Assembly (NCBI GenBank): GCA_000972765.1
Contig: CP011265.1
Coordinates: 2,849,001-2,913,000, forward strand
DNA length: 64,000 nucleotides
Direction: 5' to 3'
Origin: Verrucomicrobia bacterium IMCC26134
Lineage (GTDB): Bacteria; Verrucomicrobiota; Verrucomicrobiia; Opitutales; Opitutaceae
The stretch's first letter is position 1; every line of letters starts with the position of its first letter. The notes beneath the pieces are model-generated. The model saw only the letters and a program-made list of their open reading frames with translations, was not told where the DNA came from and ran no database searches. The position numbers were made by a program, and so were the translations under genes. This document shows positions 1 through 64,000 of the stretch, piece by piece.

Positions 1-679
1 CCGTGAGGGCGAGCCAGGGCCAGAACGAAGGGAGCTTATCCAAGGAGGCGGAATGCCCGGCGAGGCCGGCGGCGGAATTCACAAAAATGAACGGCGCGGA
101 AACGGCGGCGGCTGTCTTGGCGTCGGACCAGCGCAGCAGGAGTAAAAGCGGGGTCAGGAAAATCCCTCCGCCGACGCCAATGAGGCCGGAGACAAAACCC
201 ATGAGGGCGCCTGCCGCCAAAACCCACCCGAGCGGAGCGGGACGGAGCGCGGAGTTTTTCGGCGCCGGCATGAGCAAGCGCAGCGCGGCAAAGGCCAAGG
301 CCACCGCGAGCAGGAGTTTGAAAACATGCGTCGGCAGCTCGATGGCTCCGCCGAGGTAGGCGCAGGGAATAGAGGTCAGCGCGAAAGGCCAAAAAAGCCG
401 CCACAGAAAATGCCCGGCGCGAAAAAACAGCACCGTGCCGATGAGCGACACCGCCAGATTCAGGGTGAGCGCGGCGGGCTTCATCACGACCGGAGCGACG
501 CCCGCGAGCGCCATGACGGCGAGGTAACCGGAAGCGCCGCCGTGTCCGACCATGCCATACAGCGCGGCGACGAAAAACAGCGGAACAAGCAGGATAATCC
601 AATCGGGAGACACCTCACTGAGCAGGGCGAGAGCGCCGAACAGCGCAAGCCTTGTAACTGGGCTGGCGGCGTGCCGCAT
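1..679 (-). CDS. TauE/SafE-family membrane permease, 3' end cut by window edge
   Basis: The minus-strand frame from an ATG at 679 stays open to the window edge, giving about 226 residues without a stop. The translation is strongly hydrophobic, with several membrane segments. It carries the family's glycine-rich repeats: YGMVGHGGASGYLAV near residue 47 and LMGFVSGLIGVGGGIFLTPL in the second half. This matches the TauE/SafE (DUF81) family of sulfite or organosulfonate exporters and related anion permeases. Roughly the last 30-40 residues should lie outside the window. The ATG has no Shine-Dalgarno sequence; an in-frame GTG about 27 codons downstream is an alternative start. The substrate cannot be told from sequence. 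The gene is divergent from ppdK, with about 220 bp between them. Confidence 0.85.
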   Translation of the reverse strand, partial: MRHAASPVTRLALFGALALLSEVSPDWIILLVPLFFVAALYGMVGHGGASGYLAVMALAGVAPVVMKPAALTLNLAVSLIGTVLFFRAGHFLWRLFWPFALTSIPCAYLGGAIELPTHVFKLLLAVALAFAALRLLMPAPKNSALRPAPLGWVLAAGALMGFVSGLIGVGGGIFLTPLLLLLRWSDAKTAAAVSAPFIFVNSAAGLAGHSASLDKLPSFWPWLALT

Positions 680-901
680 GGATCGAAGGCCGGAAAGGTC
701 GGCTGGTTCACCGCGTCGGCCAGGCCCGACCCTTGCCAGGCCTCCGCCCTTGTCCCGTCGGGACGACCGGGCGAGGTGGGGGGCCTCATTAACGGGAGCC
801 ACCGCTGCGCCGTTGACACCCCGCCCGCCACCCCTCTCTAGTCTTGCTTTTACGCGCCCCCTGAAAGGGCGGAAAACTCCTTCCCTAGACCCACACATAC
901 C

Positions 902-3709
<2,808 letters not shown>

Positions 3710-3740
3710 TTCTTCCGGCCCACGCCTCCGTTAGCTTCAA

Positions 3741-3771
3741 GCCCCGCGCCCTCATCGGCGCGGGGCTTTTT
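3741..3771 (+). terminator. Rho-independent terminator of ppdK
   Basis: A perfect 10-bp stem, GCCCCGCGCC (3741-3750) with GGCGCGGGGC (3757-3766), has a 6-nt loop and is followed by five Ts. It lies about 30 bp after the ppdK stop codon. Confidence 0.92.
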
Positions 3772-4196
3772 CATGTCTCAATTCCCCACCGCGCGCCCCG
3801 TCCAACCACGAAACCACCCGGCCGCCCCCACCCGCGTCTTAGAGGCCTGCGCTTTACGCTTCTCCGTCACCCGCCATGCGCCGCACCCGCTACCGCCCCG
3901 CGCCTTGGCCCGCCACCCAACCGCTGCCGGGATCTCCGTCGGGACGCCCGGGCCGGACGGTGCGGGCCAGCAGTGGACCTTGATGCCGCGTCAGCCGGAG
4001 CCCAGTTTATGCGGGTCGAGGTCTCGGGCGTCCCTGCCCTGAGTTTACCGTAGGCCGCCGCGCCGAAGCAGGCCGTTCGAGAATCGTTGAGCGGAGTCCG
4101 CTTATTCAACGCATCTCTGCGGACCCTGTTGGACATCTCGCACAGCCTACGTTTTCTAGAGGAAAAAACCACTCCCTACGTCACCCGATCGCTTTC
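3772..4196 (+). other. Gene-free spacer between ppdK and the GT8 gene
   Basis: 425 bp with no convincing coding frame: the short frames present have no recognisable protein features. It contains interspersed repeat copy A at 4081-4131. The promoter of the following glycosyltransferase gene must lie here, but no clear -35/-10 pair was found. Confidence 0.6.
4081..4131 (+). repeat. Interspersed imperfect palindrome, copy A
   Basis: First of four related copies. It starts with GAATCGTTGAGCGGAG, continues with TTATTCAACGCATC and ends near CCCTGTTG. Arms GTCCGC and GCGGAC can pair across the conserved AT-rich loop. Copies B (5140), C (8545) and D (14988) share the same order and orientation. Confidence 0.75.
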
Positions 4197-5108
4197 ATGC
4201 CGCATCCCTTAATCATCGCACTCGCCGCAGATGAAAACTATCTCGACGGCCTCGCCGGCACGCTCGCCGGGGTCGTCCGTTCCGCTCCCGGTGCGCATAT
4301 CCGCGCCGTGATTCTCGACTGCGGCATTGCTGACGAAAGCTGGCGCGATTTTAAACGCACGGTCCTGCCCAGGCTTCGCACCCTCGAATTGCAACGCCTG
4401 CCTGTCCACCCCGAACAGCTCCAGGTGTTCGCGCCAGACACACGGGTGCGCAGCCTCAACAACTCGACCTACACGCGTATGCTCCTGCCCGAGCTTCTTC
4501 CCGACTGCGACCGCGTCCTATACCTCGACTGCGATCTGCTCGTAAATGCCGATCTCCGCGAGCTGGTCTCCCTTCCCCTTGATGACGCGCTGGCCGGAGC
4601 GGCGCCTGAAAACCACCTGCCGCTGCTCGAGCAAAACATAACGCAGGGCATCCTTTCGGCCGACGAGGCCTCCTTGCCCGCGTTCAACTCCGGCGTGCTC
4701 CTCATGGATCTGGCCGCCATGCGCGGCGCCGATCTGCTTGGCCACGTCGCCGGTCTCCTCCCGAAATTACAGGGTAAATTGCAATCCCAGGCCGTGTTGA
4801 ACTACTTGCTGCGCGGTCGCTGGAAGGCCGTCCCCGCCCGCTGGAACCGCCAGCGCTTTATCACGGAACACTTCTCCCTCTATCACGATCACCCCGGCTC
4901 TGTCTGGCACTTCATCGGCAAGATGAAACCCTGGCACTTCGACCCACCGCACATGCGCGGGCTGGTCGCCGACTTCCACCGCGACATACTCGCCTCCGGC
5001 TGGAAGCCCCGCCTCCGCGGCACCTGGAAGCCGCTCAGCCCCGCCTGGCGCGATTTCGCCAAGGCCTCCCGCGCCTTCACCCTCCGCCACACCCGAAGTT
5101 TAGAATGA
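4197..5108 (+). CDS. Glycosyltransferase family 8 protein
   Basis: A 303-residue cytoplasmic glycosyltransferase resembling LPS galactosyl/glucosyltransferases (GT8, GT-A fold, retaining). It has an N-terminal sugar-nucleotide fold (IIALAADENYLDGLAG), the metal-binding DXD in YLDCDLLVNADL around residue 100-110, the acceptor-side FNSGVLLMDL motif, and a C-terminal HFIGKMKPWH that matches the family's second metal-binding His region. Length is normal. It lies between repeat copies A and B and faces a convergent polysaccharide synthase, so a role in surface glycan assembly is likely. The donor sugar cannot be assigned. No Shine-Dalgarno sequence is visible. Confidence 0.92.
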   Translation: MPHPLIIALAADENYLDGLAGTLAGVVRSAPGAHIRAVILDCGIADESWRDFKRTVLPRLRTLELQRLPVHPEQLQVFAPDTRVRSLNNSTYTRMLLPELLPDCDRVLYLDCDLLVNADLRELVSLPLDDALAGAAPENHLPLLEQNITQGILSADEASLPAFNSGVLLMDLAAMRGADLLGHVAGLLPKLQGKLQSQAVLNYLLRGRWKAVPARWNRQRFITEHFSLYHDHPGSVWHFIGKMKPWHFDPPHMRGLVADFHRDILASGWKPRLRGTWKPLSPAWRDFAKASRAFTLRHTRSLE

Positions 5109-5139
5109 CCTCGGGCGGCGCGAAAAGGAGTCCGGCCGA

Positions 5140-5190
5140 GAACCGTTGAGCGGAGCCTGATTATTCAATGCATCGCGGCCTGACCCGTTG
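5140..5190 (+). repeat. Interspersed imperfect palindrome, copy B
   Basis: Contains GAACCGTTGAGCGGAGCC, then GATTATTCAATGCATC, then GGCCTGACCCGTTG. It lies between the 3' ends of the convergent GT8 and synthase genes. Similarity to copy C extends about 18 bp further left through a shared AAGGAGT. Confidence 0.8.
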
Positions 5191-5224
5191 ACCGCGCCGG
5201 CCCCATGACTGAAGCACGGGAGCC

Positions 5225-7222
5225 CTACTTGGCTGAATGGTCGATGGCTCCAAACATGCGCATGAAGCACGCCGGATAGAGTTTTTCCGGCCCCTCCAGG
5301 TGGCGACAGTGGTTGTCCGGGTTCAGGAAAATCCGTGAGAAAAGCGCTGTTTGCGTGGACTTCGACATCCCCTGGAACTCGATGGCGAGTTCCTTTGTCC
5401 CGATCTGGCGCACGATCCTGCCCGTGATTTCCCCGAGCTCATCAAGGCGTATGTGGATTGGCCCATCCCCCAAGGCCACCGGTTCGGAAAAGCCCAGCAA
5501 ACATCCGTTGAGGCTGATATCCCGCGTCCGCCCGGAAACCGGTCCGCCGGAGGTCGCAACCGTGACCGCAATCTCGATCGGGAACCGCTCTTCCGAACGC
5601 CGGTAGGACGGGCTGATGCAGCCGAGCACGGCGATGGCGGCAATGATCAGGTTGACCGCCGTCCAGAAAAAAATCGTCATCAACTCAACCGGATGGTTAA
5701 CATATTTGTAGTCGTCGAGGAGGTAAATCGCGATTCCGCCGGCGGTGCAGACTATGATGGCGAGAAGCCACCTCAGGGCGCTCCAGTTAATCCGCTCGTT
5801 GCCGTGCGCATCTTTGCCCTTGGGCGTGACGTGGACGAAATCCAGCAGCGGCTTCCCGAACGGCTTGATGAGCGTTGCCATGATAACAGGCAGGATCTGA
5901 AGGGATATAAGCAACTGCAGCGCAGGGGAGACGAGGGGCAGCCATTTGCCATTGGCCAGCCACCAGATGGTGAGGTTGATGCAGCAGAAGAGGAAAATAG
6001 GAACGAGAAGGACCTCCGCGGGCGGCATGTAAGGGAAAAGGCGGATGCGGAAGAGCCACATCAGGGTCGGGATCAGGGCGTAAACGATCGGTGCCACAAA
6101 TCCGATCAGCCAAAAAAACTGCGAGAACATCAGCCGTTGGAGGAGCGTGAGGCTCGGGCCGAACGGGCCGTGTTTGGAAAAGAGGATCTGGACGCTGCCG
6201 CGCGCCCACCGCTTGCGCTGATCGAAGAGCGCCTTCAGCGACTCCGGAGCGAGCCCGGTGGAAAGCGACTCGTTGAGAAAGCCGGTCTGGTAGCCGCTCT
6301 GGAGCATGGCGATCGACGTGATCTGGTCCTCGGTGTCATAGCCCATCACGACCCCTCCGATGTCCTCGAGCGCCTGCCGGCGGATGAGGGCGCTCGACCC
6401 GACATAGAAGGCGCAGCCCCAGGCATCCCGGCAGGGCTCCATGACCGTGAAAAACATCGCGGTGTCGTCCGGCAGGGAGCTCTGAAGCCGCAGGTTGCTG
6501 CGCATCGGGTCGTAGTTGTAGAAAGTCTGCGGGGTCTGGAGAATGCCCCAGCCGGGGTTGTCCAGCAGCAACCCGACCGTGCGCAGAAGGAAATTCGGCA
6601 TCGGGATAAAGTCGGCGTCGAACATCGCGATGAACGGTGCGGAGGTCTGCGTCAGGGCGAAGTTGTGGTTGCCCGGCTTTTTGTGGGCGTTGCCCGGACG
6701 CCGGATATAGCCGAAACCGATCTGAGCGCATTTATCCCTGAGCCAGTCGCGTTTGCCGTCATCCAGAATGAAGCCCTGCTTGTGCGGGTAGTCCAGCAGC
6801 TTGACCGCAAGGATGGTCTTCTCGAGGATCTCCCACTCCTCATTGTAGGTGGCGACAAAGATATCTACCCGGGGCCATTGGTCCGAGGGCAGCGCCCTTA
6901 GCTTCTCCAGCGCCCGGTCAGCCTCGCTTGAACGGTCGCGGAACCGGCTCATCGACAGCAGGAAAATAAAGAAGTCCACGAAGTTGATGAGCTCAAAAAC
7001 GAAGAGCAGCTTGGTGAGCGTGCTCTCGAAGGTGCTGAGCTCCCTTCCGTAGAGGATGTAATGCAGGCGCCAGAGCAGGTAGCTGACGACCGTAATGGCG
7101 CAGACCAGGCAGATTGAACTTCGCCAGAAGGAGGACGACCGCTTCCCTAAAATCACGACCGCGAGGGCCGCGGCATTCGCCAGCAAGACGATGCCTAGGG
7201 TGGGATCCAGGAAGGAGTTCAT
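5225..7222 (-). CDS. Cellulose-synthase-like glycosyltransferase (BcsA type) with PilZ domain
   Basis: A processive inner-membrane polysaccharide synthase of 665 residues (GT2). N-terminal membrane helices precede a cytoplasmic catalytic domain with the full D, D, D, QxxRW set: ILDDGKRDW, MFDADFIP, DTEDQITSI and QRKRWARGS. More membrane helices follow. Then a C-terminal PilZ domain from about residue 535 has the c-di-GMP-binding signatures YRRSEER and DISLNG, so synthesis is expected to be activated by c-di-GMP. No BcsB, BcsC or BcsZ homologue is nearby. Instead an HlyD-like protein lies 4 bp upstream in the same transcript, resembling the Alg8/Alg44 pairing of alginate synthesis. The polymer may therefore not be cellulose. 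It is smaller than typical BcsA (about 850 residues). Confidence 0.93.
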   Translation of the reverse strand: MNSFLDPTLGIVLLANAAALAVVILGKRSSSFWRSSICLVCAITVVSYLLWRLHYILYGRELSTFESTLTKLLFVFELINFVDFFIFLLSMSRFRDRSSEADRALEKLRALPSDQWPRVDIFVATYNEEWEILEKTILAVKLLDYPHKQGFILDDGKRDWLRDKCAQIGFGYIRRPGNAHKKPGNHNFALTQTSAPFIAMFDADFIPMPNFLLRTVGLLLDNPGWGILQTPQTFYNYDPMRSNLRLQSSLPDDTAMFFTVMEPCRDAWGCAFYVGSSALIRRQALEDIGGVVMGYDTEDQITSIAMLQSGYQTGFLNESLSTGLAPESLKALFDQRKRWARGSVQILFSKHGPFGPSLTLLQRLMFSQFFWLIGFVAPIVYALIPTLMWLFRIRLFPYMPPAEVLLVPIFLFCCINLTIWWLANGKWLPLVSPALQLLISLQILPVIMATLIKPFGKPLLDFVHVTPKGKDAHGNERINWSALRWLLAIIVCTAGGIAIYLLDDYKYVNHPVELMTIFFWTAVNLIIAAIAVLGCISPSYRRSEERFPIEIAVTVATSGGPVSGRTRDISLNGCLLGFSEPVALGDGPIHIRLDELGEITGRIVRQIGTKELAIEFQGMSKSTQTALFSRIFLNPDNHCRHLEGPEKLYPACFMRMFGAIDHSAK

Positions 7223-7226
7223 CCGC

Positions 7227-8459
7227 CTAGTTCGAGAGCCTGATCCTGGCCGTCCGCCCGACCTGGTTCGCGCTGCCGAAGACCTTGATGAGATCGGCGG
7301 CGGAGATGCCGACGCTGACGATCATCGAGTCAGACGTGCTTTTGAAGACCTTCGCGGCAAACATGGTGGGGTTGCTCGTATTGTTGGCGCCGGCGCCCCG
7401 CACCGAGATCACTTTTCCGGGAATCGAATTCGAGTTGCCGTAAAGGTAGACCTCGGCGTCCTGCCCCACCGACACTTCGTCGAAGAGCTTCTCGGGCACC
7501 GTGGCCTCGACATACGACTTCGCGCAGTCCACGAGCTCGCAGAGGACGGTCCCCTTGACCACGTCCGAGCCCTTAGCGACCCGCACGGATTGGACAAGGC
7601 ACAGGGACGGGGCCAGAATCGTCGCATCGGAAAGTTTGCGGACGGTTTCCTCCTCGTGGGCGAGCTGCCGCTCGAGCGCCTGCCTCCGCTTTTCCTCGCG
7701 GGCGTGCGATGCCTCCGCTTCCGAAAGCCGGAGTGAAACTTCATCGAGACGCTGCTGCGCGTAGGGCGCCCCGGAATAGCCGTCGAGCAGCACGCCTTTG
7801 CGATTTGCCTCCAGCTCGGCTTTTGTGCGGTTGAGCACCGCCTCCAACGAAGCGACCTCGTTGGTCATCTCTTTTTGCTTTGTCAGGGCCGAGTCGTAGG
7901 CCTGCGCGGAATCGGCTCCTTTGCCTGCGAGCACCTTTTGGCGCTCGAAGTCCCTCGAGGCCTGGTCACGGGTTTCCTGCATCTTGCGCAGCATGCCCTC
8001 CGCTTCCGCCGCTTTCAGGGTAAGATAGGCTTCGTTGGATTCGAGATGCGATTTCAGGCGTTCCTGAAGAGATTCGCGGAGGGCCTGATATCCTTTGATC
8101 TGGACAAGGAACCCGTCGATCTGGGCGGCGGTCTGCTCCATTTCCGAACGCACACCGTCGATATTACCCGTGTCCAGACGGTCGTTTTTGATGACAAAAA
8201 TTCTGTCGCCGGTGTCGACTGTCTCGCCCGCCGTCAGTTGGTCGCTCACGACGACCCCGTCGATCGGCGACTGGACGAGGACGATCGGGGCGTTGACGAC
8301 CCCATTGATACTGGCGGAGGTCAGCACCCTGATGCCGATGGTGAAGCACGCCACCAGCAAAAACGCCACGGCCAGCGTCACTCTCGTTTTCTTGCTGAAA
8401 ACCAGTTTACCCAAACTCAGGCGGTTGTTCTGTTGTATCTGAGAACTCGATGCGTCCAT
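7227..8459 (-). CDS. HlyD/Alg44-like membrane-fusion protein
   Basis: A 410-residue periplasmic adaptor. One N-terminal membrane helix (VTLAVAFLLVACFTIGIRVL) is followed by a biotinyl-lipoyl half-domain (VQSPIDGVVVSDQLTAGETV), a long coiled coil rich in Glu, Ala, Arg and Gln over about residues 90-260, and a second lipoyl half with beta-barrel (APSLCLVQSVRVAKGSDVVKG). The frame is open to 8591, but that longer start would translate repeat copy C; the ATG at 8459 (MDASSSQIQQ) is therefore preferred. Four bases separate it from the synthase gene, so the two are almost certainly co-transcribed and co-operate in polymer synthesis or secretion. A type I secretion adaptor is less likely because no ABC exporter is present. 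Confidence 0.88.
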   Translation of the reverse strand: MDASSSQIQQNNRLSLGKLVFSKKTRVTLAVAFLLVACFTIGIRVLTSASINGVVNAPIVLVQSPIDGVVVSDQLTAGETVDTGDRIFVIKNDRLDTGNIDGVRSEMEQTAAQIDGFLVQIKGYQALRESLQERLKSHLESNEAYLTLKAAEAEGMLRKMQETRDQASRDFERQKVLAGKGADSAQAYDSALTKQKEMTNEVASLEAVLNRTKAELEANRKGVLLDGYSGAPYAQQRLDEVSLRLSEAEASHAREEKRRQALERQLAHEEETVRKLSDATILAPSLCLVQSVRVAKGSDVVKGTVLCELVDCAKSYVEATVPEKLFDEVSVGQDAEVYLYGNSNSIPGKVISVRGAGANNTSNPTMFAAKVFKSTSDSMIVSVGISAADLIKVFGSANQVGRTARIRLSN

Positions 8460-8544
8460 GCCTGATTTAGTAAAACCGCTCTTCGCGACACAAGAGCGGA
8501 TGGCAATTTCCGCACGAATACGGGTGGGGAAAGGAGTGTTGCGT

Positions 8545-8604
8545 GAACCGTTGAGCGGAGCCCGATTATACAATTTAATAGGGCCTGACACCGATTCTCA
8601 GCTG
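8545..8604 (+). repeat. Interspersed imperfect palindrome, copy C
   Basis: Contains GAACCGTTGAGCGGAGCC, then GATTATACAATTTAAT, then GGGCCTGACACCG and CTCAGCTG. Its right end overlaps the stop codon of the sulfotransferase gene (TGA read from 8600-8598), the same arrangement as copy D with the FkbM gene. Confidence 0.8.
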
Positions 8605-9800
8605 CTAAGAGACGCACGCAACTGACGTTTGAGCACCCGCAAAAACCACCGGAGGCGCTGGCCGGCGGGGCGGCCCGAGGCCACCTGGCGCACATTGGCG
8701 GCGATCTCACGGAGGCGCGCCGGTGAGAGGCCGGGATAGTCGTGCCAGGCCGCGTCATCGGCCGGGAGCGGTTCGGTGAAGAGGCTGGCGTGACCCATGC
8801 GCCCCGGCGCCAGGCGGGCGAGCGCGGCGTTGCCCTCGGCATGGACGGCGAGGAGATCGCGGCGCGCCTGCGGCGAGAGCCAGGCCCCGATGCCGGTGCC
8901 GCGTCCGGCGCCCGTGGCCTCGAGACGGGCGGCCGCCAGCACATCCCGCTCCTGGATAAACGCGCCGCCACGAAGCGAGCCGCGCCTGAGGTGACGAAGA
9001 AATTCGAGGTGATCGCGATCCGGGCTGGCATTGCGCGAAAGGGCGTCCAGCGGCTGGGTCAACCCTGAAGGAACGGACAACCCCAGGGCCTGGTCAAAAA
9101 AGTCCGAGACGATTCCGGAAGACTGGACGGCGGCCTCGTAGGGGCGGACCGCCACGTGTTCGGCCCCGAATGCGGCGACCCAAGGAGCGAGAATCGCGTG
9201 GGTGCGAAGCCGGGGGGCGAAGGCCTCGGCGAAGGCACCGAACTCCACGTCCTGCCCGGGGTTGCCCTTGATGTATTCCCCATAGTGCGCGGCCAGCAGG
9301 TGATCCTGACGCCGGACATATGCGACGACCCGGGGGGCGTAGTGAAAGGTCGCCGCAAACCGGGCGAGGAGTTGGGCGCCCGCCTTCACCCAGTCCGGGG
9401 AGAAAGCGATCTCATGGGCCGACTGCAGGTCGAAGAGATCCTCCGCCGAGAGGATGACGGTGCCGGCCCCGAGCCGGGTGCGTTCGCTTTCCAGCGCCTC
9501 GAAGAAATCCTGCACGGAACCGAACGGAGCGCAGAAACGGCGTTGCTTCTCCCAGAACCGCTCCGCCTCCGCCCGCTCGCCGACGGCCTCCAAAACCTCC
9601 CGGCGCAGGAGAACGAAGAGGCGATAGTGGCTGATGGAAAAAGAGCGGACCCCGTGGGTGGAAGGAGGTTCGGCGGGGTAAAGCAGGCCGCGCTCGCTTA
9701 AGCCGGCCGCATGGCGGGTCAGAAAGGACTGCAACGCCGTCGAGCCAGTCTTGTGCTGGCCGATGTGCAGGACGAGTTTCGCGACGACGGGACCGCTCAT
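8598..9800 (-). CDS. Sulfotransferase-like P-loop protein
   Basis: 400 residues. The N-terminal LHIGQHKTGSTALQSFL is the PAPS 5'-phosphosulfate-binding P-loop of bacterial carbohydrate sulfotransferases. VVAYVRRQDHLLAAHY near residue 160 matches the 3'-phosphate-binding Arg/Ser region, although the usual Ser is not obvious. Likely role: transfer of sulfate from PAPS to a glycan or surface lipid in the cytoplasm. It overlaps the upstream methyltransferase gene by ATGA at 9797-9800, implying translational coupling. With neighbouring methyltransferases and the synthase it suggests a decorated polysaccharide. The acceptor is unknown. Confidence 0.85.
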   Translation of the reverse strand: MSGPVVAKLVLHIGQHKTGSTALQSFLTRHAAGLSERGLLYPAEPPSTHGVRSFSISHYRLFVLLRREVLEAVGERAEAERFWEKQRRFCAPFGSVQDFFEALESERTRLGAGTVILSAEDLFDLQSAHEIAFSPDWVKAGAQLLARFAATFHYAPRVVAYVRRQDHLLAAHYGEYIKGNPGQDVEFGAFAEAFAPRLRTHAILAPWVAAFGAEHVAVRPYEAAVQSSGIVSDFFDQALGLSVPSGLTQPLDALSRNASPDRDHLEFLRHLRRGSLRGGAFIQERDVLAAARLEATGAGRGTGIGAWLSPQARRDLLAVHAEGNAALARLAPGRMGHASLFTEPLPADDAAWHDYPGLSPARLREIAANVRQVASGRPAGQRLRWFLRVLKRQLRASLSS

Positions 9801-10402
9801 GGTTTTATGCCCCAGCCGATAAGGCGCGGCGGAGTGAGCACGGTGCGCACCGAGACCCCGACCAAGCCGGCCAGGAACACCTCGCGGACGGCCTGTTCAC
9901 TGAAGCGGTAGTAATCGCCCGGATAGTTGTGTTCGCCGAGTATGACCGTGCCCTCGCGCAACACGGGGGTCGTGGTGATTTTCGCCAGCACGCGGAGAAC
10001 AATGCCGAGCACGGAGCGCTTGGGGGCAAAGGTGCGCAAGCCGCTGCCCGCGTATCCCGGCACACCGATGACAATGAGGCCGCCGGGGGCCGTCACCCGA
10101 TGGATTTCGGCGATCGTTTTCCAAAAGCACCGGTCGTGCTCAAGGGTGGCGTTGCAGACCACGCAGTCGAAGGAGGCGCTTGCAAAGCAGTCCATCCGGT
10201 TGGCGTTGGCCTGGATGATTTCGCCGCCGTCGGCGGGGAAGGCGGTATCCATGTTGATACCCACCTTGAGCGAGGCCGCGCGGAGACTGGCCATGCGCAA
10301 CAAGCTCTCCGGTCCCGGCACGGCACCCACCTCCAAAACCCGGCCGTGAATGGGTGAGAGCGAGCAGATCTCCTCGAAAGCGTGATAGACGGCAGGAGTC
10401 AT
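9797..10402 (-). CDS. Class I SAM-dependent methyltransferase
   Basis: 201 residues. GRVLEVGAVPGPESLL is motif I of the Rossmann-fold methyltransferases. CVVCNATLEHDRCFWKTI and VTAPGGLIVIGVPGYAG are the post-core motifs of the Methyltransf_11 group. The frame is open to 10555, but that extension is Cys/Arg/Pro-rich and unlike protein. The ATG at 10402 has GGGAGG with an 8-nt spacer, one of the few good Shine-Dalgarno sequences in the window, and is chosen as the start. Its stop overlaps the start of the sulfotransferase gene. The substrate is unknown, probably a glycan or lipid precursor. The 230 bp between it and the CotH gene show nothing recognisable. Confidence 0.88.
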   Translation of the reverse strand: MTPAVYHAFEEICSLSPIHGRVLEVGAVPGPESLLRMASLRAASLKVGINMDTAFPADGGEIIQANANRMDCFASASFDCVVCNATLEHDRCFWKTIAEIHRVTAPGGLIVIGVPGYAGSGLRTFAPKRSVLGIVLRVLAKITTTPVLREGTVILGEHNYPGDYYRFSEQAVREVFLAGLVGVSVRTVLTPPRLIGWGIKP

Positions 10403-10632
10403 AAAATGTGCCTCCCGGTCGGGGCGGCGCCCGATGAGTGTGGGCCACGGCGCCACGCACCCGCAAGCCCGGAGGTGGCGCGGCGCGCAGCAGTCGTCCC
10501 ACCTCGACGATTCGCTACAAGGTAACCTTCGCGCCGACTGGGAAATGGTCCCCAACCGTTCCGGCGGTGATAAACGCGGCGAACCCCTCCCCTCCCAGAT
10601 CCCCGGCGAAATCCAGTTCTTATCCGTTTCTA

Positions 10633-13600
10633 TCAGTAGTTGGCCTTAAACTGGAACCGGACGAAACGCTTGGCATTCGTGGTCAGGACCGCGGTGTCGT
10701 AGTATTTCAAAGTCACCCGCCCGTCGTCGCCCGGTGTGCTCTCCAGTAATTGCAGGGTGGCGTCGTTGCTTGACCAGGTGACCAGATCGCTCGAAACCTG
10801 CGGGATCACCGTGATGTCACTGGCGCCGCCGGAGACGCGGATTGAAAAGGTCAGGTGCGGCTCGTCATTGAGGGTCTCGACGACAGGCCCCATCTGGGGC
10901 ACGGCGTCCGCTAGAGTCGGATTGAGACCGTAGATGTATTCGGCAAAATTACTGAGCCCATCCCGGTCGGGGTCGGCAGAGGGGCCGGCAAACGCGTCAT
11001 TGCTGGCGATCGTGCTGGCCCAGAAAAGATTTTTCCAAGTGGCAAAGGTTTCCGGATGGGCAACGCCGCCGGGCATGCCGCCGGGCATGGCGGAGACCGT
11101 CCAGTTGGCGACGACCGCGGGGCTAGGATTGGAAAAAGGATTCAGGAGGAGCAGCGATGGACCGTAGCCGTCGGCGGACGTCGGCCAGGGCGCAACGTCG
11201 TCGAAGGTAAAGTCGCGGAGGGCGGAGCCATCGGCGGCCTGAAGACGGAGACGCTCGCCGCCGTTGGAAAGGTTGCCGGTGTATTGGCCGGCAATAAGGC
11301 TGTCATAGTCGCGACCGTAGCGGGTTTGGAAGGCGGACAGGGTGTTGACAATCAGCACACTGGCTCCGGGTGCCACATATCGAACCGCACCGGTGGTGAA
11401 GTTGAACGTGATGCCGACGGTGAACTGAACACCGGAAAGATCCACGGGCGCGGAGCCGATGTTCGTGAGCCGGACGAATTCAAACGTGTCGGCGTCGATG
11501 ATGCCGGCGGCGGCCTCGGCAGTGGTTTCCGTGGGCGGATGATACATGAGCTCGGCAATCACCAGGTTGCTGCTGGAGGCGGCTTGAGGCTCAAGCGTGA
11601 AGGTGGCTTCCGTGATCGGGCTCCATTCGCCGGTGGTATTGTTGCGGGCGCGGGCTTTGACGGTCTGAATCTGGCCCATGGGAAAGGCGTTGGTGTAGGT
11701 GATCGCGGCGGGATTCAAGGTGCCGCCCGGCAAGCGCGGATCCTGACCGTTCAACGTGTAGTAAACGGTGGACGTCTGACCGGCGGTCGCGACGCTGGAC
11801 GTGATGCTCAAGGAGTAATTGAGCGGAACTACACCACCGAACTGGCTGAAGACCGGCGGCTCGGTCAAGGGCCACAACCCGGCGTCGCGGAGCATCTGCC
11901 GGCCGGCGGTGGCACCGAGGAGATAGGAGCGCCGGCCGGTGCCGGGGGCGACCCAGGTATCGTAGGCGCTGGTGTTGAGGTTGGAATTCGTATTGTAGAG
12001 CACGAGCGGCCCGACCTCGGTGACCAGCTCGCCCAAACGCTGGGCAAAACGACTCTTGAGCGGTCCGGAGCCGTCCGGGTCGCGATCATCCAGCATACCG
12101 CCGTTGAACTGGTGACGATTCACGCGGTCGGCAAACCGGAGCTTGAACTCCGGACTGGTGATGAGCCGGTTGAAGATGCGGGGCAGATGGTGAGTGCCGT
12201 TGGTATCCTGCAGCAAATCGGTGTTGAGCGTGTCGTAACTGACCGGCTTGTTGTAATAACTGCTCACGTTGAATGCGCCCTCGGCATCCCAGACGGAAAA
12301 CCGGAACACGCTGTTGCGCCCGGTGGACCGCTCCCGCGCGAGCACGAAATTATTTCCCGGCCAGTCCCAGGTCGCGCAATAGATGTTGAGCAGGTAGTAG
12401 TCCGCCGCGTTGTCCATGTCCATCTGGGCGGTGACCGCCTCCCAGTTCGCCGCGACGCTCAAATCGGTGTCGAGCGCCGAGAGGATCTGGTCAAAGGCCG
12501 TGGTGTCGCCGTCCACCCACTCCTTGCTGCAGTTCACATCCCACAAGTCGGAACTTTTGTAATGCTCCTGAAAAAACGATTCCCGGAACCGTTCGGTGAG
12601 ATTGAACACGCCCTTGTAAACCGCGTTCATATACATCGAGCAGAAAAGCCCGCGCGCGCCCACGTGCCCCATGTCTAGCCAGAGCCGCCGGACCAGTTCG
12701 TCCGTCACGAAGGGATTGCAGTTGTCGTTCTTGCCCGCGCGCAAACGGAGGCTGTCAAATTTATGGACGGGGTAATTCGTGAAGAGAGTGTAGTCCAGTG
12801 GATTGGATCCGTAGTCGCTGTTGAAATGGATGTTTAAAGAAGGCTTCTGAACTGAATCCACGGGATTCCACGGCGAATCCGTCGCCACGTTCTGGAGGTT
12901 GTAGCGGGGACGTTGATACGGGCTGCCGCTCAATCTCAAACCGACGTCATCCCGCAGCGGTGCCTGGCTGGCGGGATAATAGCCCGTCGGGGAATAAAAC
13001 TCAAAATGCGTGGCGCGTTCGAAGGGAAACCCGTCACCCTCGGGGTTGTTGTAGTCCGTAGGGGTCCAGGCCTGCCAGATGCTGCCATTGGCTACACCCA
13101 TCCAGGATCCACCGTTGATGGCCATGATGCCGAAGGGCTTGTAGAAATCGCGGGCGGCATCGGCGGTCAACAGCAAGGCCGGAACGGTGGTGAGCGCCGC
13201 CGGCTGCTTCAGCAGATAACTGTGGGTGACCGCATCCGAAGGAAGCGAGCCGGCCAGAAACGCCCGTGAGCGAACCACAATGCCGGTTTTTTCATTGGGC
13301 TGGGTCAGCACCAAGGCACCACTGTAAGTGGAGCCGTTGAGCAAGGTGGGATCTGAACCGTCCAGCGTGTAGCGAACCACGCTGCCCGGCGTGGCGCTCG
13401 ACAGCTGCAGCGTCAGGGAACTGGCGCTGTAAACACCCCCCGGCAAAGTAGCGTTGGCTGCATCCTTGAACTGCGGCGCGGCGACTTGTGCCGGGTAAAA
13501 AGCCCCCGAATTCTCACCTTCAGGAGTGGCGGTGTCGAAAAAGCCGAACTGGGCCGTGTTGGCCGGATTGCGCCCGTAGGAACAAGAGAAAACCTGCGAC

Positions 13601-14739
13601 GGATAGGCCGGCGATAGTTGGTCCACCATCGTGCCCAAGGCGTTGAACAGGCCGAGGTATTCGCCCGCCCGGCCCAGCTTGAAACTGGAATGGATCCGCA
13701 GCGCCGGACCGGCGGGAGCGTTGGCCTCGTCCCGATCATCGCACAAGACGAGCAGGAAGCCGTTGGCAGGGATGGTCGTGCCTGACGGGAAATACCATTT
13801 CGCGGGTTGCGTGGCGTTATCCGTAAGCGACCAACCGCCGATGTTCACCGGGAACGAATCCGTATTACGGAGCTCCACCCAGTCCACAAACGCCGCAGGC
13901 TGATCATAGTCGTTTTCGGAACCAGGCGGAGGGGTGAAGGGGGTGTTGAGCAGCCCCTCATCCACCACACCTCCGGAGGGTTCATAGCGGCCAATGAAAT
14001 ATCGCCAGGCGCTGCCGTAGGCAACCAACTGGTCGGAACCGGAGTTGGTGGACATCGTCAGGCCGGCGTTGATTTTAAATTCCGGGGTGGGGATGTGTTC
14101 GGTGATTTTTTCGGGCGCGGAGTAGGTGGACGGTTGCTCCGCGTTGTGGGCCTGAACAGAGAGGACATTCCGGCCCGGAACCAGCCATCGTGAAGCCGGG
14201 CCCAGGTAATACTGAACGCTGCCGTAGTAGGACGGCATGACGTTGTAAGCCGGCTGGCTGGCATAAATAAAATGGTTCACTGGTCCACAATTGGCCCGCG
14301 CTATTTCGTGACCGTTGAGGTAGGCCACAAAGCCGTCGTTACACTCAATCTGCAGCACCAACTGGAAGTAGGAGGAGGCCTTCTCCGCGGTGACTTGAAA
14401 CTCTTTCCGGAGATAGACGGACGGCGCCTGGTTCAACATCGTGCCGGTCAGATCGGTTGACAGCCCGCTAAAGCCGTAGCCCGCCGGCAAATTCCCCGTG
14501 CTCCACGAGCCGTCCGCAAAATCCAGGGAATTCCATGCCACGCCGCTTCCCAACTGGGCAAACTCGCTCGTTGGCCAGGATAATCTCCGGTCGCTGGCTC
14601 CCGCCATGAATTCGTTGATGATCACAGCCCCTTGTGCGGAAGCGCCGAGCACGCAGGCCATCACCGGAAAAAGGAGTTTTGAGAAAGAAAAACACCCCGG
14701 AATGCCGCTAAGGGCTCTGCGTAACTTTTTAAAATTCAT
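10633..14739 (-). CDS. Large secreted CotH-kinase / lamin-tail / chitobiase-domain protein
   Basis: 1,368 residues from the ATG at 14739 (MNFKKLRRAL). The frame is open further upstream without protein-like content. Order of parts: signal peptide (LLFPVMACVLGASAQG); lamin-tail domain (VIINEFMAG, then a jelly-roll-like segment and a second part VDWVELRNTDSFPVNIGGW); a chitobiase C-terminal Ig-like domain (YTLDGSDPTLLNGSTYSGAL); a CotH kinase-like domain (FDSLRLRAGKNDNCNPFV; VYKGVFNLTERF; DWPGNNFVLAR; FSVWDAEGAF); a second chitobiase-like domain (YYTLNGQDPRLPGG); a second lamin-tail domain (LVIAELMYHPP); and a C-terminal DPDRDGLSNFAEYIYGLNP segment seen in other secreted proteins here. CotH of Bacillus spores is a secreted protein kinase. 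The target in this organism is unknown, plausibly surface protein. Confidence 0.88.
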   Translation of the reverse strand: MNFKKLRRALSGIPGCFSFSKLLFPVMACVLGASAQGAVIINEFMAGASDRRLSWPTSEFAQLGSGVAWNSLDFADGSWSTGNLPAGYGFSGLSTDLTGTMLNQAPSVYLRKEFQVTAEKASSYFQLVLQIECNDGFVAYLNGHEIARANCGPVNHFIYASQPAYNVMPSYYGSVQYYLGPASRWLVPGRNVLSVQAHNAEQPSTYSAPEKITEHIPTPEFKINAGLTMSTNSGSDQLVAYGSAWRYFIGRYEPSGGVVDEGLLNTPFTPPPGSENDYDQPAAFVDWVELRNTDSFPVNIGGWSLTDNATQPAKWYFPSGTTIPANGFLLVLCDDRDEANAPAGPALRIHSSFKLGRAGEYLGLFNALGTMVDQLSPAYPSQVFSCSYGRNPANTAQFGFFDTATPEGENSGAFYPAQVAAPQFKDAANATLPGGVYSASSLTLQLSSATPGSVVRYTLDGSDPTLLNGSTYSGALVLTQPNEKTGIVVRSRAFLAGSLPSDAVTHSYLLKQPAALTTVPALLLTADAARDFYKPFGIMAINGGSWMGVANGSIWQAWTPTDYNNPEGDGFPFERATHFEFYSPTGYYPASQAPLRDDVGLRLSGSPYQRPRYNLQNVATDSPWNPVDSVQKPSLNIHFNSDYGSNPLDYTLFTNYPVHKFDSLRLRAGKNDNCNPFVTDELVRRLWLDMGHVGARGLFCSMYMNAVYKGVFNLTERFRESFFQEHYKSSDLWDVNCSKEWVDGDTTAFDQILSALDTDLSVAANWEAVTAQMDMDNAADYYLLNIYCATWDWPGNNFVLARERSTGRNSVFRFSVWDAEGAFNVSSYYNKPVSYDTLNTDLLQDTNGTHHLPRIFNRLITSPEFKLRFADRVNRHQFNGGMLDDRDPDGSGPLKSRFAQRLGELVTEVGPLVLYNTNSNLNTSAYDTWVAPGTGRRSYLLGATAGRQMLRDAGLWPLTEPPVFSQFGGVVPLNYSLSITSSVATAGQTSTVYYTLNGQDPRLPGGTLNPAAITYTNAFPMGQIQTVKARARNNTTGEWSPITEATFTLEPQAASSSNLVIAELMYHPPTETTAEAAAGIIDADTFEFVRLTNIGSAPVDLSGVQFTVGITFNFTTGAVRYVAPGASVLIVNTLSAFQTRYGRDYDSLIAGQYTGNLSNGGERLRLQAADGSALRDFTFDDVAPWPTSADGYGPSLLLLNPFSNPSPAVVANWTVSAMPGGMPGGVAHPETFATWKNLFWASTIASNDAFAGPSADPDRDGLSNFAEYIYGLNPTLADAVPQMGPVVETLNDEPHLTFSIRVSGGASDITVIPQVSSDLVTWSSNDATLQLLESTPGDDGRVTLKYYDTAVLTTNAKRFVRFQFKANY

Positions 14740-15040
14740 GTGCTCGTAATCCACGATACCAGCACGCGAAGTCCAGACGAATGCGGCGGGTCGGGCCACT
14801 GGCTCGGGAGTAAGTAATTCTACTCCCAGCGGACGTTTTTTGAGTCGCAAACCGGCCTTGCAGCGCCTCGCGATCTTTGCCTTTCAAAGCCAGAACCGGT
14901 CCGCACGCCCCACCCCGCTCCCAACCCGGATCCCCGGTGATACCGGCGTCGCGTATAAACCCGACGTCTTTAACGCAGAGGCGCAGCGAAGCGTTGAGTT
15001 GAGCCCGATTTGTCAATGCGTCCGGGCCTGACTCCGTTGC
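14740..15040 (-). other. Intergenic spacer upstream of the CotH gene
   Basis: 301 bp without a credible gene. It holds repeat copy D at its right end and, just left of it, a short AACGCAGAGGCGCAG stretch that resembles part of the AACGCAGAG-containing repeat at 17829 and 47956. No firm promoter was identified. Confidence 0.5.
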
Positions 15041-15047
15041 TCAGCTG
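14988..15047 (+). repeat. Interspersed imperfect palindrome, copy D
   Basis: Contains GAAGCGTTGAGTTGAGCC, then GATTTGTCAATGCGTC, then GGGCCTGACTCCGTTG and CTCAGCTG. Its last bases overlap the TGA stop of the FkbM gene at 15041-15043. Stem arms GCCCG and CGGGC flank the loop. Confidence 0.75.
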
Positions 15048-15871
15048 GACCGGACATACCAATCGTCGAACCGGGAGAGTTCCTCGTGCTTGCGCCGATA
15101 CCCGGCCGCCTCGAGCAGCCGGCGAATCTGCTCTCGCATCGGGGTGTGGTTGTGCTCGCAGGTGATGACCTTGAAGGGATAGCGGGCGAAATCCAGCTCC
15201 TGCAGGATCGCGAACTCGCTGCCTTCGGTGTCGATGGACAGATAGTCCGGGTCCGCGGGGGCCCCGTGGCGACGGAGCAGGTCGTTCAGCGAGAGGGTGG
15301 ACACCTGGTAGCTCCGTTTCGCCGCCCTGACCTGCGCATGGCGATCGGACTGGGAAAAGTCGCTCAGCGTGGAAAACTCGGCGACATCGACCTCGTCGAA
15401 GTCCAATCGATCGCCCGTCCTCGACCAGACGCACTCGGTCTCGATGGCGCAATCCCGGTTCTTCGTCAGCGCCGCATGCCAGCAGCGCGCCGGCTCCGCC
15501 AGGATGCCCTTCCACCCGAGCCGCTTCTCCAGCAGCCAGCTGTTGCTCAGCGCGACGCCGTCCGCGGCGCCGAACTCCACGAAGAAGCCGGCGCCCCGCC
15601 GCTCGCCGAGTTCGGAAAGGACGAACAGGTCCTGCATCAGCTGCGAGCGAGAGTAGCCGAACTGGCGGAGGAACTCCGGCCGACGCGGCCCGGGAACCTG
15701 ACGGATCAGGCCGGCCAGCAGCTCGAGGCGTTCGCCCTCCCCCAGGCATTCGCCGATACCGGCTCGCTCGACGACGCTCGCCGCCATGGCCATCCGCGCG
15801 AGGCTTCGCTCCGCCCGGTCCGGTCGCAGCCATTCGCGGAGGGCCGACACCAGTTGCTTGCGGAGCCTCAT
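15041..15871 (-). CDS. FkbM family methyltransferase
   Basis: 276 residues. FFVEFGAADGVALSNSWLLE is the SAM-binding motif of FkbM-type O-methyltransferases. DYLSIDTEGSEFAILQEL and the following VITCEHNH are the characteristic second motifs (SIDxEGxE). An N-terminal helical region of about 85 residues (LSELGERRGAG just before motif I) precedes the catalytic fold. Such enzymes often methylate sugar hydroxyls during surface-glycan or natural-product synthesis. Its start overlaps the stop of the upstream methyltransferase by ATGA (15868-15871), so the two are translationally coupled. Confidence 0.9.
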   Translation of the reverse strand: MRLRKQLVSALREWLRPDRAERSLARMAMAASVVERAGIGECLGEGERLELLAGLIRQVPGPRRPEFLRQFGYSRSQLMQDLFVLSELGERRGAGFFVEFGAADGVALSNSWLLEKRLGWKGILAEPARCWHAALTKNRDCAIETECVWSRTGDRLDFDEVDVAEFSTLSDFSQSDRHAQVRAAKRSYQVSTLSLNDLLRRHGAPADPDYLSIDTEGSEFAILQELDFARYPFKVITCEHNHTPMREQIRRLLEAAGYRRKHEELSRFDDWYVRSS

Positions 15872-16785
15872 CTGAACGAGGGCAGACGGGGAGCGAGCGA
15901 GGCGAGGCGCTGCGCAGGACTGGCCCGCGCGATCTCGAGGCGACCGAGCGGCGTCCAGCCCTCCAACAATCGGCGCTGGCCCGGAGCGGAGGCGAGGATG
16001 AGTCCGTCGAAGCTGGTGGTGTGCCGCTCGAACGGCGATGAAATCTCGATCAGGTAGCCATGGGCCCGGAGGGTTGCCTCGACCGAGGCATGCAGCGCCT
16101 CCGAGTGGGTCGACACGAAGAGGCGATCGACGCGCTGCGCCGCCAGGGTCGCCGCAGCGCCTTCCAGCATCTCCGCTTCGAAGCCCTGGATATCGGCATG
16201 AAGGACATCGAGGCGGTCCAGCCCGTGGTCGCGCAGGAAAGCGTCCACCTGGAAGCCGCCGCGGCCGACCATGCCGTGGTGGAACGCGCCTTCGAGTCCG
16301 TTGGCTTTGAAATTATCCCGGCCTTCCTGGAGATTGGCGGCGTCGGCTTCGACCATGTGGCAGGTCGCATGCGGGCGGGCCTTCTTCAGCCACATCGAGT
16401 AGTGCGCCCAATAGGAGCCTAGCTCGAGCATGACGGGGGCTTCGACGGACAGACCGGCCAGCATCTCCTGGAAGCAATACTCCTCGAGCGGCTCATGCAC
16501 GCCGCGATTGATGACGAGCAGGTCGCTGAAAGAGCCGTAATACGAACCCGGCCCGCGGAGAGGGACCCGGTTGCCATTGTGCAGGATGACCCTGCCCGAC
16601 GCATCGACGTAACCCGCTTCCGGCACGCGGGCGATCAGCAGGTTGACCGGATCGGCGACGACATCCCGGAATCTCTCGTCGAAGCGCAGAGGCTTACCCA
16701 GGCAGGTCGGGTCCGCGTAGGGCTCCGGGGCCGCCGGGGGTGGCGGCGCGGCAAATAGTTTCCTGAGTTTCTTGAAAGGGGACAT
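15868..16785 (-). CDS. FkbM-like methyltransferase
   Basis: 305 residues from the ATG at 16785 (MSPFKKLRKLF). The frame is open to 16893, but the extra part looks non-coding. MLELGSYWAHYSMWLKK is a variant SAM-binding motif I, CHMVEADAANLQEGR is motif II with its acidic residue, and VLHADIQGFEAEMLEG is the FkbM-type (DxxGxE) motif, followed by FVSTHSEALH. The substrate is unknown but the setting points to glycan methylation. It is first in the run of minus-strand genes down to 5225, with the repeat D and C boundaries inside that run. Confidence 0.85.
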   Translation of the reverse strand: MSPFKKLRKLFAAPPPPAAPEPYADPTCLGKPLRFDERFRDVVADPVNLLIARVPEAGYVDASGRVILHNGNRVPLRGPGSYYGSFSDLLVINRGVHEPLEEYCFQEMLAGLSVEAPVMLELGSYWAHYSMWLKKARPHATCHMVEADAANLQEGRDNFKANGLEGAFHHGMVGRGGFQVDAFLRDHGLDRLDVLHADIQGFEAEMLEGAAATLAAQRVDRLFVSTHSEALHASVEATLRAHGYLIEISSPFERHTTSFDGLILASAPGQRRLLEGWTPLGRLEIARASPAQRLASLAPRLPSFR

Positions 16786-16987
16786 GCGGATGAAGTGGCC
16801 TCGGCTCGATGCCCGCCGCGCCGGGCCCGAAGACTCTTCGCGGCAAATCGATGGGGATACGGGAAGATCGCCAAAGACCTCGCACGCAGGCAAGATAATC
16901 GGACGGCGGCGCTCATCCGTTGCCTCCCTTCCCCTGCCCTGCGGAAAGGGGCTGTCATTTTAAACAAATCTGTAGCCGGTTTTAAGG

Positions 16988-17046
16988 TGGGAGGCGACCG
17001 CTGGGCGCGCCGCGCAAACCTGGGGACGGCCCAGCGGTCCGTCCCT
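16988..17046. repeat. Long REP-like palindrome
   Basis: Perfect 11-bp arms GACCGCTGGGC (16996-17006) and GCCCAGCGGTC (17029-17039) are extended outward by imperfect pairing of GGGAGGC with CGTCCC. The loop is about 22 bases. No T tract follows in either direction, so it is more like a REP/MITE remnant than a terminator. Confidence 0.6.
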
Positions 17047-17056
17047 AGCCCCACGC

Positions 17057-17090
17057 AAAAAAGGCGCCCTCGCGTGAACGAGGGCGCCTT
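17057..17090 (-). terminator. Rho-independent terminator of the PEP-CTERM gene
   Basis: A 12-bp perfect stem (17061-17072 with 17079-17090, core GGCGCCCTCG) has a 6-nt loop. Read on the minus strand it is followed by six Ts (17062-17057). It lies about 36 bp after the PEP-CTERM stop codon. Confidence 0.9.
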
Positions 17091-17126
17091 TTGCAGACAG
17101 GCCGAAATCCAGAGGTCGGCCAGGCT

Positions 17127-17723
17127 TTAACGGCGGCGGCGCAAAGCGACTAATCCCAGGACTGCGAGGCCGGCCAAACCGGCGCTGGTGCCCGGCTCTG
17201 GCACGGACACCACGGTGCCGGTGCTGAGCAAGGTGGCATCAAGGTCAAAAATATTGGCGGTGTAGACACCGGAGGTCGGGACGAAGTAGGCCGTGGAGTT
17301 AAAAACCATCTCGCCGGCGGAGAGATGCACGACGTCTCCCAGCTGGAGGAATAAAGATGAGAAGGTTGAAACATCAGTTATGTAAAAGTCGGCAGGGACT
17401 ACGGGGCCGTAGGTAACGCCGGTGTTACCGTAGTTCACCAGTAAAGCGGGGCCGCCGTTCACGCTGAAGCTGATGGTGCTGGCGGTGGCGATCACTCCCC
17501 CACTGCCGCCCTGGGTCAGCGCGTTGCCTACGCCTTCGAACAAGAACACGCAGGCGGAGGCGGTGGGCGTGGCCGAGATGGTGAAATCGAGAGGCTCGAG
17601 CAGGGCCATGCGGAGCTTGCCGCCGTCAGCGAGCGAGAAGCTAAGGTTGGCTTGGGCGAATGCGGATGAGGCCGCGCCGAGGGCAAGAGCGGCGGAGAGG
17701 ACTAATTTATTAATGAGTTTCAT
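17127..17723 (-). CDS. PEP-CTERM sorting-domain protein
   Basis: 198 residues from the ATG at 17723 (MKLINKLVLS); an upstream ATG at 17762 would add 13 non-hydrophobic residues. It has an N-terminal signal peptide (LVLSAALALGAASSAFAQA), a low-complexity beta-rich middle without a recognised domain, and a textbook C-terminal PEP-CTERM tripartite tail: VPEPGTSAG, a hydrophobic helix (LAGLAVLGLVAL), then RRRR. Such proteins are cleaved and anchored or released by an exosortase, usually in exopolysaccharide-producing bacteria. No exosortase gene is in the window. Transcribed alone between two repeats and its own terminator. Confidence 0.9.
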   Translation of the reverse strand: MKLINKLVLSAALALGAASSAFAQANLSFSLADGGKLRMALLEPLDFTISATPTASACVFLFEGVGNALTQGGSGGVIATASTISFSVNGGPALLVNYGNTGVTYGPVVPADFYITDVSTFSSLFLQLGDVVHLSAGEMVFNSTAYFVPTSGVYTANIFDLDATLLSTGTVVSVPEPGTSAGLAGLAVLGLVALRRRR

Positions 17724-17828
17724 AAGCGGGTTGGGACGTTGGGGGGGGGAGAACTTACGCAACTCTTATATCCTTAAAAATACGGAAGTGGAGCCGGGCG
17801 ATACCCTTGGCCTTTCGGGTTAAAACCG

Positions 17829-17930
17829 CGCTGGAGCATCTTCGAGAAAGTCATAGCCACAAAGAACACAGAGGACATACCTCCGTTAACTTCATATCTT
17901 TGCGATCTCTGCGTTCTTTGCGGCTAATAA
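17829..17930 (-). repeat. Interspersed AACGCAGAG-type inverted repeat, copy 1
   Basis: About 100 bp. Inverted arms TAGCCACAAAGAACACAGAG (17854-17873) and the complement of TAGCCGCAAAGAACGCAGAG (17907-17926) face each other across about 33 bp. Read on the minus strand, the sequence beyond the second arm (GGCTATGACTTTC, then GAAGATGCTCCAG) matches copy 2 at 47956-48053. Located between the PEP-CTERM gene and the aminotransferase gene. Confidence 0.75.
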
Positions 17931-17981
17931 TTCGGTCGAATGCTCACAGGAATTGGCGGCTACGGCTCAACTAAAACCGCT

Positions 17982-18890
17982 CTAATCAACCAGCCGCGTT
18001 CCCTGCTCAGGATCGGTGGTCAGCGCGCGATACCAAGCGGCGATCAGGCTCGTGACCGGGCCTGGGAAGGGGGTGAAGGCGTGGTCGTCGAGCCGGGCGA
18101 CGGGCGTGATCTCGCCCATCGTGCCGGTAACAAACATCTCGTCCGCCTGCTTCAGCTCGCAGGCCGGGATGTGGCCGACCTCGCAAGGCTGGGCGTGGCG
18201 CCTGCAGAGCTCGATCACCGCCGCGCGGGTAATCCCGGCGGGGCAGGCGCGCGTGGTCGACGTGCGCACGACGCCGTCTTTCACGATGAAAACGTGGGTG
18301 GAGTTGGTCTCGGCCAGCATGCCTTCGGTATCGAGCAGCAGGGCGTCATCCGCGCCGGCGGCGTTGGCCTCGATTTTGGCGAGGATGCTGGTGAGCTGGT
18401 TGCAGCTGTGGATGTGCTGGTCGAGCACGTTGGCGAAAGGCCGGCGTTGCCCGGCGGTGATCAGCGAGATGCCGGAGGCATTGTCGTAAACCGGCGCCTT
18501 GTGCTCGGCCAAAATGAAAAAGGAGCAGCCGAGCGTGTTGATGCGTGGATCGAGCCCGCTGGTGTATTTGATGCCGCGGGAGACGGTGAGCCGGACATGG
18601 ACGCGGTCGCGCATGCCGTTGGCGGCGAGGGTGCGGCGGAGCTCGGACACGAGTGTCGCATCGGAAGGCATGCCCTGGTAACGCAACAAGGCGGCGCTCC
18701 GTCGCAGGCGCTCGAGATGGGCATCGAGGCGGAAGAGGCGGCCCTGGTAGAGTCGCAGGCCCTCCCAGACCGCGTCGCCATTTTGCACGCTCGAATCGAA
18801 GGGTGAAACGCCGGCCTGGTCGCGGGGCAAAATCGCGCCGTTTATATTGACCAGGAGGGCGGCGTTGGCGGGGTTGTTCGGTTGGAGCAT
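17982..18890 (-). CDS. Class IV (branched-chain/D-amino-acid-like) aminotransferase, atypical active site
   Basis: 302 residues from the ATG at 18890 (MLQPNNPANA); the longer open frame to 19064 overlaps the next gene and is Pro/Ser-rich noise. Fold-type IV PLP features are present: VQNGDAVWEGLRLYQGRLFR, the Glu region MLAETNSTHVFIV, and the phosphate-binding TGTMGEITPVARL. At the place where family members have the PLP-binding Lys (K followed by xLN, as in D-amino-acid aminotransferase), this protein reads IHSCNQLTSILAK, with His about residue 161. Either the enzyme uses another residue or it is not a transaminase. Four bases separate it from the upstream sulfotransferase-like gene, so the two form a unit. 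Confidence 0.85.
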   Translation of the reverse strand: MLQPNNPANAALLVNINGAILPRDQAGVSPFDSSVQNGDAVWEGLRLYQGRLFRLDAHLERLRRSAALLRYQGMPSDATLVSELRRTLAANGMRDRVHVRLTVSRGIKYTSGLDPRINTLGCSFFILAEHKAPVYDNASGISLITAGQRRPFANVLDQHIHSCNQLTSILAKIEANAAGADDALLLDTEGMLAETNSTHVFIVKDGVVRTSTTRACPAGITRAAVIELCRRHAQPCEVGHIPACELKQADEMFVTGTMGEITPVARLDDHAFTPFPGPVTSLIAAWYRALTTDPEQGTRLVD

Positions 18891-18894
18891 GGGA

Positions 18895-19641
18895 TCAGGC
18901 GATGAGGCAGTGGGCGCGGAGTTGCTCGTAGAGGGAGACGGCCTCGTCGTAGAAAGGCACGGCGGGGCGGGCGGGCTCCTCCTCGGGGGTGAGCTCGGTG
19001 GTAAAGCCGGTGGAGCCCCAGGTATTCGCATACCAGTGCCTGGCCCAGACACCATCCTGGGCATGCGGGCCGGCGGGCCAGTGCAGCATCGCCGGATCCC
19101 ACGTCAGGCCCAGCGCGGAGCAGAGGGCGCGGAGTGTGGCCTCGGGGCGGGCGCGGAGCTGGGCGGCGTCGATGACCGGCGGTGGCGTGCCCTGGCCCGA
19201 GTGGAGGGCTTGGAAAAGCTGGAGCTGCCAAGGCAGGCCGGTCTCCGCGAGCGTCATCTGGGGATGCACTTTTTGGTAGCTGGCGATCACGCGGCCCGGG
19301 TGGCGGATAAGGAAGGCATGGTCGAGCGCATCGAGCCACGGGCCGAGCATTTCGGTCCGCATGTGGTGGGCCATGTGTTTTTGATACCAGACCGGCCGGG
19401 GCAAAGGCGGGGCGCCTTCGGTCAGTTGCTCGGCCACGACGTGCCAGACCTTCGACTGGCTGGCGATCACCTCGTCGCGCCCGGGATGCTGCAGGTCGGA
19501 GGACGACAGATAAGTCGCGTAAAAGGGTTCGTCGCTGACCACGCAGTCCGCGCGCGAAGAAAAACTGCGCATGAGCGCGGTGGAGAGATTACGGGGTCCG
19601 GACCAGAGGGCGAGGCGGCGGGTGAGAGCAGGTGAGGACAT
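18895..19641 (-). CDS. Sulfotransferase-like protein paired with the aminotransferase
   Basis: 248 residues. LWSGPRNLSTALMRSF near the N-terminus is a PAPS-type P-loop, and AFLIRHPGRVIASYQKV matches the 3'-phosphate-binding motif (RxPxxxxxS). The rest is alpha/beta with a Trp-rich C-terminal third. It belongs to a branch recurrently found next to, or fused with, class IV aminotransferases (from memory; fused plant homologues are annotated as branched-chain aminotransferase-like). Its stop is 4 bp before the aminotransferase start, so the products probably act on one substrate. The substrate is unknown. Confidence 0.82.
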   Translation of the reverse strand: MSSPALTRRLALWSGPRNLSTALMRSFSSRADCVVSDEPFYATYLSSSDLQHPGRDEVIASQSKVWHVVAEQLTEGAPPLPRPVWYQKHMAHHMRTEMLGPWLDALDHAFLIRHPGRVIASYQKVHPQMTLAETGLPWQLQLFQALHSGQGTPPPVIDAAQLRARPEATLRALCSALGLTWDPAMLHWPAGPHAQDGVWARHWYANTWGSTGFTTELTPEEEPARPAVPFYDEAVSLYEQLRAHCLIA

Positions 19642-19656
19642 AATGGCAAGGGTGGA

Positions 19657-22044
19657 TCAGCGGTTGATTTCGGGTGGCAGGTTGCGAATGAAAAAGTCCA
19701 GGCGACGGCGCTTTCCGGGTGCGCTCTCGGCCGCGCTGTGACCGACCCCGGGCAGGCGCAAAAACTCAAAGTCCTTGCCGGCACGCACGAGGCGCTCGAC
19801 CACCTGCAGGGTGCTGGCGGGATCCACGTTGGTATCCTGTTCTCCAACCATGAGGAAAAGGCGGCCCCGGAGTTTCGCGGCGTCCTCCAAGTTGGAGGCG
19901 GCGACATAGCTCCCGTCGAGCGGCCAGCCGAGCCATTGTTCGTTCCACCAGATCTTGTCCATGCGGTTGTCGTGGCAACCGCAGTCGGCGAAGGCGACCG
20001 AGTAGAAATCGGAGTGATCAAGCAGGGCGCGCATGGCGCTCTGGCCTCCCGCGCTGCCGCCGTAAATGCCGACCCGCGAAAGATCCAGCCCCGGCCGGGC
20101 GGCGGCGGCCGCCCGCAGCCAGGCGATGCGGTCGGGGAAACCCGCATCCTGAAGGTTTTTCCACGCGACGGAGTGGAAAGCGCGGCCACGATGGTTGGTG
20201 CCCATGCCATCGGCCTGGACCACCACATAGCCGAGGCGGGCCATGGCCTGCTGGCGCGGCAGCAGGGAAAAGGCCTTGGGCGCGAAGGCATCCTGCGGTC
20301 CGGCGTAGACCTCCTCGACCACGGGGTAATGCCGCGTGGGGTCGAAGCCCGGCGGGCGGATGATGACGCCGTAGATAGGCGAGTGCCCGTCCCGACCCGG
20401 CGCGGAGAAACGCTCCGGCGCACTCCAGCCGGTGGCAAACAAGGCGGAGGCGTCCGCGCGTTCGAGGGTGGCGATCAGCGCGCCGGTGTCGCCGCGGCGC
20501 AGTTCGGTGACGGGCGGCAGATCGACGCGAGACCACGTATCGACAAACCAGCGACGATCCGGCGACCAGACCACGTGATGCGTGCCCTCTCCCTCGGTCA
20601 GGCGGATGAAGCCGGAGCCGTCGAAATTCACCCGGCAGAGATGCAGGTAGTAGGGATCCTCTCCCGGACGCACGCCGCCGGCATAAAACCAGATCTGGCC
20701 ACGTGTGGCGTCCACGGTCTCGACTTTTCGAACCACCCACTCCCCCCGGGTGAGCTGCCGGGGAGCGGCTTGACCGGCCACGTCGTAAAGCCAGAGATGC
20801 GCGTGGCCGTCGCGTTCACTGATCCAGAGGAGCTGGCGATCACCCGGCAGCCATTCGCGCCAGGTCTTGTTGGTGTAGTCGATGAAGGTGCGGCTGGTCT
20901 CCTCGACCACGGTGCGCACCGCGGCGGAAGCTGCGTCGAGGGCGAGGATGCGGTAGAGCTGGTGACCGCGCTGGTTGTAGTCGAAATAAACTTCGCGGCC
21001 GTCGGCCGACCAGCGGTAGTTGAGCCTGCCGTCGGTGGTGAAAAAAGTCGGGCACAGGTCGCGATCGATGGCGCGCACCGTAAAAGGAGTGGCAGGGTCG
21101 GCCGTGAGCTTGACCAAAATCGGGGTGGGATCAGGCAGCGGATCGCCGGGCTTGATGTAGTCGAGCTGACGGGTGCGGGGCGGGAGCTGGCCGGACGGCG
21201 AAGAATCGACCAGGGTGATTTGGCGAACCGGCACGCGCGTCAGGCGGGTCAGGACAAAGGCGCGGGCATCGGGCGCCCAGGCGGCGGGGCCGACGTAAGG
21301 CCGCTCGGCCGTGCCGTCGCTGGTCACACGGAGGTCGGCGCCAGATGCGTCCGGGCCGGTGGGATGGAGCACCACATTGTTATCCACCCAACGAAGCTCC
21401 CAGCGGCCGTCGGGCGAGCGATCCGGCGGGCGGGAAGCGGAGTCGCGGGGGGGAGGCGGAGCGGCGGGACCTTCGACGAGGAGGTGCTGGCGGGTGTCGT
21501 TTGCCTCGAGGACACCCAGGGTCTGACCGGAGGCGTCGGCGACCAACCAGACGTGGCCCTCGTAGGTTTCGCGCCGGAGCCGGGCGCCGGCGGCGATGGT
21601 GTCGTATGGCTGGCGGTCGCCGGCGTGATCGACCCAGAAGAGGCGAACGGGACCGGCGGTCGTATTCGTGAATTCGATCGCGGTGGCCGGGCCGGTGCCG
21701 TGGCTGCGCGGCGTGCGCCGCGAGAGCTTCATCTCGCTGGTCCGGGTCTCCGGCGCGGGCGGCAAGCCGAGCTCGGGCGACGTGTCCGCGCGACGAAGCG
21801 CGCCGTCGGTGGCGTTGACCAGCACGTATTCGCGCTTACCCGGGGCGATGGAGACCTCATACCAAAACCGTTCGCCATCGGGCAGCCAGTGCGGGCGGAC
21901 CTCGTCGCGATAAACGGAATCGCGGGTGGAATCGGCCCAGCTCAGGGCATTTTCTATGCGGACGGATGAATCCAAAGGAGTGGCGCGGACCGCGCAGAGA
22001 GCGGAGAGAAAAAGGGTGGAAAAAAGGAGGGAGGAACGAGACAC
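19657..22044 (-). CDS. Secreted S9-family (DPP-IV-like) peptidase
   Basis: 795 residues from a GTG at 22044, which gives an immediate signal peptide (SRSSLLFSTLFLSALCAVRA) and lies 2 bp after the preceding stop. An ATG at 22092 would overlap that gene. An N-terminal eight-bladed-type propeller of the DPP-IV family precedes a C-terminal alpha/beta-hydrolase. The nucleophile lies in GIYGGSAGGQSAM (Ser about residue 664), the Asp in GEQDTNVDP and the His in LPGVGHSAAE. These enzymes release dipeptides, often Xaa-Pro, outside the cytoplasm. The upstream gene is an Xaa-Pro aminopeptidase, so the pair probably works on proline-containing peptides. Confidence 0.93.
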   Translation of the reverse strand: MSRSSLLFSTLFLSALCAVRATPLDSSVRIENALSWADSTRDSVYRDEVRPHWLPDGERFWYEVSIAPGKREYVLVNATDGALRRADTSPELGLPPAPETRTSEMKLSRRTPRSHGTGPATAIEFTNTTAGPVRLFWVDHAGDRQPYDTIAAGARLRRETYEGHVWLVADASGQTLGVLEANDTRQHLLVEGPAAPPPPRDSASRPPDRSPDGRWELRWVDNNVVLHPTGPDASGADLRVTSDGTAERPYVGPAAWAPDARAFVLTRLTRVPVRQITLVDSSPSGQLPPRTRQLDYIKPGDPLPDPTPILVKLTADPATPFTVRAIDRDLCPTFFTTDGRLNYRWSADGREVYFDYNQRGHQLYRILALDAASAAVRTVVEETSRTFIDYTNKTWREWLPGDRQLLWISERDGHAHLWLYDVAGQAAPRQLTRGEWVVRKVETVDATRGQIWFYAGGVRPGEDPYYLHLCRVNFDGSGFIRLTEGEGTHHVVWSPDRRWFVDTWSRVDLPPVTELRRGDTGALIATLERADASALFATGWSAPERFSAPGRDGHSPIYGVIIRPPGFDPTRHYPVVEEVYAGPQDAFAPKAFSLLPRQQAMARLGYVVVQADGMGTNHRGRAFHSVAWKNLQDAGFPDRIAWLRAAAAARPGLDLSRVGIYGGSAGGQSAMRALLDHSDFYSVAFADCGCHDNRMDKIWWNEQWLGWPLDGSYVAASNLEDAAKLRGRLFLMVGEQDTNVDPASTLQVVERLVRAGKDFEFLRLPGVGHSAAESAPGKRRRLDFFIRNLPPEINR

Positions 22045-22046
22045 GG

Positions 22047-23435
22047 TTAGACGAAGGCAATGGGCGGCAGGTGCTGGATCAGCCCGCTGCAATCGGCAAC
22101 CGAGGCGCGCAGCAGGGCCTCGACCTCGTCGATTTCACGCGGGCAGCCAGCGGTGAGGTTTTCGCAGCCGTCCTCCGTCACGACGACGGTGTCCTCGACG
22201 CGGATGTAGAGCTCCTCCTCGGGCACGACCAACTCGGGGTCCAGCGCGAAGACGAGGCCCGGGGACATGGGACGATCATACCACGCCGCCGATTCGTGGA
22301 CCGGCATCCCGACGCCGTGCGAAAGCGGACGGGGGCTCTCAAGCAGGCGCAGCGCGGCGGTGCGGTAGACGGGTTTCGACCAAGACCTTGCCTCGACGAC
22401 GGGGCGGAGTTTCTCCGCCGCCTCCGCCAGCACCTGGGCCTTGGTGACATGAGGACGGATGAGGGAGAGCAGCAGGTTGTGATGCTCGAGCACGAAACCG
22501 TAGAGCTCGCGCTGCAAAGGCGAGTAGGTGCCGTTCACCGGCCACATACGACCGATGTCGGAGGTGTAGTAACGGAAATCCGGTGCGTAATCAAAGAGCA
22601 CGAGGTCACCGGCGCGCAGGGCGGTGTTGTTCCGCCAATAATGCATCATCCAGATATTGGCGCCGGTGGCGATGATGGGGCGGTAACCGGCGGAACGGGC
22701 TCCGGCGGCGAGAAAAACATAGTCCGCGACGGCGCCCAGCTGGTATTCGAAAACGCCGGGACGGGAAGCCTTCATCGCCTCGATGCAAGCCAGCGCGGTG
22801 AGCGTGGCGGCGTGGCGCATGAGGGTGAGCTCGGCGGGGGATTTTTGCAGACGCTGGCGATGGAGCGCGGGGGAGAAATCGCGAACCAGAACCCCGGGCG
22901 AAAGCGCGGTGATGCGATCGCGCAAATGCGCCTCGCGTGACGGACGGGCGTCGAGCGGATCGGCGGCGATGCGGCGCTGCCAATGGCGCAGCGTGTCCTG
23001 GCATTGGCGGATATTCTCGGCCGGCGCGTGGGCGAGCCAGAGCGTGCCGACCAGACCGGTGAGGTCGGCCACCAAGCGGGAAAGCGGGCGAACCTCGTCG
23101 ATACCCGTGCGGACGCGCACCGCGTCCCCGTCCTCGTGGCAGAGCGTGGGACCGTCGCTCTTTTCGTGTTTCGGATCGTGAGGAGGCAGGTAAAGCACGC
23201 CGCGCCCGGACTGCACATCGAGCGTGAGGTAGGCGTGCGACCCCTCGATACCCGTGAGGTAGTAGAAATCATTGTCCTGCCGGATGGGATCATAGCCGGG
23301 CACTTCGGGTGCGCTGGCGAGGACGGCCAGCCCGCCCTCCAGTTCGGCCAGAAACTGGCGGCGGCGGAGCGTCAGTTCGGAGGCGGAAAAATCGGTTTGA
23401 AACGGCAGGGTGGAGGCGCGGGGAGAGTTGGACAT
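22047..23435 (-). CDS. pepP: M24 metallopeptidase, Xaa-Pro aminopeptidase type
   Basis: 462 residues from the ATG at 23435 (MSNSPRAST). Starting at 23474 would overlap the preceding gene. An N-terminal AMP_N domain (RRRQFLAELEGG; FYYLTGIEG) is followed by the pita-bread catalytic domain with the five metal ligands: two Asp in LFDYAPDFRYYTSDIGRMW, His in LSHGVGMPVHE, and Glu in FALDPELVVPEEE and IRVEDTVVVTEDG. It removes N-terminal residues next to proline, probably in the cytoplasm (no signal peptide). It forms an operon with the S9 peptidase 2 bp downstream and the GH127-like gene 28 bp upstream. Confidence 0.92.
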   Translation of the reverse strand: MSNSPRASTLPFQTDFSASELTLRRRQFLAELEGGLAVLASAPEVPGYDPIRQDNDFYYLTGIEGSHAYLTLDVQSGRGVLYLPPHDPKHEKSDGPTLCHEDGDAVRVRTGIDEVRPLSRLVADLTGLVGTLWLAHAPAENIRQCQDTLRHWQRRIAADPLDARPSREAHLRDRITALSPGVLVRDFSPALHRQRLQKSPAELTLMRHAATLTALACIEAMKASRPGVFEYQLGAVADYVFLAAGARSAGYRPIIATGANIWMMHYWRNNTALRAGDLVLFDYAPDFRYYTSDIGRMWPVNGTYSPLQRELYGFVLEHHNLLLSLIRPHVTKAQVLAEAAEKLRPVVEARSWSKPVYRTAALRLLESPRPLSHGVGMPVHESAAWYDRPMSPGLVFALDPELVVPEEELYIRVEDTVVVTEDGCENLTAGCPREIDEVEALLRASVADCSGLIQHLPPIAFV

Positions 23436-23463
23436 GGAGAAAGAAGACGGGGGCCGGGGTGGC

Positions 23464-26223
23464 TTATTTTTCACGCAGCCAGACGATGGATCGACCGCCG
23501 CGATTGTTGCGGGCGTAATTGGGTATGGCGAGCAGGGCGGAGCCGTCGGTGTAGTGGCCGCCCAGTGTCAGCACCCCGCCCAGAAGGTCGGGCCGCCACT
23601 GGGTGGAAAGGGGGGCGTCGGGCGCGAGGATGGCGTCGAGGTTTTGATCCACGCGCTCGACGTTGTAGATAAGCGGACCGTAGCGAAGCGCCACGCGGCC
23701 GCGATTAGCGGTCACACGCTCATCGCAATGGATGCGCTGAATGGCGAGCGGCACATCGAACTCGACGCGATCGCCCGGGTTCCAGGACCGTTGAATGACC
23801 GCATAGCCATGGATTCGCTCGGCGGTTACCGGCTGGCCGTTGACCGTGATTTCACCCAGCTCGGAGCTGTTCGGAGTGGGGGTGTAGAGCGCGCTGACCC
23901 GGCGGTCGGGGATGCGCACATGGAGCGCACATGTGGGGGCCGAAGAGATTTGATCGACCGTGAGGGTGACGTGGCCGGACCACGGGTAGTCGGTAGACTG
24001 GGTCAGGCGCAGTTCGCCGGAGCCGGGCCGGTTTACGGTCACGGTGCCGCCGATGAACAGGTTAACAAACACCCGATCGGCGTCGGCGCTGTAGGTCCAG
24101 GTCGGGAGCTGGAGCAAAGTGCGGGCGATGTTACCCACGCAGCACGGGCAGATGTGCCACGGATAGCGGGCCTCGTCGGTGTCGAGCGCATTGGTGTAGG
24201 TGAACTTTTTACCCTGCAGATCGAGATCACTCAGGACGGCGTTGTAGAGCGTGTCCTCGTAGAGATTGGCGTAGCGGGCCTGGGCGTAGGCGAGGTGCAG
24301 GCGATGATTGAAGTAGAGCAACCCGATGTTGGCGCAGGATTCACAGTAGGCGTTATTCGGCAGAGAATAGTCGTCGCCGAAGCCCTCGGAAGTCTCGCCG
24401 CTGCCGATGCCGCCGGTGACGTAGTATTTGCGGTCGATAAGATTATTCCAGAGCGAGAGGGTGGCGCTTTGGTAATCCACGTCGCCAGTCGCGGCGATGA
24501 CGTCAGCCATGCCGGTGTAGTTGTAGACCGCGCGCACGGCGTGACCGACGGCCGAGTATTGGCGGGTGACGGGCAGGTGAGTCTGGTCGTATTCGGCACC
24601 GGAATCGTCCGTGGCCCGGCCGCGACTATCCAGGAGAAACTTTCCCAGCGCGGCATAGCGTGCGCCGGCACGGGGTCCCTCCACCTGATCGACGAGGGTG
24701 GCGAAGCGGAAGAGCGCGAGCTCCATCCCCTGGTGTCCGTCGAACCAGGCCTGTTTGGGAGCGGGGCCGATGTGGTTGTCCCAACAGTCGGCAAGGAGGC
24801 GGGCGGCGTCATAGAGGCGGCGGTCGCGACCGCCGGTCATGCGGTAGTGGGCGATGGCCGCTTCGAGGAAGTAGCCGGCGACATAGCCCTCGTGCTCGGT
24901 GCGCAGGCGCTCGCTCCAGCGGACGGGCGCGACGCCATCCTTTTTCTCGCGAGCCGAGCCGAGGGTGAAGCGCGTCTGGAAGTAGCCGTCAGGCTGCTGG
25001 GCGGAAAGCACGATGGGGATCCACCGATCGACGACTTCACGCAGGGACTTCTGGGCGGCGGCGAGCTCGCTGTCGTCGCCCGGCTCGAGTTGCTGGGCAA
25101 GGCAGGCGGCCTCGAGGGTGTTGAGCACCCAGGCGTTGGAGAACGGATAGTCAATATGGGCCGGGGCCGGGCGGCCGGCGAGCTTTTCGGCGGCCGCGAT
25201 GAAGTTGTTGATGCCTCCCTCCTTCAAGTCGGGTTTTTCGCACTCGGCAACGCAATGCGGTATCCAGTTTATTACCACATTTCGCAGGCGTTCCCTCCAG
25301 AACGGGGTGGTGACCGACCATGCATTGGGATCGACGGCGGCGAGTCGCGCGAGCGGAGCGGGCTCGAGGACCCGAACGTGGAGATCGTCGACGGAGCACA
25401 GTCCACCCGAGGTGACGGAAACGCCCACCGTATAATCACCCGGCGCCGAAAAGACGGCGGAGGTGGCCGGAGAGCAGTCGTTGACGAAGGTGATATCGCC
25501 GGGGCCGGAAAGTTTCGTCCAACGCAGCGAAGCATTCGGGCCGGGTTGGCCGGCGGTGACCACGGAGGCGTCGAGGTAGGTCTTTCCGCCCTCGACGACG
25601 ACCCGGTCGGGGCCGGCGTCAACCAGCGGCCGGAAAAGCAGTGAGAGGCCAGAATCGTAAACGCGCCACTCCAGAACTCCGGTGGAAAAGTCCCCCTCGG
25701 GGTCGAGCTCGAGGCGCAGACGCTTGGTTTTCAGCCCGGGAAAGGAAGTGCGGTTGAACTGATTTTTAGTGACGCCAAGCCCCTCGGCTCCCGGCACGGC
25801 GAGAAACTTCGCTTGCGTCTGATCCCAGTAGAGCAGGCGGGAAGCGGCCGGCATGCGCTGGCCGCGCTGATCGTCATAGTAGTAGGCTTCGATGGCCGAG
25901 ACGGATACCTCCACGGGCCAATCATATTGCACCCACTGGGTGCCGTGGCTCGGCCAGTTGCCATAGGTGCCGTGGGCGTAGTCGTTCGAGGAATGTGGCG
26001 CATGTCCGTCCTGGATGGCGGTCAGGGACTTGTGACCAGACACGGAGGAAGCCGAAGCGGTAGCAAAAGGGGCCAGGTTTGAAGCGGGCGCAGCGCCTGG
26101 CGCGGCCGATGCAATGCTGGCTGAGACCGCACGCGCCCCGGGATCGGAAGTGGATAGATTATCGGCCAGGAGGGCGCCCGCGCCGGCCAGGAACGTGGCA
26201 ACCAAACGACGAAAAGGGATCAT
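23464..26223 (-). CDS. Secreted GH127-type beta-L-arabinofuranosidase (DUF1680) with discoidin-like and PKD-like domains
   Basis: 919 residues from the ATG at 26223 (MIPFRRLVATF); an ATG at 26247 is equally possible. Signal peptide (LVATFLAGAGALLA), then an F5/8-type-C-like sugar-binding domain (NYGNW-like core, YGNWPSHGTQWVQYDWP), a PKD-like domain (VDAGPDRVVVEGGKTY) and the (alpha/alpha)6 catalytic barrel of GH127/146. The family's zinc-Cys centre is visible: Glu628 and Cys630 in YCESCAN, and Cys694-Cys695 in HICPCCVGN, one of which is the nucleophile in characterised members. It releases beta-L-arabinofuranose from plant cell-wall glycans or glycoproteins. First gene of the peptidase operon, suggesting joint use of arabinosylated, proline-rich proteins such as extensins (inference). 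Confidence 0.92.
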   Translation of the reverse strand: MIPFRRLVATFLAGAGALLADNLSTSDPGARAVSASIASAAPGAAPASNLAPFATASASSVSGHKSLTAIQDGHAPHSSNDYAHGTYGNWPSHGTQWVQYDWPVEVSVSAIEAYYYDDQRGQRMPAASRLLYWDQTQAKFLAVPGAEGLGVTKNQFNRTSFPGLKTKRLRLELDPEGDFSTGVLEWRVYDSGLSLLFRPLVDAGPDRVVVEGGKTYLDASVVTAGQPGPNASLRWTKLSGPGDITFVNDCSPATSAVFSAPGDYTVGVSVTSGGLCSVDDLHVRVLEPAPLARLAAVDPNAWSVTTPFWRERLRNVVINWIPHCVAECEKPDLKEGGINNFIAAAEKLAGRPAPAHIDYPFSNAWVLNTLEAACLAQQLEPGDDSELAAAQKSLREVVDRWIPIVLSAQQPDGYFQTRFTLGSAREKKDGVAPVRWSERLRTEHEGYVAGYFLEAAIAHYRMTGGRDRRLYDAARLLADCWDNHIGPAPKQAWFDGHQGMELALFRFATLVDQVEGPRAGARYAALGKFLLDSRGRATDDSGAEYDQTHLPVTRQYSAVGHAVRAVYNYTGMADVIAATGDVDYQSATLSLWNNLIDRKYYVTGGIGSGETSEGFGDDYSLPNNAYCESCANIGLLYFNHRLHLAYAQARYANLYEDTLYNAVLSDLDLQGKKFTYTNALDTDEARYPWHICPCCVGNIARTLLQLPTWTYSADADRVFVNLFIGGTVTVNRPGSGELRLTQSTDYPWSGHVTLTVDQISSAPTCALHVRIPDRRVSALYTPTPNSSELGEITVNGQPVTAERIHGYAVIQRSWNPGDRVEFDVPLAIQRIHCDERVTANRGRVALRYGPLIYNVERVDQNLDAILAPDAPLSTQWRPDLLGGVLTLGGHYTDGSALLAIPNYARNNRGGRSIVWLREK

Positions 26224-26455
26224 AAGGTGCGGGATCTTAAGGGGCATAGCTTTTAGCAGAGCCGCAGTCGGGAGGGCACAGGGCAAGACCGCGTGCAGTT
26301 TAGCGTATTTCCCTCGTGTTGAAATTACGGGGGGGCTTGCCGTTTTTACCTCGCTGGCGTGGCAGCTCGTGACAGCACGCTCCAGAAAAGGGCGAGGACT
26401 CGCCCCCACCGATTCCGTTTCCTATCCGGGGCCTGGCAACGGTAAGCTTCAACCC

Positions 26456-27196
26456 GTGGAGAAACCGCCCGTCATCTCGATCATCATTCCCGCCTTTAAC
26501 GAAGCGAAGCTCCTCGCCGCATCGCTTCAGGCCGTGAAGGCGGCGGCGGGGGCGTTAACCGCCGCCGGCCTCGGCTGGGAACTGATCGTGTGTGACAACA
26601 ACTCCACCGACCACACGGCCGAGATCGCTCGAGCCGCCGGAGCGAAAGTCGTTTTCGAAGGCATCAACCAGATCGGACGGGCGCGTAATACCGGAGCGGG
26701 AGCCGCTTCGGGCGAGTGGCTCCTCTTCATCGACGCCGACTCCCAGCCCTCCCGCGCGTTGCTGGCCGACGCGGCAGCCCTCACCTGCCGGCGCGATGTA
26801 ATGCTTGCGGGCGCGACGGTGGCGCTCGACGGCGCGACCCTCGCCTACCGGCTCGTCTGCGGGGTTTGGAACACCGCGAGCCGTCTGCGCCGCCTGGTGG
26901 CGGGCTCGTTCATCCTCGTCCGTGCGGCGGCTTTTCGCGAGGTAGGGGGCTTCGACCTGAAGTTCTTCGCCGGCGAAGAACTCGATCTGGCGCTACGTCT
27001 CCAGAAAACGGTCGGCCGCCGCGAGCGCCAGCGCACGATCATCCTGCATCGTCATCCACTCGTCACCTCGGCGCGCAAGCTGCACCTCTACCGCAAAGGC
27101 GAGATGGCCCGCTTCATCCTGAAGTGGATCTTCCGGCCGTTTAAAACCGCCGCCAATCGGGAAGATTGCGCCCTTTGGTATGACGGACGCCGGTAG
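26456..27196 (+). CDS. Family 2 glycosyltransferase
   Basis: 246 residues from a GTG at 26456 (VEKPPVISIIIPAFNEAK). The frame is open back to 26114, but that part lies antisense to the start of the GH127 gene and is not protein-like. GT-A fold motifs: SIIIPAFNEAKLL, IVCDNNSTDHTAEIA, INQIGRARNTGAGAASGEW, LLFIDADSQPS (DXD) and FFAGEELDLALRLQ (ED). No membrane helices are obvious. The acceptor is unknown. Divergent from the GH127 operon. Confidence 0.9.
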   Translation: MEKPPVISIIIPAFNEAKLLAASLQAVKAAAGALTAAGLGWELIVCDNNSTDHTAEIARAAGAKVVFEGINQIGRARNTGAGAASGEWLLFIDADSQPSRALLADAAALTCRRDVMLAGATVALDGATLAYRLVCGVWNTASRLRRLVAGSFILVRAAAFREVGGFDLKFFAGEELDLALRLQKTVGRRERQRTIILHRHPLVTSARKLHLYRKGEMARFILKWIFRPFKTAANREDCALWYDGRR

Positions 27197-27230
27197 TCTA
27201 CGCCGCGCCGGAAGGTGAGCCCCTCCAGCC

Positions 27231-27581
27231 TCAGTCAAAAACCTTCAAGGTCAGCGCGAGGTAGTTATCCAGCTCCTTCAAGCTGCTGAACTGGGTTTTG
27301 TTGCGCTCCAGGCGGGCGAGCAGGACCTCGACCGCGGCCACCAGCTTCTCGTAGTGGGCGCGACGGCCGGCATCGGTGAGCATGCTCGCATCCTTTGCGG
27401 CCGCCAAATCACGTTTCGGGTGGTTCGCTTTGTAACCATCGTGGTCGTGGCGGTATTCCTCCAGCGCCGCCGTGACCAAGCCGCCCCAATGGCCTTGCGC
27501 CAGCCGCTCACGGGTGATGAGCAAGACCGCGGTGGCGGCACCCTTGATGCGGTCGTCGTTCCATTTGATTTTGAGAGCCAT
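27231..27581 (-). CDS. Conserved hypothetical protein
   Basis: 116 residues, soluble, mostly helical with charged faces (MALKIKWNDDRIKGAATAVL at the start; LLARLERNKTQFSSLKELDN near the end). No membrane segment, signal peptide or catalytic motif is seen. Codon use matches neighbouring genes, and the frame is bounded by a good ATG. It lies between a convergent GT2 gene and the polyamine importer, 68 bp downstream of nothing obviously linked. I do not recognise the family and assign no function. Confidence 0.7.
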   Translation of the reverse strand: MALKIKWNDDRIKGAATAVLLITRERLAQGHWGGLVTAALEEYRHDHDGYKANHPKRDLAAAKDASMLTDAGRRAHYEKLVAAVEVLLARLERNKTQFSSLKELDNYLALTLKVFD

Positions 27582-27649
27582 GGTTAAGCAGGGATTGCGT
27601 TCGGCCCGGCGCCTGCGCGCGAGCTTCTTCTCGGAGGCGGCGTTTCAAT

Positions 27650-28771
27650 TTAGGGTTTCGCGACGCCGGCCGGTTTCGGGGAAGCGCGCACGATGACCAC
27701 GTCGTCGTAATGCAAGCCGCACCAGACGCGATCGCCCTCGTGGAAGGCCTGCATCATCGCGCTCTCGTTGGCCACCACCGCATTAAAAACCGTGCCGGCG
27801 TCGGTTCGCACCACGAGGTGGTCGATCGCGCCCTGGAAAATCTCCTCGGTGATCGTCGCCTCGAAGCTGTTTTGCGCGCCCTCGACCGGCGCGGAGGAAA
27901 TGCAGACCTTTTCCGGCCGGACGGAGAGGATCGCCCGGGGCTCGTCCAGCGGCCAGGCGGAGAGCGGCACGCGCACCTCGAGGCCGCCGTCCAGCCGGAT
28001 GAGGCCGGTGGCGCCGTCGCGGGAGAGCAGCTCGGCCTCCAGCAGATTGGCCTCGCCGATGAAGTCGGCCACAAAGGCGGTGCGCGGCTGGTGGTAGATG
28101 TCGGTCGCGGTGCCGAGTTGTTCGAGCCGGCCCTGGTTAAAGACGGCGATGCGGTCGCTCATGGTCAGCGCCTCCTCCTGATCGTGGGTGACGAAGACAA
28201 AGGTCATGCCGAGGTGTTTTTGCAGGCGCTTCAACTCGATCTGCATTTGATGGCGGAGCTTGGCATCGAGCGCGGAGAGCGGTTCGTCGAGCAGCAGCAC
28301 GGCCGGGCGCGGCACGATGGCGCGGGCGAGGGCGACGCGCTGGCGCTGGCCGCCGGAGAGCTGGTGCGGCATGCGGTCCTCGAACCCGCCCAGGGCGACG
28401 AGATCGATGACCTCGGCGACGCGCCGGCGGGACTCGACGTCGGACACCTTTTGCATGCGCAGACCGAACCCGATGTTCTCCCGCACGCTCAGGTGGGGGA
28501 AAAGCGCGTAGCTCTGGAAAACCTGGTTCACGTTGCGGCGGTAGGGCGCGAGATGGGTGACCTCCTCGCCCGCGATATGGATGCTGCCCACATCCGGCGT
28601 CTCGAAACCGGAGAGCATGCGCAACAAGGTGGTTTTGCCGCAGCCGGAGGGCCCGAGCAGGGTGAGGAACTCGCCGGCCTGGATCTGCAGGGTGATGTCA
28701 TCCACCGCCGTAAACGCGCCGAAGCGTTTGGTCACATTGCGAAGGTCGATCATGGGCTCGGTGTCTGGCAT
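27650..28771 (-). CDS. potA: Polyamine-type ABC importer, ATP-binding subunit
   Basis: 373 residues. Walker A LLGPSGCGKTTLLRML, Q-loop, signature LSGGQRQRVALARAI, Walker B AVLLLDEPLSALD and the switch His in FVFVTHDQEEAL are intact. A C-terminal TOBE domain follows from about residue 290. It matches spermidine/putrescine importers (CUT2/POTT class). Last of four co-directional genes (permease, binding protein, permease, ATPase), with a 40-bp gap to the permease. It powers uptake across the inner membrane. Confidence 0.93.
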   Translation of the reverse strand: MPDTEPMIDLRNVTKRFGAFTAVDDITLQIQAGEFLTLLGPSGCGKTTLLRMLSGFETPDVGSIHIAGEEVTHLAPYRRNVNQVFQSYALFPHLSVRENIGFGLRMQKVSDVESRRRVAEVIDLVALGGFEDRMPHQLSGGQRQRVALARAIVPRPAVLLLDEPLSALDAKLRHQMQIELKRLQKHLGMTFVFVTHDQEEALTMSDRIAVFNQGRLEQLGTATDIYHQPRTAFVADFIGEANLLEAELLSRDGATGLIRLDGGLEVRVPLSAWPLDEPRAILSVRPEKVCISSAPVEGAQNSFEATITEEIFQGAIDHLVVRTDAGTVFNAVVANESAMMQAFHEGDRVWCGLHYDDVVIVRASPKPAGVAKP

Positions 28772-28811
28772 GGAAAGGGCGGTGGCGAAGGGACGATGAA
28801 GGCGCGAAGCG

Positions 28812-29693
28812 TCAGGTTCGGGCGCGCCGGCCGCGCCATTGCAGGGCGAGGTAGGTGAGCACGAAGAGCAGGGTGAAAACGATGCCGAGGGCGGCGCCGA
28901 AGGGCCAGTTGCGGGCCTTGGTGAACTGGTTTTGGATGACGTTGCCGATCATCGCGACCTTGGCCCCGCCCATCAGATCGGTGATGGCAAACATGCCGAT
29001 GGCGGGCACGAAAACCAGCAGCACGCCGGCCGTGATGCCCGGCCAGGTCAGCGGGATGATGACCTCGCTGAAGGCGCGCACCGGACCGGCGCCGAGGTCG
29101 TGGGCGGCATCGACGAGGGCATTGTCCAGCTTCTCCGCGCTGCCGTAGACGGGCAGAATCATGAACGGCAGGTAGGCGTAAACCAGGCCGACCATGACGG
29201 CGGCGGGCGTGTAGAGCATCTCCAAGGGCGCGGGGATGGCGCGGGCGGCAAGCAAGGTGGCGTTGAGCAGGCCCTCGCTTTTGAGAATGGTGATCCAGGC
29301 GTAGGTGCGGATGAGAAAACTCGTCCAAAACGGGATCATGACCAGCAGGAGCAGGCGATTGCGCACGGCGGCGCGCTGCCGGGCGATGAACCAGCCGGCG
29401 GGGAAACCCGCCGCGAGGCAGATGGCGGTGGTGATGGCCGCGTAGAGCACGGAGCGTCCGAGCACCTGCAAATAAATCGGATCGAAGACGCGCGCGTAGT
29501 TACTCCAGGTGAAGGAAAAAACGACCCGCCCGAGGTCGTCGCGCGAACAGAAACTGTAAACCAGCAGGATCGCCATCGGCGCGACGACGAAGAGCAGGAG
29601 CCATACGATCATCGGCGCGAGCAGCAACCAGCCTGCCAGACCGGGCCGGCGGGCGTGGGGGTTCTCGGGATTGACTCCAGGGAGGGTCTGCAT
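28812..29693 (-). CDS. potB: Polyamine-type ABC importer, permease (PotB/PotH-like)
   Basis: 293 residues with six predicted membrane segments (first WLLLAPMIVWLLLFVVAPMA). The EAA loop contacting the ATPase is visible as DAAHDLGAGPVRAFSEVIIP. Family-typical length. Inner membrane, partner of the permease at 30779. 31 bp separate it from the binding-protein gene upstream. Confidence 0.92.
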   Translation of the reverse strand: MQTLPGVNPENPHARRPGLAGWLLLAPMIVWLLLFVVAPMAILLVYSFCSRDDLGRVVFSFTWSNYARVFDPIYLQVLGRSVLYAAITTAICLAAGFPAGWFIARQRAAVRNRLLLLVMIPFWTSFLIRTYAWITILKSEGLLNATLLAARAIPAPLEMLYTPAAVMVGLVYAYLPFMILPVYGSAEKLDNALVDAAHDLGAGPVRAFSEVIIPLTWPGITAGVLLVFVPAIGMFAITDLMGGAKVAMIGNVIQNQFTKARNWPFGAALGIVFTLLFVLTYLALQWRGRRART

Positions 29694-29724
29694 CGCAAGG
29701 CGACGGCCGGCGGGGTGCGGCGCG

Positions 29725-30759
29725 CTACTTGGTGTTTTTCAGATCGGTGATGAGCGCGTCGATGGCCGCGCCGACGTCGCCGATGTGGCGGAAGGTATCG
29801 AGCTTGCGGGTGGTAGTCGGGTAGCTGGCCGGATTGGCGAGCTGTTCGGCGGAGAGCAACTTGCGGGCGGGACCGTTGGGGTTGGTGTAGGGGAACTCGT
29901 CGGAGATGAGTTTGCTGACCTCGGGACGGAGAATGTAGTCGATGAAGAGATGGGCGTTCTCGACGTTGCGGGCGCGCTTGGGGATGGCGAGGAGGTCGAC
30001 AAAGAGATGGGCGCCCTCGGCGGGCAGCACGTAGTGGAATTTCTTGTTTTCATTCCAGAGCGTGGCGGCCTCCCCGCCCCAGACCAGACCGAGATCCACA
30101 TCGCCGTTGAGCAAGGCGGTCTTGGGGCTGTCGGAGTCGAAGAGTTTGATGCGCGGGAACCACTCGGCGAGGATGGGGCGGACGGCGGCCAGATTGGCGG
30201 GGCTGAAATCATTGAGGTCCTTGCCCAGCACGTAGAGGGCGGTGACGGCGAGCTCGCGGCCGTCATCGAGGGCGACGATGCGGTTTTTATACTTGGCCGA
30301 GAACATGTCGCGGTAGCCGAGGATAGGCTCGGTGACCTTCTCGGTGTTCACCACGATGCCGACGGTGCCGACCATGTAGGGGACGGTGAACTTCTGCTCG
30401 GGGTCGTGGGGCATGTGCAGATACTCGGGCATGAGGTTGCCGAAGTTTTTGAGCTTGGTCTGGTCGATGGGCACCAGCAGGCCGTCCTTGATCAAGGCCT
30501 CGGCGACGTAGTCGGGCGGCTGGATCAAGTCGTAGCGCGTGCCGCCGGAGAGCAGCTTGGCGAGCATCTCCTCGCCCGAGGCGTAGGTCTCGTAGCTGAC
30601 CTTGATGCCGGTCTCGGCGGTGAAGCCGTCGAGCACGGCCTGCGGCACGTATTCGGACCAGGCGAAGAGCTTGAGTTCACCTGGTTTCTTGGCGGCGAAG
30701 GCACCGGAGGCGGAGAACGCGACCAGGCCGAGGGTGAGGAGGGTGCGGATCAGTTTCAT
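29725..30759 (-). CDS. potD: Polyamine-type ABC importer, periplasmic binding protein
   Basis: 344 residues. Signal peptide (LIRTLLTLGLVAFSASGAFA), then LKLFAWSEYVPQAVLDGF, the conserved N-terminal strand of PotD/PotF-type proteins. Further family motifs: GTRYDLIQPPDYV, VPYMVGTVGIVVNTEKV and LVWGGEAATLW. Binds spermidine or putrescine (or a related amine) in the periplasm; the exact ligand is not resolved by sequence. Confidence 0.92.
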   Translation of the reverse strand: MKLIRTLLTLGLVAFSASGAFAAKKPGELKLFAWSEYVPQAVLDGFTAETGIKVSYETYASGEEMLAKLLSGGTRYDLIQPPDYVAEALIKDGLLVPIDQTKLKNFGNLMPEYLHMPHDPEQKFTVPYMVGTVGIVVNTEKVTEPILGYRDMFSAKYKNRIVALDDGRELAVTALYVLGKDLNDFSPANLAAVRPILAEWFPRIKLFDSDSPKTALLNGDVDLGLVWGGEAATLWNENKKFHYVLPAEGAHLFVDLLAIPKRARNVENAHLFIDYILRPEVSKLISDEFPYTNPNGPARKLLSAEQLANPASYPTTTRKLDTFRHIGDVGAAIDALITDLKNTK

Positions 30760-30778
30760 GGGCGGTATGGATTAAAAA

Positions 30779-31597
30779 TCAACGCGCGGCGAGGCGGCGC
30801 AGGTATTCGGAAAAAAGGACAAACGCGATGGTGGTCACGATGAAAACGGCCGACATGGCGTTGAGCATGGGATTGAGGCCCTTGCGCGCGAGGCCGAAGA
30901 CCTCCTGCGGGAGCGTGCGGGACTCGAGGCCGTTGGTGAAAACGGTGATGATGTATTCGTCGAGGGAAAGCGTGAAGGCCATGAGCCCGCCGGAGATGAC
31001 GGCCGGCAGCAGGCAGGGCATGATGACGAGAAGAAAGGCCTTGAGCGGCGTGGCGCCGAGATCGAGGGCGGCCTCCTCGAGGGCGGGATCGAGCCCGTGC
31101 AGGCGCGCCTGCACCGCGACCAGCACGAAAGGGAAACAGAACGTGACGTGCGAGAGGATGACGGTGGTGAACCCCAGCTCCAGCTGCGACACGGTGAAGA
31201 GGATGAGCAGGCTGATGCCCATGACGATCTCGGGCATGATCATCGGAATGCAGACGAGCGTCTGGATGGAGCGGGCGAAACGGTAGCGATAGCGATGCAG
31301 CAGCCACGCGCCGACCGTGCCGATGAGCACACTCAAGACGGTGGCGACGGCGGCGATGATCAGGCTGTTTTTCAACGCGCTCAGCAGCGGGGTGTTTTCA
31401 ACCAGCGCGGCATACCACTTAAAGGTAAATCCCTCCCACACGACATTGAGTTTGGACGTGTTGAAAGAGTAGAAAACCAGCACCGCGATGGGCAGGTAGA
31501 GGAAGAGGAAGACAAGCGCGGTCCATGCGCCGAGGCTCCAGTTGAGGAGCCGCAGTCCGGTGGGGAGCAGCGGGCGTTTTGCGATCGGTGCTGGCAT
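30779..31597 (-). CDS. potC: Polyamine-type ABC importer, permease (PotC/PotI-like)
   Basis: 272 residues from the ATG at 31597 (MPAPIAKRPLLP). The frame is open to 31663, but the extra 22 residues are not needed for the first membrane helix (ALVFLFLYLPIAVLVFYSF). Six membrane segments; EAA loop EEAALDLGATPLKAFLLVI. First gene of the importer operon, 19 bp before the binding-protein gene and 77 bp after the AsmA-like gene. Confidence 0.92.
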   Translation of the reverse strand: MPAPIAKRPLLPTGLRLLNWSLGAWTALVFLFLYLPIAVLVFYSFNTSKLNVVWEGFTFKWYAALVENTPLLSALKNSLIIAAVATVLSVLIGTVGAWLLHRYRYRFARSIQTLVCIPMIMPEIVMGISLLILFTVSQLELGFTTVILSHVTFCFPFVLVAVQARLHGLDPALEEAALDLGATPLKAFLLVIMPCLLPAVISGGLMAFTLSLDEYIITVFTNGLESRTLPQEVFGLARKGLNPMLNAMSAVFIVTTIAFVLFSEYLRRLAAR

Positions 31598-31674
31598 CAG
31601 GCGGCAAGCTTGGCGCCGATTGCACGGCAGCGGGCCGACTACGCAAGCGGTTAGACCCGCCACGACGAAGAAAC

Positions 31675-34554
31675 TTACAAGTTCAAGGCGCGGGCGAGCA
31701 GGCGGCTGGCCTGCTTGGTGCCGACCTGGCGGAGGGAGCCGTCGAAGACGAGGGGCTCGACCAGCGGTTGAAAGGCGTCGGCCGGCGCATCCGCGACGGC
31801 GGGGGCGAGCAAGTCGAGGGTTTGCAGCGCGGAGGCCATGTCGCCGCGCGCGCCGAGATGGACGCTCAACCGGAGCGGTTGGTCGGCGAAGCCGCGGCCG
31901 GTCAGGTGGGCGATGCTGCCTGAACCGGAAAGCGTAAGCTGGGGCGAACGCAGGCTCAGTTCACCGATCTCCAGCTCGCCGGTGGCGCCCCGTTTTGCGC
32001 AAACCACGATGTCATCGAAAGGCAACTGGCTGAACTGGCGGGCGACGTTGTTCAATGCCGAGATTTGCGCGCCCCGCCGGGCGAGTTCGCTGTTTCCAGA
32101 CAAAGCACCCGCGAGACCGGCCAGTCCCGCCACCGCGGAGCCGGCCTTGGCGAAGCGGTTGGTCTCCAGATTGAGGGCGCGAATGAGGCCTTTTTTGCCG
32201 CTCATCGTGACTTCGCCGGCGGCGGCTTTGGCGGCGGAGGCGGGATCACTCCCCTGCCCCGCCAGTCTGGCATCGAGAGCGAAGACGCCCTCGAGCGGCA
32301 CCGTTTGCGCCGGAGAGAGAGCCCGCAGCAGGGGTCCGCTCACGATATCATGCGCCGAGACGTCGGCGACCAGCCCATAGGCCCCGGAGGGGCGGAGGAA
32401 ATTCAAAGCGCCGCCGAACTTGAGAAACCCACCGCCAAACACCGCCTTGATCGCCCGGGTGCTCAGGGTGTCGGGCGTGAGGGCGATCGTGCCCTCGATA
32501 TTGGTGACGTCCACACCCGGAGCATAGACGACACGCGCCAGCGACAACACCAGTTCACCGCTGTAGCCGGCCCAAAGCGGATTGGCTGCGGGAGAGACCG
32601 GAGCAGCGGGAGCAGCGGAGGCGACGGCTGGAGCCGGGGGCGCCACGGGCGCGAGGGCGGCGAAGGCCTGAAGGTCCTGCACGTGGAGATTCAAGCTGGA
32701 CAGGCGGGCGTCGATGCGGGTCTGGCCGTCCTTCGGCGTAAGCGTGGCGGCAAGTTCAAGATCGGAGCTGCGTGAAGCGGATTTGTTGCGGAGGGAAATC
32801 GGGAGCTTGGCGATGAGGACTCCATCGGCCTGCCTGGAAACCTCGGCGTTAAGCGTGAGTTCAGGCAACTCGCCCGCGCTGCCGGCGCGCAGCCCGACGA
32901 GACTGAGCAAAGCCTTCGCGGTCAGGCTGTCGCCGACGGAGGTGTCGAAGGTGAGCAGGGCGGAGCCGCCGCTGAGCTGACTCGACCCCGCAAACAGTGG
33001 CTGGGCGGTGAGCGCGGAGAGCGCGCCGCGCAGCTCGCCTTTGGCGGTGAGCGGCGCGGCAGGCTTGCGGGTGAGCTCGACCGAGGCGCTCAACACGTCC
33101 CCGCCGTTGCGTTGCATCCGCAGTCGATCGAACCCGGCGGTGAGACCGGCCGGACCAAAGCGCGCGCGGCTGCCCTCGAGGCGAAGGGCGTCGAAAATAA
33201 ACTGCGGGCCGGCCGCGGCGTCCAGACGGAGTCCGGGCAGGAGCAAGGGCGCGCTGGCGGCGGCGGCAAAACTATCTTCCTCCGCGCGCACCACCCAGGC
33301 GCCGGTGATCGGACCACCGAGGGTGAGGCCGGAGGGCAGGTAGGGCTTGAGCCAGGCGACCGGCAGGCCGAGCACGACGATATCACAGAGGTCGGCGCCG
33401 GGGCGGCTGGGCAGAAGTTTTTGCGTGGCGAGGTCGAAGCCGAAGGGCTGGCGGACCTCGACGCTGAGCACGGGAGCGGCGGCGGAAAGCGTGAGGGCGA
33501 GGCTCTCGACGCGCGGTTGTCCGGCCTTCATTTCAAAACCAAAACGCAGGTCGGCCTTGACCGGCCCGAGGGCGGGCGCGCCGGCGACACGCTCGAGCGA
33601 ATCGAGCGAGGCCGCGAGCTGGCCGCCGATACGAAAACGGTCGGCGGCGGCGGCGGTGAGCTCGCCCGCGCCGGTGGCGCGGAAAGAGGGCAACGTGGTG
33701 CCGAGCAGGAAGGGCGCGAGGTCGGCGTCGGTGAGATCGATCTTCCAGTTGCCCGGAGTCTGGGTGGCGCCCGGCGACCAGGACGACGAAAGCTCGATGA
33801 GCGGATCGGCCCCGCTGGCGATGCGCAGGTGGTAGGTTTCGCCCTCGCCGGCGCGGGTGATGGCGATCTCCGTCTGCAACTTTGCCGGAGCGGCCAGGGA
33901 GGTGCTCTCGGCGGTGGCGTTGAACACCGCGGTGAGGGCCGCGAGCTGGCCGTCGGCGTCGAGGGTCGGACGCAGCAGCAGTTCGCTGATGAGTTTGCCT
34001 TGTTTCGCGCTGGCGTTGAGGGTGAGGGTGAAGGCGCCCTCGGCACCGGCGGCAATACCGCCGCCCTTGAGCGTGAAGGAGGCATCGACCGGTTGCGCGC
34101 CGAGAACGCGGAAGGTGCCGGCGAGGTCCACGCCCTCGGCGCGAAGCGAGGCGGGCAACACGATCGCCTTCAACAAACCGGCAAAAGGCGTGGACGCACC
34201 GGGTTCGCCCGAGGAGGCGGGGAAGGCCGCGGGATCAATGACGACGGCGACGTCATGCGCGGAGAGGCGGCGCACATCGATCTTGCTCTTGAGGAGGTCC
34301 AGCAAGGGGACCTCGGAATCGAAAGACGGAACGGTGAGCGAAAGACCGGGTTGTTCGTAGGTCAGCCCGCGCAGGTGCGCGCCACCGAGCGAGACGGAGA
34401 CAGTATCCACCCGGGCCTGGATCCCCGGCTGCGAGGCCAGCGCCCGGCGGGCGATGAAAGTCTGCACCGAGGACATGAACAAAGAACCGGCCAGCAGAAG
34501 GGATAAAACCAGCGGGACGCCGAGCCAGAGGATGAGTTTACGCGAACGAGTCAT
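31675..34554 (-). CDS. AsmA-like envelope protein
   Basis: 959 residues from the ATG at 34554 (MTRSRKLILW). One N-terminal membrane anchor (LWLGVPLVLSLLLAGSLFM) precedes a very long periplasmic region of repeating beta-strands typical of AsmA/TamB-type bridge proteins, ending with an AsmA-like C-terminal segment (LTLSGSGSIAHLTGRGF) and a helical tail. Pro/Ala-rich linkers occur around residues 640-670. This family is thought to move phospholipids between membranes or assist outer-membrane assembly. Exact subfamily is uncertain because conservation is low. Possibly co-transcribed with the importer downstream. Confidence 0.75.
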   Translation of the reverse strand: MTRSRKLILWLGVPLVLSLLLAGSLFMSSVQTFIARRALASQPGIQARVDTVSVSLGGAHLRGLTYEQPGLSLTVPSFDSEVPLLDLLKSKIDVRRLSAHDVAVVIDPAAFPASSGEPGASTPFAGLLKAIVLPASLRAEGVDLAGTFRVLGAQPVDASFTLKGGGIAAGAEGAFTLTLNASAKQGKLISELLLRPTLDADGQLAALTAVFNATAESTSLAAPAKLQTEIAITRAGEGETYHLRIASGADPLIELSSSWSPGATQTPGNWKIDLTDADLAPFLLGTTLPSFRATGAGELTAAAADRFRIGGQLAASLDSLERVAGAPALGPVKADLRFGFEMKAGQPRVESLALTLSAAAPVLSVEVRQPFGFDLATQKLLPSRPGADLCDIVVLGLPVAWLKPYLPSGLTLGGPITGAWVVRAEEDSFAAAASAPLLLPGLRLDAAAGPQFIFDALRLEGSRARFGPAGLTAGFDRLRMQRNGGDVLSASVELTRKPAAPLTAKGELRGALSALTAQPLFAGSSQLSGGSALLTFDTSVGDSLTAKALLSLVGLRAGSAGELPELTLNAEVSRQADGVLIAKLPISLRNKSASRSSDLELAATLTPKDGQTRIDARLSSLNLHVQDLQAFAALAPVAPPAPAVASAAPAAPVSPAANPLWAGYSGELVLSLARVVYAPGVDVTNIEGTIALTPDTLSTRAIKAVFGGGFLKFGGALNFLRPSGAYGLVADVSAHDIVSGPLLRALSPAQTVPLEGVFALDARLAGQGSDPASAAKAAAGEVTMSGKKGLIRALNLETNRFAKAGSAVAGLAGLAGALSGNSELARRGAQISALNNVARQFSQLPFDDIVVCAKRGATGELEIGELSLRSPQLTLSGSGSIAHLTGRGFADQPLRLSVHLGARGDMASALQTLDLLAPAVADAPADAFQPLVEPLVFDGSLRQVGTKQASRLLARALNL

Positions 34555-34639
34555 GAGAGGAAAAAAGGGAGGGACAGCCAGCACGCGGCAAAGTTACGCC
34601 CGCGTCAACGGAGGCGGAAACCAGTGCGAAAAGGGACAT

Positions 34640-34663
34640 AAAAAGCCCCGCCGAAGCGGGGCT
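34640..34663 (-). terminator. Rho-independent terminator of the efflux operon
   Basis: 8-bp stem AGCCCCGC (34644-34651) with GCGGGGCT (34656-34663) and a CGAA loop. Read on the minus strand it is followed by five Ts. It lies about 35 bp after the TolC-type gene. Confidence 0.9.
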
Positions 34664-34696
34664 GAGATGAGCGGAAGAAGCGGACGGCGGGCCCGC

Positions 34697-36088
34697 TTAC
34701 GGCGTCAGCTGGAAGGTGTCGGCATCGGCGATGGCCTTGCGCAGGGTGGCGAGGGCGACGGTGTGGCTGTAGTTGGCCTCGACACGGTTCAAGCGGGCCT
34801 GGGTGAGGGCGACGCGGGTCTCGAGCACATCGAGCTGGGTGGCGGCGCCATTGTCATAGCGGACGTCGGATAGGCGGAGCGCCTCTGCGGCCTGCTCCAC
34901 CACCTTCTCGGCGGCGCCGGCGAGCTCGGCGGCCTCTTGCAGCGAAGAAAGGGCGCGGCGGACCTCGACCTCGATGGCGAGAGTCTGCTCCGAGACACCG
35001 AGACGGGCCTGATAAAGCTGGGCGCGGGCCTGGGCGACCTTGCCGCGGGTGCGGTTGCCGTCGAAGATCGCCCAACTGCCTTCGAGGCCCACGATCCAAC
35101 CGGCGTTGGTATCGGAGAAGGAATTGGAGAGGGTGGACTTACGCCCCTCGTAGCCGCCGGTGAGATACAGCTCGGGTTTGTAGCCGGAGCGGGCGTTGAC
35201 GACCCCCGACTCGCGGGCCTTGGCGAGCTGTTGCAGACGCTGGAGCTCGGGGCGTTTGGCCTTGGCGGCGGCAAGGGCCGGCTCGAGCTCGTAGGCGACG
35301 GGATTGAAAACGAGCTCACCGGAAAACTCCGGGGTCTTCTTCATATCGGAAGGCAACTCGTTCTGGTAGCCGAGGGCGGCGCGCAGATACTCGATGGAGT
35401 TGCGGAAGGCGTTGCGGGCGCGGATGAGGGCGGGCTTGGCGTTGGCGAGAGCCACCTCGGACCGCAGCACCTCGAACTGGGAAACGCTGCCGGCCTCGAA
35501 ACGGTTGCGGGTGGTGGCGAGCTGCTCCTCCAGCAGGGAGACGTTCTGCTCCTGCACCCCGATGCGGGCGCGGTTGAGCAGGACGTCGGCGTATTTCACC
35601 CGCACATCCAGCAAGACGGCGTCGATCGTCGCCTGGAGGTCGAGCAAGGCGGCGGCGCGAGTGGCGCGAGCGACGTCGAGGGCAGCGAAGGCAAAGCCGC
35701 CATTGTAAAGCACCTGGCGGACCTTGAGACCAACCTGCCAGCCTTGGTAGGATTGGATCTGGCCCTTTAATTTGTCGTTCAGCCCCTCGTCGTAGCGGGA
35801 GTAACCGCCGACAACGGTGGCCTTGGGCAGGAGTGCTGCCTTCACCTCTACAACAAGCCCCTCTTGCTCGCGCAGGCGCTGGCGGGCCTGGCGTATGGCG
35901 TAGCTGTGCTCGAGCGCGTATTGCAGCGACTGATCGAGTGTGAGCACGTCCGGCACCTGCGGCGCGGGAGCTGCCACCGGTGGGGCGGGTTCGGCCTTCA
36001 TCCCCTCGACCGGCGTCAGCGAAAACGGCAGCACGGCGGCCGAGACGGAGGCGGCAAGGAGCAGAAAACAAGGAGTGATACGATTCAT
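34697..36088 (-). CDS. TolC-family outer-membrane channel protein
   Basis: 463 residues. Signal peptide (CFLLLAASVSAAVLPFS), a short Pro/Ala-rich spacer, then the two outer-membrane-efflux repeats: LTLDQSLQYALEHSYAIRQA at about residue 50, and a second helical-hairpin half starting near YELEPALAAAKAKRPELQRL. Long heptad-like helices match the TolC alpha-barrel. It forms the outer-membrane exit of the pump encoded immediately upstream (19 bp). Last gene of the operon, followed by a terminator. Confidence 0.92.
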   Translation of the reverse strand: MNRITPCFLLLAASVSAAVLPFSLTPVEGMKAEPAPPVAAPAPQVPDVLTLDQSLQYALEHSYAIRQARQRLREQEGLVVEVKAALLPKATVVGGYSRYDEGLNDKLKGQIQSYQGWQVGLKVRQVLYNGGFAFAALDVARATRAAALLDLQATIDAVLLDVRVKYADVLLNRARIGVQEQNVSLLEEQLATTRNRFEAGSVSQFEVLRSEVALANAKPALIRARNAFRNSIEYLRAALGYQNELPSDMKKTPEFSGELVFNPVAYELEPALAAAKAKRPELQRLQQLAKARESGVVNARSGYKPELYLTGGYEGRKSTLSNSFSDTNAGWIVGLEGSWAIFDGNRTRGKVAQARAQLYQARLGVSEQTLAIEVEVRRALSSLQEAAELAGAAEKVVEQAAEALRLSDVRYDNGAATQLDVLETRVALTQARLNRVEANYSHTVALATLRKAIADADTFQLTP

Positions 36089-36107
36089 GGAAGGAGTGGA
36101 CTATGGG

Positions 36108-39100
36108 TTAGACGGAGGCTTTTTCAATCACGACGGCGGGGGCGGCGGATGGGGCTTTGGATTTATCGTTTGCGATCAACATGTAGAAGGCCGGCACCAC
36201 GAACAGAGTGAAGAAGGAACCGATGGCCATGCCGACAACCAGAACCCAGCCGATGCTGTTACGTGCGGCGGCGCCGGGGCCGGTCACGAAGATCAGCATC
36301 AAGTGACCGAAGACGGTGGCCGCGGACGTCATCAGCACGGGACGCAGACGGGTGGCGGCGGCGCGGCGGATGGCCTCGCGCTTGGCGACTCCCTCTTCCT
36401 GGAGGGAGTTGGCGAACTCGACGATGAGAATGCCGTTTTTGGCGATGAGGCCGACCAGCGTGATGAGGCCGATCTGGGAGTAGATGTTGAGCGTGGTTTT
36501 CCAGAGGACGATGGGCACCATGGCGCCGACGAGGGCGAGCGGCACGGAACCCAGCAGGATGATGAACGGGTCGCGGAAGCTGTTAAACTGGGCGGCGAGA
36601 ACGAGGAAGATGAGGATCAGCGCGAGCAGGCCGGCCTTCCACAGGGCGGAGCCCTCGTTGCGGAGCTGGCGCGACTGGCCGCCGTAGTCGATGGAGTAGT
36701 CGGGGGGGAGGATTTCCCTGGCCTTGGCCTCGAGCTTTTTGAGGGCCGCGTCGACGGAGGGGCCTACGCCGGTGATCTTGACCGCATTGAGCTGCTGGAA
36801 GCGATTGAGGGTGCGGGGCTGCACGGTGTCCTTCAGCGTGGCGATGGTGGAGAGCGGGATGAGCTGACCCTTGGGACCGCGCACGTGGTAATCGAGCAAC
36901 TGGTCGGCGTTGAGGCGCTGGCCGCGCTCGACCTGGGGGATCACGCGGTAGCTGCGGCCGTCGTTGACGAAGCGGTTGACGTAGCCGCCGCCGAGGAAGG
37001 AGCCGAGGTCGCGGGTGATGTCGTTCAGGTTGAGCCCCATCGAGGCGACCTTGTCCTTGTCGATCACGATCTCGACCTGCGGGAGGTCGAACTTGAGATC
37101 GGAGTCGGCGAAGAAGAAGGTGGGCATCTTGTTCGGCTCGTTGGCGTCGGTGTTGGCGAAGAGGGTGAGCTGCTGCGCAAAATCGTCCATCTGCTTGTGA
37201 TCGGCGGTCGAGCGGACCACGAACTCGATGGGAAACTGCCCGCCCGAGGGCAGCGGGTCGGGGGTGTTCATGATGACGTTGAGGCCGGCGATCTTCGCGG
37301 CGGGCTCCTGCAGGGCGATCTGGATCTGCGTCGAAGTGCGGGTGCGCTCGGACCAGGGCTTGAGGATGGCGCCGCCGAAGCCGAAGTTCGCGCCGGTGAG
37401 CTGGAAGGAGTTGGAGTATTCGGGGAAGGACTCGAACATCTCCTGCACCTGCTGGGAGAAGATCAGGTTCTGGTCGATGGTCGCATTGGGCGAAGGCAAC
37501 AGAATGCTGAATACGATGCCCTGGTCCTCCTTCGGGGCGAGTTCCTTCTGGGCGAACATGAAGAAGGGCCCGAGCAGAAGGGTGAGGAGAACGGCGACCG
37601 TGATGGTGACCGGCACCCAGTTGAGACTGTGACCGATGACACGGTCGTAGCGGTTGCGCAGGGCGTCGAAGGCGCGGTTGATCTTGCCGCTGAGCCCCTG
37701 GTCCTCGTGGTCGTGGTCCTTCAGCAGGTGGGCGCTCATCATGGGCGAGAGCGTCAAGGCGACGAAGCCCGACACGCCGACGGCGCCTGCGAGGGTGAAG
37801 GCGAACTCGCGGAAAAGCGCGCCGGTGAGGCCGCCCTGGAAACCGATGGGGGCGTAAACCGCGGCGAGGGTGATCGTCATGGAGATGACGGGGCCGACGA
37901 GCTCGCGGGCGCCGCGGATGGCGGCGTCGAACGGCGTCAGGCCCTCGCGGATGTGGCGCTCGACGTTTTCCACCACCACGATGGCGTCGTCCACCACGAT
38001 GCCGACCGCGAGCACGATGGCGAGCAGGGTCAGCAGGTTGATGGTAAAGCCGGCCACGAACATGATGAAAATCGCCCCGATGAGCGACAGCGGCATCGCG
38101 ATGACCGGGATAAGCACGGAGCGGAGCGAGCCCATGAAAAGGAAGATGACGATGGAGACGATGAGGAGCGTCTCGAGGAGGGTTTTGACGATCTCCTTGA
38201 GCGCGTCGTCGATGTAGGCGGTGGCGTCGTAGGCGATCTTGGCGTTGAGGCCGGAAGGCAGGCGGACCTGGAGATCGGGGAAAGCGGCGCGCACGCGCTT
38301 GATAACCTCGACGGTGGAGTCGGTCGGCAGGACCCAGATACCCATGAAGGTGGCCTTCTGGCCGCCGAAACGCACCTCCTCGTCATAGCTCTCGGCGCCG
38401 AGCACGACCTCGGCGACGTCCTCGAGCCGGATGATGGCGCCGTCGCGCCGGGCGACGACGAGCTGCTTGAACTGGTCGACGTTCTTGAGGTCGGTGTCGG
38501 CCACCAGACTGACCTGGATCATGGAGCCCTTGGTCGCGCCGACGGCGGCGAGGGCGTTGTTGTTGCCCAGGGCCTGGCGGACCTCGGCGGCGCTGATGCC
38601 GTGGGCGGCGAGCTGCTCGGGCTTGAGCCAGATGCGCATGGCGAAGATGCGGCCGCCGAGCACGTCGGCGCGCTGGACGCCCTTGATGGACGAGAGCTGG
38701 GGCTGGACGACGCGGTTGAGGTAGTCGGTGATCTGGTTCTGCTCTAGCTTGTCGGAGTAGAAACTCAGATACATCGAGGCGAACTGGTTGTCGCTCGACT
38801 GAATGCTGATGGTGGGCGACTCGGATTCGGGCGGGAGCTCGCTGCGGACCTGGTCGATCTTGGAGCTGATCTGGGCGAGGGCGGCGTTATTGTCGTAATT
38901 AAGCCGGAGAAAGACACGGATCGTGCTCAGGCCGGAGCGGCTCTCGGACTCGATGTAGTCAATGCCGTCGGCGCTGGCGATGACCCGTTCGAGCTGGGTG
39001 GTGATGTAGCCGCGCACGGTCTCGGCGCTGGCGCCGTAGTAGACGGTGGTGACGTTGACCACGGCGCTGTCGCTTCGCGGATACTGGCGGACGTTGAGCT

Positions 39101-39197
39101 TGTTATAGGAAACCAAGCCGACGATCAGGATGACGATGTTGACCACCAGCGCGATGACGGGCTTGCGGACAAAGAGGTCGGTAAAACTGGATTTCAT
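36108..39197 (-). CDS. RND-family efflux pump (AcrB/MexF-like)
   Basis: 1,029 residues, full length for hydrophobe/amphiphile RND pumps. Twelve membrane helices surround two large periplasmic loops. Proton-relay residues are intact: the Asp pair in GIVVDDAIVVVENVERH (TM4) and Lys in GLIAKNGILIVEFAN (TM10). Inner-membrane proton antiporter that exports drugs or other amphiphiles through the adaptor and channel encoded on either side. 104 bp separate it from the adaptor gene. Confidence 0.96.
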   Translation of the reverse strand: MKSSFTDLFVRKPVIALVVNIVILIVGLVSYNKLNVRQYPRSDSAVVNVTTVYYGASAETVRGYITTQLERVIASADGIDYIESESRSGLSTIRVFLRLNYDNNAALAQISSKIDQVRSELPPESESPTISIQSSDNQFASMYLSFYSDKLEQNQITDYLNRVVQPQLSSIKGVQRADVLGGRIFAMRIWLKPEQLAAHGISAAEVRQALGNNNALAAVGATKGSMIQVSLVADTDLKNVDQFKQLVVARRDGAIIRLEDVAEVVLGAESYDEEVRFGGQKATFMGIWVLPTDSTVEVIKRVRAAFPDLQVRLPSGLNAKIAYDATAYIDDALKEIVKTLLETLLIVSIVIFLFMGSLRSVLIPVIAMPLSLIGAIFIMFVAGFTINLLTLLAIVLAVGIVVDDAIVVVENVERHIREGLTPFDAAIRGARELVGPVISMTITLAAVYAPIGFQGGLTGALFREFAFTLAGAVGVSGFVALTLSPMMSAHLLKDHDHEDQGLSGKINRAFDALRNRYDRVIGHSLNWVPVTITVAVLLTLLLGPFFMFAQKELAPKEDQGIVFSILLPSPNATIDQNLIFSQQVQEMFESFPEYSNSFQLTGANFGFGGAILKPWSERTRTSTQIQIALQEPAAKIAGLNVIMNTPDPLPSGGQFPIEFVVRSTADHKQMDDFAQQLTLFANTDANEPNKMPTFFFADSDLKFDLPQVEIVIDKDKVASMGLNLNDITRDLGSFLGGGYVNRFVNDGRSYRVIPQVERGQRLNADQLLDYHVRGPKGQLIPLSTIATLKDTVQPRTLNRFQQLNAVKITGVGPSVDAALKKLEAKAREILPPDYSIDYGGQSRQLRNEGSALWKAGLLALILIFLVLAAQFNSFRDPFIILLGSVPLALVGAMVPIVLWKTTLNIYSQIGLITLVGLIAKNGILIVEFANSLQEEGVAKREAIRRAAATRLRPVLMTSAATVFGHLMLIFVTGPGAAARNSIGWVLVVGMAIGSFFTLFVVPAFYMLIANDKSKAPSAAPAVVIEKASV

Positions 39198-39301
39198 GAT
39201 GTGAAACCGGTCGAGGGAAGCCAGGACCGGCGCAGGGAAATTGCGGAGCGCAGTAGATTAAAGGGACGAAGGAGGAAGCGGGGGCGGAGGAGCGGAGGCG
39301 C

Positions 39302-40423
39302 TCAGGTGTTGGCCGGCGCGGGGGTGGGATTGTTGGCGGGGAGCTTGTCGTTGTTGATCTGCACGGCGGCGCGGTTGCGCAGCTTGAAGACGCCGGCGGT
39401 CACGACGACTTCGCCGGGCTTCACGCCGTCGAGGATGGCGACCTGATCGCCGCGGGTGGTGCCGAGTTTAACGAACTGCTGGCGGGCGCCGAGGTAGTCC
39501 TTGCCGTCGGCATCCTGCATGGTCTCCACGATGTAAACGGAGTTGCCGTAGGACGCATAGGCGATGGCGGTGGCGGGCAGGACGATGGTGGGCTTCTCCA
39601 CCGGAAGCAGGACGTCCACATGGGCGAACATGCCCGAACGGAGAACCTCGCCGGGATTCTCGATCAAGGCCTGCACAAAAACATTGCGCGAGGAGGCATC
39701 CACCTCGGGGTTGATGGCGACCACCTTGCCCGGGAAAACACGATCGCCGAACGCGTCAACCTTCACCGTGACCTCCTGGCCGTTGACGAGCTGCGGCAGG
39801 TAACGCTGCGGAATGCTAAAGTTGACGTAGATGGGGTTGAGTTTCTGAAGCGGGAGGAGGGGCGAGCCGCGTGGCACGAACTGGCCGACGTTCACGAGGC
39901 GGATGCCGACCCGGCCGTCGAACGGAGCGCGGACGAGCTTCTTGGCGAGCAGAGCGCGGGCGGCCTCGACCCCGGCCTTGGCCTGGCTGAGAACGGCGTC
40001 GGCCTGGTCGAGCTCGGCCTGGCTGTTGGTGTTCTTCTGCCGCAGCTCGGCGGAGCGGTCGCGATCGAGCCGGGCAATGATGAGGCGGGCCTCGGAGGCG
40101 GCGAGCTGGGCGGCCTCGACGGTGGTGTCGAACTCGATGAGGAGATCGCCGGCCTTCACGGCGGCGCCGTTTTCCACCGCGATACGGGAGATGATGCCGT
40201 CCGCGTCGGTGCCGAGCGTCACGCCCTCGACCGGCGCGAGCGTGGCGATGGCGGAGAGCACCGGAGCCCAGGTCGCCTCGACGGCCTGGATCGTGGTCAC
40301 GGCGTTCGGCGGCGTGACGTGAGGCTGGGAGGAGGCCGCCTTGATCTGGGCGACCTTGACCGCCCCGAGGGCGAAAACGACGACGAAGAAACCGGCGAAG
40401 GCGATGAGGAACTTTTTAAGCAT
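39302..40423 (-). CDS. RND efflux periplasmic adaptor
   Basis: 373 residues. N-terminal membrane/signal segment (FLIAFAGFFVVVFALGAVKV), lipoyl half-motif (GIISRIAVENGAAVKAGDLL), an alpha-hairpin (SAELRQKNTNSQAELDQADA), second lipoyl half (VRAPFDGRVGIRLVNVGQFV) and beta-barrel/membrane-proximal domains. Ends with a Pro/Asn/Ala-rich tail. Bridges pump and outer-membrane channel. Second gene of the MarR-led operon. Confidence 0.95.
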   Translation of the reverse strand: MLKKFLIAFAGFFVVVFALGAVKVAQIKAASSQPHVTPPNAVTTIQAVEATWAPVLSAIATLAPVEGVTLGTDADGIISRIAVENGAAVKAGDLLIEFDTTVEAAQLAASEARLIIARLDRDRSAELRQKNTNSQAELDQADAVLSQAKAGVEAARALLAKKLVRAPFDGRVGIRLVNVGQFVPRGSPLLPLQKLNPIYVNFSIPQRYLPQLVNGQEVTVKVDAFGDRVFPGKVVAINPEVDASSRNVFVQALIENPGEVLRSGMFAHVDVLLPVEKPTIVLPATAIAYASYGNSVYIVETMQDADGKDYLGARQQFVKLGTTRGDQVAILDGVKPGEVVVTAGVFKLRNRAAVQINNDKLPANNPTPAPANT

Positions 40424-40457
40424 GGGAGTGAGTGGTGTTGAAATTATACGGGGAAAA

Positions 40458-41003
40458 TCAGGCGTGGACGGCCGCGGCCTGGGGCGGAGATACCTCGACC
40501 GCGCGGGAGGCGACCTTGCCCAGCAAACGGACCAGCGTGCGGCGCTCGGACTCGCTCAGCGGAGCCACGAGATCGTTGATGCGCCTGAAATGCTCGGGGA
40601 GGATTTCAGCGATAAAGGCCATCGCGCGCGGAGTGAGCTCGACGGACAACATGCGGCGGTCGCTGGCCGAGGGCTTGCGCAGCACCATCGCGTCGCGCTC
40701 CAGGGTATCGATCAACCCGGTCATGGTGGCGCGCGTGACCCCGGCGCGATCAGCCAGCTCGGCGGGAGTGCAGCTATGGCTCTGGCCGCAGGCCTTGTCG
40801 AAGAGCAGCATCAACACGGTGAAACGCCCCTGCGACAGCCCGTTGGCCTGAAAATGCTCGTCCGTGACACGAAACGCCTCGTCGCCTGTCCGCAGCAAAT
40901 TCAGGAACACCTCGCAGGCCGAGGGATCCAGATTGGGGAACTGCTTCGCCGCCTCCAAGAGGCACTCGTAACGGGGCAGGTCTTTGAGGAGAAGGTGAGG
41001 CAT
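40458..41003 (-). CDS. MarR-family transcriptional regulator
   Basis: 181 residues. Winged-helix DNA-binding domain in the middle: LSQGRFTVLMLLFDKACGQ, the recognition region AELADRAGVTRATMTGLIDT, and the wing DRRMLSVELTPRA. MarR proteins are dimeric repressors that leave DNA when they bind small aromatic or phenolic ligands. Start is the ATG at 41003. A 28-bp near-perfect palindrome lies just 15 bp upstream, so autorepression of the whole efflux operon is expected. Confidence 0.94.
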   Translation of the reverse strand: MPHLLLKDLPRYECLLEAAKQFPNLDPSACEVFLNLLRTGDEAFRVTDEHFQANGLSQGRFTVLMLLFDKACGQSHSCTPAELADRAGVTRATMTGLIDTLERDAMVLRKPSASDRRMLSVELTPRAMAFIAEILPEHFRRINDLVAPLSESERRTLVRLLGKVASRAVEVSPPQAAAVHA

Positions 41004-41017
41004 GAAATGATTACCGA

Positions 41018-41045
41018 GCTAATTATCAGGAGCCTGATGATTAGC
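41018..41045. promoter_or_regulatory. Putative MarR operator
   Basis: Arms GCTAATTATCAGG (41018-41030) and CCTGATGATTAGC (41033-41045) match at 12 of 13 positions. A second inverted repeat, GATTAG and CTAATC (41039-41054), overlaps its right end, and a 7-bp repeat, GGTGAGT with ACTCACC (41068-41098), lies beyond. The AT-rich setting suits the operon promoter; exact -35/-10 boxes are not clear. Confidence 0.75.
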
Positions 41046-41143
41046 CTCCTAATCACATAAGACAAGGGGTGAGTGAATAAAAGTGAATTAAACTCACCAT
41101 CGGGCGGCACCGCCCCGTTGAGACCCGAAGCCGGGCCGGTTGC

Positions 41144-41743
41144 TCAGCGCTTCTTCCGCTTGGCCTGCTGCGCCTTCAACAGCTCGGAATAGAAAAACGT
41201 CCGTTGTCCGGCCGCCGACACCGCCGGTTTGCTGCGGGACGGGGCGTCTTCGTAGCCGTCGTCCTCGCGCACCGGTTTCGCGCGGGCCACCGGTTTCGCC
41301 CCGCCGCCCGCGGGCTTGGCGTAGCCGCCGGTCGAAGCCGGCTTGCCGGGCTGCCCCGTGCGGAAGCCCCGGGTCTCGCCCGCCCACGCCGTCGCGCCGG
41401 CCGGTTTGGCGAAGCTCTTTGCCGGGGCGCGCGCGACCGGGGCTGCAGCGGGCTTGGGTTTCGTGGCCGCCTTCGCCACCGGCTTCGCGGCCGGCTTCGC
41501 CTTGACCGCCGAGGGCGCTCCGAGCTTCACCAGCAGGGTGCGGCCCGCGATTTCCACCGTCTGGCCGCCGAGGATTTTTTTGCGCGCCTGCAGCTCCACC
41601 ACGCCGTTCACCGTGACTTCGCCGCTGTTGATCGCGAACTTCGCCTCGCCTCCGCTCCCGAAGAGACCGGCGAATTTCAACAACTGGGAAAGCTCGATAG
41701 GCTCGGCGCGGATGACGATGGTTTCTGGCGTGGTCTGGCTCAT
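41144..41743 (-). CDS. S4-domain RNA-binding protein (YbcJ-like) with Lys/Ala/Pro-rich tail
   Basis: 199 residues from the ATG at 41743 (MSQTTPETIV). The open frame to 41872 adds non-coding-looking sequence. Residues 1-75 form an S4-like RNA-binding domain: LSQLLKFAGLFGSGGEAKF, INSGEVTVNGVVELQARKKI and GQTVEIAGRTLLV. The remainder is low-complexity Lys/Ala/Pro/Gly (KAKPAAKPVAKAATKPK) ending in QQAKRKKR, a probable unstructured nucleic-acid-binding tail not found in the short YbcJ proteins (about 70 residues). Likely RNA or ribosome association. Divergent from icd. Confidence 0.85.
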   Translation of the reverse strand: MSQTTPETIVIRAEPIELSQLLKFAGLFGSGGEAKFAINSGEVTVNGVVELQARKKILGGQTVEIAGRTLLVKLGAPSAVKAKPAAKPVAKAATKPKPAAAPVARAPAKSFAKPAGATAWAGETRGFRTGQPGKPASTGGYAKPAGGGAKPVARAKPVREDDGYEDAPSRSKPAVSAAGQRTFFYSELLKAQQAKRKKR

Positions 41744-41878
41744 GTTACCCCGACGCAGCGCGAAAGCCGCCGCTGCGGCGATTATAAAATGCCTCCACCC
41801 TCGCCGTCCCCACGTCCCTTCGCATAATTCCGCCTTGCGACAGAATTGCTTTTGACCCTCCCCCTCCCCCACCCTTAG

Positions 41879-44170
<2,292 letters not shown>

Positions 44171-44195
44171 AATCCCCCACCCCTGGGCTGGCTCC

Positions 44196-46730
44196 ATGAT
44201 CGATCTCCCTTCGTTCTACCTGCGGTTTCGCGCTTACCTGTCGTTTTTTTTACCGCTGGTGTCGCTCTGCGCCGCCGGAGCGGGCGACATGGTCATCTTC
44301 GAGGACCGGCGGCAGAACGGGTGGAGGGATTACAGCTGGGCCACCGTCACTTTATCCGACGCCACCGTCCACACCGGCACCCAGTCTTATCGCGTCGCCT
44401 GCATGGGCTACCAGGCGATTTACCTCTATCACACCGCCTTCAATCCACAGCTCTACCAAAGCCTTTCATTCTGGATCAACGGGGGCACCCAAGGCGGCCA
44501 GACTCTCCAGGTTAAGGCACGGCTCGGCAATCTTGTCCAAGGCAAGGTTTTGCTGCCCCCGCCGGAAGCGAATACATGGACCCAGGTCACGATCCCCCTC
44601 GCCGATCTGGGAGTGGCAAACAACGGGAATTTCAGCGGCTTTGTGATTCAAAACACCACCGCCGGGCAGCTTGCCGATTTCTTCGTGGACGACATCCGCC
44701 TGATCGCCGCCCCGCTGCCTGCGCTGGTGCAACTCAACGTAAATGCAGGCGCTTCGATTCGCGTCATCGATGAACGCATCTACGGCACAAATCTCGCCCT
44801 GTGGGACTGGCACCTCGCAAGCCCGTCCAGCGCCAATCTACTCCAGTCGATGGACAGCCGGTTCATGCGCTTTCCCGGCGGGACACTTTCCAATAACTAC
44901 GACTGGCATCGCAATCGCGGCGTCTATGAAAACCGCGTGGTCCCCGACAGCTCGCCCCAGTGGATCAACAGTGCCGTGACCTTCGCCCGCGTCACCGAAG
45001 CCCGGGGCGCCCAAGCCATCGTGACCACCAACTACGGCAGCGGAACCCCGGAGCAAGCCGCCGCCTGGGTCGCCTACTACAACGGCGCCCCCGGCGACAC
45101 CCGCACGCTCGGCACCGATTCCAAGGGCCGCAACTGGCTCACCGTAGGCCACTGGGCCGGTATGCGCGCAGCCAGTCCGCTGCCCGTCGACGATGGCTAT
45201 AACTTTCTTCGCGCCGAGCACCCGGCTCCGTTTAACCTCAAATACTGGGAGGTCGGCAACGAGTGTTACGGTGAATGGTCCTACGATTCCCACGGCGACC
45301 CCGGCAGCGGCCTGGCCGGCGCGAAATACGACGCCGTCACCTACGCCACCGCCTTCGCGGTTTTTTACGAAAAAATGCGGGCGGTCGATCCCACCCTCCG
45401 GATCGGAGCCGTGGTCGCGACCGGGCAGGACTCCTTCTCCAGAGGCAGCACCGTCGTGACCAATCCCAACGAGAGCACGAACGCCACCCACAGCGGCTGG
45501 ACGCCGATCATGCTCACCACCCTGAAAACACTGAACGTGGCACCCGATTTTATCGCCCATCACAGCTATCCGCAAAACCCCTCCTACAACTCCGACCCCA
45601 GCGATGGCGACGAGTGTGATGCCACCCTGCTCCAAGCCCCCGCCGCCATCATCTGGGATGCCGCGGATTTGAGAAAACAAATCACCGACTACCTCGGCCC
45701 CGTCACCGGCGCCGCGATCGAGCTCGCCATAACCGAGCTCCATTCCGTCAGCTCAAATCCCGGCAAGCAATCGACCAGCCTTGTGAGCGGCCTGTTCATG
45801 GCCGACTCGATCGGCACGATCGCCCGGTCCGAGTTCAAAGTCTGCAACTGGTGGGCCTTTCGCAATGGTCCGCCCCTCGTCGGCAACACCGCCGACTGGC
45901 TCTATGGCTGGCGGACTTTTGGCGACTACGGGGTGGTGGCGGATGGTTCCATCGCGGGAACCCCCGTCGACACGCCCTTCCCTGCCTACTACGCCGCCAA
46001 ACTCGTCAGCCACTGGGGCCGCGGTGGAGATTCCGTTCTCGCCACCACCAGCAGCAGCGGCGCCCTATCCGCCCACGCCGCCTTGCTCGCCGACGGGAAA
46101 ATCGCCCTTCTCGTGATCAATAAAAGCCCGGATACGGACCTCGCCGCGCAGATCAATCTCACTGGCTTCGTGCCGGGCTCCTCCTCCGCCTCCCTCTGGC
46201 GCTACGGGAAGCCCAACGACATTTTAGGCACCGACCTCAGCACGAGCGTCGTCGCGGGGGTTTCCGGCCAGACCCTGCACACCTTTCCGGCCTACTCCAT
46301 GAGCGTCCTGCAGTTTGCCGCGCCGACCTTTGGCGGGTGGAGTTCGCAGCGCTTTACCCCGGCTGAAAGCAACCTGCCGGCCGTTTCTGGCCCGACGGCA
46401 GACCCAGACCACGACGGCCTGCCCAACCTGCTCGAATACGCCCTCGATACCGATCCCCGCGTTTCCTCTGGCTCCGCCCCTACCTCGCTGGCGACCGCCA
46501 CCACCTCCGCCGCCACCACCCACCTCACCCTGTCCTTTAAGCAACCGCTCGCCCTTCGCGACGTGCTCTACCGCGTGGAGGTATCGGACGATTTGCAGAC
46601 CTGGAGATCCGGCGCTGACTATGTCGTGCGCATGGATGACGGCACCACCGACCAGGCCGTGTATCGCGACCTCACTCCGCTGGGGACCTCCCCGAGGCGC
46701 TGGATGCGGCTGGCAGTGACCGTTCCCTAG
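44196..46730 (+). CDS. Secreted alpha-L-arabinofuranosidase-like glycoside hydrolase (GH51-like)
   Basis: 844 residues. Signal peptide (AYLSFFLPLVSLCAAGAGDM), an N-terminal beta-sandwich carbohydrate-binding-like domain (about residues 30-175), then a TIM barrel of clan GH-A. FMRFPGGTLSNNYDW is the sugar-binding loop of GH51, YWEVGNECYGEW carries the acid/base Glu (about 356) and LAITELHSV the nucleophile Glu (about 514). A beta-sandwich follows the barrel, then DPDHDGLPNLLEYALDTDP and a C-terminal domain shared with other secreted proteins here. Probably releases arabinose from arabinan or arabinoxylan outside the cell. Starts 25 bp after icd, but co-transcription is doubtful. Confidence 0.85.
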   Translation: MIDLPSFYLRFRAYLSFFLPLVSLCAAGAGDMVIFEDRRQNGWRDYSWATVTLSDATVHTGTQSYRVACMGYQAIYLYHTAFNPQLYQSLSFWINGGTQGGQTLQVKARLGNLVQGKVLLPPPEANTWTQVTIPLADLGVANNGNFSGFVIQNTTAGQLADFFVDDIRLIAAPLPALVQLNVNAGASIRVIDERIYGTNLALWDWHLASPSSANLLQSMDSRFMRFPGGTLSNNYDWHRNRGVYENRVVPDSSPQWINSAVTFARVTEARGAQAIVTTNYGSGTPEQAAAWVAYYNGAPGDTRTLGTDSKGRNWLTVGHWAGMRAASPLPVDDGYNFLRAEHPAPFNLKYWEVGNECYGEWSYDSHGDPGSGLAGAKYDAVTYATAFAVFYEKMRAVDPTLRIGAVVATGQDSFSRGSTVVTNPNESTNATHSGWTPIMLTTLKTLNVAPDFIAHHSYPQNPSYNSDPSDGDECDATLLQAPAAIIWDAADLRKQITDYLGPVTGAAIELAITELHSVSSNPGKQSTSLVSGLFMADSIGTIARSEFKVCNWWAFRNGPPLVGNTADWLYGWRTFGDYGVVADGSIAGTPVDTPFPAYYAAKLVSHWGRGGDSVLATTSSSGALSAHAALLADGKIALLVINKSPDTDLAAQINLTGFVPGSSSASLWRYGKPNDILGTDLSTSVVAGVSGQTLHTFPAYSMSVLQFAAPTFGGWSSQRFTPAESNLPAVSGPTADPDHDGLPNLLEYALDTDPRVSSGSAPTSLATATTSAATTHLTLSFKQPLALRDVLYRVEVSDDLQTWRSGADYVVRMDDGTTDQAVYRDLTPLGTSPRRWMRLAVTVP

Positions 46731-46791
46731 CAAGCAACCTGACCGCGTGGTGTAAAACGATCGCGGCGAGCATTCGCGGTTTTCGGGTCAA

Positions 46792-46810
46792 AATGCCCTC
46801 GCAGGGCATT
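46792..46810. terminator. Candidate bidirectional terminator hairpin
   Basis: Perfect 8-bp stem AATGCCCT (46792-46799) with AGGGCATT (46803-46810) and a 3-nt loop, followed on the plus strand by a T-rich stretch (TGTTTGTTTTC). It lies between two convergent genes. Confidence 0.45.
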
Positions 46811-46907
46811 ACCTGTTTGTTTTCGGATTGGACACAGCGCCGTTCAAAAGATCCTCGGCATCGCCCCTTTTGCGTCCGGTCCGAAGCATACCATCGAGGG
46901 AGGCCTG

Positions 46908-47846
46908 TTACAGCAGACCGGCGCGTTTGAGCAGGCTTTCATAAAGGGAGCCGGGAATCGGGTCATCCTTACGCTCCCGTTGCGTTGCGTTGGACCAATG
47001 AATTATGAAAATATCCTTCGAGAGCTTTTGATTGTCAAAAAAAGGCCCGTCCTTCCGGCAACCTAGATCCACGTATGTCCGAACTGGCAAAAAGTAGCGC
47101 TGCGGAAGAAGATAGGTCCGCTGCAGTGCACGTTTCATCAATCGCATCGAGCAATCCCAATCGAGCGACCCGATGGTCTCAGCGTTGATCTTGCGTTGCA
47201 GTTCCCCCGCGCAATTCCCCGCAAATACCGATCCTTTTGGGCACTTCATAAGAAACGCGGCAATGCCTTGATATCCAGCTTCACTGGGAATGTGAGGAAC
47301 AAAGAGGTAACGGTTCTTGAAATTGAGCGGTCGCAAGCACGCCACATCGAGTTGCAGGTATATTCCACCCTGCTGATGCAGTAGCTTCAGTTGGAAGCGA
47401 TCAGACCAATGGGCCAGCGAGCCAATTCCACCGTTCGGGATGTAGCCAAGCGGCATGCCGGTGTATCTGAAGATGGATTCTCTGGGCAGGATCAGGGCCG
47501 CATCATTCACGACAACGCCCTTGGGCACATTTACGATTGGGTCGTAGGTCCAGAGGTGAACCTCGTGGCCATGTTGCTGGAGCAGTCGAATGCTCAATTG
47601 CTCCATCAGACTCAACCTGGCGCCAATCCAAACGGCGTGAACGATTCGGTTATCGGGACTCAACGGGGCCGTGGGTTCTGAGGTCAGCAGTGCGTCGTCA
47701 GCCAACCACGCTCTCGCCCATCGATTCCTGAGACGCGAAATGCAGGTTCGCAGTCGACCGGGCAGCCCAGTTCGCAGCCAGCGACGGGAAGCCAGGTCCG
47801 ACACGTAACGATTAGGTTGAAGGGAAGCGCAGCGCATGAATGACAC
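46908..47846 (-). CDS. Glycosyltransferase with DXD sugar-binding region (Gly_transf_sug type), atypical
   Basis: 312 residues. IVHAVWIGARLSLMEQLSI is the N-terminal strand of OCH1/TcdA-type glycosyltransferases. FQLKLLHQQGGIYLQLDVAC is the region that normally contains a DXD (GGIYLDxD); here the first Asp is Gln. A mannosyl/galactosyl-transferase-like C-terminal half ends in FIIHWSNATQRERK. The window around it is about 47-50% GC over sampled stretches, versus about 65% elsewhere, and codon use differs, suggesting acquisition. Activity is uncertain because of the altered metal-binding residue. Confidence 0.8.
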   Translation of the reverse strand: MSFMRCASLQPNRYVSDLASRRWLRTGLPGRLRTCISRLRNRWARAWLADDALLTSEPTAPLSPDNRIVHAVWIGARLSLMEQLSIRLLQQHGHEVHLWTYDPIVNVPKGVVVNDAALILPRESIFRYTGMPLGYIPNGGIGSLAHWSDRFQLKLLHQQGGIYLQLDVACLRPLNFKNRYLFVPHIPSEAGYQGIAAFLMKCPKGSVFAGNCAGELQRKINAETIGSLDWDCSMRLMKRALQRTYLLPQRYFLPVRTYVDLGCRKDGPFFDNQKLSKDIFIIHWSNATQRERKDDPIPGSLYESLLKRAGLL

Positions 47847-47955
47847 CGTTTGTGAATCAAATCGGGGCTTCTACCAAGAAGCCGTTTAAAAAATAGACTT
47901 ACCCAACACAAAATCGCCAAAACACCGCCGTGATTTTATTCACTCGATCGTCGGT

Positions 47956-48053
47956 ATTAGCCGCGAAGAACCCAGAGAACGCAAAGAGAGGAAGATAACT
48001 GCTGTAGGTTCTCTGTGGTCTCTGTGGCTATAACTTTCTTTAAGACGCTCTAG
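47956..48053 (+). repeat. Interspersed AACGCAGAG-type inverted repeat, copy 2
   Basis: Left arm TAGCCGCGAAGAACCCAGAG (47958-47977) followed by ACGCAAAGAGAGGAAG; right arm TTCTCTGTGGTCTCTGTGG (48009-48027); then CTATAACTTTC and AAGACGCTCTAG. The whole block aligns with the minus strand of copy 1 at 17829-17930, allowing small changes. Confidence 0.75.
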
Positions 48054-48090
48054 TGGAGGCCGAGCGGGAGTTCGGCGTTCCAGGGGCATG

Positions 48091-48121
48091 AAAAAGCCCG
48101 CCCCTTTGGAGGGGGCGGGCT
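48091..48121 (-). terminator. Rho-independent terminator of the RCC1-repeat gene
   Basis: 9-bp stem GCCCGCCCC (48096-48104) with GGGGCGGGC (48112-48120) and a 7-nt loop; on the minus strand it ends in five Ts (48095-48091). It lies about 48 bp after the gene's stop codon. Confidence 0.9.
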
Positions 48122-48168
48122 GGGAACTCGCGCAGGGGCGCTGGAGGGGCGCTCCGCCTTGGTGGGGT

Positions 48169-51100
48169 TTACTGCGTGGTGACGCGCAGGCGCAGGAACT
48201 TCTTGGGTCCGTCCAGGGGCACGCGGAAGCTGTGCACGGGAGCGATGCCGGTGTCGGTCACGGGCTGCCAGTCGTTGCCGAGCGTCGCGCTCCACTCGGC
48301 GCCGTAGGTGAGGCCGCTGACTCCGCTTGGCTCGGTGAACTCGTAGCTCAGTGAGCCCCCGCTGGCGGTGGCCTGCGGGAGCTGGCTGCTCCGCACCGTG
48401 GCGGGATCCTGGGCCGGGCCGAAGAAGGCATAGACCAGCAGGTTCGGGACGCCGGTGTGGTAGGGGTCAGCCGCGTCGGCGGCGGTGCCGGTGTTGGTGG
48501 CGGTGGGGCCGAAGTAGGTCTCGCGCCAGGTGTTGACGGTGTTGATCTCGAAGTTCGCGGTGACGATGCGACTCGCCATCACGTTGGTATCGGTGCGCGG
48601 GTTGGCGGTGGAGCCGTCGCTCCAGCTCACGAAGCGGTAGCCGGTGGCCGGCACGGCGGTGACGGCGGTGCCGCTGGCGCCGTAGTTGATCGTTTGCGGC
48701 GTAGTGCCGGTGAGGGTGCCGTGAAGGCCTGCCGTGTAGGTCAGGGTGCTCGTGGGTTCCGGTGGCACCACCACCATGCGGGTGGTGCTGCCGGTGATGC
48801 CGAGGAAATTGGCAGCCGTGTAGGTCAGCACGTAGCTGCCGAGCGTGTGGGAATCCACGCTGCCGCTGACCGTGGCTGGCAGATAGACGCTCGCGGGGAT
48901 GGTGCTCTCGCCATAGCTGTTACTTCCCCACGCGACGACCGTCCCGTCACGGCACAGCGCCAGATTTTGATTCCCGCCCACGGCAATGGCCACCACGTTG
49001 CTCAAGTCGGCGGGAACATTCATGGCTACATACTGTGAACCGTTGTAGTATTGTCCCCACGCGGCGACCGTCCCGTCGCTCCGCAGCGCCAGACTGTGGG
49101 ACCCGCCCGCGGCAATGGCCACCACGTTGCTCAAGTCGGCGGGGATGGTCGTCTGGCCGTAGGTATTGTCTCCCCACGCGGCGACCGTCCCGTCGCTCCG
49201 CAGCGCCAGACTGTGAGACCCACCGCCGGCAACGGCCACCACGTTGCTCAATCCAGGGGGAATGGTCGTCTGTTGAAGAAAATTATCTCCCCACGCGGCG
49301 ACCGTCCCGTCGCTCCGCAGCGCCAGACTGTGCGAGTAGCCCGCAGCAATGGCCACCACGTTGCTCAATCCAGGGGGAATGGTCGTCTGTTGAAGAAAAT
49401 TATTTCCCCAAGCGGCGATCGTCCCGTCACTGCGCAAAGCCAGATTGTGAGATCCGCCTGCGGCAATGGCCACCACGTTGCTCAACCCGGCGGGGATGGT
49501 CCTCTGGCGATAGCCATTGGAGCCCCACGCAGCGACTGTCCCATTGCCGCGTAGCGCCAGACTGTGAAACTCGCCGCCGGCAACCGCCACCACGTTGCTC
49601 AAACCGGTAGGGATGGTCGTCTGGCCAGTGGTATTACGACCCCAAGCGACCACTGTCCCGTCGCTCCGCAGCGCCAAGCTGTGAGACAGGCCAGCAGCAA
49701 GGGCGCTGGGCCCGGAGAAGGCGCCCAACTCGGTATAGGTGGTGTTGAGCTTGGTGAATACCGCCTCCGAGCCGTTCAACGTGACGGTGGGCACTGGCAC
49801 CGTCGGCGCACTCAGGCCGAAGAACGCGGTCACGTTCACATTCGCCATCACGTTGGTGTCGGTGCGCGGGTTGTCGGTGGAGCCGTCGCTCCAGCTTGCG
49901 AAGTGGTAGCCTGGGGCCGGCACAGCGGTGACGGCGGTGCCTGCGGTGCCATAGTCAACGGTCTGCGGCGTGGTGCCGGTAAGGGTGCCGTGGGTGCCTG
50001 CGGTATAAGTCAGACTAAAGGTGTCGATGGCGAAGTTGGCGGTCACGCTCAGGTCGGCCGTGACGTTGGTGTCGGTGCGTGGGTTGGCAGTGGAGCCGTC
50101 GCTCCAGTTCACGAAGTGGTAGCCGGTGGCGGGCACGGCCATGATGGCGGTGCTGCTCGCGTTGTAGTTGACCGTCTGCGGCGTGGTGCCAATTAGCGAG
50201 CCGTTGGAGCCAGCGGTATAGGTAGGCGTGTAGGTGTTGATGGCGAAGCTGGCAGTGACGTTCACATTCGTCATCACGTTGGTGTCGGTGCGCGGGTTGG
50301 CGGTGGAGCCGTCGCTCCAATTCAAGAAGTGATAGCCGGTGGCAGGCACGGCCGTTACCGCCGAACCTGTCGCAGTGGAGGAAGATAAAAATTGAGGCGT
50401 GGCGCCGGAAAGGGTGCCGTTGGCGCCTGCCTTGTAGTTCAGGCGGGCTAACACCACCACAGTGCGGGTGGTGGTGCTTGTGGCGCCCAAGCAATTGGCG
50501 GCCGTATAGGACAGCAGGTAGCTGCCGGGCGTATGGGTATCCACGCTGCCGGTGATCGTGGCAGGTAGATACACACTCGCGGGGATGGTCGTCTGGCCAT
50601 AATCATTACGACCCCACGCGGCGACCGTTCCGTCGCTGCGCAGCGCCAGACTGTGACTCGTGCCCGCAACAATGGCCACCACGTTGCTCAACCCGGCGGG
50701 GATGGTCGTCTGGCCAGAGCCATTGGATCCCCACCCGACGACCGTCCCGTCGCTGCGCAGCGCCAGGCTGTGTAAGTAGCCCGCAGCAATAGCCACCACG
50801 TTGCTCAAGCCGGCGGGGAGGGTCGTCTGGCCAGTGGCATTGTATCCCCACGCGGCGACCGTCCCGTCGCTCCGCAGCGCCAGATTGTGATAATGTCCAG
50901 CTGCGATCGCCACCACGTTACTCAACCCGGCGGGGATGGTCGTCTGGCCGTCGCCATTGTCTCCCCACGCGACGACCTTGCCGTCGCTGCACAGCGCCAG
51001 ACTGTGATTACTGCCCGCGGCAATGGCCACCACGTTGCTCAACCCGGGGGGGATGGTCGTCTGGCCGTAGCTATTGTATCCCCACGCGACAACCGTCCCG

Positions 51101-53334
51101 TCGCCGCGCAGCGCCAGACTGTGATAACTGCCCGCGGCAATGGCCACCACGTTGCTCAACCCGGCGGGGATGGTCGTCTGGCCGTAGTAATTATATCCCC
51201 AAGCGACGACCGTCCCGTCGCTCCGCAGCGCCAGACTGTGAGACTCACCGCCGGCAACGGCCACCACGTTGCTCAAGTCGGCGGGGATGGTCGTCTGGCC
51301 GTAGGTATCTTGTCCCCACCCGACAACCGTCCCGTCGCTTCGCAGCGCCAGATTGTGATTCCCTTCCGCAACAAGGGCACTTGGCCCGGAGAACGCGCCC
51401 AACTCGCTGTAGGAGCTGTTAACTGTCATGAATATCGTCTCCGGCCCGTTCAAAGTGACGGTGGGCACTGTCGTCTCCGGCCCGTTCAACGTAACGGGGG
51501 GCACTGGCACCGCGAGCGCATTCAGGCCGAAGAACGCGGTCACGTTCACATTCGCCATCACGTTGGCGTCGGTGCGGGGGTTGGCGGTGGAGCCGTCGCT
51601 CCAGTTCTCGAAGTGGTAACCGTTAGCCGGCACGGCGCTGACGGCGGTGCCGCTGGCAGAGGATACCACCAACTGAGTGGTGTAGCCGGAAAGGGTGCCA
51701 TTGGCGCCGGCGGTGTAGGTAAGGACGTAGGGGATGACGACGGAGTTGGAGGTGCCGGTGGTGAGGCTGGTGCCGATGGCATTGCTGGCGGCGACCGTGA
51801 AGGTGTAGGCGGTGCCGTTGGTCAGTCCAGTGACGGTTATGGCGGTGGCCGCTCCGACCGAGGTGCCAGTGAGACCGCCGGGATTGGAGGTCGCGATGTA
51901 GCTGGTGATAGCAGAGCCCCCATTGCTGGACGGAGGGTTGAAGGTAAGGGAGACTTGCCTGTTTCCGGCATTGGCGACGACATTCGTGGGAGCGTTGGGC
52001 GCCGGAGCGGTATGAGTGTGCACGGGCATTTGTGCGGTGGTGAGGGTCACCGTTTCCGTGCCCCACTTTTCTCCAATCACGCAGTTGGTTAACCCAACGC
52101 CTTGGCCAGTGCTGACGGCGCTGCGGCCTTGCAGGTCGGGAAGGGCGAAATTTTGAATTCCATTGCCGCCAAAGGTGGTGCCAAGCAGGGAAAAAAGGGC
52201 CGCGTTTTGATTTATAGGCATCAATGCTCCATCGCAGTTAACATAGCCATTCGCGGTCGAAGATTGGGCAAAGAAGCGCACCTCGCCGATGGCCGGGTCA
52301 CTTTCGCTACGGCCATAAATACCTTGAGTCGCGATCATGGCTTTCAGCGCCAGGTAAGGCTGGGACTTGTTCAAGGCCGTAGCGCTGCCAGTGCTGCCTG
52401 TCGTGCCGACTGCCAGAGCATGGCTGTGCGCAGGGAGCTGGCTGGCGGTCAGGGTCAGACTGCTGGCTCCGCTTAATTCGCCGAGTTGGCGGGAGGTCAG
52501 GCCGGCGCCCGCACCGATGCCGAGGAGGGCGCGGCCACGCAAATCCGGTAGCCCCAGGGTATCGTTTCCATTCCAGCCGCCAAAGGTGGTGGCGATTTGC
52601 GCGAAGAGTGTCGGATTGGAGCTAGTCGCCACCAAGCCACCTGTGCAGGGGTAAAATCCCGTGGGGGTGAAAGTATAAGGAAAAACACGGATCCACCCGA
52701 TGGACTGGAAAACTCCGCCGCCTTGAATGCAGATGTTCAGGGCAAGGTAAGGCTGTTGATTGCTAAACGCTTGGTTGGCGCCGGTGGAGCCGGTGCTGTT
52801 GGGGGCAACCGTGATGCTATGGCTGTGACTCGGCAGTTGGGAGGAATTCAGGGACACTGCTTCTTGACCGCCGGCGGCACCCAGTTCGTATTGAGCATTT
52901 CCAGGAGATACGCCGACGGGCACCCGACCACGAAGGTCAGGGAGAGCGAAAGTAGTGCTTCCGTTGCCGCCAAAGGAGGTGCCGAGCAGGGAAAAAAGGG
53001 CGGCGTTTTGGCTGATGGGTAAAAGTCGGCCATCACAGGGCAGAAAGTCAGTAAGTGCGTCAAAAGTGACACAACGGATTTCGCCAAGGTAAGGCTCGTC
53101 CCCAGATCCCGCGTCCACCCCGCCATCTCTAGTTGGGTAAATACCCGATATGCAAATCACCCAATTGAGCGCAAGTTTTGGGTTAGTGGTGTCCACCGGG
53201 GCGGGGCTGTTGGCTCCCGCCGCCGCTGTGTAGGTCACCGGGATTTCAGCCGCTTGCGCAGACGGACTGAAGTGAGGCAAGAACCCCGCCGCCAGGATGG
53301 CGACGGAGGTGAGCAAGCGGCGGAGTGCGGTCAT
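48169..53334 (-). CDS. Giant secreted protein: three tail-collar domains, FN3, InlB-type repeats and two nested RCC1 propellers
   Basis: 1,721 residues. Signal peptide (LLTSVAILAAGFLPHFSPSA) is followed by three phage-tail-collar domains (FLPCDGRLLPISQNAALFSL; FYPCTGGLVATSSNPTLFAQ; GYVNCDGALMPINQNAALFS, each with a LPDLxGR motif and a PxHxH motif), an FN3 domain (APTNVVANAGNRQVSLTF), an InlB-type repeat (NGYHFENWSDGS), and a split Ig-like DUF5011 domain enclosing seven RCC1 blades (HSLALRSDGTVVAWG). Three more InlB-type repeats, a second split DUF5011 with seven blades, and a fifth InlB-type repeat follow, then a C-terminal domain seen in other secreted proteins here (DAADPYHTGVPNLLVYAFF). 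Probable extracellular adhesin or glycan/protein-binding scaffold; no catalytic residues. Start at the ATG at 53334. Followed by a terminator; monocistronic. Confidence 0.88.
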   Translation of the reverse strand: MTALRRLLTSVAILAAGFLPHFSPSAQAAEIPVTYTAAAGANSPAPVDTTNPKLALNWVICISGIYPTRDGGVDAGSGDEPYLGEIRCVTFDALTDFLPCDGRLLPISQNAALFSLLGTSFGGNGSTTFALPDLRGRVPVGVSPGNAQYELGAAGGQEAVSLNSSQLPSHSHSITVAPNSTGSTGANQAFSNQQPYLALNICIQGGGVFQSIGWIRVFPYTFTPTGFYPCTGGLVATSSNPTLFAQIATTFGGWNGNDTLGLPDLRGRALLGIGAGAGLTSRQLGELSGASSLTLTASQLPAHSHALAVGTTGSTGSATALNKSQPYLALKAMIATQGIYGRSESDPAIGEVRFFAQSSTANGYVNCDGALMPINQNAALFSLLGTTFGGNGIQNFALPDLQGRSAVSTGQGVGLTNCVIGEKWGTETVTLTTAQMPVHTHTAPAPNAPTNVVANAGNRQVSLTFNPPSSNGGSAITSYIATSNPGGLTGTSVGAATAITVTGLTNGTAYTFTVAASNAIGTSLTTGTSNSVVIPYVLTYTAGANGTLSGYTTQLVVSSASGTAVSAVPANGYHFENWSDGSTANPRTDANVMANVNVTAFFGLNALAVPVPPVTLNGPETTVPTVTLNGPETIFMTVNSSYSELGAFSGPSALVAEGNHNLALRSDGTVVGWGQDTYGQTTIPADLSNVVAVAGGESHSLALRSDGTVVAWGYNYYGQTTIPAGLSNVVAIAAGSYHSLALRGDGTVVAWGYNSYGQTTIPPGLSNVVAIAAGSNHSLALCSDGKVVAWGDNGDGQTTIPAGLSNVVAIAAGHYHNLALRSDGTVAAWGYNATGQTTLPAGLSNVVAIAAGYLHSLALRSDGTVVGWGSNGSGQTTIPAGLSNVVAIVAGTSHSLALRSDGTVAAWGRNDYGQTTIPASVYLPATITGSVDTHTPGSYLLSYTAANCLGATSTTTRTVVVLARLNYKAGANGTLSGATPQFLSSSTATGSAVTAVPATGYHFLNWSDGSTANPRTDTNVMTNVNVTASFAINTYTPTYTAGSNGSLIGTTPQTVNYNASSTAIMAVPATGYHFVNWSDGSTANPRTDTNVTADLSVTANFAIDTFSLTYTAGTHGTLTGTTPQTVDYGTAGTAVTAVPAPGYHFASWSDGSTDNPRTDTNVMANVNVTAFFGLSAPTVPVPTVTLNGSEAVFTKLNTTYTELGAFSGPSALAAGLSHSLALRSDGTVVAWGRNTTGQTTIPTGLSNVVAVAGGEFHSLALRGNGTVAAWGSNGYRQRTIPAGLSNVVAIAAGGSHNLALRSDGTIAAWGNNFLQQTTIPPGLSNVVAIAAGYSHSLALRSDGTVAAWGDNFLQQTTIPPGLSNVVAVAGGGSHSLALRSDGTVAAWGDNTYGQTTIPADLSNVVAIAAGGSHSLALRSDGTVAAWGQYYNGSQYVAMNVPADLSNVVAIAVGGNQNLALCRDGTVVAWGSNSYGESTIPASVYLPATVSGSVDSHTLGSYVLTYTAANFLGITGSTTRMVVVPPEPTSTLTYTAGLHGTLTGTTPQTINYGASGTAVTAVPATGYRFVSWSDGSTANPRTDTNVMASRIVTANFEINTVNTWRETYFGPTATNTGTAADAADPYHTGVPNLLVYAFFGPAQDPATVRSSQLPQATASGGSLSYEFTEPSGVSGLTYGAEWSATLGNDWQPVTDTGIAPVHSFRVPLDGPKKFLRLRVTTQ
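48895..49700 (-). repeat. Tandem RCC1-type repeats, second propeller
   Basis: Seven consecutive units of about 114-126 bp, each encoding SHSLALRSDGTVAAWG followed by a variable loop and TIPxxLSNVVAIAAG. Units 3 and 4 share the loop NFLQQTTIPPGLSN and are nearly identical at DNA level. Unit 6 has an altered loop (QYYNGSQYVAMNV). Confidence 0.85.
50580..51370 (-). repeat. Tandem RCC1-type repeats, first propeller
   Basis: Seven consecutive units of about 114 bp, each encoding (S/N)LALRSDGTVVAWG, a variable six-residue loop, GQTTIPAGLSNVVAIAAG. Boundaries are approximate. Confidence 0.85.
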
Positions 53335-53398
53335 TATTTTAGCGTGTTGGAAAGGGTGGCTGGAGAGGGGGGGGCGGACAGACGCCTGGTGAACCGGA

Positions 53399-53428
53399 GC
53401 CCCGAGGCGAGGTGTAGCGACTCGGGGC
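53399..53428. other. Hairpin in the divergent intergenic region 53335-53568
   Basis: Perfect 8-bp arms GCCCCGAG (53399-53406) and CTCGGGGC (53421-53428) enclose a 14-nt loop. On the minus strand it would lie in the 5' leader of the RCC1 gene. The adjacent 53466-53505 stretch is strongly AT-rich and contains ATTATC/GATAAT arms (53484-53500), likely the divergent promoter zone. Confidence 0.45.
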
Positions 53429-53568
53429 AGAAGGTGTTTTTCAAAAATAATTTACGGCTGATTACGACATGTTATTTATAGTTATTATCATCAGGATAAT
53501 TTAACGACTCGGTCGATGGGAGGATTTTGGCTTTCACGACGGCGCGAATCGTCCATGAGCAAGGAACG

Positions 53569-54474
53569 ATGTCTTTGCGTATTCTTTTCACCGGAGGTTC
53601 AGGAAAGGCCGGCCGTCATGTCCTGCCTTGGCTGGCGAGCCGCGGTTACCAACTCCTCAACTTCGATCTCAAACCATCGGAACACCCGTCCATCCCCACC
53701 TTGCTGGGCGACCTGACGGACCCCGGCCAGGTTTTCAATGCGATGACCACGCACTTCGGCTTCGACGGCTTTAAGCACGGACGGCCGCCGGCGCCGGTCG
53801 ATGCGGTGGTGCATTTCGCGGCCGTGCCCCGCGTGCTCTTGCAGCCCGATAACGAGACCTTCCGCGTCAACGTCATGGGCACCTACAATGTAATCGAGGC
53901 GGCGATGAAACTCGGCGTCCGCAAGGTCATCATCGCGTCCAGCGAGACGACCTACGGGGTGTGTTTCGCGGAGGGCGACAAGGACTATCAGGCATTCCCC
54001 CTCGACGAGGACTACGACGTGGACCCGATGGACAGCTATGGGCTCTCCAAGGTCACCAATGAGAAAACCGCGCGCGCCTTTGCCGAGAGGTTCAAGGCCG
54101 ACATATACGCGTTGCGCATCGGCAACGTGATCGAGCCGCAAGACTACGCCCGCTTCCCTGGTTTTGTCGCCAATCCGCTCGGGCGAAAACGCAACGCCTG
54201 GAGCTACATCGACGCCCGCGATCTCGGTCAGATCGTGCATCGCTGCCTCCAGACGGACGGCCTCGGCTACCAGGTTTTCAACGCGGTGAACGACACCCTC
54301 ACCGCCGACGGGCCGACATCGGAGTTTTTGAAGAAATGGTGCCCGGGCACGCCGCACCTCCGGACCTTGATCGGAGATGAAGCGCCGATCTCGAACCGGA
54401 AGATCCGGGAAAAACTAGGCTTTAAGGAAGAGCATCCCTGGCGCAACGAGGTGGCGCGACTGCCGGCGAAGTGA
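53569..54474 (+). CDS. NAD(P)-dependent epimerase/dehydratase (extended SDR)
   Basis: 301 residues from the ATG at 53569 (MSLRILFTGGSGKAG), preceded by AAGGAA; an upstream ATG at 53527 adds 14 residues not matching the Rossmann start. Dinucleotide-binding motif FTGGSGKAGRHV, acidic residue at the end of strand 2 (LNFDLKP), and the catalytic region IIASSETTYG with YGLSK (YxxxK, about residue 160) are intact. Acts on a nucleotide sugar or uronate in the cytoplasm; the substrate is not resolved. Its promoter region is shared with the divergent RCC1 gene. Confidence 0.9.
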   Translation: MSLRILFTGGSGKAGRHVLPWLASRGYQLLNFDLKPSEHPSIPTLLGDLTDPGQVFNAMTTHFGFDGFKHGRPPAPVDAVVHFAAVPRVLLQPDNETFRVNVMGTYNVIEAAMKLGVRKVIIASSETTYGVCFAEGDKDYQAFPLDEDYDVDPMDSYGLSKVTNEKTARAFAERFKADIYALRIGNVIEPQDYARFPGFVANPLGRKRNAWSYIDARDLGQIVHRCLQTDGLGYQVFNAVNDTLTADGPTSEFLKKWCPGTPHLRTLIGDEAPISNRKIREKLGFKEEHPWRNEVARLPAK

Positions 54475-54494
54475 GCGTCTGGCGGGGGCCCGCC

Positions 54495-54515
54495 GATCCC
54501 GCACGAAGCGGGATC
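54495..54515. terminator. Candidate hairpin between convergent genes
   Basis: Perfect 8-bp stem GATCCCGC (54495-54502) with GCGGGATC (54508-54515) and a 5-nt loop. A GGCGGG/CCCGCC hairpin (54481-54494) precedes it. No T tract follows. It overlaps the end of the TPMT-like gene. Confidence 0.4.
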
Positions 54516-55095
54516 AGCCCGCGCGCCGCAGCACCCGGACCCGCTCCCGCCCCGCGCGCTTGTCAAAAGAGACGTCCGGCACGGAGTCGTGAACAATTTC
54601 GTAGCCATCGGCAAAAAGCGCGGTGAGCCCGGACACTGGAAAAGCAAAGGGCGGCCCCTGCTCGCCCGGAGCCAGTTGAGGGTCGATAAACCAGACCCCG
54701 ATGAGCAAACCACCGGGGCGCAGGGTAAGATCGATGCCCCGGCGGTAGTCGGCGCGCAGCGTCGGATGCAGCCCGCTCAGACAGGTGTGCTCGAGCACGA
54801 TATCGAAGGCGGAGCGCAGCGCTGCCGGCGGATTGAACAAATCACCGACGACAAAGCGGGCCGCGAGCTTCGGATAGAGCGCGCGGGCTTCCGCGATGGC
54901 GGTCGGGGCGAGGTCGAGGCCGACGGCATCGAGACCGTGCTCCACCGCGAGCGCGACTTCGTGCCCATGACCGCAGCCCGGCACGAGGGCCCGTCCGCGG
55001 ACAGGATACCGTTCCAGATACTGCTGCAGCGGGGGCGAGGGCCTGCCCTTGTTCCAAAACACTTCCTTCTTCTGATAGCATTCTTCCCAGTTCAT
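54514..55095 (-). CDS. TPMT-like SAM-dependent methyltransferase
   Basis: 193 residues. The thiopurine-methyltransferase family signature is clear: MNWEECYQKKEVFWNKGRPS at the N-terminus, SAM motif ALVPGCGHGHEVALAVEHG, VGLDLAPTAIAEAR, and EHTCLSGLHPTLRADY near residue 115. Bacterial members detoxify or methylate thiols, selenium or tellurium compounds, halide or thiocyanate; the substrate here is unknown. Convergent with the SDR gene and codirectional with the beta-helix gene upstream. Confidence 0.88.
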   Translation of the reverse strand: MNWEECYQKKEVFWNKGRPSPPLQQYLERYPVRGRALVPGCGHGHEVALAVEHGLDAVGLDLAPTAIAEARALYPKLAARFVVGDLFNPPAALRSAFDIVLEHTCLSGLHPTLRADYRRGIDLTLRPGGLLIGVWFIDPQLAPGEQGPPFAFPVSGLTALFADGYEIVHDSVPDVSFDKRAGRERVRVLRRAG

Positions 55096-55123
55096 GTGGC
55101 GGTGAGTTTAAAACGGTCGCGGG

Positions 55124-56836
55124 CTACCAGGGATCCGATTCGTAGGCGCCGAGGTCGGGCGCGGCGCCCCGGTAGGCATCGCCCGTGATGGCAATGCCGC
55201 GATCCACCAGCCGGCCGGCCGGCACCGGACGCATGAAGGGAACGTCGGGCAATCCGCCATCATCCCGCCGGGCCGCGGTGAGCATGGCGGTGCCGTCGCT
55301 GTTGAGAAAATCGGCGAGGGTGGCGACCTGGGTGCCGGTGAGAAGCTGCCAGGCGTTGTTCTGGATAAGCGGTGCGGTGCCGCCGATGGAGACGGTGGCT
55401 TTGCCGGTGCCGGCGATGGCGACATTGTTGCGCACGGTGTGATTGCCGACGAGGGTGACGCCCACGTGATTGAGATTGATGGCGCCACCGGCGTTGCTCC
55501 AGCAGACGCTGTTGTCCACGGTGAGACCGGTGGGATTGTTATTCTGGTCGATGCCGTAGGATTTATTGCCCCACGAAAGACTGCGCACGAGGCGGTGGGG
55601 CGCGCCGACATTGTTGCCCCCGAGCTTAAAGCCCTGGCCGTTGCCGTTAAACGTGGCGCTGTTCCAGACGTTGATGCCGTTGCGCACCGCCCAGCAACGG
55701 TCGATGAGCACGCTGCCATCGCCCATCCAGAGATCCCAGCCGTCGTCCGAGTTTTCGATCGCGCGGCAGCCGCGAAACACATTGCCGGGACCGAGGTTCC
55801 ACTTGGCGGAAAACCCGTCGGCATTGCCCCCGACCGGCGCGTCAAAACTGCGGATGGAATCGCAGTTGAGGTAGAGATTGCGCGCGGGGTAGGTGGTGGC
55901 GGCGGTGCCTCCGGTGATGTGAAACCCGGTGTTGCGGGCGGCGCGGCTGATGCAGTTTTCGATGGTGTTGTCGTTGCCCGAGATTTTGACCGAATTATGG
56001 GCGCTGCCGACGATCTCGAGTCCGTAAAGGTGATAAAAGCTGCCGCTGATCGAGATGGCGTCCTGACTGGTGCCGGCCGTGGCGGAGACGTCGAGCACGG
56101 GGTGCTCCCCGGGATAGGCGCGGATGCGGATAGGGCTCGTGGCGGTGCCGGTCCGGGTGAGGGAAATCTTGTCCACCGAGAGATAGGTGCCGCCGCGAAT
56201 GGAGATGAGCTGCCCGGGAACGGCGAGATCGGTCGCCTTCTTAATGGTGGCGAACGGAGCGAGGAAAGTGCCGGGATCGAGATCATTTCCGGCGGTCGAG
56301 ACGTAGTAATTGGCGGTTTCCTGCGCCGTATCCAAGGCGACAACCGTGGCGCGGGTGAACCACGTGGACCGCGCCGGCAGCGTGGCCGTAAATGTCTCGC
56401 GAATGGAGCCGGCGGGATCGCCGGCCACGGAGGCGGCGAGACTGCGCTGCCACGAAGGCCGAAGCCAGGTCGTCAGGTCGGCCGAAACCTCGACGTCGAT
56501 CTGCATGCCGGGCCGGCGACCGGCACGTTCAAGGATCGCCACGGTGAACACACCTGAGCCGTTTGCCGCCAGCGACGAGATGAGGGAGTTGCCGCTGCTA
56601 TCACCGGCTAGCGGATCAGAGCCAAAGGCATACTCGACGAGATTCACCAGGCCGTCGCCATCGGGATCCGCCAGAGGGGAAACATGCGCGGGAAGATCGG
56701 CCAGACGCGCCTTCGCCCAATCGACATAGATCTCGGCCGCCGCGGCTGAACCGGGCAAGAGACCGGCGCCCCAAATCAACGCCGCAGAGAGGCGGGCGCT
56801 CGAAAGACCAAATAATTGGACGGGGCTGATACTCAT
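55124..56836 (-). CDS. Secreted right-handed beta-helix protein, pectate-lyase-like (PL9 type)
   Basis: 570 residues. Signal peptide (LSAALIWGAGLLPGSAAAAE), then a short domain with DPDGDGLVNLVEYAFGSDP, a beta-sandwich-like segment, and from about residue 180 the beta-helix: NYYVSTAGNDLDPGTFLAPF (DUF1565-type start), ISIRGGTY, then regular turns (VKISGNDNTIENCISRAARN; WDLWMGDGSVLIDRCWAVRN; GFKLGGNNVG) and NWAGGAINLNHVG-like repeats. The order matches exo/endo pectate lyases of family PL9, which need Ca2+ and a Lys base. Catalytic residues cannot be confirmed by eye. Fits the arabinan- and pectin-related enzymes in the window. Confidence 0.82.
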   Translation of the reverse strand: MSISPVQLFGLSSARLSAALIWGAGLLPGSAAAAEIYVDWAKARLADLPAHVSPLADPDGDGLVNLVEYAFGSDPLAGDSSGNSLISSLAANGSGVFTVAILERAGRRPGMQIDVEVSADLTTWLRPSWQRSLAASVAGDPAGSIRETFTATLPARSTWFTRATVVALDTAQETANYYVSTAGNDLDPGTFLAPFATIKKATDLAVPGQLISIRGGTYLSVDKISLTRTGTATSPIRIRAYPGEHPVLDVSATAGTSQDAISISGSFYHLYGLEIVGSAHNSVKISGNDNTIENCISRAARNTGFHITGGTAATTYPARNLYLNCDSIRSFDAPVGGNADGFSAKWNLGPGNVFRGCRAIENSDDGWDLWMGDGSVLIDRCWAVRNGINVWNSATFNGNGQGFKLGGNNVGAPHRLVRSLSWGNKSYGIDQNNNPTGLTVDNSVCWSNAGGAINLNHVGVTLVGNHTVRNNVAIAGTGKATVSIGGTAPLIQNNAWQLLTGTQVATLADFLNSDGTAMLTAARRDDGGLPDVPFMRPVPAGRLVDRGIAITGDAYRGAAPDLGAYESDPW

Positions 56837-56930
56837 GGGGTATGACGATGCTTCGCCTGACCGCAGGTTGAGGCGAGGTTAATGGGATCAGACAGTCAGG
56901 CGCCGATCATACCGAGCAAAGCGCGCTCAC

Positions 56931-58454
56931 TCAGCCCGTGATCTCCAGCAGCGTGTCGCCGGAGCCATCGCGCGTCAGCTGCCAGTCGGTCGCGGTGATT
57001 CCCTCAAGGAACGACTCGTCGTGGCTCACCAGCAGCACGGCGCAGGGACAATCCGCCAGGGCCTGCTCCAGGCAGAGAATACCCGGCAGATCCATGTGGT
57101 TGGTCGGCTCATCCATCACGATGAGGTGCGGCCCGCGCACGATACCGATGGCGAGAAGCAGTTTTCTCACCTCGCCCGGGCTCGGCAGCGCACTCTCCAG
57201 CAGACGCGCCGGACGTGAGCCGAGCCGGCTGATCGTGATCATCACGCGGCCGAGTTCGTCGTTGGGCAGGCGCTTCACGGCATCAAGCAACGCGCGCGAA
57301 TCCTCGGCGGAGATCTCCTGCGGCACGGTCACGAGCTTCTCCGCCGGCAACTGGAGGTGCGCGAGCAGGTGCCGGATGAGCGTGCTCTTGCCGAGTCCGT
57401 TGGCGCCCTTGAGCGCGATGCGGCTGGTGCCGCCGATCTCCAAATCGGGAAAACGCAGCTGCCGGCCGCCGCCCAAGGAAAGGCTGCCGGCGGGCAGACG
57501 CAGCAGAAAATCCCTCGGCATGAAGGATGCGCCGTCCACCCAGATGCCGGTCTCGTAGCGCTTCTTCACCGCGATCTCGGAGCGTTGCGTCGCCACCTTG
57601 CCCGCGCGCTGGTTCATCTGCGCGACCATTTTGCCGGCGTAGGCGTCCTTGCCGCTCATCTTGGCGAGGTTGCGCTGGGCGCGGCCGTCGTGGTCGTGGG
57701 CGGGAATCTTGATCTGCTTGGAGCCGCGTGAGGCCGCCGCTTTCTGGTCCGCGATGACACGGCGGCGCTGGGCCTCGTCCTTGAGGCGGCTCTCGGTGCG
57801 TCGAAGAGCGTCACTGGCGTTGCGCGCGGAGGTCTCCTCGTTCTCCTGCTGCTCCATCGCCTCGGTCACCCCACCCGGCCGCATGACGGCGTCGGGCGGG
57901 TCGATGATCAGGCACTGCGAGCAGAGTTCGTCCAACAACGCGCGGTCATGGCTCACCAGCAAGCCGATGCCGCCAAACTCCTGAAGCGCCCGCAGCAGCA
58001 AACGGCGCGCATCGGCGTCAATGTGGTTGCTCGGTTCGTCGAGCGCCAGCACGGCCGGCTCGCGCCAGAGCGCGACCGCAATTTGCGCGCGTTTGCGTTC
58101 GCCGTGGCTCAGGGTGGACCAGCGCTCGGGCCAGTCCTCGGCCACCCGGAGTCGGGCTTTGAGCACGGTCGCGTCGGGCGCCCAGATAAAATCCTCGAAA
58201 AACTCGGGCGCATCGTCGGTGCGCTGCGCGACATACAGCGACAGCCCCTGTCGCGTCACCGCGCCACCCTGCGCGGTGAGTTCGCCCGTGACGACCTTCA
58301 GCAAGGTGGTCTTGCCCGCGCCGTTGGGCCCGACGATACCCGTCCAGCCGGAAGGAAACTGCACCGTCAAATCGGTGAACAGGGGCGAAGTCATCCCCGG
58401 ATGCGCAAACTCGACTGCTTGAAGTGCCAGCTGGGCGGAAGCCATGCGCGGCAT
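56931..58454 (-). CDS. ABC-F family ATPase
   Basis: 507 residues from the ATG at 58454 (MPRMASAQLAL); 58445 and 58496 are alternative starts. Two ABC domains, no membrane segments. First: Walker A GIVGPNGAGKTTLLKV, signature LSHGERKRAQIAVA, Walker B ALDEPSNHID. Second: Walker A LKGANGLGKSTLIRHL, signature region SPGEVRKLLLAIGI, Walker B IVMDEPTNHMD. A basic linker (SRGSKQIKIPAHDHDGRAQR) joins them. ABC-F proteins act on the ribosome (translation factor or antibiotic resistance). Divergent from the GntR operon, with a perfect 9-bp inverted repeat in between. Confidence 0.9.
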   Translation of the reverse strand: MPRMASAQLALQAVEFAHPGMTSPLFTDLTVQFPSGWTGIVGPNGAGKTTLLKVVTGELTAQGGAVTRQGLSLYVAQRTDDAPEFFEDFIWAPDATVLKARLRVAEDWPERWSTLSHGERKRAQIAVALWREPAVLALDEPSNHIDADARRLLLRALQEFGGIGLLVSHDRALLDELCSQCLIIDPPDAVMRPGGVTEAMEQQENEETSARNASDALRRTESRLKDEAQRRRVIADQKAAASRGSKQIKIPAHDHDGRAQRNLAKMSGKDAYAGKMVAQMNQRAGKVATQRSEIAVKKRYETGIWVDGASFMPRDFLLRLPAGSLSLGGGRQLRFPDLEIGGTSRIALKGANGLGKSTLIRHLLAHLQLPAEKLVTVPQEISAEDSRALLDAVKRLPNDELGRVMITISRLGSRPARLLESALPSPGEVRKLLLAIGIVRGPHLIVMDEPTNHMDLPGILCLEQALADCPCAVLLVSHDESFLEGITATDWQLTRDGSGDTLLEITG

Positions 58455-58499
58455 CGTGGTGACCCGCCCATCCCCCGCAATGCCAAGTTCGAACATACT

Positions 58500-58522
58500 G
58501 AAAACCCACTGTTTGGGTTTTC
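58500..58522. promoter_or_regulatory. Inverted repeat between divergent ABC-F and GntR genes
   Basis: Perfect arms GAAAACCCA (58500-58508) and TGGGTTTTC (58514-58522) with a 5-nt loop. Could be an operator or, read on the minus strand, a leader hairpin of the ABC-F gene. Confidence 0.55.
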
Positions 58523-58537
58523 CGCTTGCCGTCCCAT

Positions 58538-58560
58538 CTGTATTAGTGTGAGTAGAACAG
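58538..58560 (+). promoter_or_regulatory. Putative GntR (YtrA-type) operator/-10 region
   Basis: Partially palindromic CTGTATTAG, GTGTG, AGTAGAACAG immediately before the regulator's ATG (58562). TATTAG at 58541-58546 could serve as a -10 box, giving a very short or absent leader. YtrA-subfamily regulators typically bind such sites upstream of their own gene. Confidence 0.45.
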
Positions 58561-58561
58561 T

Positions 58562-58945
58562 ATGCTTCCCTTCTCGATCGATCTGAAGCCCGGACTGCCG
58601 GTGGCGGAACAGATTTTGTTCGCGGTCAAAAGAGCCGTGGTCGCGGGCCAGCTCCGCCCCGGCGACCGCTTCCCCTCCGTGCGCGTGCTGAGCCAGGAGC
58701 TGCGCATCAATCCCAACACCGCCCACAAGGTCGTCGCCGCGCTAGTGAACGAGGGCGTGCTCGTCACCACGCCGGCGGTCGGCAGCATCGTCGCCGCGCC
58801 CGCCGCCGGCACCCGCCGCGAACGCGCGGCGCTCCTCGGCGCCGAGCTCGAACGCCTCGTCGTGGAGGCCAGGCAACTCGGCCTCACCCTCGACGAAGTC
58901 CAGGACGGCCTCGCCGGCCAGTGGCGCCGCCTCACTGGTAAATAA
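58562..58945 (+). CDS. GntR-family regulator, YtrA subfamily
   Basis: 127 residues, the short YtrA type. N-terminal winged helix (EQILFAVKRAVVAGQLRPGD, then RVLSQELRINPNTAHKVVAA) plus a short C-terminal helical tail without the usual large effector domain. Represses an adjacent ABC transporter operon in characterised relatives, often induced by cell-wall antibiotics. Heads a four-gene operon with the ATPase 21 bp downstream. Confidence 0.92.
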   Translation: MLPFSIDLKPGLPVAEQILFAVKRAVVAGQLRPGDRFPSVRVLSQELRINPNTAHKVVAALVNEGVLVTTPAVGSIVAAPAAGTRRERAALLGAELERLVVEARQLGLTLDEVQDGLAGQWRRLTGK

Positions 58946-58965
58946 TTTCCACCCGCCCCCGCCCC

Positions 58966-59886
58966 ATGAACATCATCGAAACCCAAGGCCTCACCCGCCG
59001 CTACGGCCGCCAGGAGGCCGTGCACGCCCTCGACCTCGTCATCCCCGCCGGCGGCGTCACCGCCCTGCTCGGCGCCAACGGCGCCGGCAAATCCACCACG
59101 ATCAAGCTCCTCATGAACCTCCTCGCGCCCACCGCCGGCCAGGCCCGCGTGCTCGGCGTGGACTCGAGGAAACTCGGCCCGGCGCAGTTTCGCCGCATCG
59201 GCTACGTCGCCGAGAGCCAGGAGCTGCCGCTCTGGATGACCGTCGGCGGCTTCCTCAACCACTGCCGGCCCTTCTACCCGAAGTGGGACCGCGACCTCGA
59301 GCGCACCCTGCTCAACCAGCTCGATCTGCCGACCGACCGGCGCCTCAACCAACTCTCGCGCGGCATGCTCATGAAGGCTGCCTTGCTCTCGTCCCTCGCC
59401 TACCGGCCAGACCTGCTGGTGCTCGACGAGCCCTTTGGCGGCCTTGATCCGCTTGTGCGCGAGGAATTCGTGCGCGGCATTCTTGAGGTGTCCTCCCTTG
59501 GTGACTGGACCGTGCTCATTGCCTCGCACGACATCGAAGAGGTCGAGCGTTTCAGTGAACGCATCGTGCTGCTCGACACCGGACGTAAACGCATCGACGA
59601 GAGCGTCGAGGCCCTCCAAGCGCGCTTCCGCCGCATCGAGGTCTCGCTGCACGACGAACCCTCCGCGGACGCCACCCAAGACCTGCCGCCGGGTTGGCAA
59701 GAATTCAGCCGCGCCGGCCAGCTGGTGCGCTTCATCGACCGCGCCTACTCCCCCGCAACGACCGAGGCGGCCTGCCGCGCCCGTTTCCCCTCCGCCGCCA
59801 TCGCCGCCCATCCGATGACCTTGCGCGAGATCTTCATCACCCTGGCCCGCGCCGGACGCGCCGAGGCGAAGCTGGCCGCCGCATGA
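58966..59886 (+). CDS. ABC transporter ATP-binding protein (YtrB-like)
   Basis: 306 residues. Walker A LLGANGAGKSTTIKLL, Q-loop, Walker B LLVLDEPFGGLDPLV and switch His in IASHDIEEVE are intact. The signature reads LSRGM rather than LSGGQ, a variant common in this ATPase branch. A C-terminal domain of about 90 residues follows. Its stop overlaps the next gene's start by ATGA, so it is coupled to the permeases. Confidence 0.92.
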   Translation: MNIIETQGLTRRYGRQEAVHALDLVIPAGGVTALLGANGAGKSTTIKLLMNLLAPTAGQARVLGVDSRKLGPAQFRRIGYVAESQELPLWMTVGGFLNHCRPFYPKWDRDLERTLLNQLDLPTDRRLNQLSRGMLMKAALLSSLAYRPDLLVLDEPFGGLDPLVREEFVRGILEVSSLGDWTVLIASHDIEEVERFSERIVLLDTGRKRIDESVEALQARFRRIEVSLHDEPSADATQDLPPGWQEFSRAGQLVRFIDRAYSPATTEAACRARFPSAAIAAHPMTLREIFITLARAGRAEAKLAAA

Positions 59887-61007
59887 ACCTCACCCTCCAC
59901 CTCGTCCGCAAGGATTGGCTCCGCGCGCGCCCCGCCCTCGTGGCTTGGTTTGCCTTGATCGCGGGTAAAGCCTGGTGCGTCTGGAGCCTCACGCGATCGA
60001 CCGACACCAGCTCAGACCTCGCCGCCCTCGGCGGCTTCGTCAACATGCTCAACGGCCTTGAGACCGTCACCGGCGCGATGCTGGCCGCCTGGCTCGCCCT
60101 CGAAGACCGGGCCCACAGCACGATCGCCTTCTGGACCACCCGCCCCATCGGCCGAATCCGACTGCTGCGCGCCAAGTCCCTTGGCGCGCTCCTGTTTTTC
60201 ATCGCCGCGCCGCTGCTCCTGCTCGCTCCAGTGTGGCTGGCGGCCGGCTTTTCCGCGTCGGACTTTTTCGCCGCGGCCGTCGATTGGGCCCTGCTGCAGG
60301 GTTTCGCTGTCGCCCTTGGCCTGCTCGCCGGCGTGCTTGCCCGCGACCTGGGTCAGGTCTTCATCGGCGCACCGCTGCTCGGCCTCGCCTTGCTGGGTGT
60401 CGCCGCTTGGCTGCGTCGCGAACCCGCTCCGGCCGCAGGGTGGAGCATGTCCCTCGGATTGGCCGTCGCGGTCATCGGTATCGCCGCCGGCTACTCGCTG
60501 CGTCGGCGCGGTCTGGCGCTGAGCGTAATAGTGGTCGGCTTTCTTCTCGTCGCAGGTTGCGGACTTCCCATTCTGCCCATGGACGAAATGCTTCGCCCGT
60601 GGAGTGAACCGACCAGAGCCCTTCAAGTCGGGGAATCGCATGGTTCCGCCCCACGTATCGTGAGCTATGTGGGCTTCGATTACGACCCCCAAGGACACCG
60701 GGGCCTGCTCATGCAAAACACCCGGCCGTGGATCAGCCTCCGTCGCAACCAGCAGACTCACGGGCAGACCAACGAGCTCCCGCTGCAATTCACGATCAAC
60801 GACCCGTCCTCGGGCAAGCCAACCGTCCTCGTCCCTCGCCGCCTCGGCACCGTCCAAGCCGCATCCCTGCGCGTCAGCCGCTGGCACCTCGCCCTGCCCG
60901 AAAAATTAAAAGTCCCCGCCAACGGCATCCGGCTCTTCGCCACTCCGCCGCCCGGTTTCGCGGAAGAAATGTATAAAGCCCAATTCCCCCATGGCCTCCA
61001 TCCTTAG
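59883..61007 (+). CDS. ABC-type membrane permease with C-terminal extracytoplasmic region
   Basis: 374 residues from the ATG at 59883 (MNLTLHLVRKDW), overlapping the ATPase gene by 4 bp. About seven membrane helices (LVAWFALIAGKAWCVWSL; LLFFIAAPLLLLAPVWLAAG) and then a roughly 130-residue soluble tail of unknown fold. The first 60 residues resemble those of the next gene product (SFLRKDLRYLRWPWLAWLGL), marking the two as paralogues. Substrate unknown. Confidence 0.85.
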   Translation: MNLTLHLVRKDWLRARPALVAWFALIAGKAWCVWSLTRSTDTSSDLAALGGFVNMLNGLETVTGAMLAAWLALEDRAHSTIAFWTTRPIGRIRLLRAKSLGALLFFIAAPLLLLAPVWLAAGFSASDFFAAAVDWALLQGFAVALGLLAGVLARDLGQVFIGAPLLGLALLGVAAWLRREPAPAAGWSMSLGLAVAVIGIAAGYSLRRRGLALSVIVVGFLLVAGCGLPILPMDEMLRPWSEPTRALQVGESHGSAPRIVSYVGFDYDPQGHRGLLMQNTRPWISLRRNQQTHGQTNELPLQFTINDPSSGKPTVLVPRRLGTVQAASLRVSRWHLALPEKLKVPANGIRLFATPPPGFAEEMYKAQFPHGLHP

Positions 61008-62679
61008 CTTCCTGCGCAAAGATCTCCGCTACCTCCGCTGGCCGTGGCTCGCCTGGCTGGGCCTGTTGATCGCCAAAATCGCCCTCGGCGTCTGGTGCAT
61101 CCACGCACCCGGCTTCAGTTCGTCGGACAACACCGACGCGATGCGGCTGGACGTCGTCCTTACGAGCCTCGGTGCCCTCACCTGCTACCTGCTCGTCCTG
61201 CGCCTCGTCCAAGCCGATGCCCCGCTGCGTCCCCGGGCTTTTTGGCATACCCGCCCCATCTCCGGCGGCGGCCTGCTCGCCGCCAAAGCCCTCGTCGCAT
61301 TTCTGCTCTTCGGCCTCACGCCCGGGCTGGTCTCGCTGCCGTGGTGGCTATCCAACGGACTCGGAGGCACCGATCTCGCCCTCGCCGCGCTGGAACTCCT
61401 GCTCACGCACGTCGCCATCATCCTGCCTGCGTTCCTTCTCGCCTCAGTGGTCGATTCCTTTGGCCGCGCCATCCTCTGGTCCGTCGTCCAATTCGGTGCG
61501 ATCATCGGCCTCGCACTTTTTGCCGGCCCGTCAAATGACTCGCTATCGCTACTCGAACCCGGCCTCGCGCTCAGCCGCGAGTTGCTCGCCGCCGGCATCG
61601 CGACCGTGGGTCTTGCCTCACTCATCATCTGGCAATTCCGCCGTCGTCGCCAAGTTGCCGTCATCGTCGGTCTGGCACTCCTCCACGTGGTCGTCGCCGT
61701 CACCTGGAAATACTCACCCTACAATTTCATTCCCAGGCCCGCCGGTTGGACCGAGCTTAACGCCGAGCGCTACAAGGACGTCGCGCTCCAGCCAAATGCC
61801 ACAGCCTTATACGAACACCCGCAGTATCGTGGCCCCGAACCCGAGCCGACCATCGTCCGCTTGACATGGCCCGTCACCGGACTGCCGCCCGACTTTAACG
61901 GCGCTTCCTACCACACCGTGCTGTCGTATGACGACGGCCAGGGCGAAGCTATCGAGCCAAAGGATGTGCATGGCTACGCCATGTCCAACTTCAACCCGCA
62001 GATTGAACTCCTGATAAAAAAATTCGGATTACCACCTCGAAAAACACCCGACGGTGAACCCCGTCCCCCATTAATTGTCATCCTGCATCTGCTGAGTCGC
62101 GACCAGGCCGATCACCTTAAACGACACCCGCCGACTGCAACGACCAGTCTTCACTTAAATCTCAGCCGTTCGAAGATCAGCCAAGCCCATCCTCTCGCAC
62201 CGGGCATCGCGTTCACGGATCGCCAGGGGAGCGTGCGTATCGTTAGCCTCGATACAGATATATCGAGCGTGCAGGTTGCGGTCTCCAGCACCGAGCCTTT
62301 GTCGTTTCTCCAGCTCTACTTCGCGGTGCGACGCTCCGACTACCAAAACCCGCCAAGCGGCTACTCTCCCGTCGTATCGCATGCCGAAGACTACATCTTC
62401 GACTCCACGTCCATGAAATTACGAGGGCTGACGGAATGGCGGGAGAGCCAGCTGGTGATAAATGGCGTTAGGATCACTCGCTCGCACGTGGGCTGCGACC
62501 GTCCCCACGCCTTCCGTGATGGCAAGTGGGTGCCCTCCGACATCGACCCCGCCGTCTGGCGCGCCGGGCTTAGGGTCGTTCGCATCGCCTACCACGAGGA
62601 GGCCCGCCTCGTCCTCACCGGACGGTCCGATCCGCTCGTTATCTCCGGCTCGCCCGCGGCGCCGTCACCGAAGCCCTAG
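60991..62679 (+). CDS. ABC-type membrane permease paralogue with large C-terminal domain
   Basis: 562 residues, overlapping the upstream permease gene by 17 bp. Six to seven helices occupy the first 240 residues (WLAWLGLLIAKIALGVWCIH; ALVAFLLFGLTPGLVSLP). About 310 residues of polar beta-rich sequence follow the last helix, presumably outside the membrane, with no recognised domain. Likely forms a heterodimeric channel with its neighbour. The large soluble part is unusual for an ABC permease. Confidence 0.82.
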   Translation: MASILSFLRKDLRYLRWPWLAWLGLLIAKIALGVWCIHAPGFSSSDNTDAMRLDVVLTSLGALTCYLLVLRLVQADAPLRPRAFWHTRPISGGGLLAAKALVAFLLFGLTPGLVSLPWWLSNGLGGTDLALAALELLLTHVAIILPAFLLASVVDSFGRAILWSVVQFGAIIGLALFAGPSNDSLSLLEPGLALSRELLAAGIATVGLASLIIWQFRRRRQVAVIVGLALLHVVVAVTWKYSPYNFIPRPAGWTELNAERYKDVALQPNATALYEHPQYRGPEPEPTIVRLTWPVTGLPPDFNGASYHTVLSYDDGQGEAIEPKDVHGYAMSNFNPQIELLIKKFGLPPRKTPDGEPRPPLIVILHLLSRDQADHLKRHPPTATTSLHLNLSRSKISQAHPLAPGIAFTDRQGSVRIVSLDTDISSVQVAVSSTEPLSFLQLYFAVRRSDYQNPPSGYSPVVSHAEDYIFDSTSMKLRGLTEWRESQLVINGVRITRSHVGCDRPHAFRDGKWVPSDIDPAVWRAGLRVVRIAYHEEARLVLTGRSDPLVISGSPAAPSPKP

Positions 62680-62759
62680 GCGCTGTATGCAATGGGACCG
62701 GACGGCCGCCGTTACCGAACGCAGGAGCCGCGCACGTTTAGAAACGGGTTTGGCGATTG

Positions 62760-63728
62760 TTATTTCGCGCGGATGCCCTGCTCGAGCCGGTCGTATTCCG
62801 CGGCGGTGAGTGACAGCACCGAGCCGTGGCGGAAGTGAAACGGAAAGGTAAAGCCCTCGCCCGGCGTGAACTGGCCGGTGGCCAGATCGTGGGTAACAAA
62901 AGGCTGGTAGCCTTTGCCCTTGGCGTAGTGGTCGAGGATCAGGCACCAGGCAGGCGCCTGGCCAGGGGCGGAAGGCGGCACCAGATAACACTCCGGCCCC
63001 TCGTAGCCGACCCGCTTTGACAGCGAGAAATCGGCCACCTCACGCCACGGTCCGGCGAGTTTCTCCGCCGACTCCATGGTGATCGCCTTGTGCTTCTCAT
63101 CCTTGGTGAAACGGTGGTAACGCCCGCCGTCGCGCACGATGGTCGTATCGATCACCGTGGTCGGTTTTTCGATGTAAATGAAGGGCGCGCCGAAGGTCTT
63201 GAAGTCGGTCGTGCGCGCGGCCCAGATGCGGTGCTTGGCGAAGGCGTCGCGCTTCGTCGTCGAGGCCCAGAACACGAGATAGTTTCCCGCCTCCTCGTCG
63301 TAAACCGCCTCGGGTGCCCACGTGCACCCGGCGTCCTCGGGCGCGACCGCGACCAGGCGCGGCGCGGACCAATGCACGAGGTCGGTGGAATCCCAAATGA
63401 CGATGGAGCGGCTGCCCGCCTGGACTGCGCGCTTCCAATCATGGTTCAGGTTGATCGAAAGATCAGTCGCGATGAGGTGGAAGGTTTTGCCGTCGTGCGC
63501 ACGCAGGAGGAAAGGATCGCGCACACCCTTTTCGCCGAGCTGGCTCAGCAGCACGGGCTCGGCGCCATTCAAGGCCCGCCAGGCGCGACCGTCTTTGCTC
63601 AAGGCAAAATAGATCTGCTCCGTTTGCGGGGTTTGTTCGCCCTTGAACGTGGTGAAGAGAAAACCGCCGTCAGCAGCGGCGAGCGCGGTGGAGCAGAGCA
63701 TCAGGAGTAGGGTTGAAAGGGTTTTCAT
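62760..63728 (-). CDS. Secreted GH43-like glycoside hydrolase
   Basis: 322 residues. Signal peptide (LSTLLLMLCSTALAAADGG), then a five-bladed propeller: IYFALSKDGRAWRALNGAEP, KGVRDPFLLR (the conserved RDP motif of blade 1), CTWAPEAVYDEEAGNYLVFW (WAPE motif), and YEGPECYLV (acid Glu). This matches GH43-type arabinosidases. Exo-acting on arabinan or arabinoxylan is likely; the subfamily is not resolved. Its ATG overlaps the stop of the following GH43-like gene upstream (63725-63728). Confidence 0.88.
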   Translation of the reverse strand: MKTLSTLLLMLCSTALAAADGGFLFTTFKGEQTPQTEQIYFALSKDGRAWRALNGAEPVLLSQLGEKGVRDPFLLRAHDGKTFHLIATDLSINLNHDWKRAVQAGSRSIVIWDSTDLVHWSAPRLVAVAPEDAGCTWAPEAVYDEEAGNYLVFWASTTKRDAFAKHRIWAARTTDFKTFGAPFIYIEKPTTVIDTTIVRDGGRYHRFTKDEKHKAITMESAEKLAGPWREVADFSLSKRVGYEGPECYLVPPSAPGQAPAWCLILDHYAKGKGYQPFVTHDLATGQFTPGEGFTFPFHFRHGSVLSLTAAEYDRLEQGIRAK

Positions 63729-64000
63729 TTGGCGCGCTTTGAAGGAAGGACGACAGGTTCTCCGGGCGAACCCGGCGAGAAGGCGGGGACAAGCGGGTCC
63801 ATCGGGCGGATGCTGCCATCGGGGTTGAACTCCATGCGGGCGAGGCAGGTCTCGCGTTGGTAACCGCCGCCGCCTGGGATGGAGTGGCGGTGGTAGGCCG
63901 CATACCAGCGGTCGGTGCCCGGCACTTGCACCACGCTGTGGTGTCCGGTGCCCTTGGCCGTGCCGTTTTTGCTCAGCACGAGCGAGCCCTCGGCCGGAAT
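63725..64000 (-). CDS. GH43-like glycoside hydrolase, 5' part beyond window edge
   Basis: The minus-strand frame is open at the right edge. The visible 91 residues are the C-terminal blade of a GH43 enzyme: TGHHSVVQVPGTDRWYAAYH with the typical YHRHSIPGGGGYQRETCLAR and RMEFNPDGSIRPMDPL motifs. Coupled by ATGA to the downstream GH43-like gene, so the two probably act together on the same polysaccharide. Confidence 0.88.
   Translation of the reverse strand: MPAEGSLVLSKNGTAKGTGHHSVVQVPGTDRWYAAYHRHSIPGGGGYQRETCLARMEFNPDGSIRPMDPLVPAFSPGSPGEPVVLPSKRAK

Follow-up and report, generated by a model that had tools for sequence, protein, structure and literature searches.

Putative loop-grafted, diversified binding heads: seven-bladed RCC1/BLIP-II-type propellers within Ig-like domains of Verrucomicrobia

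Introduction

BLIP-II is described as a secreted seven-bladed propeller with three-stranded blades, which binds its beta-lactamase targets at picomolar strength or better (PMC6121496), and the RCC1/BLIP-II group is described as large and predominantly bacterial, its propellers being highly repetitive (PMC9218822). The locus reported here was found in a window (the whole stretch of DNA that was analysed, 64,000 nucleotides) of the genome of Verrucomicrobia bacterium IMCC26134, and encodes a protein in which two runs of blades of this type appear to be nested inside Ig-like domains. No description of RCC1 propellers nested in Ig-like domains was found in the full-text literature, subscription papers and preprints being outside the scope of that search, and neither was a full-text paper found that pairs RCC1 with DUF5011, or the RCC1 repeat with Verrucomicrobia. 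The component parts are already known; this nesting is apparently new.

Results

Organisation of the protein

The ORF spans positions 48169 to 53334 of the window on the minus strand, as do all features given below, and from an ATG start it encodes a probably secreted, multi-domain protein of 1721 amino acids. A probable Sec signal peptide (residues 1-28, ending in SAQA before AE; 53251-53334) was read by eye from the sequence. Pfam reported three Phage Tail Collar domains (PF07484), five InlB B-type repeats (Flg_new_2), one fibronectin type III domain and 14 stretches of RCC1_2, the last with a score of 433.9 bits against a cut-off of 22; NCBIfam gave chance-like matches only. The first Collar domain (residues 84-139) is located at 52906-53088, and the second and third, counted by Pfam and delimited by eye, at 52513-52701 and 52105-52290. 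The fibronectin type III domain (residues 448-523 in Pfam, limits by eye) is at 51739-52002, and the InlB-type repeats, also with limits set by eye, are at 51529-51729 (repeat 1), 49819-50445 (repeats 2-4) and 48550-48744 (repeat 5).

Between these repeats are the two nested units. In unit 1 the N-terminal half of the Ig-like host (residues 626-650; 51385-51459) was placed by split-profile tests and the model, the seven RCC1/BLIP-II-type blades (residues 651-921; 50572-51384) by a blade HMM, the model and the fold match, and the C-terminal half (residues 922-961; 50452-50571) by Pfam, split-profile tests and the model. The corresponding parts of unit 2 are residues 1184-1208 (49711-49785; split-profile tests), 1209-1483 (48886-49710; blade HMM) and 1484-1523 (48766-48885; PF16403 genome search and split-profile tests). 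The succession of N-half pattern, blades and C-half quoted in the initial annotation is thus present in both units. As the units stand between InlB-type repeats in a protein with an apparent signal peptide, which is itself probably secreted on the strength of that peptide, the two propellers are probably held away from the cell or in the medium.

Directly before unit 1 there is a partial duplicate of the host N-half, 11 residues long in the sequence (VTLNGPETTVP; 51463-51495), which is a possible recombination trace at the module edge. The protein ends in a domain of about 120 residues (48172-48534) for which a genome search gave 25 matches in the same genome, in many large ORFs and with 88-100% identity in five proteins. 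This shared domain, here and in 24 other places, is a candidate sorting or anchoring signal.

The Ig-like host domain is split around the blades

The host domain is PF16403, labelled Bact_surface_Ig-like in Pfam, which we take to be DUF5011. In the one-contig genome of 4.0 Mb there are 22 matches to PF16403, 13 of them whole (twelve spanning profile positions 1-71 and one 6-71) and nine truncated on the left, beginning at profile position 29, 33, 35 or 36. All nine truncated matches sit in four giant ORFs that carry RCC1 blades: two in the window protein, three in L009 (3217 aa) and two each in L010 (2555 aa) and L011 (2757 aa). In every one of the nine the missing N-half was found upstream, with seven blades in between.

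Taken alone, Pfam gives only two C-terminal pieces of PF16403 in the window protein, the better being residues 926-961 on profile positions 36-71. This would suit an arrangement in which the flanks are parts of different degenerate Ig-like domains and the propeller merely lies between them. The halves were compared with a local host HMM built from 11 of the 13 whole domains of the genome. In all 16 units tested the N-half alone began at model position 1 or 2 and ran to 22-25, while the C-half alone began at 31-35 and ran to 69-71, so that one N-half and one C-half form adjacent, non-overlapping parts of a single profile. The shuffle test, with 200 N-half shuffles each, took in 16 of the 17 units known (L204 was left out). 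Joined halves outscored every shuffle in 11 units, and the joined score was reached by 1, 4, 5 and 7 of 200 shuffles in four further units, giving 15 of 16 in which at most seven shuffles reached it; the exception is the second unit of L050 (33/200). By eye, both host halves are kept in 17/17 units across six genomes. Complementary halves of one profile, met this consistently, make the arrangement from different domains very improbable, and argue for a single domain that has been split.

Pfam agrees with the local profile. With the blades left out and their halves joined, the two units of the window protein scored 44.9 and 37.1 bits on profile positions 2-71 (cut-off 27), and with one further unit of the genome the joined scores are 44.9, 37.1 and 47.8 bits against 38.9, 31.9 and 40.9 when the C-half is scored by itself. 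Pfam had no match to either of two N-halves searched separately, those of window unit 1 and L010 unit 1.

The insert stands in place of host model positions of about 24-34, with some 270 residues instead. The initial annotation had described the segment joining the halves in ordinary DUF5011 domains as a short variable loop, which holds for its second part, to which free variation is confined among the 11 aligned whole domains, but not for its start. This replaced segment is partly conserved, since it opens with TATDN in seven of the 11 and with the close variants TASDN, TATDE or AADE in the other four.

Predicted structure and fold relatives

An AlphaFold run with an alignment of four rows reached a pLDDT of 51.7 and left both Ig halves unmodelled. 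With 28 chosen rows the prediction for unit 1 reached a pLDDT of 95.8 and a pTM of 0.87, the five models of that run ranging from 95.8 down to 63.1. Of these rows, five came from nested units, one of them partial, and seven from propellers of viral contigs; the other 16 were eight DUF5011 N-halves and eight C-halves, entered separately so that no such row pairs them. The alignment folded was a trimmed version from which four astray residues of the N-half rows had been removed; another, of whole DUF5011 domains with nested units, misplaced the N-halves inside blades and was not used for folding. Because the rows were chosen by hand and include DUF5011 halves, the 28-row model is conditioned on the nesting reading.

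In this conditioned model 21 propeller strands lie between three N-half and three C-half strands, both flanks have pLDDT values of 82-96, and the flanks do not appear as separate full domains. On the model, the two host halves may pack as one beta sandwich. For flanks belonging to different domains it can be said that the host domain did not form in the four-row model; the 28-row model, read through its strands and confidence values, gives both halves a high pLDDT, which speaks, together with the profile tests, for one host domain.

The propeller itself has close solved relatives. The best Foldseek matches in the PDB were BLIP-II chains (E 2e-28, 51% identity, TM 0.86 by target length), and BLIP-II is also the closest solved relative by sequence (E 1e-62). 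VIA-align gave Z 36.6 for UVR8 (278 aligned residues, rmsd 1.9) and Z 34.8 for BLIP-II (246 aligned, rmsd 1.7), residues after 301 being barely tested in that comparison. For the C-half there are weak matches to chitinase 60 (4hmc) and BT_2262 (5fq7).

Blade number and occurrence of nested units

Blades were counted with a 39-residue blade HMM, which found seven in each of the two window inserts, the number that the initial annotation had given and one that closes a propeller. All 15 uninterrupted nested units counted in this way have seven blades (nine in the own genome, one each in L049 and L050, and two each in L084 and L085), including one L010 unit that appears as six pieces by motif pattern and for which the HMM count was used. 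L204, met in a later RCC1 survey, has one nested unit, again with seven blades, and the second L050 unit has 3+4 blades around an in-frame stop. In total there are 17 complete units, 17/17 with seven blades, nine of them in four proteins of the own genome and eight in five other genomes, so the design is not peculiar to the window protein. L048 was left out of the unit counts as its contig begins inside blades. The number is not forced by the family, because RCC1 relatives with ten repeats are described (PMC2716378). The interrupted unit of L050 (2829-3908, a metagenome contig) is stopped in frame after three blades, and may be a pseudogene or a sequencing error.

Homologues were met elsewhere in the Verrucomicrobiota. 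A scan of GTDB contigs with the C-terminal junction gave eight loci, with nested units in L048-L050 (Verrucomicrobia MAGs) and none in the ORFs of L051-L055. Matches to the junction from its position 1 were found in 1/200 genomes of the family sample (own), 1/15 of the genus sample (own), 4/384 of the class sample (own, G304, G454 and G457) and, at E 1e-10, 1/387 of the phylum sample (own); these samples overlap, and G457 and L049, whose contigs agree in length and match, were counted once. The counts are lower bounds, because L204 (genome G227) escaped the junction search. Weaker junction matches in G355, G502 and G245 had no RCC1 blades by motif pattern, and G439, considered as a nested case, was rejected as its blades adjoin a whole DUF5011 domain in tandem.

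A tree of the units groups all nine own units in one clade (support 99/93) and the two window units as sisters (87/86); seven of its 14 inner branches are without resolution, and its bootstrap values were not yet stable. From this single clade it is probable that the lineage acquired the nested module one time and that the module multiplied within it afterwards. Across the class the module occurs here and there in several families, which suggests transfer or repeated loss.

The units also appear, from their sequences, to behave as exchangeable modules between paralogues. L208 (2138000-2144500 of the own genome, minus strand), one of the five proteins with 88-100% identity in the C-terminal domain, shares with the window protein, by eye, its type of ends, the block of three Collar domains and the fibronectin type III domain, and has four TIG-like repeats where the window protein has its nested propellers; no propeller or DUF5011 domain was seen in it. 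Collar was absent from the Pfam lists of L009 and L010 and none was seen by eye in L011; L009 and L010 carry DUF5122 propeller repeats, and L009 also two TIG domains. The three Collar domains, which had been noted as carried by the nested scaffold, are therefore in the same protein but belong to a separate module, common to the propeller-free paralogue and not found in L009-L011. Besides the Collar domains there are PHROG tail matches, and no phage gene was recognised by eye among the neighbouring ORFs, three of which were scanned with Pfam.

Variability of the blades coincides with BLIP-II contact positions

Variability was determined for 62 of the 63 own blades, one L011 blade having been missed by the motif pattern. 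Five columns (8, 9, 25, 27 and 28) are hypervariable, with entropies of 2.7-3.1 bits, two lying in the GxxH motif and three in WGxNxxGQ, and the remaining columns among 0-28 do not exceed 1.47 bits. In BLIP-II, 22 residues are listed as touching TEM-1 or Bla1 (PMC10817188), and 20 of these map, by hand on the alignment, to the GxxH and WGxNxxGQ loops; of the other two, Thr57 is outside both loops and Asn304 is beyond the alignment. One of the 20, printed as Tyr19 in that paper, was taken as Tyr191. All five of the most variable of the 29 columns fall within the six BLIP-II contact columns (P 5e-5), a comparison in which the contacts were consulted after the variable columns had been seen and the contact list is the published one.

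At the six contact columns pN/pS is 1.34 (1.12-1.66), and at the other 23 columns 0.44 (0.37-0.57), with intervals from a bootstrap over the nine own units; the ratio is a pairwise count over paralogues that includes multi-step codon changes, and not a site model. The five columns picked by variability give 1.47, a value that is biased upward by that choice. Because the most variable residues sit where BLIP-II grips its target, the nested propellers are probably interchangeable binding heads.

These results have to be weighed against a reading that keeps the nested fold but makes the propellers spacers or stabilised elements of a stalk, with loops that vary through relaxed constraint. Loops are often more variable than strands, columns 29-34, outside the contacts, give a pN/pS of 1.02, and the class sample, in which 200 blades of both types were pooled, has its highest variability in the identical five columns. 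However, the variability does not extend over the whole loop: Asn 26, which lies between variable columns, is retained in 50/62 blades, and the entropy of columns 29-34 stays at or below 1.94 bits. Furthermore, the ratio at the contact columns is above the value of about 1 expected from relaxed constraint alone. We consider spacers unlikely, though worth keeping in view, and prefer binding heads. Since blades of the class share the variable columns, their diversity is a family trait that the nested propellers have kept, and did not arise through nesting.

In favour of rewriting of the blade loops by a diversity-generating retroelement, variation is limited to few codons, and third bases within a column often stay the same while the first two change. 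Nevertheless, the reverse transcriptase profile PF00078 had no match in the one-contig own genome, under a control that was positive in 3/14 genomes, which makes such an element unlikely, and all four bases are present at codon position 1 in each of the variable columns. We give this explanation hardly any weight, and diversification by duplication and selection is preferred.

Blade register and other host domains

In HMM coordinates each of the 23 uncut nested runs begins within positions 1-10 and finishes within 22-38. By automatic labelling, 18 of them are edge/edge, four are half/edge, each with an upstream motif match and HMM starts at 3-9, and one is edge/half (L098, which ends at 22). 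Free runs of the 39-residue type in the class and own genome, drawn from 40 stretches among the matches listed and from L012 and L013, were half/half in 27 of 30, half/edge in two and edge/half in one. As nested runs start at a blade edge, and most free runs, like BLIP-II, in mid-blade, both BLIP-II and the majority of free propellers in the class are related to the nested ones by circular permutation.

As a mark of nesting alone, blade-edge register lost weight, since 16 of 20 viral-contig runs not labelled as nested have an edge at both ends; nine of the 20 touch an ORF end (eight in edge register), and the set includes duplicates, for example L101 and L102. By eye, L092, L099 and L111 among them look nested in other domains. 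In L092 (3001-3807) a seven-blade run is apparently inside what we presume to be a phage fibre beta-domain, and in L099 (3079-3975) another is apparently inside a repeat that we take to be of the delta-60 (DUF5122-like) type, a propeller within a propeller.

Two other apparent host domains were met on viral contigs. L097 (1-6888) and L127 (1-6120), both of IMGVR_UViG_3300034082_004705, make up one protein with 14, 7 and 7 blades inside three MBG-type domains, adjoined by whole MBG domains; the 14-blade insert corresponds to two rings. The joined MBG halves beat 200/200 shuffles in two of the three cases, and in the third the score was reached by 11/200. In L098, L103, L108 and L109 seven blades appear to lie inside He_PIG-type domains (4/4), as judged by comparison with sibling repeats. 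He_PIG nesting is a candidate case drawn from this comparison, as the joined score did not stand clear of the shuffles in any of the four.

In related genomes L178, L182 and L194 have 15, 14 and 14 hits of a blade type of about 50 residues, and are possibly double rings.

Discussion

Starting from the computed split domain, blade count, relatives, predicted fold, hypervariability and elevated pN/pS, the whole is best explained, with a probability of roughly 0.7, as a nested propeller in an Ig-like loop that acts as a diversified binding head. Each unit would be one discontinuous PF16403 Ig-like domain, in which the loop between the 'GA' and 'V(S/T)GSVD' strands has become a seven-bladed propeller. 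The guest would be a complete ring of the RCC1/BLIP-II family (PF13540, PF25390), cut at a blade edge rather than in mid-blade, and the host strands would hold its ends; a closed propeller fits a loop because its two ends lie side by side. Each propeller, presumably exported, would then most likely serve as an interchangeable head that binds a protein or ligand target, with the Ig-like domain as its socket, and duplication and selection would have diversified the heads for binding. That the propeller is nested inside DUF5011, as the initial annotation proposed, is borne out by the split-profile tests, the conditioned model, the constant seven blades and the recurrence in other genomes. Nesting recurs, and the case for it is stronger than had been claimed, the packing of the halves being a prediction of the model. 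The display scaffold proposed in the initial annotation gains some indirect support from the hypervariable contact face of the blades, through which the propellers would bind.

More tentatively, and with odds somewhat below even, RCC1/BLIP-II propellers could be a general plug-in binding head, cut at the blade edge and grafted repeatedly into DUF5011, MBG and He_PIG domains, and perhaps also into a delta-60 propeller and a domain of a phage fibre. They would always be complete rings, with 7 or 14 blades, and with some 35 hypervariable contact residues under selection, like antibody loops on an Ig frame. As predictions, the 7-or-14 rule and the register at the blade edge are simple enough to check across databases.

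A whole propeller in an Ig-like loop, with seven blades in each unit, is a natural demonstration of a closed ring as a loop graft. If the nested units are a natural family of grafted, diversified BLIP-II-like heads, they would be a new bacterial recognition system and a template for binder engineering, as BLIP-II is described as binding at picomolar strength or better (PMC6121496). In addition, domain annotation misses nested cases, since the host domain is reported as a fragment.

Compared with known systems, the nested propellers most resemble Streptomyces BLIP-II (PDB 1jtd, 3qhy and 3qi0), with about 50% identity by Foldseek and VIA-align, and the contact residues of BLIP-II occupy the columns that are variable in the nested blades. 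They differ in that the BLIP-II chain starts in mid-blade and is free-standing, whereas the nested ring is cut at a blade edge and lies inside an Ig-like domain of a larger protein. Inhibition of beta-lactamase is not implied for the nested propellers, and the contact positions are variable here. The host resembles PF16403, of which the nested halves match adjacent parts, and differs from it in the replacement of positions of about 24-34 by some 270 residues. Free RCC1 proteins of the own genome and class (L012, L013, L170, L187 and others) have the same blade type and the same most variable columns but, unlike the nested runs, are split in mid-blade at both ends in 27/30 runs among the matches listed.

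A propeller in a domain-within-domain arrangement is also described for the Vibrio cholerae sialidase and similar proteins, where the case is the converse, as a lectin-type domain interrupts the blades, and here the propeller is the guest (PMC2716378). BapP of Pseudoalteromonas tunicata is likewise described as an adhesin that is secreted and combines twelve Ig-like domains with a propeller, but this propeller is five-bladed, N-terminal and in tandem with the Ig-like domains, and not inside one (PMC12153261).
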